Virus record (IMG/VR): IMGVR_UViG_3300042691_011931
Coordinates: 1 to 20,110 of that record
Reading direction: 5' to 3' (one strand)
DNA length: 20,110 bases
Source of the DNA: a virus
Position numbers and translations under genes: made by a program. Shown one piece after another: positions 1 to 20,110 of this stretch. Each line of letters begins with the position of its first letter. The first letter of the stretch is position 1. A model generated the notes under the pieces. It saw only the letters and a list, made by a program, of their open reading frames with translations, was not told where the DNA came from and searched no databases.

Positions 1-75
1 GTAGTTTGCCCCAATACATTTTAAAGTTGTTATGTAAAACAACTCCTTGAGGTGGAGGTAAACCTTTTTTTTAAT
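1..75 (+). terminator. Tail of an upstream structured transcript with a possible terminator
   Basis: No gene is visible here. AGTTGTT (25-31) pairs perfectly with AACAACT (38-44) around a 6-nt loop. A short AGGT/ACCT hairpin (56-65) then runs into eight T residues (65-72), a weak factor-independent terminator shape. The upstream gene or RNA lies outside the window. The stem is only 4 bp, so the termination role is tentative. Confidence 0.35.
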
Positions 76-90
76 TAAAAACAACTAAAA
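75..90 (+). promoter_or_regulatory. Repeated gene-leader motif, copy 1
   Basis: TTAAAAACAACTAAAA lies just before the start codon at 94. An identical 16-mer occurs at 304-319 before the start at 329. A near copy at 3924-3938 precedes an ATG at 3946. The position suggests a leader or translation-initiation element, as A-rich leaders are common where Shine-Dalgarno sites are weak. It could also be part of a phage promoter. The function is inferred only from repetition and position. Confidence 0.4.
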
Positions 91-93
91 AAT

Positions 94-294
94 ATGAATG
101 ATATAATAGCTCAAAAATTATTAATATATATTGCTAATAATTTAATAACTGAATCAAGATTTTTAACACCTAATCCAAAAACAAGTGTTGAAGTAATAGG
201 ATTACTTGATAAAATAGCAGAATTAAGAGACATACCAAAAGAACAAAATGGTATTGAATTTAATCAAATAATGGATACATTAAAACAAATTTAA
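94..294 (+). CDS. Small hypothetical protein (66 aa)
   Basis: I do not recognise this protein. It has 66 residues, is probably soluble and mostly helical, has no signal peptide, and carries a proline break near residues 25-28 (LTPNPK). The ATG is 3 nt after the repeated leader motif at 75-90, which supports the start. It is followed after 34 nt by a lipoprotein-like gene with the same leader. It appears to be the first complete gene of an accessory cluster. Confidence 0.6.
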   Translation: MNDIIAQKLLIYIANNLITESRFLTPNPKTSVEVIGLLDKIAELRDIPKEQNGIEFNQIMDTLKQI

Positions 295-303
295 AATATT
301 AAA

Positions 304-319
304 TTAAAAACAACTAAAA
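304..319 (+). promoter_or_regulatory. Repeated gene-leader motif, copy 2
   Basis: This is an exact second copy of TTAAAAACAACTAAAA, 9 nt before the ATG at 329. Two exact 16-mers at gene starts within 250 bp suggest a shared leader or expression signal, although AT-rich composition makes partial matches cheap. Confidence 0.4.
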
Positions 320-328
320 TAAACAATT

Positions 329-748
329 ATGAAACAACAAACAAAAACTAAATTATTGTTAATAGGATTAATAATAATTTTACTAGCATCATGTGTACCA
401 GCAATAGCTCAAGATTCAGTTAATTTAGAATTATCTATTTTATTAGATAACAAAAAAGTTAATCAGAAATATGAGTTAATTTTAATTGATTCTAAAAATA
501 ATCAAACAATTTACAAAACTGTAGATTCTAAAGTTTTATTAGAATTAGAATTTAATAATGAATATGTTATAACAGTTAGTAGTCCTTACCATAATAGTAA
601 AACTATATATTTTAACACTAAAGCACCTAAAGAAAATTGGTATGTAATAACAACAATTGGATTAGATAGTGATGATAATTGTAATATTATTGCAGGTGGT
701 ATAAAATATAACAAAAAGTTAAAAACATTTCAAAAATATTTATTATAA
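329..748 (+). CDS. Putative exported protein or lipoprotein (139 aa)
   Basis: The N-terminus has a positively charged start (KQQTKTK), a hydrophobic stretch at about residues 9-20, and LLASC, which fits a type II signal-peptide lipobox with Cys22. An AIAQ sequence at about residues 25-28 could instead be a signal peptidase I site, so secreted versus lipid-anchored is undecided. The mature part (to residue 139) is Asn/Lys-rich with alternating hydrophobic residues suggesting beta strands; no family is recognised. A phage protein exported to the host envelope could act in superinfection exclusion or surface modification, but that is inference. Confidence 0.65.
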   Translation: MKQQTKTKLLLIGLIIILLASCVPAIAQDSVNLELSILLDNKKVNQKYELILIDSKNNQTIYKTVDSKVLLELEFNNEYVITVSSPYHNSKTIYFNTKAPKENWYVITTIGLDSDDNCNIIAGGIKYNKKLKTFQKYLL

Positions 749-933
749 ATATATTAATCAGAGTAACCTTTGTGATACTGATTATAACCTCGCCAAGATT
801 AGGTTAGACTTGGTCATATTAACAATAAGTTATCCTGAGAACAAATGTAGCCAAGGAAAATGGATCCTAACAAAAGGCAGATGTGTAGCTTGCCAAGACT
901 AAAGGGCACATATTAATCTTTAAATAAAATAAA
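749..933 (+). ncRNA. Gene-free structured region A, candidate ncRNA
   Basis: This stretch has no ORF and is visibly richer in G and C than the neighbouring genes. TAATCAG (755-761) pairs with CTGATTA (778-784). TAACCT (785-790) pairs with AGGTTA (801-806), and CCAAG (793-797) can pair with CTTGG (809-813), which crosses or competes with it. GGCA (876-879) pairs with TGCC (891-894) while ATGTG (881-885) pairs with CACAT (907-911), an H-type pseudoknot topology. It lies between two lipoprotein-like genes. It could be an independent ncRNA or the leader of the next gene; no known family is recognised. Confidence 0.4.
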
Positions 934-1347
934 ATGAAACAATTAATTTTAATTCTTACAATTATTACAATTGTATCTTGTAAAAAACAACAAACAATTA
1001 TACCTAATCAACAATCTACTACACCTACATGTGATAGTACTGAATGTTTAGGTTTATCAGCTAATGATTTCTTCACATTTAAAACTAATATCAATACAGA
1101 TACCGTATTAACAGGTAAAAAGATTAGAGCTACTTGGACAGGTGCATCAGATACTACAAAATATACTGATGGTATAATTGAAATTAAACATGAATACCGT
1201 ATTACAAGTAATCATATTAATTTAACTAATGTCATATCACCAGTAGAATTAAAGTTTTGGGCTAAACGTGGTGGTGCGCATCAAGGTATTGGATTAAAAT
1301 TTAAATCAGGTAAAAAAGCATCATTTTATAATGATAGATTACCTTAA
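934..1347 (+). CDS. Putative lipoprotein (137 aa)
   Basis: A short signal sequence (MKQLILILTIITIVSC) ends in a lipobox-like IVSC with Cys16, followed by KKQQ and a Gln/Thr/Pro-rich linker to about residue 35. The rest is a globular domain with strand-like segments (IEIKHEYRI, VELKFWAKRGG) and a pair of cysteines (Cys33, Cys38). No family is recognised. With the gene at 329 it makes two envelope-directed proteins in one small cluster. The start is clear because the signal peptide begins at the ATG. The function is unknown; a role in host surface change is possible. Confidence 0.65.
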   Translation: MKQLILILTIITIVSCKKQQTIIPNQQSTTPTCDSTECLGLSANDFFTFKTNINTDTVLTGKKIRATWTGASDTTKYTDGIIEIKHEYRITSNHINLTNVISPVELKFWAKRGGAHQGIGLKFKSGKKASFYNDRLP

Positions 1348-1438
1348 AATACTTAGTAGTTGTCCCTCTAATCAAAGGGCAGTATAATAGCGGACACTTA
1401 TGTACGAAACAGAACTATTATCGAGCATGAAACTACCA
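1348..1438 (+). ncRNA. Gene-free structured region B, candidate ncRNA
   Basis: GTAGTT (1356-1361) can close with AACTAC (1431-1436). Inside, ATAATAG (1384-1390) pairs with CTATTAT (1415-1421). TGTCC (1361-1365) can pair with GGACA (1392-1396), which crosses that helix and so gives pseudoknot topology. CCCT/AGGG (1364-1367/1376-1379) is a competing hairpin. A terminator follows at once, so this may be a discrete small RNA or a structured 3' end of the lipoprotein mRNA. No family is recognised. Confidence 0.4.
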
Positions 1439-1460
1439 AAAGGGTGCAAAGCCCTTTTTT
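1438..1460 (+). terminator. Factor-independent terminator
   Basis: An AAGGG/CCCTT hairpin (with an inner GC/GC pair and AAA loop) runs into TTTTTT. It follows the lipoprotein gene and structured region B and precedes the membrane-protein gene at 1472. This is one of the clearest intrinsic terminator shapes in the window. Confidence 0.65.
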
Positions 1461-1471
1461 AAATTAAAATT

Positions 1472-1654
1472 ATGAAAATATTTACAAAAATGTCAATAAT
1501 TGGAATATTAATAATATATTTATTAATTTCCTATGTATATTTAAATATAAATTTACTAACATGGAATCATGATACTAGAGTTATATTTGTAATACTTGTC
1601 ACAGGATGGATAGTTATATGTGGTATCATAGCCACAGCTATAATCAACAAATAA
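1472..1654 (+). CDS. Small membrane protein (60 aa)
   Basis: The protein is 60 residues with two predicted transmembrane helices, about residues 8-27 and 37-57, joined by a short polar loop containing NHDTR. No family is recognised. It starts 12 nt after the terminator T-run, so it probably has its own promoter or depends on readthrough. Size and topology resemble many phage inner-membrane accessory proteins; a role in lysis or exclusion cannot be decided from sequence. Confidence 0.6.
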   Translation: MKIFTKMSIIGILIIYLLISYVYLNINLLTWNHDTRVIFVILVTGWIVICGIIATAIINK

Positions 1655-1676
1655 ATTTATTAACCAAAAATCATAT

Positions 1677-1835
1677 ATGAAAAAAAACAAGTACAAAGAA
1701 TTAGAATGTTTATTTGCATGGGCTGCATTTTATTCAAATGGTAAAATTTTAGAAAGAGAAACTTTACCTAATCAAGGAAAATTTAATGTAGTTAAAAAAC
1801 AAATTGATAATTTAAAAAAAGAAATAATTGATTAA
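1677..1835 (+). CDS. Small hypothetical protein (52 aa)
   Basis: This short gene reads MKKNKYKELE onward and ends ...NLKKEIID with a TAA at 1833-1835. It is lysine-rich, with an aromatic patch (LFAWAAFY, residues 12-19) and a C-terminal amphipathic helix. It is supported by placement: it fills the gap between neighbours and its stop is one nucleotide before the ATG at 1837, the close spacing seen throughout the window. No family is recognised. Confidence 0.55.
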   Translation: MKKNKYKELECLFAWAAFYSNGKILERETLPNQGKFNVVKKQIDNLKKEIID

Positions 1836-1836
1836 C

Positions 1837-2115
1837 ATGGAAGATTATAAAAAAATACCAGTAAATGAAACATTAGAATATCTAATGAAACGTCATCAAA
1901 TTAACATGGAAATAAATGCTAACAAAGTATCTATTGATCGTGAAGTGTTTAAAAAAAATTCTTTAGAGAAAGAAGCTTTAAAAAAAGCTAAAAAAGAATA
2001 TTTATTAAATGTAAATACACAAAAATATTCTGATAGATTAAGTGAAACAATTCAAAAGATTGTAAAAGATCCTATTATCTGTGGTAATTTAATATTAATT
2101 GTTAAAAACAAATAA
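1837..2115 (+). CDS. Small hypothetical helical protein (92 aa)
   Basis: Ninety-two residues starting MEDYKKIPVN. A TTG at 1828 is in frame, but the ATG at 1837 sits right after the previous stop and is the more natural start. The middle (about residues 28-62) is lysine/glutamate-rich and probably a long helix or coiled coil. No conserved motif is recognised. Confidence 0.55.
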   Translation: MEDYKKIPVNETLEYLMKRHQINMEINANKVSIDREVFKKNSLEKEALKKAKKEYLLNVNTQKYSDRLSETIQKIVKDPIICGNLILIVKNK

Positions 2116-2136
2116 TATTTAAAATATTTTCTTGGC

Positions 2137-2403
2137 ATGAAAATACACCTGAATAGTCTAATCCAGCTAAATGTCTACGGTAATAATAAATGGATTATAT
2201 GGGGGCGTCATGGTAAGAATGTGGTTAAAGTTTATAATAAGCAAGTATTGCATTACCTATTAACTCGTGCAATTAATAAATTAGTAGGTAAAAGAATAAT
2301 TGGCAACAATGATTCAAAACTAGGAACTATCCTAGACTTAAGACATGCTTTAGCTAACAATATGTTAGTTAAGACAGAAGAGTTAGAACTTCAAGCAGCT
2401 TAA
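2137..2403 (+). CDS. Small hypothetical protein (88 aa)
   Basis: Eighty-eight residues; the first half looks beta-rich with NKWIIWGRHGKNVV, then a basic helical segment around residues 41-52. It is better balanced in codon use than its neighbours. No family is recognised. Its TAA is followed directly by a 6-bp hairpin with a GAAA loop (2404-2419), which may mark the 3' end or begin the structured RNA region. Confidence 0.55.
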   Translation: MKIHLNSLIQLNVYGNNKWIIWGRHGKNVVKVYNKQVLHYLLTRAINKLVGKRIIGNNDSKLGTILDLRHALANNMLVKTEELELQAA

Positions 2404-2448
2404 GTTAGAGAAATCTAACAAATCCATGTAGTTGTAACAACCAGGATT
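2404..2448 (+). ncRNA. Paired hairpins opening the 529-nt gene-free RNA region
   Basis: GTTAGA (2404-2409) and TCTAAC (2414-2419) form a perfect stem capped by a GAAA tetraloop. AATCC (2421-2425) pairs with GGATT (2444-2448), enclosing GTTG/CAAC (2431-2434/2438-2441). These hairpins begin immediately after the stop codon. They are the first part of 2404-2931, which holds no protein gene but contains structured and tRNA-like elements listed separately. Confidence 0.4.
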
Positions 2449-2492
2449 GTATGGTTAAATAACAGAGTTTATTTGTTCTTATAGAAAAACAT

Positions 2493-2586
2493 CTCGGCGT
2501 GTTAAGTAGGCCGTCCACTTAACTAAACTTGAAGAAAGTTATAAACAATAATCATGTTAACGCGAGTTCGACTCTCGCCGCCTCCA
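2493..2586 (+). tRNA. tRNA-like sequence, type II shape, degenerate or unusual
   Basis: The 3' end is textbook: T-stem GCGAG/CTCGC around TTCGACT (2562-2578), then CGCCTCC as acceptor 3' strand and A2586 as discriminator. Upstream, TTAAG/CTTAA can form a D-like stem, AACTT/AAGTT an anticodon-like stem, and AACA/TGTT a long variable arm, as in Ser or Leu tRNAs. The 5' acceptor strand (CTCGGCG, 2493-2499) pairs at only four of seven positions, and the anticodon-like loop lacks a clear U33. It may be a decayed tRNA, a tRNA mimic, or a molecule with an unusual 5' partner. Identity not assigned. Confidence 0.4.
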
Positions 2587-2619
2587 CTTAAATATACAGA
2601 GATTAAACTTTTGTATAAA

Positions 2620-2694
2620 TATTAGGTGAGTCCGTAATAGGAACTTTAAATGATTAACTACCGTATGGATGGGTTATGCCGATACAGCCTAATA
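2620..2694 (+). ncRNA. Recurrent AGGTG/CAGCCT structured RNA motif, copy at 2620
   Basis: TATTAGG (2620-2626) pairs with CCTAATA (2688-2694). AGGTG sits at the 5' inner edge and ACAGCCT at the 3' inner edge. An imperfect hairpin AGTCC/GGAACT and then TTAAATG follow the AGGTG. The same frame is present at 11651-11720 and 19971-20050. This copy lies inside the long gene-free RNA region rather than directly before a start codon. No known riboswitch or ribozyme family is recognised. Confidence 0.45.
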
Positions 2695-2795
2695 CTCGGT
2701 GTACCTAGAGAATAAATTGGTACTATTGGTCTCTGAAGAAAAGGGAACACGGTTAGCTGCAAGATAAGCTATGACTGATGGAAAGACATCATTAC
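2695..2795 (+). ncRNA. Structured gene-free stretch between RNA motif and tRNA-like element
   Basis: GTACC/GGTAC and AGAG/CTCT can interleave to give a pseudoknot, followed by TAGCT/AGCTA and GATG/CATC hairpins. No ORF of note is seen. It may belong to the same transcript as the flanking structured elements; no family is recognised. Confidence 0.3.
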
Positions 2796-2912
2796 AGGGT
2801 AATGGAAACATAAATACTAGTTGGTGTGGTCCAGGATGCAACTTTTAGTTAGTTAATATAACCGTTAGGTGTTCACAACTGATTGCCGTAAGTTCAAATC
2901 TTACTTACCCTA
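2796..2912 (+). tRNA. tRNA-like sequence with oversized body (117 nt)
   Basis: AGGGTAA (2796-2802) is exactly complementary to TTACCCT (2905-2911). A perfect T-arm, GTAAG/CTTAC around TTCAAAT (2888-2904), precedes the 3' strand and A2912 is a discriminator-like base. The body between is about 25-40 nt longer than in a normal tRNA, and no convincing anticodon arm can be drawn. It contains TAGGTGTT, also present in the odd part of the tRNA at 4173-4262. It could be a tRNA with an insertion or a tRNA-like RNA. Identity not assigned. Confidence 0.4.
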
Positions 2913-2931
2913 CAAAATAAATTAAAATAAT

Positions 2932-3273
2932 ATGATAAAAAGATTTTATAAAGAAAAAGATGGTAAATGGTATGTGGATCTTCCTGAATGGACTGGGTCT
3001 AAATCTGAATTACAAATGGTAGGTGGTGCTGATACAATGTTAGATATTATTGCAGAAGATGATAATGAAGTTTATTTACAATTATCTACTGAAAAATCAG
3101 AAGGTTTTGATATATTACAATTTATGCATTTAGCAACAGATTATGAAAACGGAGCATTTTATCATATGCCTGAATATAATGGATTTAAATTTGATCTTAA
3201 GATTTGGCTCTGTGATGTAACTCTCTTCGTTTTTAAAGAATTCCCTAAAAGTATTTATATTAAGAAATATTAA
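2932..3273 (+). CDS. Phage-type conserved protein, DUF6717-like (113 aa)
   Basis: The text GKWYVDLPEWTGSK (residues 12-25), GGADTMLDII (31-40) and a C-terminal WLCDVTLFVFKEFPKSIY resemble a small family found in phages and bacteria that I recall as DUF6717; that assignment is from memory. The protein is 113 residues and soluble, and its biochemical role is unknown. It starts 19 nt after the tRNA-like element and stands alone between two structured RNA regions. Confidence 0.7.
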   Translation: MIKRFYKEKDGKWYVDLPEWTGSKSELQMVGGADTMLDIIAEDDNEVYLQLSTEKSEGFDILQFMHLATDYENGAFYHMPEYNGFKFDLKIWLCDVTLFVFKEFPKSIYIKKY

Positions 3274-3427
3274 GTTTATCTATTCTTTAAAAATAGATTG
3301 GTGGATCCTAATCATAAATTGGTTAGACTCTATATAGTAAAGTTATTGTACTGGTGTAAAAATGACTCATTTGGATGAGGTAAACACATTACTATATTAA
3401 ATTAATTAATAATCTAAAACTAAGAAC
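3274..3427 (+). ncRNA. Gene-free structured region D, candidate ncRNA
   Basis: Four clear helices are seen: TCTATT/AATAGA (3279-3284/3292-3297), CTAATC/GGTTAG (3308-3313/3321-3326), a 9-bp ATATAGTAA/TTACTATAT (3332-3340/3389-3397), and inside it CTCAT/ATGAG capped by TTGG (3366-3379). The first hairpin is followed by TTGGTGGAT, which resembles TTTGTGGAT after a similar small hairpin at 6461-6478. No protein gene is seen. It may be a separate RNA or the 5' leader of the gene at 3428. Confidence 0.45.
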
Positions 3428-3919
3428 ATGAGCACGTTAAAGAAATGTCAAGTAGTTATGCTTTCTACTAATGAAAAAAGTAATATAAGCTTAGGTGATT
3501 CTGGTAAAGGATTAATATATCATACTCATACTAAACCAGAATATGATAAAAGAACTTATCAACATCTATATATTTTATCAGATGATGAAATTAAAGAAGG
3601 TGACTGGTGTTTGTTTAAACAAATAATTGGTTCTGAATATAAGTTATGTAAAATAACTTATAAATTTGGGAATCAACTAACTTCGTTATTAGAAAATGGT
3701 AATAAACAAGAAGAAGCTTCTCAGTATTATAAAAAAATCATTGCTACTACTGATGAGTCTTTAGGTTTACCTCAACCATCTCAATCATTTATTGAAAAAT
3801 TTGTAGAAGAGTATAATAAAGGTAATGTGATTACTGAAGTGATTTGGGACTGTCTTCATAATATAGAAGGCTCATTTAATAGAGAAAAATTAACTAAATG
3901 GATTAAAGAAAATTTATAA
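3428..3919 (+). CDS. Conserved Bacteroidetes-phage protein of unknown function (163 aa)
   Basis: The region YQHLYILSDDEIKEGDW (about residues 39-55) and the later KKIIATTDESLGLPQPSQSF (about residues 101-120) are word patterns I recall from many small proteins in Bacteroidetes phages; the molecular function is unknown. The C-terminal part (FIEKFVEEYNKG) is helical. There is no signal peptide or membrane segment. The ATG follows structured region D. Confidence in the gene is high, in any function low. Confidence 0.75.
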   Translation: MSTLKKCQVVMLSTNEKSNISLGDSGKGLIYHTHTKPEYDKRTYQHLYILSDDEIKEGDWCLFKQIIGSEYKLCKITYKFGNQLTSLLENGNKQEEASQYYKKIIATTDESLGLPQPSQSFIEKFVEEYNKGNVITEVIWDCLHNIEGSFNREKLTKWIKENL

Positions 3920-3923
3920 AATA

Positions 3924-3938
3924 TTAAAACAACTAAAC
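3924..3938 (+). promoter_or_regulatory. Near-copy of the repeated leader motif
   Basis: TTAAAACAACTAAAC matches the 16-mer leader at 75-90 and 304-319 with one A deleted and a changed last base. As with those copies, an ATG follows within 10 nt (3946). It is the main reason to consider the short reading frame there. Confidence 0.35.
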
Positions 3939-3945
3939 AGTAATT

Positions 3946-4017
3946 ATGCAGACCACGTTAAAAAAAGCGATTTTGTGGAGGCGTAAATACAAAGCCCTAA
4001 GAAATATCGGGAGGTAG
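3946..4017 (+). CDS. Possible micro-ORF (23 aa, basic) in structured region E
   Basis: An ATG placed like those after the repeated leader motif opens a 23-codon frame, MQTTLKKAIL onward, ending at TAG. The peptide is very basic (several Lys and Arg). Against coding: the stretch is richer in G and C than local genes, uses the rare TAG stop, and continues into folded sequence with CCAC/GTGG pairing. It could equally be an RNA whose start resembles a gene leader. The rest of 3920-4080 holds no other gene. Confidence 0.25.
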   Translation: MQTTLKKAILWRRKYKALRNIGR

Positions 4018-4080
4018 AGACGAGGTTGAGTATCCTACTTAGAAGGCAGTCAGTTGTTTTTAAAAATATAAATAAATAAA

Positions 4081-4162
4081 GCCTCTGTGTTGGAATTGGC
4101 AGACATCAATGACTTAGGATCATTGGTCGAAAGGCGTGTGGGTTCGAGTCCCATCCCGGGTA
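4081..4162 (+). tRNA. tRNA-Leu(UAG), acceptor stem imperfect
   Basis: The anticodon stem AATGA/TCATT holds loop CTTAGGA, so the anticodon is UAG (leucine CUA). TTGGAATTGGCAGACA is a typical Leu D-arm, TGGTCGAAAGGCG a typical type II variable arm, and GTGGG TTCGAGT CCCAT the T-arm. The 3' strand is CCCGGGT with discriminator A4162; CCA is not encoded. The 5' strand GCCTCTG should be close to GCCCGGG: positions 5 and 6 face C and cannot pair, and pairs 1 and 4 are wobbles. The tRNA may be decaying or need repair of the acceptor. Confidence 0.8.
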
Positions 4163-4172
4163 CAAATTATTT

Positions 4173-4262
4173 AGTCAGGTATCTCAAATGGTTAGAGTAC
4201 AGAATAGGTGTTAATTCACTGAGGGAAAGCTGAGGTTACAGGTTCGAATCCTGTCCTGACTA
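4173..4262 (+). tRNA. tRNA, possibly Asn(GUU), with enlarged anticodon region
   Basis: The acceptor stem AGTCAGG/CCTGACT is perfect, the D-arm CTC/GAG encloses AAATGGTTA, and the T-arm ACAGG TTCGAAT CCTGT is canonical, preceded by a normal variable loop AGGTT. Between D-arm and variable loop about 16 extra nucleotides break the anticodon arm. GTGTTAA resembles an Asn loop with anticodon GUU, with CAGAA/TTC..CTG as a bulged stem. CTGAGG appears twice (4219-4224 and 4230-4235), suggesting a local duplication. The anticodon assignment is tentative. Confidence 0.6.
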
Positions 4263-4297
4263 CTAAATTAAATATAAACTAATTAAAAACTATTATT

Positions 4298-4663
4298 ATG
4301 CAAAATGAAATTATTACATTTGAAACAGCTAAACTAGCTAATGAAAAAGAATTTAATATATCTCAAGATTCTGGATATGAATTAAATGGTAAATATTTTG
4401 ATAATTCACAAGATTATGATGGTTGTAAATTTGGTTATTGTAAAGAAATTTATCTAGCCCCAACTCAATCATTATTACAACGTTGGTTAAGAGAAATTCA
4501 TAAAATTCATTTAACTATAACTTCAATTTCTCAAGAATCTTGGCAATGTCATATTACTAAAAAAGGCGATAGTTTAGGTAAAAATTACATTGAAGATGCT
4601 TATACTTACGAACAAGCTTTGGAAGAAGGACTTTATGAAGCACTTAAATTAATCAAAAATTAA
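4298..4663 (+). CDS. Conserved Bacteroidetes-phage protein of unknown function (121 aa)
   Basis: ITFETAKLANEKEF (residues 5-18) and YLAPTQSLLQRWLREIHKIH (about residues 52-71) match a pattern I recall as recurrent in Bacteroidetes phage genomes, with no assigned biochemical role. The C-terminal YTYEQALEEGLYEALKLI is a helix typical of this type. The protein is soluble. It is the first gene after the tRNA pair and is followed after 13 nt by the next small gene, so it likely opens the operon of small genes leading to the polymerase. Confidence 0.75.
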   Translation: MQNEIITFETAKLANEKEFNISQDSGYELNGKYFDNSQDYDGCKFGYCKEIYLAPTQSLLQRWLREIHKIHLTITSISQESWQCHITKKGDSLGKNYIEDAYTYEQALEEGLYEALKLIKN

Positions 4664-4676
4664 TAAAAAAAACACT

Positions 4677-5003
4677 ATGAACAAAACATTAGACAAGTAT
4701 TGCAAGTATTTATATTTTTGGAATGGTAAACCTACAACATTAGGTCAATTATCTAATTTTCAATTAGAATCAATATTAAAATTTATAAATAAATATCCTC
4801 AAGGGTTATTAAATGGTTATTCTAAAAGAAGTTATTATGAAGCTGTGGAATATATTATTCAATGTAGATTAAATTCTAGTAATCATTTATTAAAAAGATT
4901 AGAAGCTAATCATGCTAACAAAGCTGAACTTAAAGGTGAACAACTTACAAATAGTATTATTAATTCGATGTTAAAAACAGAAAAACAATATGAAAGAAAC
5001 TAA
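4677..5003 (+). CDS. Small hypothetical protein (108 aa)
   Basis: One hundred and eight residues, predicted mostly helical, basic, with a Tyr-rich N-terminus (YCKYLYFW) and a Lys/Glu-rich tail. No family is recognised. It is packed between genes with a 13-nt gap upstream and one nucleotide before the favoured start of the next gene. Confidence 0.6.
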   Translation: MNKTLDKYCKYLYFWNGKPTTLGQLSNFQLESILKFINKYPQGLLNGYSKRSYYEAVEYIIQCRLNSSNHLLKRLEANHANKAELKGEQLTNSIINSMLKTEKQYERN

Positions 5004-5004
5004 T

Positions 5005-5343
5005 ATGGAGTTAAAAGATATAAAAGCTGATAATTATTATGTAGCTTATTATTATAATGAACCCTATCCTGTTGTTATTAAAGCATACGAAGATGGTAAT
5101 TTTACTTATTCTAAAGGTGTCGCGCGTAGAAGAGAGAAAAATTATTATTATTATAATGGTAATTCATTTTCTTGTGATAAAAATATTAGATTAGCAACAG
5201 AAGAAGAAATTCATTGGTTAAATTGTTGTATTGAACAACATAAATTTATTAAATATGATGAAGCTATGTTAACTTTTGAAAAATTTATTAAATCTACTGA
5301 AAATTTAGAATTAATTTATAAACGTTTATTGAACGTCATATGA
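5005..5343 (+). CDS. Small phage protein, paralogue family with YK(R/K)LLN tail (112 aa)
   Basis: The favoured start is the ATG at 5005, one nucleotide after the preceding stop; an in-frame ATG at 4990 would add five residues and overlap that gene. The protein has an aromatic N-terminal half (YYVAYYYNEPYPVV), RLATEEEIHWL near the middle, and ends LELIYKRLLNVI. The gene at 5340 has RLATPEEKHHL at the same place and a LEFIYKKLLNL end, and the gene at 5904 ends LENIYKKLLNMV. This suggests duplication and divergence. The function is unknown. Its TGA overlaps the next ATG. Confidence 0.7.
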   Translation: MELKDIKADNYYVAYYYNEPYPVVIKAYEDGNFTYSKGVARRREKNYYYYNGNSFSCDKNIRLATEEEIHWLNCCIEQHKFIKYDEAMLTFEKFIKSTENLELIYKRLLNVI

Positions 5344-5672
5344 TAAAAGAAGAAAATTTAATAATAGGTGAATATTATTATTCAAAAGATTATAATGGTG
5401 TTAAAAATAATAATTTTATATTTAAATATTTAGGAGATATTAATGATTGCCCATATATAACTTGTAAAGTTAATACAAAAACACATATTTATCATAATGG
5501 AGTATTTACAAATAATATAACTAGATTAGCTACACCTGAAGAAAAACATCATTTAGATATTTGTATGCTTTTTAATAAATACATTTCATTTGAAGAAACT
5601 ATGGAAAGTTTTATTAAAAAAGATGAATCTAAAGAACTTGAATTTATTTATAAAAAACTATTAAACTTATGA
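5340..5672 (+). CDS. Small phage protein, paralogue of the preceding gene (110 aa)
   Basis: It starts within the ATGA overlap with the upstream gene. Shared features with the protein at 5005 are the Tyr-rich N-terminal part, the RLATPEEKHHL segment in the second half, and the LEFIYKKLLNL end. Same strand, adjacent, same length class: a tandem duplicate in all likelihood. There is no catalytic motif or membrane segment. Its TGA overlaps the start of the next gene, so translation is probably coupled. Confidence 0.7.
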   Translation: MIKEENLIIGEYYYSKDYNGVKNNNFIFKYLGDINDCPYITCKVNTKTHIYHNGVFTNNITRLATPEEKHHLDICMLFNKYISFEETMESFIKKDESKELEFIYKKLLNL

Positions 5673-5902
5673 AAGGATTTAAATTAAACAAAAGACAATC
5701 ATTGTCTGAAGCTATTAAACAACAAGCTAAATTACACGCTAAGTATAAAGAATATTCTTTAAAGTCTACAGAAGAACTTAAAGAAATGTATCCAATCTTA
5801 GGAGGTGGATATAAACAAGTTTGTAGAACTATATTAGAAACTAGAATATTAGAAGATTTAAAATCTAAACAATCTGAAGAATTACCGGAAGGAGAAATTT
5901 AA
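5669..5902 (+). CDS. Small basic phage protein (77 aa)
   Basis: Seventy-seven residues, helical and Lys/Glu-rich, with the segment EMYPILGGGYKQVCRTILETR (about residues 39-59, here broken as EMYPILGGG and YKQVCRTILETR), a pattern I recall from small phage proteins. It overlaps the upstream stop by ATGA and precedes the next ATG by one nucleotide. The function is unknown. Confidence 0.65.
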   Translation: MKGFKLNKRQSLSEAIKQQAKLHAKYKEYSLKSTEELKEMYPILGGGYKQVCRTILETRILEDLKSKQSEELPEGEI

Positions 5903-5903
5903 T

Positions 5904-6239
5904 ATGGAAAAATTTATTTTACCTGAAAAATGGTGTATTAAAGTTACCAAAGAAAACTCTTTAATTGTAGGTGAAGTTTTTGGAAAAATAGCTGAGATTT
6001 ATAAAGATTGGACACATAATGAAGTTTCTTTTAGGTCTCGTCCGTATCTAAGATCACATAATGATTATGATGACAAATATTCAAATCTAGAAGCACATAG
6101 TAGTTTTTCATTTAGTTATCCACAAGGATTAGAATTAACAACAGAACAATTTATTAAATATGTTTTAAATAAAGAACAATCTATTATAAATGATTCTGAT
6201 TTAGAAAACATTTATAAAAAATTATTAAACATGGTATGA
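5904..6239 (+). CDS. Small phage protein of the 'ILPEKWCIKVT' type (111 aa)
   Basis: The N-terminus FILPEKWCIKVTKEN and the later LTTEQFIKYVLNKEQ mark a small protein type I recall as multi-copy in crAss-like and related phages. The gene at 13375 has the same plan (FPKDNWYLKFTEEE then ITIDQFKQYVLNQE). This copy also ends in LENIYKKLLNMV, like the products at 5005 and 5340. Cellular role unknown. Its stop overlaps the next ATG. Confidence 0.7.
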   Translation: MEKFILPEKWCIKVTKENSLIVGEVFGKIAEIYKDWTHNEVSFRSRPYLRSHNDYDDKYSNLEAHSSFSFSYPQGLELTTEQFIKYVLNKEQSIINDSDLENIYKKLLNMV

Positions 6240-6448
6240 TAACAGAGAATAGAGTATTAGAAATTATTAATGATAATAATCCAGGTGAAATAGAAAAAAT
6301 ACAAGTTATTGTTAGATATGTTTTTGATAAAACAAATGAAGATATGTCTGGTATTAATATCCACCCACCTGATAATTTTAAACATAATATGTTATTTAAT
6401 CATATGTACAATATTGCTAAACAATTTTATAGAAATGGAAAAAAGTAA
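6236..6448 (+). CDS. Small hypothetical protein (70 aa)
   Basis: Seventy residues beginning within the ATGA overlap. It has an acidic N-terminal helix and an HPPDNFKHNMLFNHMYNIAK segment in the second half (about residues 43-62). No family is recognised. It is the last gene before the hairpin that separates the small-gene operon from the DNA polymerase. Confidence 0.6.
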   Translation: MITENRVLEIINDNNPGEIEKIQVIVRYVFDKTNEDMSGINIHPPDNFKHNMLFNHMYNIAKQFYRNGKK

Positions 6449-6449
6449 A

Positions 6450-6498
6450 TGTTGTTTATTATCTACATTTTAAATAGATTTGTGGATAATAAACAACA
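6450..6498 (+). promoter_or_regulatory. 14-bp perfect hairpin in the DNA polymerase leader
   Basis: TGTTGTTTATTATC (6450-6463) is fully complementary to GATAATAAACAACA (6485-6498). The 21-nt interior contains a smaller ATCTA/TAGAT helix and then TTTGTGGAT. The polymerase ATG is 14 nt downstream. With no T-run after it, it is more likely an mRNA leader element or processing site than a terminator. The inner part resembles the first hairpin of structured region D. Confidence 0.5.
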
Positions 6499-6512
6499 AA
6501 ACAAATTAAATT

Positions 6513-8399
6513 ATGGATAAATTATATTTTATAGGTAATACTGAAGTATTTGAAAGTACTTTATATAAAAAAGCATCTATAGAACAATGTTTAGAGTGGT
6601 TAAATATAATATCTGAAGTTAATTTAGATACAGAAACTGAAGGTATGTTTAATCATTCTAATAAAATAGTAATGTTACAGTTAGATTTTAATAATGTTAG
6701 TTATGTTATAGATGTAAGAACTGTAGATATTTCTCCGTTAAAAAAAAGATTAGAAGAAATACTAGTAGTTGGTCAAAACTTAAAATTTGATTATAAGTTT
6801 TTAAAATTACATGGGATTGAATTAAATAATATCTATGATACATTATTAGCAGAATGTTGTATAACTAACGGTAAAGAAGAACGTGAATTAAATCTAAAAG
6901 CTTTAGCTAAAAAGTATTGTAATATTGATTTAAATAAAGACGTTAGAAATCAATTTACTAAATTAAATGGACAACCTTTTACTGAAGCACAAATTGTTTA
7001 TGGAGTAGGAGATGTTACATGTCTAACTGAAATTAAAACTAAACAATTATTAGAAATAGCTAGGTTAGATATAATAGAATGGGTGAATAATGAAATGAAA
7101 GCCTGTTTACCATTAGCTGATATAGAATATAATGGAATGGGTTTTGATAAAGAAGCTTGGTTAAAACTTGCAAATAAAGCAGAATTAAATGTAATTAATT
7201 ATACTGAAGAACTAGATGAATTAACTAAACAAGAACCTAAATTAAGTCATTTTGTTAAACAAGAAGTTCAAGGTAATCTATTTGCAGAAATAGATGAATC
7301 ATTTAGTCATGGGAGAACCATAGATATTAAATGGTCTAGTCCTACACAAATGGATAAAGTATTTAAAGCTTTAGGTTTAGACATTGAAAAAACAGGTGAA
7401 AGATTTTTAACTAAATATCAAAATGATTATCCTTTAGTTAAAAAATTTATTGATTATAAAAAACAAGCTAAATTAGTTACTACTTATGGTAAAAAATTTT
7501 TAAACTATGTAAATCCAACAACTCAAAGAATTCATACTAGTTTTTGGCAAATATTAGATACTACAAGAGTTTCTTCAGGTGATAAATATTCTCCTAACAT
7601 GCAAAATATTCCAGCTAAAGTAGAATATAGAAATTGTTTTATTCCTAAAAAGGGTTTTAAAATGGTATCATGTGATTTTAGCGGTCAAGAGTTACGTTTA
7701 ACAGCCTTTGGTAGTAAAGAACCTTTATGGGTAGATGCATTTAATAAAGGTGAAGATTTGCATTCCAATGTAGCATCAATGGTGTTTAAAGTACCATTAG
7801 AAAATGTTAGAGATAAACCAGATTTTCTTAGAGGTAAATCTTATAGAGATGCTGCTAAAACTGTTAATTTTGGATTAGTTTATGGTATGTCAAAATATAA
7901 GTTAGCTGATACTTTATCTATTGAAGTAGATGCTGCTGATATGATTATTAAAAATTATTTCAAAGCTACTGTACAATTAAATAATTTTTTAGCAGGATGC
8001 CGAGCTTATGGTATGAAATATGGTTATATTAGAAGTTTTTCTCCATATAAAATCATTAGATATTTTCCTAAATGGAATCCTGTTAAAGAAACTATGGATT
8101 TTAAAGAAATAGGTGTAATAGAACGAGCTTCAATGAATACCCCAATACAGGCTAGTGGTGGACAGATGACTAAAAGAGCTTTAGTTAAATTGAGAGAATA
8201 TATTAAAGTTAATAATTTACAAGAAAAAGTTTTTATAGTTATGACTGTACACGATCAAATAGATTGTGAAGTAGAAGAATCATTTGTAGATGAATGGGCT
8301 TTAATTCAAAAAGAAATAATGGAATCTGCTGGTAAAGAAATAATTACTAATGTACCTGTATTATCAGATATTACAATTAGTGATTGTTGGACTAAATAA
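6513..8399 (+). CDS. polA: Family A DNA polymerase with 3'-5' exonuclease domain
   Basis: A 628-residue replicative polymerase. The N-terminal DEDD exonuclease shows DTE (D39, E41), NLKFDYKF (D93) and YGVGD (Y163, D167). Polymerase motifs follow in order: motif A DFSGQELR (D388), motif B R445-x3-K449 with NFG (452-454) and YG (457-458), and motif C VHDQ (H580-D581-Q582). The usual VHDE has Gln in place of Glu. There is no 5' nuclease domain, as is common in phage enzymes. Together with the PrimPol-like, helicase and SSB genes downstream it forms the replication module. The preceding hairpin may control its expression. Confidence 0.95.
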   Translation: MDKLYFIGNTEVFESTLYKKASIEQCLEWLNIISEVNLDTETEGMFNHSNKIVMLQLDFNNVSYVIDVRTVDISPLKKRLEEILVVGQNLKFDYKFLKLHGIELNNIYDTLLAECCITNGKEERELNLKALAKKYCNIDLNKDVRNQFTKLNGQPFTEAQIVYGVGDVTCLTEIKTKQLLEIARLDIIEWVNNEMKACLPLADIEYNGMGFDKEAWLKLANKAELNVINYTEELDELTKQEPKLSHFVKQEVQGNLFAEIDESFSHGRTIDIKWSSPTQMDKVFKALGLDIEKTGERFLTKYQNDYPLVKKFIDYKKQAKLVTTYGKKFLNYVNPTTQRIHTSFWQILDTTRVSSGDKYSPNMQNIPAKVEYRNCFIPKKGFKMVSCDFSGQELRLTAFGSKEPLWVDAFNKGEDLHSNVASMVFKVPLENVRDKPDFLRGKSYRDAAKTVNFGLVYGMSKYKLADTLSIEVDAADMIIKNYFKATVQLNNFLAGCRAYGMKYGYIRSFSPYKIIRYFPKWNPVKETMDFKEIGVIERASMNTPIQASGGQMTKRALVKLREYIKVNNLQEKVFIVMTVHDQIDCEVEESFVDEWALIQKEIMESAGKEIITNVPVLSDITISDCWTK

Positions 8400-8430
8400 T
8401 TCACAATTAGATTTATTTAAAATATAAAAA

Positions 8431-8760
8431 ATGTTTAAAAAAGACGATTATATAGTATTAGAAAATATATCTACTTGTCACGATGGTGGTGGGTTTAGAA
8501 ATAATTATATATATAAACAAAGAGAAAAATTAGTACATCTTAGACCATATTTGGATGCTTTTAATTCAACCTATAATGGTTGGTCACATATAAATTATTA
8601 TTCTAAATATTGGAGATATGCAAATATTGAAGAAATTAAAAAATATGATGAATTAGGAAAACCTTTTAATGTAAATATTATAATTAAGGAAAATATTGCA
8701 GTATCAGAAAATTTAGACAGCTTGATTAATCTTATTAAAAAATGTCATGATAATAATTAA
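8431..8760 (+). CDS. Small phage protein with KYWRYA segment (109 aa)
   Basis: The sequence FKKDDYIVL at the start, NNYIYKQR, then NGWSHINYYSKYWRYANIEE (about residues 50-69) and an EEIKKYDELGKPFNV tail fit a small protein type I recall from Bacteroidetes phages. It is probably beta-rich in the N-terminal half and helical at the C-terminus. The function is unknown. It overlaps the start of the MoxR gene by 14 nt. Confidence 0.65.
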   Translation: MFKKDDYIVLENISTCHDGGGFRNNYIYKQREKLVHLRPYLDAFNSTYNGWSHINYYSKYWRYANIEEIKKYDELGKPFNVNIIIKENIAVSENLDSLINLIKKCHDNN

Positions 8761-9165
8761 TGTTCAATCTCAAGAACAATGGGATGAAGTAACAAAATAT
8801 TATAATTTAGTATGGAAAAGTGTAAATAAAATTCCTAATTATAATGGTCAAACTGCAATATGTCCTTTAAATAATACTTATGGACCAATAGTTGCTTATG
8901 ATTCAAAATATGAAATATTTACATATGAAAAATGGTTAAAATCAATAAATAAAAAAGAAAAAAGTATGGTTGAATTAATGAATGATGTCTTAAGTAAAAC
9001 TTATGATAATCCAATTTTAAGAAGGACTACAGTTCCTTTGTTTATGTCAAATCCTGGTATTGGTAAATCTACCATTATTAGAGAGTTTGCTGAAAAAAAA
9101 GGTGTTAAAATGGTTAAGATTACTCTTAGTACCAGAATGCCTAACGAAGTAGCAGGTATGGTGAT
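8747..9165 (+). CDS. MoxR-type AAA+ ATPase, exon 1 (Walker A half)
   Basis: This exon encodes residues 1-139 and two bases of codon 140. Residues 102-109 (NPGIGKST) are the Walker A motif, followed by LSTRMPNEVAGMV, as in MoxR ATPases. Residues 1-73 look like a separate small domain (QEQWDEV, NTYGP, FTYEKWL) joined in front; an internal ATG at 8966 would start the ATPase core alone. The unspliced frame ends at TGA 9167-9169 before Walker B, so without splicing the ATPase is inactive. The exon end is placed after T9165, before a group I intron. Confidence 0.8.
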
Positions 9166-9612
9166 ATGAAATAATTAGGGTTTTATTATGAAATTTAGAG
9201 AATTTGTTATATATTTGTTTTATGAAACAAAAAAGATTAACAAAATATCAAAGATATTTAAAATATCATAATAAAACACAATTAGTGTCCTAATATATAG
9301 TAATATATATTTGAAATTGTGTTAATTGACGGGAAACCCCTTAAGTTTATTCTACTAAATTATTATAGTAATATAACAATGGCTGAAGTAATTACTCAGG
9401 TATAGTAAAAAAGAATAAAATTGGGAAATCCGCAGCCAAACATCCTAGTTTAGGATGGAGGTTCATCGACTATCCTGCGAAGGAGTACATTCAAGTGAAT
9501 GGAAATGCACAACCCCAAATTGGGTGAAGATATAGTCAGTTCTATATTGAAAAATATAGATGTTTCTAGTCTAGAAACTGTTTAAACCTAACGAGTTTAA
9601 ATGAACATAAAG
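9166..9612 (+). ncRNA. Group I intron in the MoxR gene (no ORF)
   Basis: Core elements: AACACAATT/AATTGTGTT as a P2-like helix, GACGGGAAACCCC (P3-P4 region), AATCCGCAGCCAA, and P7 formed by GACTA (9468-9472) with TAGTC (9533-9537). A TATCAT-containing stretch before the P2 helix can pair with the 5' exon end as P1. The 3' end is G9612. Joining 9165 to 9613 makes codon AT|G (Met) and gives AGMVMPDLTKDRM in frame. The core is closely similar to the second Sak4 intron. It has no endonuclease, so mobility would need help in trans. Exact ends may be off by a base or two. Confidence 0.85.
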
Positions 9613-10237
9613 GCCTGATTTAACAAAAGATAGAATGGTTCTATTAGATAGTCATCAATTAACAGGATTGAATGATGGTGATATACTATTTTTTGATGAA
9701 ATATTTAATGGTACTTTAAAACAAACATTAGATTCTTTTTTAAATTTTTTAGAAGATAGAGTATTACTTTCTGGTAAAAAATTAGCAGATGTAATGATTG
9801 TTGCTGCAGCTAATCCTCAAGGATTGATTAGTTTAACTCCTCAAATTAAGGAAAGATTTATTAAATATGATTTAAAATTTAATAGTGATGAGTATAAAAA
9901 TTATTTAAAAAATAAATATGGAATGCCTGAAACTATTTCAAGAAATTTATGTACTTTAGTAAATAAAGAAAAATTTGAACATGATTCATGGGATTTCATT
10001 ACACCTAGAAGTATTGAGAAAGCTATAAATCAAATTGGATGTGACTTAAAAAGTCCATACGATGATATACTTATACCTTTCTTATCTGAACAAATAGAAG
10101 CTCCGATAGATATTAATGCTTTAAACATTAAAAAAGGAGAATCTGTTGAATATATTAATTTATTAAAACTGTTTATTAAAAATGATAACGAAAATCACAA
10201 GCAAAAAAGTAGAGTTACCACCAATCTTTCTTGTTGA
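9613..10237 (+). CDS. MoxR-type AAA+ ATPase, exon 2 (Walker B half)
   Basis: The exon continues from the split Met codon with PDLTKDRMVLLDSH. It carries Walker B DILFFDE (residues 163-169 of the spliced protein), a sensor-1-like AAANPQG, and an arginine-finger region QIKERFIKYD. The spliced product is about 347 residues, normal for the family. MoxR ATPases act as chaperone-like remodellers working with VWA proteins, and a VWA gene follows, overlapping by 56 nt. A separate start at ATG 9635 is formally possible but would lack the P-loop. Confidence 0.85.
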
Positions 10238-11117
10238 GAATGAAGAAGACTTTAAACAACTTCCAAAAGGTATTCCTTATGTTGTAGGAACTAAATCAGA
10301 TTTACCTTTTATTACAGTGTTTTTAGAGTTTCAAGTATTGTATAAATCTTGTTTAAAAACAGCAATACCAGTTAAATGGTTAGATTGTTTAAAAAGAATT
10401 GGTTATGGTTCTAATTTAAGAACTTATCAATTATCATCAGGTGGATCTTATAGAGAATCTGGTAGTGGTCAATATGCATTAGACATAAATGATTTTGTTG
10501 AAGATCAATATTTAGTTGATTTTGATAAATTATCTGAATTAAAAATATTACCAGTATGGTTAGATGATATTAAAACAGCTATTCAAACAAATATTATTGA
10601 TGAGGTAATGTTTAATCCTTTAGCTTTTAATAAACAATTAGGTATGAATGTTGGATATTCTGATATTAAACATAATTTAAAAAATCTTTTAATATTAGAT
10701 ATTTCTAGTTCAATGCCTAAAGCTGTAGTTTTAACTATTACTAATTTAGCTAAATTAATGTCTAAAAGATTCTACGCTGATGTTATTTTAACAGGTAAAC
10801 GAAGTCATTTAATTGACTATGAAGATGTTCCAAATGCAGATATTGTTGGAGCTGTAAGAGAATATGGTGGAGGTAATGAAGGTGAAATGTTTATTAAAAT
10901 AGTTGGTGAACATAGAAAATATAATACTGTTATTTCTTTTGGAGATAATGATAGCCCTACTTATTATTTTAATAAAGGTGAAAAATGTAATTTTGAAGTA
11001 GAAACTCTTTATTCTTTACATACAGATAAAAGAAGTAATGAAATAACAGGATACGTTAGATGCTTTAAACCTAAAACAACACATAAAGTAAAAAATTGGA
11101 TAAATACTATCCAGTAA
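10182..11117 (+). CDS. VWA-domain protein, MoxR partner (311 aa)
   Basis: A C-terminal von Willebrand A fold is indicated by LILDISSSM, where D173-x-S175-x-S177 is the metal-binding MIDAS motif, followed by a helix and VILTGKRS. The N-terminal 160 residues are not recognised and may bind the target or the ATPase. The gene overlaps the MoxR 3' end by 56 nt and no other ATG occurs before about residue 154, so the overlap seems real. MoxR/VWA pairs typically insert metals or remodel complexes; here a role in phage replication or virion assembly is possible but unproven. Confidence 0.8.
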   Translation: MITKITSKKVELPPIFLVENEEDFKQLPKGIPYVVGTKSDLPFITVFLEFQVLYKSCLKTAIPVKWLDCLKRIGYGSNLRTYQLSSGGSYRESGSGQYALDINDFVEDQYLVDFDKLSELKILPVWLDDIKTAIQTNIIDEVMFNPLAFNKQLGMNVGYSDIKHNLKNLLILDISSSMPKAVVLTITNLAKLMSKRFYADVILTGKRSHLIDYEDVPNADIVGAVREYGGGNEGEMFIKIVGEHRKYNTVISFGDNDSPTYYFNKGEKCNFEVETLYSLHTDKRSNEITGYVRCFKPKTTHKVKNWINTIQ

Positions 11118-11155
11118 TCAAATATCTATAATATAAACAAAAAAAACAATTTAAA

Positions 11156-11647
11156 ATGGAATTTTTAAAGTTAGAAAATTTAGAATTAAATCCTGCTGGT
11201 TATTTAATTAACAAAGCAACTCAAAAACCTGTTAATCATACAGAGTTTGTTCAACAACAAAGAGCAGCAGAATATGTTGTAAAATTAGCTGAAGCAATTA
11301 AAGACAAAAACTTTAAATGTGAAAAATTAGATAATTTAGATGATATTAAAGCTGAAGTATTAGCTAGTATTAATAAAAAAAATACTAAAGAGTATGTTGC
11401 TTTACCATCTGAACCAAAAAGTAAAGTAAAAGATGAATTAGTTCAACATGCTTTAGATTTCATAAAATATGAAGATACTAAATCTGATATTGAAAAAATC
11501 AATAAACTAATGGCTCAATTTGAATCTATTGATGCTATTGAAAATGTTGGTGATTATTTCTCTGAAGGTTTAGTAAAATTAAGTGCTTTATATAATATTG
11601 AAACAATATTAGGCGCAGTTAAAATTAATGCTGAAAAATTAAAATAA
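11156..11647 (+). CDS. Hypothetical helical phage protein (163 aa)
   Basis: One hundred and sixty-three residues, charged and mostly helical, without signal, membrane segment or known motif. The N-terminus (LELNPAGYLINKATQKPVNH) is followed by a Lys/Glu-rich region (about residues 41-110) that may form coiled coil. It lies directly after the MoxR/VWA pair, so it might be a substrate or adaptor, but nothing in the sequence proves it. It is followed by the recurrent RNA motif at 11651. Confidence 0.65.
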   Translation: MEFLKLENLELNPAGYLINKATQKPVNHTEFVQQQRAAEYVVKLAEAIKDKNFKCEKLDNLDDIKAEVLASINKKNTKEYVALPSEPKSKVKDELVQHALDFIKYEDTKSDIEKINKLMAQFESIDAIENVGDYFSEGLVKLSALYNIETILGAVKINAEKLK

Positions 11648-11650
11648 TTT

Positions 11651-11720
11651 AAATAAAATAGGTGCTTTCAGTAAAGAAAGTTAAATGTCAGATTGAGATA
11701 AAACGCAGCCTATTTTATTT
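11651..11720 (+). ncRNA. Recurrent AGGTG/CAGCCT structured RNA motif, copy at 11651
   Basis: AAATAAAATAGG (11651-11662) is exactly complementary to CCTATTTTATTT (11709-11720). TGC/GCA pairing can extend the stem past a bulged G. Inside, a perfect CTTTC/GAAAG hairpin is followed by TTAAATG, the same order as the copy at 2620. It starts 4 nt after the upstream stop and ends 13 nt before the ATG of the nucleotidyltransferase gene, so a leader (cis-regulatory) role is attractive. A terminator role is possible because the 3' strand is T-rich. Confidence 0.55.
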
Positions 11721-11733
11721 TATAAAATAAATT

Positions 11734-12471
11734 ATGCGAGAACACATTAACAATGCTATTGAACTTTTAAAAAAACAAGAAATAAATGGTTGTATTACAG
11801 GTAGCTGTTTATTAGATTATTTTGAAAGCCAAGATATAGATTTATTTGTATATGATAGAAGTAGTTTTAATAAACTACTTTTTTTTATGCATTATAGTCC
11901 ATTATTTACAATTCTAGATCCTTTAGAAAAACATAAATTTGATGAATATATCAATAAAGATAAATCTTCATTAGAACAATTAGGTTTAATTACTATTAAA
12001 TTTAAATATAATTTATTAGTAGATGTAAATATTATTTACAAAAAACATAATAAAAATTGTTTTGATGTTATATCAAATTTTGATTTAGATATTATAACAA
12101 CAGCTTATGATATTAAAACAGGTAAAACTCTTTCATTAAGAGAAACAACAGGGTTTGAAGGGACTTGGAATAAATGGAATTCTTCATTTTATGAAAATGA
12201 TTTTTGGAGTACTAAAAGGTTATTAAGACAATTTGAAAGAGTTGTTAAATATACTGAAAGAGGTTATGACTTAACTTCAGTTACTGATAAATACATTTCT
12301 ATAGTAGAAGATATACTTAATTTAGAGAATGTCTATAAAACAGAAAAAGGTACTAACTATTTTAATGATAACATTAAACAATTTGAAATAGTACTTAAAA
12401 TTCTACAGGTGTGGAAAAAAGAACTTAAAATGACACCTGAACAAATATTAACACTTAAAACATTAATATAA
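11734..12471 (+). CDS. Nucleotidyltransferase-fold protein (245 aa)
   Basis: ITGSCLLDYFESQDIDLFVY (residues 21-40) has the GS and D-x-D (D34, D36) signature of the nucleotidyltransferase superfamily. LLVDVNIIY in the following strand can supply the third carboxylate. Family members transfer nucleotides to RNA, proteins or small molecules; the substrate here is unknown. A link to the damaged tRNAs upstream (for example end repair) is only a thought. The rest is helical. Its stop overlaps the next start by one base (TAATG), indicating coupled translation. The structured motif before it may regulate it. Confidence 0.7.
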   Translation: MREHINNAIELLKKQEINGCITGSCLLDYFESQDIDLFVYDRSSFNKLLFFMHYSPLFTILDPLEKHKFDEYINKDKSSLEQLGLITIKFKYNLLVDVNIIYKKHNKNCFDVISNFDLDIITTAYDIKTGKTLSLRETTGFEGTWNKWNSSFYENDFWSTKRLLRQFERVVKYTERGYDLTSVTDKYISIVEDILNLENVYKTEKGTNYFNDNIKQFEIVLKILQVWKKELKMTPEQILTLKTLI

Positions 12472-12653
12472 TGTCTGAAATTGATAAATTATTAAACGAA
12501 CTTAGGAATATGACGGCTGAAGCTAGAGCTAAAGTACTTAATAATAAAGATACATGGTCTAAAATTGCCAGAAAAGAATGGGAAGACCTAGGATTTACTT
12601 CAGAAGAAGAAGTAAAAGAATGGATAGTTAATAACCCTTATGGAAATATGTAA
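12471..12653 (+). CDS. Small acidic protein (60 aa)
   Basis: Sixty residues, helical and charged, with an ARAKVLNNKDTWSKIARKEW core. No family is recognised. It starts in the TAATG overlap with the nucleotidyltransferase gene, and its TAA is one nucleotide before the next favoured ATG. Confidence 0.6.
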   Translation: MSEIDKLLNELRNMTAEARAKVLNNKDTWSKIARKEWEDLGFTSEEEVKEWIVNNPYGNM

Positions 12654-12654
12654 T

Positions 12655-12915
12655 ATGACAACAATTAAAAATTTTATAGAAGACAATAAAATTTCTTTTG
12701 AACAAGGTTCAAGAAATACTAGTGTAGTAACACTTATTGGATATGCTCAACATTTAGGATTATCTCGATATGCATTAAAAGAAGAACTATCTGATCAAAT
12801 TGATGCAGATATATTCATTCAAGAAGAAATAGATAGACTTTGGGATTATTGTAAAGCAAGTAATTATAAAAAGTTTTGGTCTTCTACAGAAGCTAAAACG
12901 CAATACACATTTTAA
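12655..12915 (+). CDS. Small hypothetical protein (86 aa)
   Basis: The favoured start is ATG 12655 (MTTIKNFIED), just after the previous stop; an in-frame ATG at 12640 would overlap that gene. The protein has a helical middle, GYAQHLGLSRYALKEELSDQ, that looks like a helix-turn-helix but without a clear family match. An aromatic tail (DYCKASNYKKFW) follows. It overlaps the PrimPol-like gene by one base. Confidence 0.6.
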   Translation: MTTIKNFIEDNKISFEQGSRNTSVVTLIGYAQHLGLSRYALKEELSDQIDADIFIQEEIDRLWDYCKASNYKKFWSSTEAKTQYTF

Positions 12916-13382
12916 TGAAATCATTTCTTTTAAAAAATAATACACCAATTGTCAAATGGTCTATGGTACCAGATAATACATTCTTTGAAGGTACTGTTCC
13001 AGAAGGTTATGCTTTAGCTGTAGCACCATCAGATAATTATATTATTTTAGATATTGATGTTAAAAATGATAAAAATGGTTATGAGTTTATACCTGATAAT
13101 ATTTTATCTGAATTACAACAATCATTTATGTATAATACTAAATCAGGTGGAGCTCACTGTTGGTTAAAATATACAGGAGATAAACAACTCTTAAATAAAG
13201 CTACTAAGTATGGCTTAGATTTAAGAATTGCTAAAGGTTCTTATGCAATGGGATATGTTAAATATCCACATAATGTAGATATTAGACAATGTATTCATTT
13301 AATCAATGAAACTTCTTCAGATATGAATATTTGGCTTGAAAGCTTATTTATGGGTGTAAAGCATGATAAATTAAATGGATAA
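12915..13382 (+). CDS. PrimPol-type (AEP) primase/polymerase domain protein (155 aa)
   Basis: The bifunctional primase-polymerase N-terminal fold is indicated by IILDIDVKND (D46, D48), then TKSGGAHCWL (H81), then GLDLRIAKGSYAMGYVKYP (D102). These are the three metal and nucleotide sites of the archaeo-eukaryotic primase superfamily, in order. The protein is only the catalytic core, without a helicase or zinc domain. It probably makes primers for the family A polymerase and works with the DnaB-type helicase downstream. It starts in a TAATG overlap and overlaps the next gene by 8 nt. Confidence 0.8.
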   Translation: MKSFLLKNNTPIVKWSMVPDNTFFEGTVPEGYALAVAPSDNYIILDIDVKNDKNGYEFIPDNILSELQQSFMYNTKSGGAHCWLKYTGDKQLLNKATKYGLDLRIAKGSYAMGYVKYPHNVDIRQCIHLINETSSDMNIWLESLFMGVKHDKLNG

Positions 13383-13671
13383 AGAATATGTATTCCCAAA
13401 AGATAATTGGTATCTTAAATTTACTGAAGAAGAAAGACCTATTGTAGATAATTGGAGAATTAATATTATTAAATTTTCAAATACACCTTGTCCAACTAAT
13501 ATAATTAGTTGGAACGGCTCGCAGTTTCCTGGAAGGCAGGGGGTGGTGTGGGGTTTGGGAGAGTGTTTAATAACCATCGACCAATTTAAACAGTATGTTT
13601 TAAATCAAGAAACAATAACAGAAGATCTATCATACCTGATAGACTTTATTAATAACAAACAAATAAAATAA
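13375..13671 (+). CDS. Small phage protein of the 'ILPEKWCIK' type with G-rich patch (98 aa)
   Basis: FPKDNWYLKFTEEE near the start and ITIDQFKQYVLNQE near residues 63-76 match the plan of the protein at 5904. Between them, about 13510-13565 is strikingly rich in G and C, with codons rare elsewhere here (AGG, GGG, GTG, TCG), encoding roughly WNGSQFPGRQGVVWGLGE. That stretch looks foreign or strongly selected at the nucleic-acid level. A reverse-strand frame across it is a shadow. The function is unknown. Confidence 0.7.
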   Translation: MDKEYVFPKDNWYLKFTEEERPIVDNWRINIIKFSNTPCPTNIISWNGSQFPGRQGVVWGLGECLITIDQFKQYVLNQETITEDLSYLIDFINNKQIK

Positions 13672-13674
13672 AAG

Positions 13675-13884
13675 ATGGAAACATTAAACAATGTAGCTAG
13701 TACTACTAAAACAGCTAGAACAGTATCTAAAGCAGAATTAACAGCAATGGTTGATTCAGGTTCTAAGAAAGAGCAAATTGCAGAATATTATGGTTTAAAT
13801 ATTGCTCAAACAACTAAATTATTAAAATCAGCAGGTTTAAAAATTCGTAAATTTCATCAACCAGCTTTTACATTAGTAGATTAA
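13675..13884 (+). CDS. Small helix-turn-helix protein (69 aa)
   Basis: After a Thr/Ala-rich N-terminus, residues 19-50 (VSKAELTAMVDSG, KKEQIAEYYGL, IAQTTKLLKSAGL) form a likely helix-turn-helix of the resolvase/Homeodomain-like type, where a helix for DNA contact follows a turn at the Gly/Leu. The size suits a phage regulator or DNA-binding accessory protein. The operator is unknown. The gene begins 4 nt after the upstream stop. Confidence 0.65.
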   Translation: METLNNVASTTKTARTVSKAELTAMVDSGSKKEQIAEYYGLNIAQTTKLLKSAGLKIRKFHQPAFTLVD

Positions 13885-13885
13885 T

Positions 13886-13969
13886 ATGGATAACAGTGTA
13901 ATTATAACGTTAATAATTTGTGGTTATTTATTATTAAATAAATTAATAAATCATTATAGTAGTAAATAA
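13886..13969 (+). CDS. Micro-protein with one membrane helix (27 aa)
   Basis: The frame reads MDNSVIITLI, then a hydrophobic continuation CGYLLLNKLI and NHYSSK, with TAA at 13967-13969. It fills the gap between the HTH gene (stop 13884) and the helicase start (13971) with one nucleotide on each side, which supports its reality. Single-span micro-proteins are common in phage genomes and easily missed. No function can be assigned. Confidence 0.5.
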   Translation: MDNSVIITLIICGYLLLNKLINHYSSK

Positions 13970-13970
13970 T

Positions 13971-15065
13971 ATGAATAGAGAGAATATTCAAAATGAGGTT
14001 TTAGTAAAACTATCAACTGTTAATAGAGGTACTGCTGCAGTATCAGGAGGTGTAGGTAAAACCTTAATTGGTTTAAGACACATGGATAATATATTTAATG
14101 CAGAGTTATCTGATAAATTTTTAGTAGTAGCTCCTAAAAAATCAATTTTTCAATCATGGAAAGATGATGCTAAAAAATTTAATTTTGAATACCTCATTAG
14201 ACATATTACTTTTTCTACTTATTTATCTTTACCTAAACAAACACATGATTATCATGCTATATACTTAGATGAATGCCATTCTTTAAAATATAGTCATAAT
14301 TCATGGTTAAGTTTATTTAAAGGTAAAATTATTGGACTTACTGGTACACCACCTATTAATGAGAAATCAGAAAAAGGATTTATGGTAGATAAGTATTGTC
14401 CGGTAATATATTCATATAAAACAGATGAAGCCATTGATCATTCTATATTAAATGATTATAGAATAATAGTTCATTATGTAGAATTGGATAAAACAAAAAA
14501 TATCAAAGTTGTAAAACCTAATGCTACTTGGATGACTTGTGAGTATAATATTTATACTTATTGGACAGGTAGAGTTGATTCTTCTTTCGGTAAATCCAAA
14601 CAAATATCTGCGATACAACGTATGAAAGCCATGCAAGGATTTTTATCCAAAGAATTAAAAGCTCAATCTTTATTAAATAGTATAGGGGAATACAGTAAAT
14701 GTCTTTGTTTTGCTAGTACTCAAGAACAAGCTGCTAGAATATGTCCTGTAACTTATCATTCAAAAAATAAGTTTTCAGGACAAAATTTAGAGATGTTTAA
14801 AGAAGGTAAAATAAATAAACTTTGTGCTGTAGAACAACTTTCAGAAGGTATTAATATACCAAATCTAAAATATGGAATAATTATGCACTCTTACGGCAAT
14901 GAGAGGAAAGCTAGTCAGAAAATATTTAGATTTCTTAGATTAAACCCTAATGATTGTGCTGTTGTACATATTTTTTGTTACAAAGATACTATAGATGAAC
15001 AATGGGTTAAGTCTGCTTTAGATGGATTTAATCAAGATAAAATATCATATACTTATGCAAAATGA
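13971..15065 (+). CDS. Superfamily 2 DNA helicase/ATPase (364 aa)
   Basis: Motif I is SGGVGKT (25-31), motif II YLDECHSL with DECH at 100-103, motif III GLTGTPP (122-128). A C-terminal lobe shows LCFASTQEQA, then EGINIPNLKYGI and SQKIFRFLRL (motif VI, with arginine finger). This arrangement is a compact SF2 helicase of the DEAD/DECH type, 364 residues, found beside phage replication genes. It would unwind or remodel DNA at forks or recombination intermediates. The frame ends TGA at 15063-15065 and overlaps the next ATG at 15058. Confidence 0.9.
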   Translation: MNRENIQNEVLVKLSTVNRGTAAVSGGVGKTLIGLRHMDNIFNAELSDKFLVVAPKKSIFQSWKDDAKKFNFEYLIRHITFSTYLSLPKQTHDYHAIYLDECHSLKYSHNSWLSLFKGKIIGLTGTPPINEKSEKGFMVDKYCPVIYSYKTDEAIDHSILNDYRIIVHYVELDKTKNIKVVKPNATWMTCEYNIYTYWTGRVDSSFGKSKQISAIQRMKAMQGFLSKELKAQSLLNSIGEYSKCLCFASTQEQAARICPVTYHSKNKFSGQNLEMFKEGKINKLCAVEQLSEGINIPNLKYGIIMHSYGNERKASQKIFRFLRLNPNDCAVVHIFCYKDTIDEQWVKSALDGFNQDKISYTYAK

Positions 15066-15654
15066 AATTAATATTAACATAGAAAAACTTTTTGCTAATA
15101 GATTAAAAATTGAAGAGTATTTTATTTTATTTTGTTTAACTACTGAAGATGAAGAACTTCTTGTAAAATATATTACTAATACTGGTAATATTGATACAAA
15201 TGTTTTTCAAAAACTGAGAAATTCTGGTTTTATTATCTTATCAAATGAATCAGATATTACGTTTAATAGTATTTCTATAACAGAAACTACTAAAAACATT
15301 TTTAATATGTCACAAGACACTAGTTTTGAAGTATTGTTTCGTGAATTACTATCGACATATCCTAAAAGTGTTAAACGTATAACTGGTGGTACTAGACCAT
15401 TACATAATGATTTAGCTAGATGTAAAAAACTATATAAATCTACTTTACTAAGTAAGGGTGAATTTTCGTTAAATATAGAATTACATAAAAAAATATTATT
15501 ATGTGTGCAAAAGTATTATAAAGATCATTTGAAAGATAATAAACAAGAGTTTATGCAATTATTAGCTACTTTTTTATCTCAAAGAACTTGGGAACAATAT
15601 CTTGATGATATAATTACAAATAAACCAATAATACAACAAAGTGATGATATTTGA
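15058..15654 (+). CDS. Hypothetical replication-module protein (198 aa)
   Basis: The favoured start is ATG 15058 (MQNEININIE), overlapping the helicase stop by 8 nt; ATG 15022 is also in frame. The protein is helical. The N-terminal half (LKIEEYFILFCLTTEDEELL...FQKLRNSGFI) resembles a winged-helix, and LFRELLSTYPKSVKR begins a second domain. Position between two helicases suggests a helicase loader or primosome adaptor, but no family signature is present. It overlaps the DnaB-type gene by 11 nt. Confidence 0.65.
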   Translation, partial: QNEININIEKLFANRLKIEEYFILFCLTTEDEELLVKYITNTGNIDTNVFQKLRNSGFIILSNESDITFNSISITETTKNIFNMSQDTSFEVLFRELLSTYPKSVKRITGGTRPLHNDLARCKKLYKSTLLSKGEFSLNIELHKKILLCVQKYYKDHLKDNKQEFMQLLATFLSQRTWEQYLDDIITNKPIIQQSDDI

Positions 15655-16747
15655 TAGTATAGAAAGTAAAATTAAAGCTAATTTAGCTAAAAAAGAATCA
15701 GGTGTTGCTACTTCTATCAATTTCCCATTTCCAAGATTATCACAAAGGTTCCCAGGATGGACTAAAGGTTCACATACAATTATTACTGCCAATTCAGGAA
15801 TTGGTAAAACTAAAATATGTAAATTTTTAACAGTCAATTCAATTTATTCTTTTTTAAAAGCAAATCCTTTAATTAAAGTTAAAGTATTTTATTTTGCATT
15901 AGAAGAAAGTAAAGAATCTTTTTGGTTAGATATGATTGCATCAATATTATATACAAATTATGATATACAATTATCACCACATCAAATAATGTCTTTAGGT
16001 AATTATACAATTTCAAAAGAACATTTAGAAGTAATTCAAAGTGTTAAACAAGAAGTTGAAGATATGGAAAGATATATTGAAGTAATAGATAATATATTTA
16101 ATCCTTATGGTATCTATAATCATGTTAGACAATTTTTTAATGATCCTAATTTAGGTTCTTATGAAGTTGTTCAAACAGATAAAGGAGAGATTAAAGGAAA
16201 ATTTATATATAAAGATAGTAATCAATATGTTTTTGTTGTTACTGATCAAATCAATTTATTGAATCCTGACACAACAAGTCCTTATGGAGAACCTCAAAGA
16301 GATACTAGAGAAGCAATGAATTACTTTTCTAAAGAATATTGTCTTAAGCAAATGTGTAAACGCTTAGATTGTACTGTAATAAATATACAACAACAAGCTG
16401 CAGATAAAGAAAGACAAGAGTTTTTTAAAGGAGCTTCTATTGAGAAAAAACTTGAACCTTCATTGGACGGATTAGGTGATAGTAAATTAACACAAAGAGA
16501 TGCTGACTTAATTTTAGGTTTATTTGCTCCTACAAGATTTGAATTAGAATCTTATAGAGGTTATGATATAAATAAACTTAAAGATAAATACAGATGTTTG
16601 ATATTTCTTAAGGATAGACATTTTGGATTAGCAAATAATTATGTACATTTGTATTTTAATGGAGCCATCAATCAAATGAAGGAATTACCAAAAGCAGACG
16701 AAATGTATGACCATATTTACGAATCAATACAAAATGGAGAATTTTAA
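15644..16747 (+). CDS. dnaB: DnaB-type replicative helicase, RecA core (367 aa)
   Basis: The favoured start is ATG 15644. Residues 49-56 (ANSGIGKT) are Walker A, preceded by the typical GWTKGSHTII lead. KVFYFALEES follows Walker A as motif 1a. YVFVVTDQINLL is the Walker B strand, and CTVINIQQQAADKE and FLKDRHFG match the late DnaB motifs. The N-terminal scaffold domain of DnaB is missing, so this is the motor domain alone, as in several phage helicases. It probably unwinds the fork for the polymerase. Its 3' end overlaps the GIY-YIG gene by 14 nt. Confidence 0.85.
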   Translation: MIFDSIESKIKANLAKKESGVATSINFPFPRLSQRFPGWTKGSHTIITANSGIGKTKICKFLTVNSIYSFLKANPLIKVKVFYFALEESKESFWLDMIASILYTNYDIQLSPHQIMSLGNYTISKEHLEVIQSVKQEVEDMERYIEVIDNIFNPYGIYNHVRQFFNDPNLGSYEVVQTDKGEIKGKFIYKDSNQYVFVVTDQINLLNPDTTSPYGEPQRDTREAMNYFSKEYCLKQMCKRLDCTVINIQQQAADKERQEFFKGASIEKKLEPSLDGLGDSKLTQRDADLILGLFAPTRFELESYRGYDINKLKDKYRCLIFLKDRHFGLANNYVHLYFNGAINQMKELPKADEMYDHIYESIQNGEF

Positions 16748-17474
16748 TAGTGTAGGTGTTTACACAATAACTAATGTAATTAATGGTAAAATTTATGTTG
16801 GCAGTACTGTCAATTCTTTTAATAAAAGAAAAAATCAACATTTTTCATTATTAAAACAAAATAAACATACAAATCCTTATTTACAAAATAGTTTTAATAA
16901 ACATGGAGAAAATAATTTTAAATTTGAAATTTTAGAAACTTGCTCAGTTGAATTTTGTTTATCTCAAGAAAAATATTGGATAAATATGTTAAATACTAAA
17001 TCTACATTATACGGATTTAATGTTATTGATCCAATAACAAATAGATTAGGATTTAAATATACTGAAGAAAGTAAATTAAAGATGAAAAATTCAAGATTAG
17101 AATATATTAAAAAACATGGTGTAAATAAACACACTGAAGAATCTAAACTTAAAATATCAAAAATTAAAAAAGGTATCAAAATGAGTAAAGAAGCTTGTTT
17201 AAAAATGTCAGCTAGTAGAAAAGGTAAATTTAATGGTGTAAATAATAATTATTTTGGTAAAAAACATACACCAGAAATATTAGCTAAAATTAAAGCAAAT
17301 AAAGATTATACTAAACAGTATAAAAAAGTTGCAAAATGTACATTGTTAGGTGAGATTATTGAAATTTTTGAATCATGTAAAGCTGCAAAAATTGCAAATA
17401 ACAATATAAGTATAAGTTGTGCTTTAAAATATCCACAAAGAACAAGTGGTGGTTTTAAATGGATTTATATTTAG
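16734..17474 (+). CDS. GIY-YIG homing endonuclease with NUMOD repeats (246 aa)
   Basis: The favoured start is ATG 16734 (MENFNSVGVY). GVYTI and KIYVGS (residues 8-24) are the GIY and YIG elements, KRKNQH supplies the conserved Arg, and LSQEKYWINML the catalytic Glu region. A NUMOD3-like stretch follows (HTEESKLKISKIKKG, KEACLKMSASRKG, KHTPEILAKIKAN), and a C-terminal NUMOD1-like DNA-binding end (LGEIIEIFESCKAAK ... GGFKWIYI). It is free-standing, not inside an intron, and lies 32 nt before the intron-containing Sak4 gene. It ends with TAG, rare here, which fits recent acquisition. Confidence 0.9.
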   Translation: MENFNSVGVYTITNVINGKIYVGSTVNSFNKRKNQHFSLLKQNKHTNPYLQNSFNKHGENNFKFEILETCSVEFCLSQEKYWINMLNTKSTLYGFNVIDPITNRLGFKYTEESKLKMKNSRLEYIKKHGVNKHTEESKLKISKIKKGIKMSKEACLKMSASRKGKFNGVNNNYFGKKHTPEILAKIKANKDYTKQYKKVAKCTLLGEIIEIFESCKAAKIANNNISISCALKYPQRTSGGFKWIYI

Positions 17475-17506
17475 AAGATTATCAAAAGTATTTAAACAAA
17501 TAAAGA

Positions 17507-17752
17507 ATGGGAAGAATTATATTAGCAATTGGTGAACCAGGTACTGGTAAATCAAGAGCAATGTTAAATTTAGACGAAAATACAACTCTATTAATTAAAC
17601 CTAATAGAAAAGAACTACCTTTTAAAGGTGGAGCTGTAAAATATAGTACAGCAAAAGGAAATGTTATTAATTGTTCAACATTTCCAGAATTGAAAACATA
17701 TCTATTAAAAGCAAATGAAGGTTCAAAATTTAAAACTGTGATAGTGGAGGAT
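17507..17752 (+). CDS. Sak4-like RecA-family ATPase, exon 1
   Basis: This exon encodes residues 1-82 and ends at a codon boundary. GEPGTGKS (residues 9-16) is Walker A, and KTVIVED (76-82) is the Walker B strand and acid, after which the intron begins. The exon's last bases GAGGAT pair with GTCCTC at 17788-17793 with the expected T.G at the splice site. The unspliced frame would stop at TAA 17753-17755. Sak4 proteins support single-strand annealing recombination in phages, usually beside an SSB gene, as here. Confidence 0.8.
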
Positions 17753-18025
17753 TAAGAAATATTATTAATAATAAATTAATTGTGTAAGTCCTCATTAAAC
17801 CCTTTTAAAACTGGAAAGCCTTATTTAAGGTAATCAGTTACCAAGCTAGTGAATGGTATAATAGTAGCTAGAAAGGTTCAACGACTAGTAGATAAGTAAC
17901 CTATCTGAATCTACCACGAAATAAGGGCGTCTAAAAATATTAGATGATGAGATAGTCTGAACTGCAAATATAAATAGACTAAATTGCAGAATATAGGGAT
18001 AAAGAGCCTTATAGATAACAAAATG
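17753..18025 (+). ncRNA. Group I intron 1 in the Sak4 gene (no ORF, 273 nt)
   Basis: P1 is GAGGAT (17747-17752) with GTCCTC (17788-17793). ACTGGAAAGCC and AATCAGTTACCAAGC form the P3-P4-P6 core, and P7 is GACTA (17883-17887) with TAGTC (17953-17957). The intron ends in G18025. Removal places TTC ACA CAT directly after GAT, giving VEDFTHF. The short size fits an ORF-less group I intron. A homing enzyme for it might be the nearby GIY-YIG protein, which is inference. Confidence 0.85.
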
Positions 18026-18077
18026 TTCACACATTTTCTCACTAGTAGAGTTATGGCAGATGCTAAAATTACTGGGT
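18026..18077 (+). CDS. Sak4-like ATPase, micro-exon 2 (52 nt)
   Basis: This exon encodes FTHFLTSRVMADAKITG and the first base of the next codon. Read alone it runs only to a TAA after FY. With exon 1 it yields IVEDFTHFLTSRV and with exon 3 ITGFQKWSDL, matching the usual Sak4 layout after Walker B. It is bounded on both sides by group I introns. Its 5' edge (TTC) matches a G-ending intron; its 3' edge is less certain, because the 5' splice pair of intron 2 is not the standard T.G. Confidence 0.75.
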
Positions 18078-18297
18078 TCTACTAAAATTGAAGCTCAGGA
18101 TAAACCTATTTAATTGACTGGAAACTCCTTAGAGTCTTACACACTCCCTACAACAGTGATGATTGTAGTATAGTAAAAGAAGTAAGAATTGGACAATCAG
18201 CAGCCAAGCATCTTTATGAGATGAAGGTTCAACGACTATCGAAACACATATTTTATAAATATGAATGGAGTAGAGTAGATAAATTTTAATTGAAAAT

Positions 18298-18330
18298 TTG
18301 TCGAAAAGGTAGGTTATTATCGTATCTTTG
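18298..18330 (+). promoter_or_regulatory. Flavobacteriia-type promoter inside intron 2
   Basis: TTG (18298-18300), 22 nt, then TATCTTTG (18323-18330) matches the -33/-7 elements described for Bacteroidetes/Flavobacterium promoters (TTG and TAnnTTTG). The HNH ATG is at 18347. This would allow the homing endonuclease to be made from its own transcript instead of from the pre-mRNA. In AT-rich DNA such matches are not rare, but spacing and position are both good. Confidence 0.6.
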
Positions 18331-18346
18331 TAATAAAATAAATAAT

Positions 18347-18916
18347 ATGAGAAAAATTAATGGTAAATTAACAAAAGAATATCGAGCTTGGAAAAATATG
18401 AAAGCTAGATGTTATTCTACATGTAATAAAAATCATGGCAAATATTATGAAAATAATATTCAAGTTTGTGATAGGTGGAAAAATTCTTTTGAAAACTTTT
18501 TACAAGATATGGGAAAAGCTCCTGAAAATCATTCTTTAGATAGAATTGATAATTTAGGTAATTATGAACCTAATAATTGTAAATGGTCAACTGTTAAAGA
18601 ACAAAGTTCTAATAGAAGTGATTTTAATTTAAAATACACTTATAAAGGAGAAACAAAAGTACTTTCTGAATGGGCTGAATTATATAATTTAGACTATAAT
18701 AATTTATATAAAAGAATATTTAGAAGTAATATGAGTTTTGAAGAAGCTATTGTTTATAACAATTTAAAATTAATTTTTTATAAAGGAGAATTTAAAACTG
18801 CTCCAGAGTGGAGTAAATTATTAAACATACCTTTAAATATTATTTATGATAGAAAATCAAGAGGTTGGACATCTGAAAGAATGTTTGAACAACCTGTTAA
18901 TACAAAGAAAAAATAA
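18347..18916 (+). CDS. HNH homing endonuclease encoded in intron 2 (189 aa)
   Basis: The start is ATG 18347 (MRKINGKLTK), not the upstream non-ATG extension. EYRAWKNMKARCY, CDRWKNSFENFLQDMG, then SLDRIDNLGNYEPNNCKW (HNH core, with the DRIDN-N segment) and KEQSSNRS are those of phage intron HNH enzymes. The C-terminal half, YKGETKVLSEWAELY then YKGEFKTAPEWSKLL, is two similar modules that look like DNA-recognition repeats. It would cut intronless Sak4 alleles to drive intron homing. A promoter precedes it. Confidence 0.85.
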   Translation: MRKINGKLTKEYRAWKNMKARCYSTCNKNHGKYYENNIQVCDRWKNSFENFLQDMGKAPENHSLDRIDNLGNYEPNNCKWSTVKEQSSNRSDFNLKYTYKGETKVLSEWAELYNLDYNNLYKRIFRSNMSFEEAIVYNNLKLIFYKGEFKTAPEWSKLLNIPLNIIYDRKSRGWTSERMFEQPVNTKKK

Positions 18917-18960
18917 TAAAAGATATAGTCTGACATATAATGAAAGTTATGTGATATTTG

Positions 18961-19331
18961 TTCAAAAGTGGTCGGATCTTGCTGTAGATGTTTTTCAAGG
19001 ATTAATTAAAATTGAAGAAAAACTAAGAGATGATTTAAATGTAATTGTTATTGGTCATACAGAAAGAAATACAGATGTAAACGGTAATAGTATTATTACT
19101 TTACAAACAGTAGGGAAGTTATTAGATAATCAAATCAAAATACCTTCTTATTTTACTTATGTATTACATACTGATGTAAAAGAAGTGAATGGAAAAATGG
19201 AATATTCATTATTAACAAATAGTGATGGTCTTAGATTAGCTAAATCTCCTGAAGGTTGTTTAGAAAAATTTGAACCAAATGACTATGCTTTAATATTGGA
19301 TAAAATTAACAAATATCAGTTAGGAGAATAA
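18961..19331 (+). CDS. Sak4-like ATPase, exon 3
   Basis: This exon starts with the last two bases of the split F codon, then QKWSDLAVDVF, VIVIGHTERN (next beta strand), and TLQTVGKLLDNQIKIPSYFT, TNSDGLRLAKSPEG: the C-terminal part of Sak4-type ATPases. The ORF in this frame extends back into the intron, but that part is shadow. The three exons total 669 nt, 222 residues, a normal length for the family. The gene is followed by the SSB-like gene 41 nt later. Confidence 0.8.
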
Positions 19332-19372
19332 CAACTCTTAATATTTAAATTAAATTAAAAAAATATATAATT

Positions 19373-19957
19373 ATGTTCGGTTTTGAAAATGCAGAATTAA
19401 CTAAAAATAACTTTAAATCTAGTATCACTCCAGGTATTCATACTGTTAAAATTACAAATGTAACAAATGGTGTTAGTGCTCAAAAACAAGCTCCTTATTT
19501 AGAGTTCACAGTAGAATCTATTGATGGACAATCTGAATTAAAACAACAATACTATTTAAGTACTGTAGTTAATCCAGGTAAAAAAATGTCAGCTTGGGAT
19601 ATTAGTAAAAATGCAATTTTATCTTTAGTTGCTGCGGCAAATAATTTAGATGAAGCTTCTGCTAAATCTAAAATGCCTAATGCTAAATCTGCTGAAGAAT
19701 TAGCTCAAAAAATTGCTTTATTAGTAGTTAATAAAGAAATGAGATTAAAAGTAAATGGTGAAGAAAAGATTTCTCAAAAAGGAGTAAAATATGTAGCTTC
19801 ATCTTTTGGTACTGGTGTATTCTGTGAATCTACTAAAAAAGATCCAACTACTTTACTATTTAATCCTGATAAAAACATTAAAAGATTAGCTATTGATGCT
19901 CCTACAACTACAGATACTTCTGGTATTTCTGAGCCTCAAGCAGATGTTAACTTTTAA
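19373..19957 (+). CDS. SSB-like protein (194 aa)
   Basis: MFGFENAELTKNNFK, then PGIHTVKITNV and APYLEFTVESIDG (an OB-fold-like beta series) and a tail rich in Thr, Asp and Pro (APTTTDTSG) ending ADVNF fit the phage single-strand-binding-like proteins often encoded beside Sak4. It would coat single-stranded DNA during replication and recombination. An N-terminal paralogue begins at 20068. The exact family is inferred from architecture and context. Confidence 0.7.
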   Translation: MFGFENAELTKNNFKSSITPGIHTVKITNVTNGVSAQKQAPYLEFTVESIDGQSELKQQYYLSTVVNPGKKMSAWDISKNAILSLVAAANNLDEASAKSKMPNAKSAEELAQKIALLVVNKEMRLKVNGEEKISQKGVKYVASSFGTGVFCESTKKDPTTLLFNPDKNIKRLAIDAPTTTDTSGISEPQADVNF

Positions 19958-19970
19958 TTAAATAATTAAG

Positions 19971-20050
19971 TAATAATAGGTGGCTAGGAACTATTTGGAA
20001 ACTTATGGAGCATATGCCTAGATAAATGCATCTGTTACAGCCTATTATTA
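19971..20050 (+). ncRNA. Recurrent AGGTG/CAGCCT structured RNA motif, copy at 19971
   Basis: TAATAATAGG (19971-19980) is exactly complementary to CCTATTATTA (20041-20050), with AGGTG and ACAGCCT at the inner edges. CTAGG (19984-19988) can pair with CCTAG (20017-20021) inside. AGATAAAT follows, similar to GAGATAAAA in the copy at 11651. It lies between the SSB-like gene and its following paralogue, ending 17 nt before that ATG. It is the longest copy. Confidence 0.55.
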
Positions 20051-20067
20051 CTTTTTAAAAATAGTTT

Positions 20068-20110
20068 ATGTTCAACTTTGATAATGCAAGTTTACAAATA
20101 ACAAAAGATG
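20068..20110 (+). CDS. Second SSB-like protein, start only (partial)
   Basis: The frame reads MFNFDNASLQITKD to the window end, very similar to MFGFENAELTKNN of the upstream gene. It therefore looks like a tandem paralogue of the SSB-like protein, cut by the window edge. Only 14 residues are visible, so this rests on the shared start and the position. Confidence 0.55.
   Translation, partial: MFNFDNASLQITKD

What the first reader, a model, noticed from the sequence alone, without database searches (positions are those of the whole stretch)
749..4080. Dense field of structured non-coding regions A-E between small genes
Regions 749-933, 1348-1460, 2404-2931, 3274-3427 and 3920-4080 have no convincing genes, are richer in G and C than flanking genes, and hold long perfect helices and pseudoknot-like topologies. 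Such density suggests a set of phage small RNAs rather than spacer.
Basis: partly seen in the sequence, partly recalled or inferred. Interest (0 to 1): 0.65.

Follow-up and report, generated by a model that had tools for sequence, protein, structure and literature searches.

The report
Phage RNA island with new RNA families
The gaps between small genes of this phage, whose nearest named relatives are crAss-like phages, are filled with real structured RNAs: a phage tmRNA, tRNA-like RNAs, and at least two RNA families absent from Rfam, one of which recurs once per genome in quite different phages and usually sits just upstream of tRNA-like structures.

Summary
Folding energy of A-E is no better than that of coding windows. 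Comparative evidence carries the case. Region C (2404-2931) is composite: the 3' half of a phage tmRNA (2201-2586, misread upstream as a gene), an unassigned stretch, a conserved three-hairpin RNA (2688-2774, 'C-RNA') and a cloverleaf tRNA-like RNA (2796-2911). C-RNA has no Rfam match. It is found in 29 IMG/VR stretches and one MAG, one copy per record, in PolA crAss-like, Mu-like and other phages. It shows compensatory changes in its hairpins and is absent from INPHARED, PLSDB and 394 other Bacteroidota genomes. Where a tRNA-like follows, acceptor and T arm persist while the anticodon arm varies or is missing; elsewhere a terminator often follows. Region B is a second new family (8 phages, own terminator, strong covariation). 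D and the 5' part of A are conserved in 3-4 phages, with little or no covariation test. E has no relatives and holds a 23-codon ORF behind a gene-like leader, so is probably not an RNA gene. Best reading: stand-alone phage RNAs, freed by RNase P and terminators, acting in trans on host machinery (function inferred).

The parts
1..75 (+). Family G RNA, cut off by the window edge: hairpin AGTTGTT[ATGTAAA]ACAACT plus terminator-like GAGGT..ACCTTTTTTTT
   Evidence: Homologs in L024, L020, L011, L161 and L201; hairpin differs compensatorily between them (GTATT/AATAC, GTGTT/AACAC, GTTGTT/AACAAC) by eye on the alignments
751..830 (+). Region A, 5' module: hairpin plus H-type pseudoknot candidate (AACCT..AGGTT with CCAAG..CTTGG)
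   Evidence: 97% identical over 72 nt in L024, 82% in G001, 78% in G424; in L024 and G001 it lies shortly before B
831..933 (+). Region A, 3' half: possible second pseudoknot (GGCA..TGCC with TGTG..CACA)
   Evidence: Sequence only; no homolog found
1352..1462 (+). B RNA: closing helix GTAGTT/AACTAC, inner helix, conserved GTTGTCC..GGCA and AGCATGAAAC, own intrinsic terminator (about 1438-1462)
   Evidence: 8 phages; 91-92% of cells paired, 9-10 of 16 pairs with two-sided changes, 0/500 shuffles reach the covariation score; model found in 7 of 18 related records, E 1e-18 to 3e-30; no Rfam match
2148..2200 (+). Conserved leader directly 5' of the tmRNA (AATCCA..TGGATT hairpin)
   Evidence: 89-92% identical in L001 and L024 next to their tmRNAs; 20-mer found in 3 IMG/VR contigs, all tmRNA loci
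2201..2586 (+). Phage tmRNA; tag frame 2302-2403 from GGC: GNNDSKLGTILDLRHALANNMLVKTEELELQAA (33 aa)
   Evidence: ARAGORN; Rfam RF00023 65.9 bits, gathering 47; acceptor GGGGGCG/CGCCTCC with G3:U70, other pairs covary in L024 and L003
2590..2687 (+). Unassigned stretch between tmRNA and C-RNA
   Evidence: No homolog, z = 0.1
2688..2774 (+). C-RNA core: H1 (GTACC..GGTAC), UAUU, H2 (UCUCU[GAAGAAA]AGGGA), ACACGG, H3 (UAGCU[GCAAGAUA]AGCUA)
   Evidence: 29 IMG/VR stretches and one MAG; covariation 0/500; one copy in each of 25 of 29 records; W match 101.6 bits; no Rfam match at E up to 5
2773..2790 (+). H4 hairpin TGATG[GAAAGA]CATCA between C-RNA and the tRNA-like
   Evidence: Stem changes with pairing kept in L010, L012 and L004; repeated before a second tRNA in L151; may belong to the tRNA leader
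2796..2911 (+). tRNA-like RNA: acceptor AGGGTAA/TTACCCT, long conserved D-arm hairpin, variable third arm, T arm GTAAG[TTCAAAT]CTTAC; no 7-nt anticodon loop
   Evidence: 4 phages, 100% of 92 cells paired, 6 pairs with two-sided changes, 0/500 shuffles
3272..3395 (+). D RNA: ATCTATT[CTTTAAA]AATAGAT hairpin, TGGTGGATC, further helices
   Evidence: 92% identical over 160 nt in L024; first 36 nt identical in L003, with different helices downstream
3946..4017 (+). 23-codon ORF in region E, preceded by AAAACAACTAAA as are the genes at 94 and 329
   Evidence: and sequence; region E has no relatives in 18 records
4081..4163 (+). tRNA-Leu-like (anticodon TAG) with two acceptor mismatches
   Evidence: Rfam 27.6 bits, below the cut-off of 29
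4173..4263 (+). tRNA with enlarged anticodon arm (ARAGORN calls Pro-AGG, anticodon doubtful)
   Evidence: Rfam 46.1 bits

Best explanation
Window 1-4263 is an RNA island of a phage whose DNA polymerase is closest to crAss-like phages. Small genes alternate with stand-alone structured RNAs. Shown: a tmRNA gene; a B-RNA with its own terminator; a C-RNA of three hairpins with near-invariant joining segments; a cloverleaf tRNA-like RNA; all conserved in other phages, the last three with compensatory changes tested here. Inferred: the RNAs are cut from longer transcripts by host RNase P at the tRNA-like structures (RNase P needs only acceptor plus T arm, which would explain why anticodon arms decay or vanish) or end at intrinsic terminators. 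C-RNA and B-RNA would then act in trans during infection, most likely by binding a conserved host protein or ribonucleoprotein (translation or a tRNA- or RNA-targeting defence) through the invariant unpaired segments UAUU, GAAGAAA, ACACGG and GCAAGNUA. The phage tmRNA would add long (33-42 aa) tags to stalled proteins.
For: C-RNA: 25-sequence alignment, 89.6% of cells paired, 9 pairs with two-sided changes, covariation score 0.194 against 0.081 in shuffles (0/500), slid controls 0.03-0.10. A divergent copy in L004, not used to build the model, matches at E = 2e-7 to 5e-7 and keeps H2, H3 and H4 with altered pairs. One copy per record in 25 of 29. Unrelated backbones: Mu-type transposase beside it in L145 and L013, PolA in W and L152, exonuclease in L012. 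The following gene differs, and terminators follow it in L010, L014 and L154. An acceptor plus T arm follows within 55 nt in 12 of 26 loci against 3.1% of random positions, most starting 26-30 nt after H3; some tRNA-likes lack an anticodon arm (L146, L149, L150, L153). RNase P reads only the acceptor/T-arm stack (PMC4919913). B. tRNA-like. tmRNA. Precedent for phage RNAs near tRNA islands: GOLLD and ROOL (PMC12286853).
Against: No transcript data. Recruitment of C-RNA used exact patterns, which inflates invariance at H2 and H3. 14 of 26 C loci show no tRNA-like by the automatic test. H1 is imperfect in four sequences including this one. The target and the trans action are not shown. The H4 hairpin may belong to the tRNA leader rather than to C-RNA. 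For A and D, structure is barely tested.
Confidence: 0.5

Rival explanations
1. C-RNA is a leader that helps mature or control the tRNA or tRNA-like directly downstream, in cis.
For: tRNA-like starts 26-30 nt after H3 in most of the 12 automatic hits; H4 is repeated before a second tRNA in L151.
Against: C-RNA also occurs without a tRNA and with a terminator right after it (L010, L014, L154); the tRNA-like itself is replaceable or reduced to a hairpin (L013, L015, L017).
Confidence: 0.2
2. B-RNA and C-RNA are cis-regulatory elements (riboswitch or attenuator) of the next gene.
For: B ends in a terminator and lies before a gene in the phages read.
Against: The next gene differs between phages (membrane peptide, lipoproteins, unrelated ORFs; exonuclease or a short ORF after C); many C copies are followed by tRNA-likes, not genes.
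Confidence: 0.12
3. The RNAs are decoys against an RNA-binding host defence (type III toxin-antitoxin or anticodon nuclease), as pseudo-ToxI in phage TE.
For: Phage-borne, single copy, invariant loops across unrelated phages; RNA mimicry has a precedent (PMC5086642); a sub-threshold abiF-RNA match lies near C in L151.
Against: No host RNA of this shape was found in 394 other Bacteroidota genomes, so nothing to mimic was identified; the abiF match is below the curated cut-off.
Confidence: 0.2
4. Remnants of introns or homing elements rather than functional RNAs.
For: ORFs that look like HNH endonucleases sit beside or inside several of these loci (L191, L001, L003, L201); a group I intron lies at 17754-17967.
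Against: Compensatory changes in C-RNA, B-RNA and the tRNA-like; no group I or II match at C or B.
Confidence: 0.05
5. AT-rich spacer that folds by chance.
For: MFE z-scores of A-E are ordinary; E has no relatives.
Against: Conservation and covariation of B, the C core and the tRNA-like; a tmRNA above the Rfam cut-off.
Confidence: 0.03

Closest known systems
GOLLD and ROOL RNAs (Rfam families; PMC12286853)
   Same: Structured phage RNAs of unknown function, often near tRNA islands, not tied to one gene
   Different: Those are several hundred nt and form cages; C-RNA is about 90-110 nt, B about 110 nt, with no Rfam match
tmRNA (RF00023), phage-encoded examples (PMC4131195)
   Same: 2201-2586 has a tRNA-like domain, tag frame, Ala identity pair G3:U70
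   Different: Tags of 33-42 aa ending ELEL(Q)AA, against a most frequent length of 10 aa (PMC11915505)
Pseudo-ToxI of phage TE / type III antitoxin RNAs (PMC5086642)
   Same: Phage RNA proposed to occupy a host RNA-binding protein
   Different: No tandem repeats, no toxin partner or host counterpart found
tRNA (RF00005)
   Same: Acceptor and T arm of 2796-2911, covarying in four phages
   Different: Long conserved D hairpin and no anticodon loop, so it is not expected to decode

Membership tests
tmRNA (2201-2586) | Match to RF00023 over the curated cut-off, full length | tested here: met
   65.9 bits against 47, model positions 1-374
tmRNA (2201-2586) | Closed acceptor stem with G3:U70 alanine identity pair | tested here: met
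   GGGGGCG/CGCCTCC; G3:U70 kept in L024 and L003 with other pairs changed; L001 has a bulge
tmRNA (2201-2586) | Tag frame from a resume codon, ending in a hydrophobic ...AA, under protein-level selection | tested here: met
   33-aa frame; W/L024 pS 0.20, pN 0.06; L001/L191 pS 0.58, pN 0.24
tmRNA (2201-2586) | Charging, SmpB binding, trans-translation | not testable with these tools
   needs experiment
GOLLD / ROOL (C-RNA, B-RNA) | Match to the Rfam covariance models | tested here: not met
   No match at E up to 5 for 1-4400, nor at E up to 2 in L020 8500-11020
GOLLD / ROOL (C-RNA) | Phage-borne, near tRNAs | tested here: met
   12 of 26 loci against 3.1% in controls
tRNA (2796-2911) | 7-bp acceptor, 5-bp T stem with 7-nt T loop | tested here: met
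tRNA (2796-2911) | Anticodon stem with 7-nt loop; tRNA call by ARAGORN or Rfam | tested here: not met
Riboswitch or attenuator (B, C) | Constant class of downstream gene | tested here: not met
   Different genes or tRNA-likes follow
Type III antitoxin RNA (C) | Tandem repeats beside a toxin gene | tested here: not met
   One copy per record; toxin genes were not searched systematically

The most novel reading that the evidence does not exclude
C-RNA is a widely shared phage RNA that disables or redirects a conserved Bacteroidota RNA-binding machine. It is carried by PolA crAss-like, Mu-like and other phages, and is released by RNase P at decaying tRNA-like punctuation marks, so that 'broken' phage tRNAs are processing signals rather than decoders.
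Probability: 0.25. Interest if true: 0.85.

Novelty: new variant of a known kind. Interest (0 to 1): 0.6.

Why it matters
It adds at least two covariation-supported phage RNA families that Rfam lacks. One of them crosses phage types that share little else, which usually points to a host-facing function. It also offers a testable reason for odd phage tRNA genes without usable anticodon arms (RNase P cutting signals), and documents phage tmRNAs with conserved tags of 33-42 residues.

Tried and rejected
Folding energy as evidence: rejected, coding windows score the same. Rfam identity for B and C: none. C-RNA in isolated phages and plasmids by blastn: none. C-RNA as a host RNA: 0 of 394 other Bacteroidota genomes. 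The pattern from the tmRNA leader was too short, over 100 hits, mostly taken as chance. Two of the four D-pattern hits (L023, L025) lie in a different context without the rest of D and were taken as chance. A strict automatic tRNA-like search found only 7 of 26 against 13 of 1040 controls, so a relaxed one with its own control was used. A helix GTGT/ACAC in C-RNA, considered first, shows no two-sided change, and RNAalifold prefers an extended H1. Papers on noncoding RNAs of crAss-like phages or on degenerate phage tRNAs: nothing describing this was found in the titles and abstracts listed.
Full report
What the window is. It is a 20,110-base virus record of an AT-rich phage. Its family A DNA polymerase at 6513-8399 is nearest to crAss-like phages among named records (about 30% identity; DNA_pol_A in Pfam). 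Relatives with 52-91% identical polymerase were fetched from IMG/VR.

Checking the observation. A, B and D hold no sense ORF of 40 aa or more. GC is raised in A, B, C and E but not in D. Folding energies are not exceptional: z from -0.6 to -1.9, while coding windows of similar length range from -2.5 to +1.0.

Region C is composite. Positions 2201-2586 are a tmRNA, so the region starts inside it, and the ORF 2137-2403 that looks like a gene is mainly its 5' half and tag frame. Related tmRNAs are in L024, L001 and L003 and L191. The acceptor pairs change between phages while G3:U70, the alanine identity pair, is kept in W, L024 and L003. Tags are 33 aa here and 40-42 aa in L191, L003 and L001, and are conserved as proteins (L001 against L191: 24 of 40 residues identical, pS 0.58, pN 0.24). 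The most frequent known tag length is 10 aa (PMC11915505). Phage tmRNAs as such are known (PMC4131195).

C-RNA (2688-2774). A 93%-identical copy in L002 led to a pattern search that found 14 viral stretches. A second pattern, which avoids most of the first, found 29, including all the earlier ones, and one Prolixibacteraceae MAG contig carries it next to Mu-type transposase genes. The alignment of 25 sequences supports three hairpins: 89.6% of cells paired, 9 pairs with two-sided changes, covariation 0.194 against 0.081 in shuffles, never reached in 500. A model built from it finds exactly one copy in 25 of 29 related records, including a divergent one in L004 that no pattern had found. In L004 the changes in H2, H3 and H4 keep pairing. 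It is absent from INPHARED and PLSDB by blastn, and from 394 other Bacteroidota genomes by model, under stricter filters. So it is phage-borne and rare in databases, yet spread over PolA crAss-like phages, Mu-like phages (L145, L013) and others such as L012.

What follows C-RNA. A tRNA or tRNA-like acceptor plus T arm begins within 55 nt in 12 of 26 loci, against 3.1% of random positions in the same records; most start 26-30 nt after H3. Some are near-normal tRNAs (L152), some have large inserts in place of the anticodon arm (L011, L159), some lack that arm (L146, L153) or are reduced to acceptor and T arm (L149, L150). In L010, L014 and L154 an intrinsic-terminator-like hairpin follows instead. 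In the window the tRNA-like at 2796-2911 is a cloverleaf with a long conserved D hairpin, shared by four phages with every counted cell paired and six pairs changed on both sides. RNase P recognises the acceptor/T-arm stack only (PMC4919913), so such elements could define the 3' end of C-RNA. That processing step is inferred.

B-RNA (1352-1462). Eight phages; closing helix, inner helix and terminator all covary: 9 of 16 pairs on five sequences, 10 of 16 on eight (that alignment was fitted to the model), 0/500 shuffles for the covariation score in both. The model found further copies in records that no B pattern had recruited (G026 and G424, E about 1e-18 to 5e-19). Different genes follow it, so a stand-alone RNA is likelier than a riboswitch.

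A, D, G and E. The first 80 nt of A recur in L024, G001 and G424; its pseudoknot is invariant in three and broken in the fourth, where an ORF resembling a homing endonuclease lies alongside. D is 92% identical in L024, and its first 36 nt are identical in L003, where downstream helices differ. A further RNA, G, is cut by the window start. E has no relatives in 18 records (though an empty answer without a positive control is weak) and contains a 23-codon ORF behind the same AAAACAACTAAA leader as the genes at 94 and 329, so a small or remnant gene is likelier.

Interpretation. The island resembles in arrangement the phage RNAs GOLLD and ROOL, which also lie near tRNA islands and lack a known function (PMC12286853), but neither B nor C matches them or any other Rfam family. 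Near-invariant loops in unrelated phages suggest a conserved host partner. Which one is unknown; a decoy role has a precedent in pseudo-ToxI (PMC5086642). Shown: conservation, structure, single copy, phage distribution, tRNA-like association. Inferred: transcription, RNase P processing, trans action and target.

Limits. Copies were recruited with exact patterns, so the invariance of H2 and H3 is overstated. Many records are fragments. E-values of home-made models are rough. No expression data exist here.

Noticed in passing
L191:2306-3045: tmRNA of a related phage is interrupted in its T loop by about 740 nt carrying an ORF on the opposite strand that looks like an HNH endonuclease (not tested by profile); the 3' exon resumes as CCCGGCGGGTCCA.
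   Followed up: partly
L001:3160-3655: ORF region resembling a homing endonuclease directly after the tmRNA, then a stray copy of the L191-type tmRNA 3' exon.
   Followed up: no
L001, L003, L024, L191 and window 2302-2403: Phage tmRNA tags of 33-42 residues under purifying selection, unlike the short tags usual in bacteria.
   Followed up: partly
window 4081-4163: tRNA-Leu-like gene with two mismatches in the acceptor stem, below the Rfam cut-off.
   Followed up: no
L020:10779-10853 and L008:7977-8049: ARAGORN reports a four-base anticodon (ctag) and a UAA-reading (tta) tRNA directly after C-RNA.
   Followed up: no
L151:5723-5758: Sub-threshold match to abiF RNA (28.5 bits, cut-off 37) upstream of C-RNA; H4-type hairpin repeated before the next tRNA at about 6306.
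   Followed up: partly
window 17754-17967: Group I intron (Rfam 58.8 bits); a GIY-YIG endonuclease gene lies at 16707-17474.
   Followed up: no
L020:10860-11000, L002:2150-2280, L024:6600-6720, L001:7070-7190, L191:3620-3760: Another shared RNA (family F, ...TGTATAAGCTTA... with a CCACTT..AGTGG terminator), absent from the window.
   Followed up: no
L003:2892-2975: Sub-threshold match to RT-17 RNA (35.6 bits, cut-off 40.4) shortly before an ORF that looks like a reverse transcriptase.
   Followed up: no
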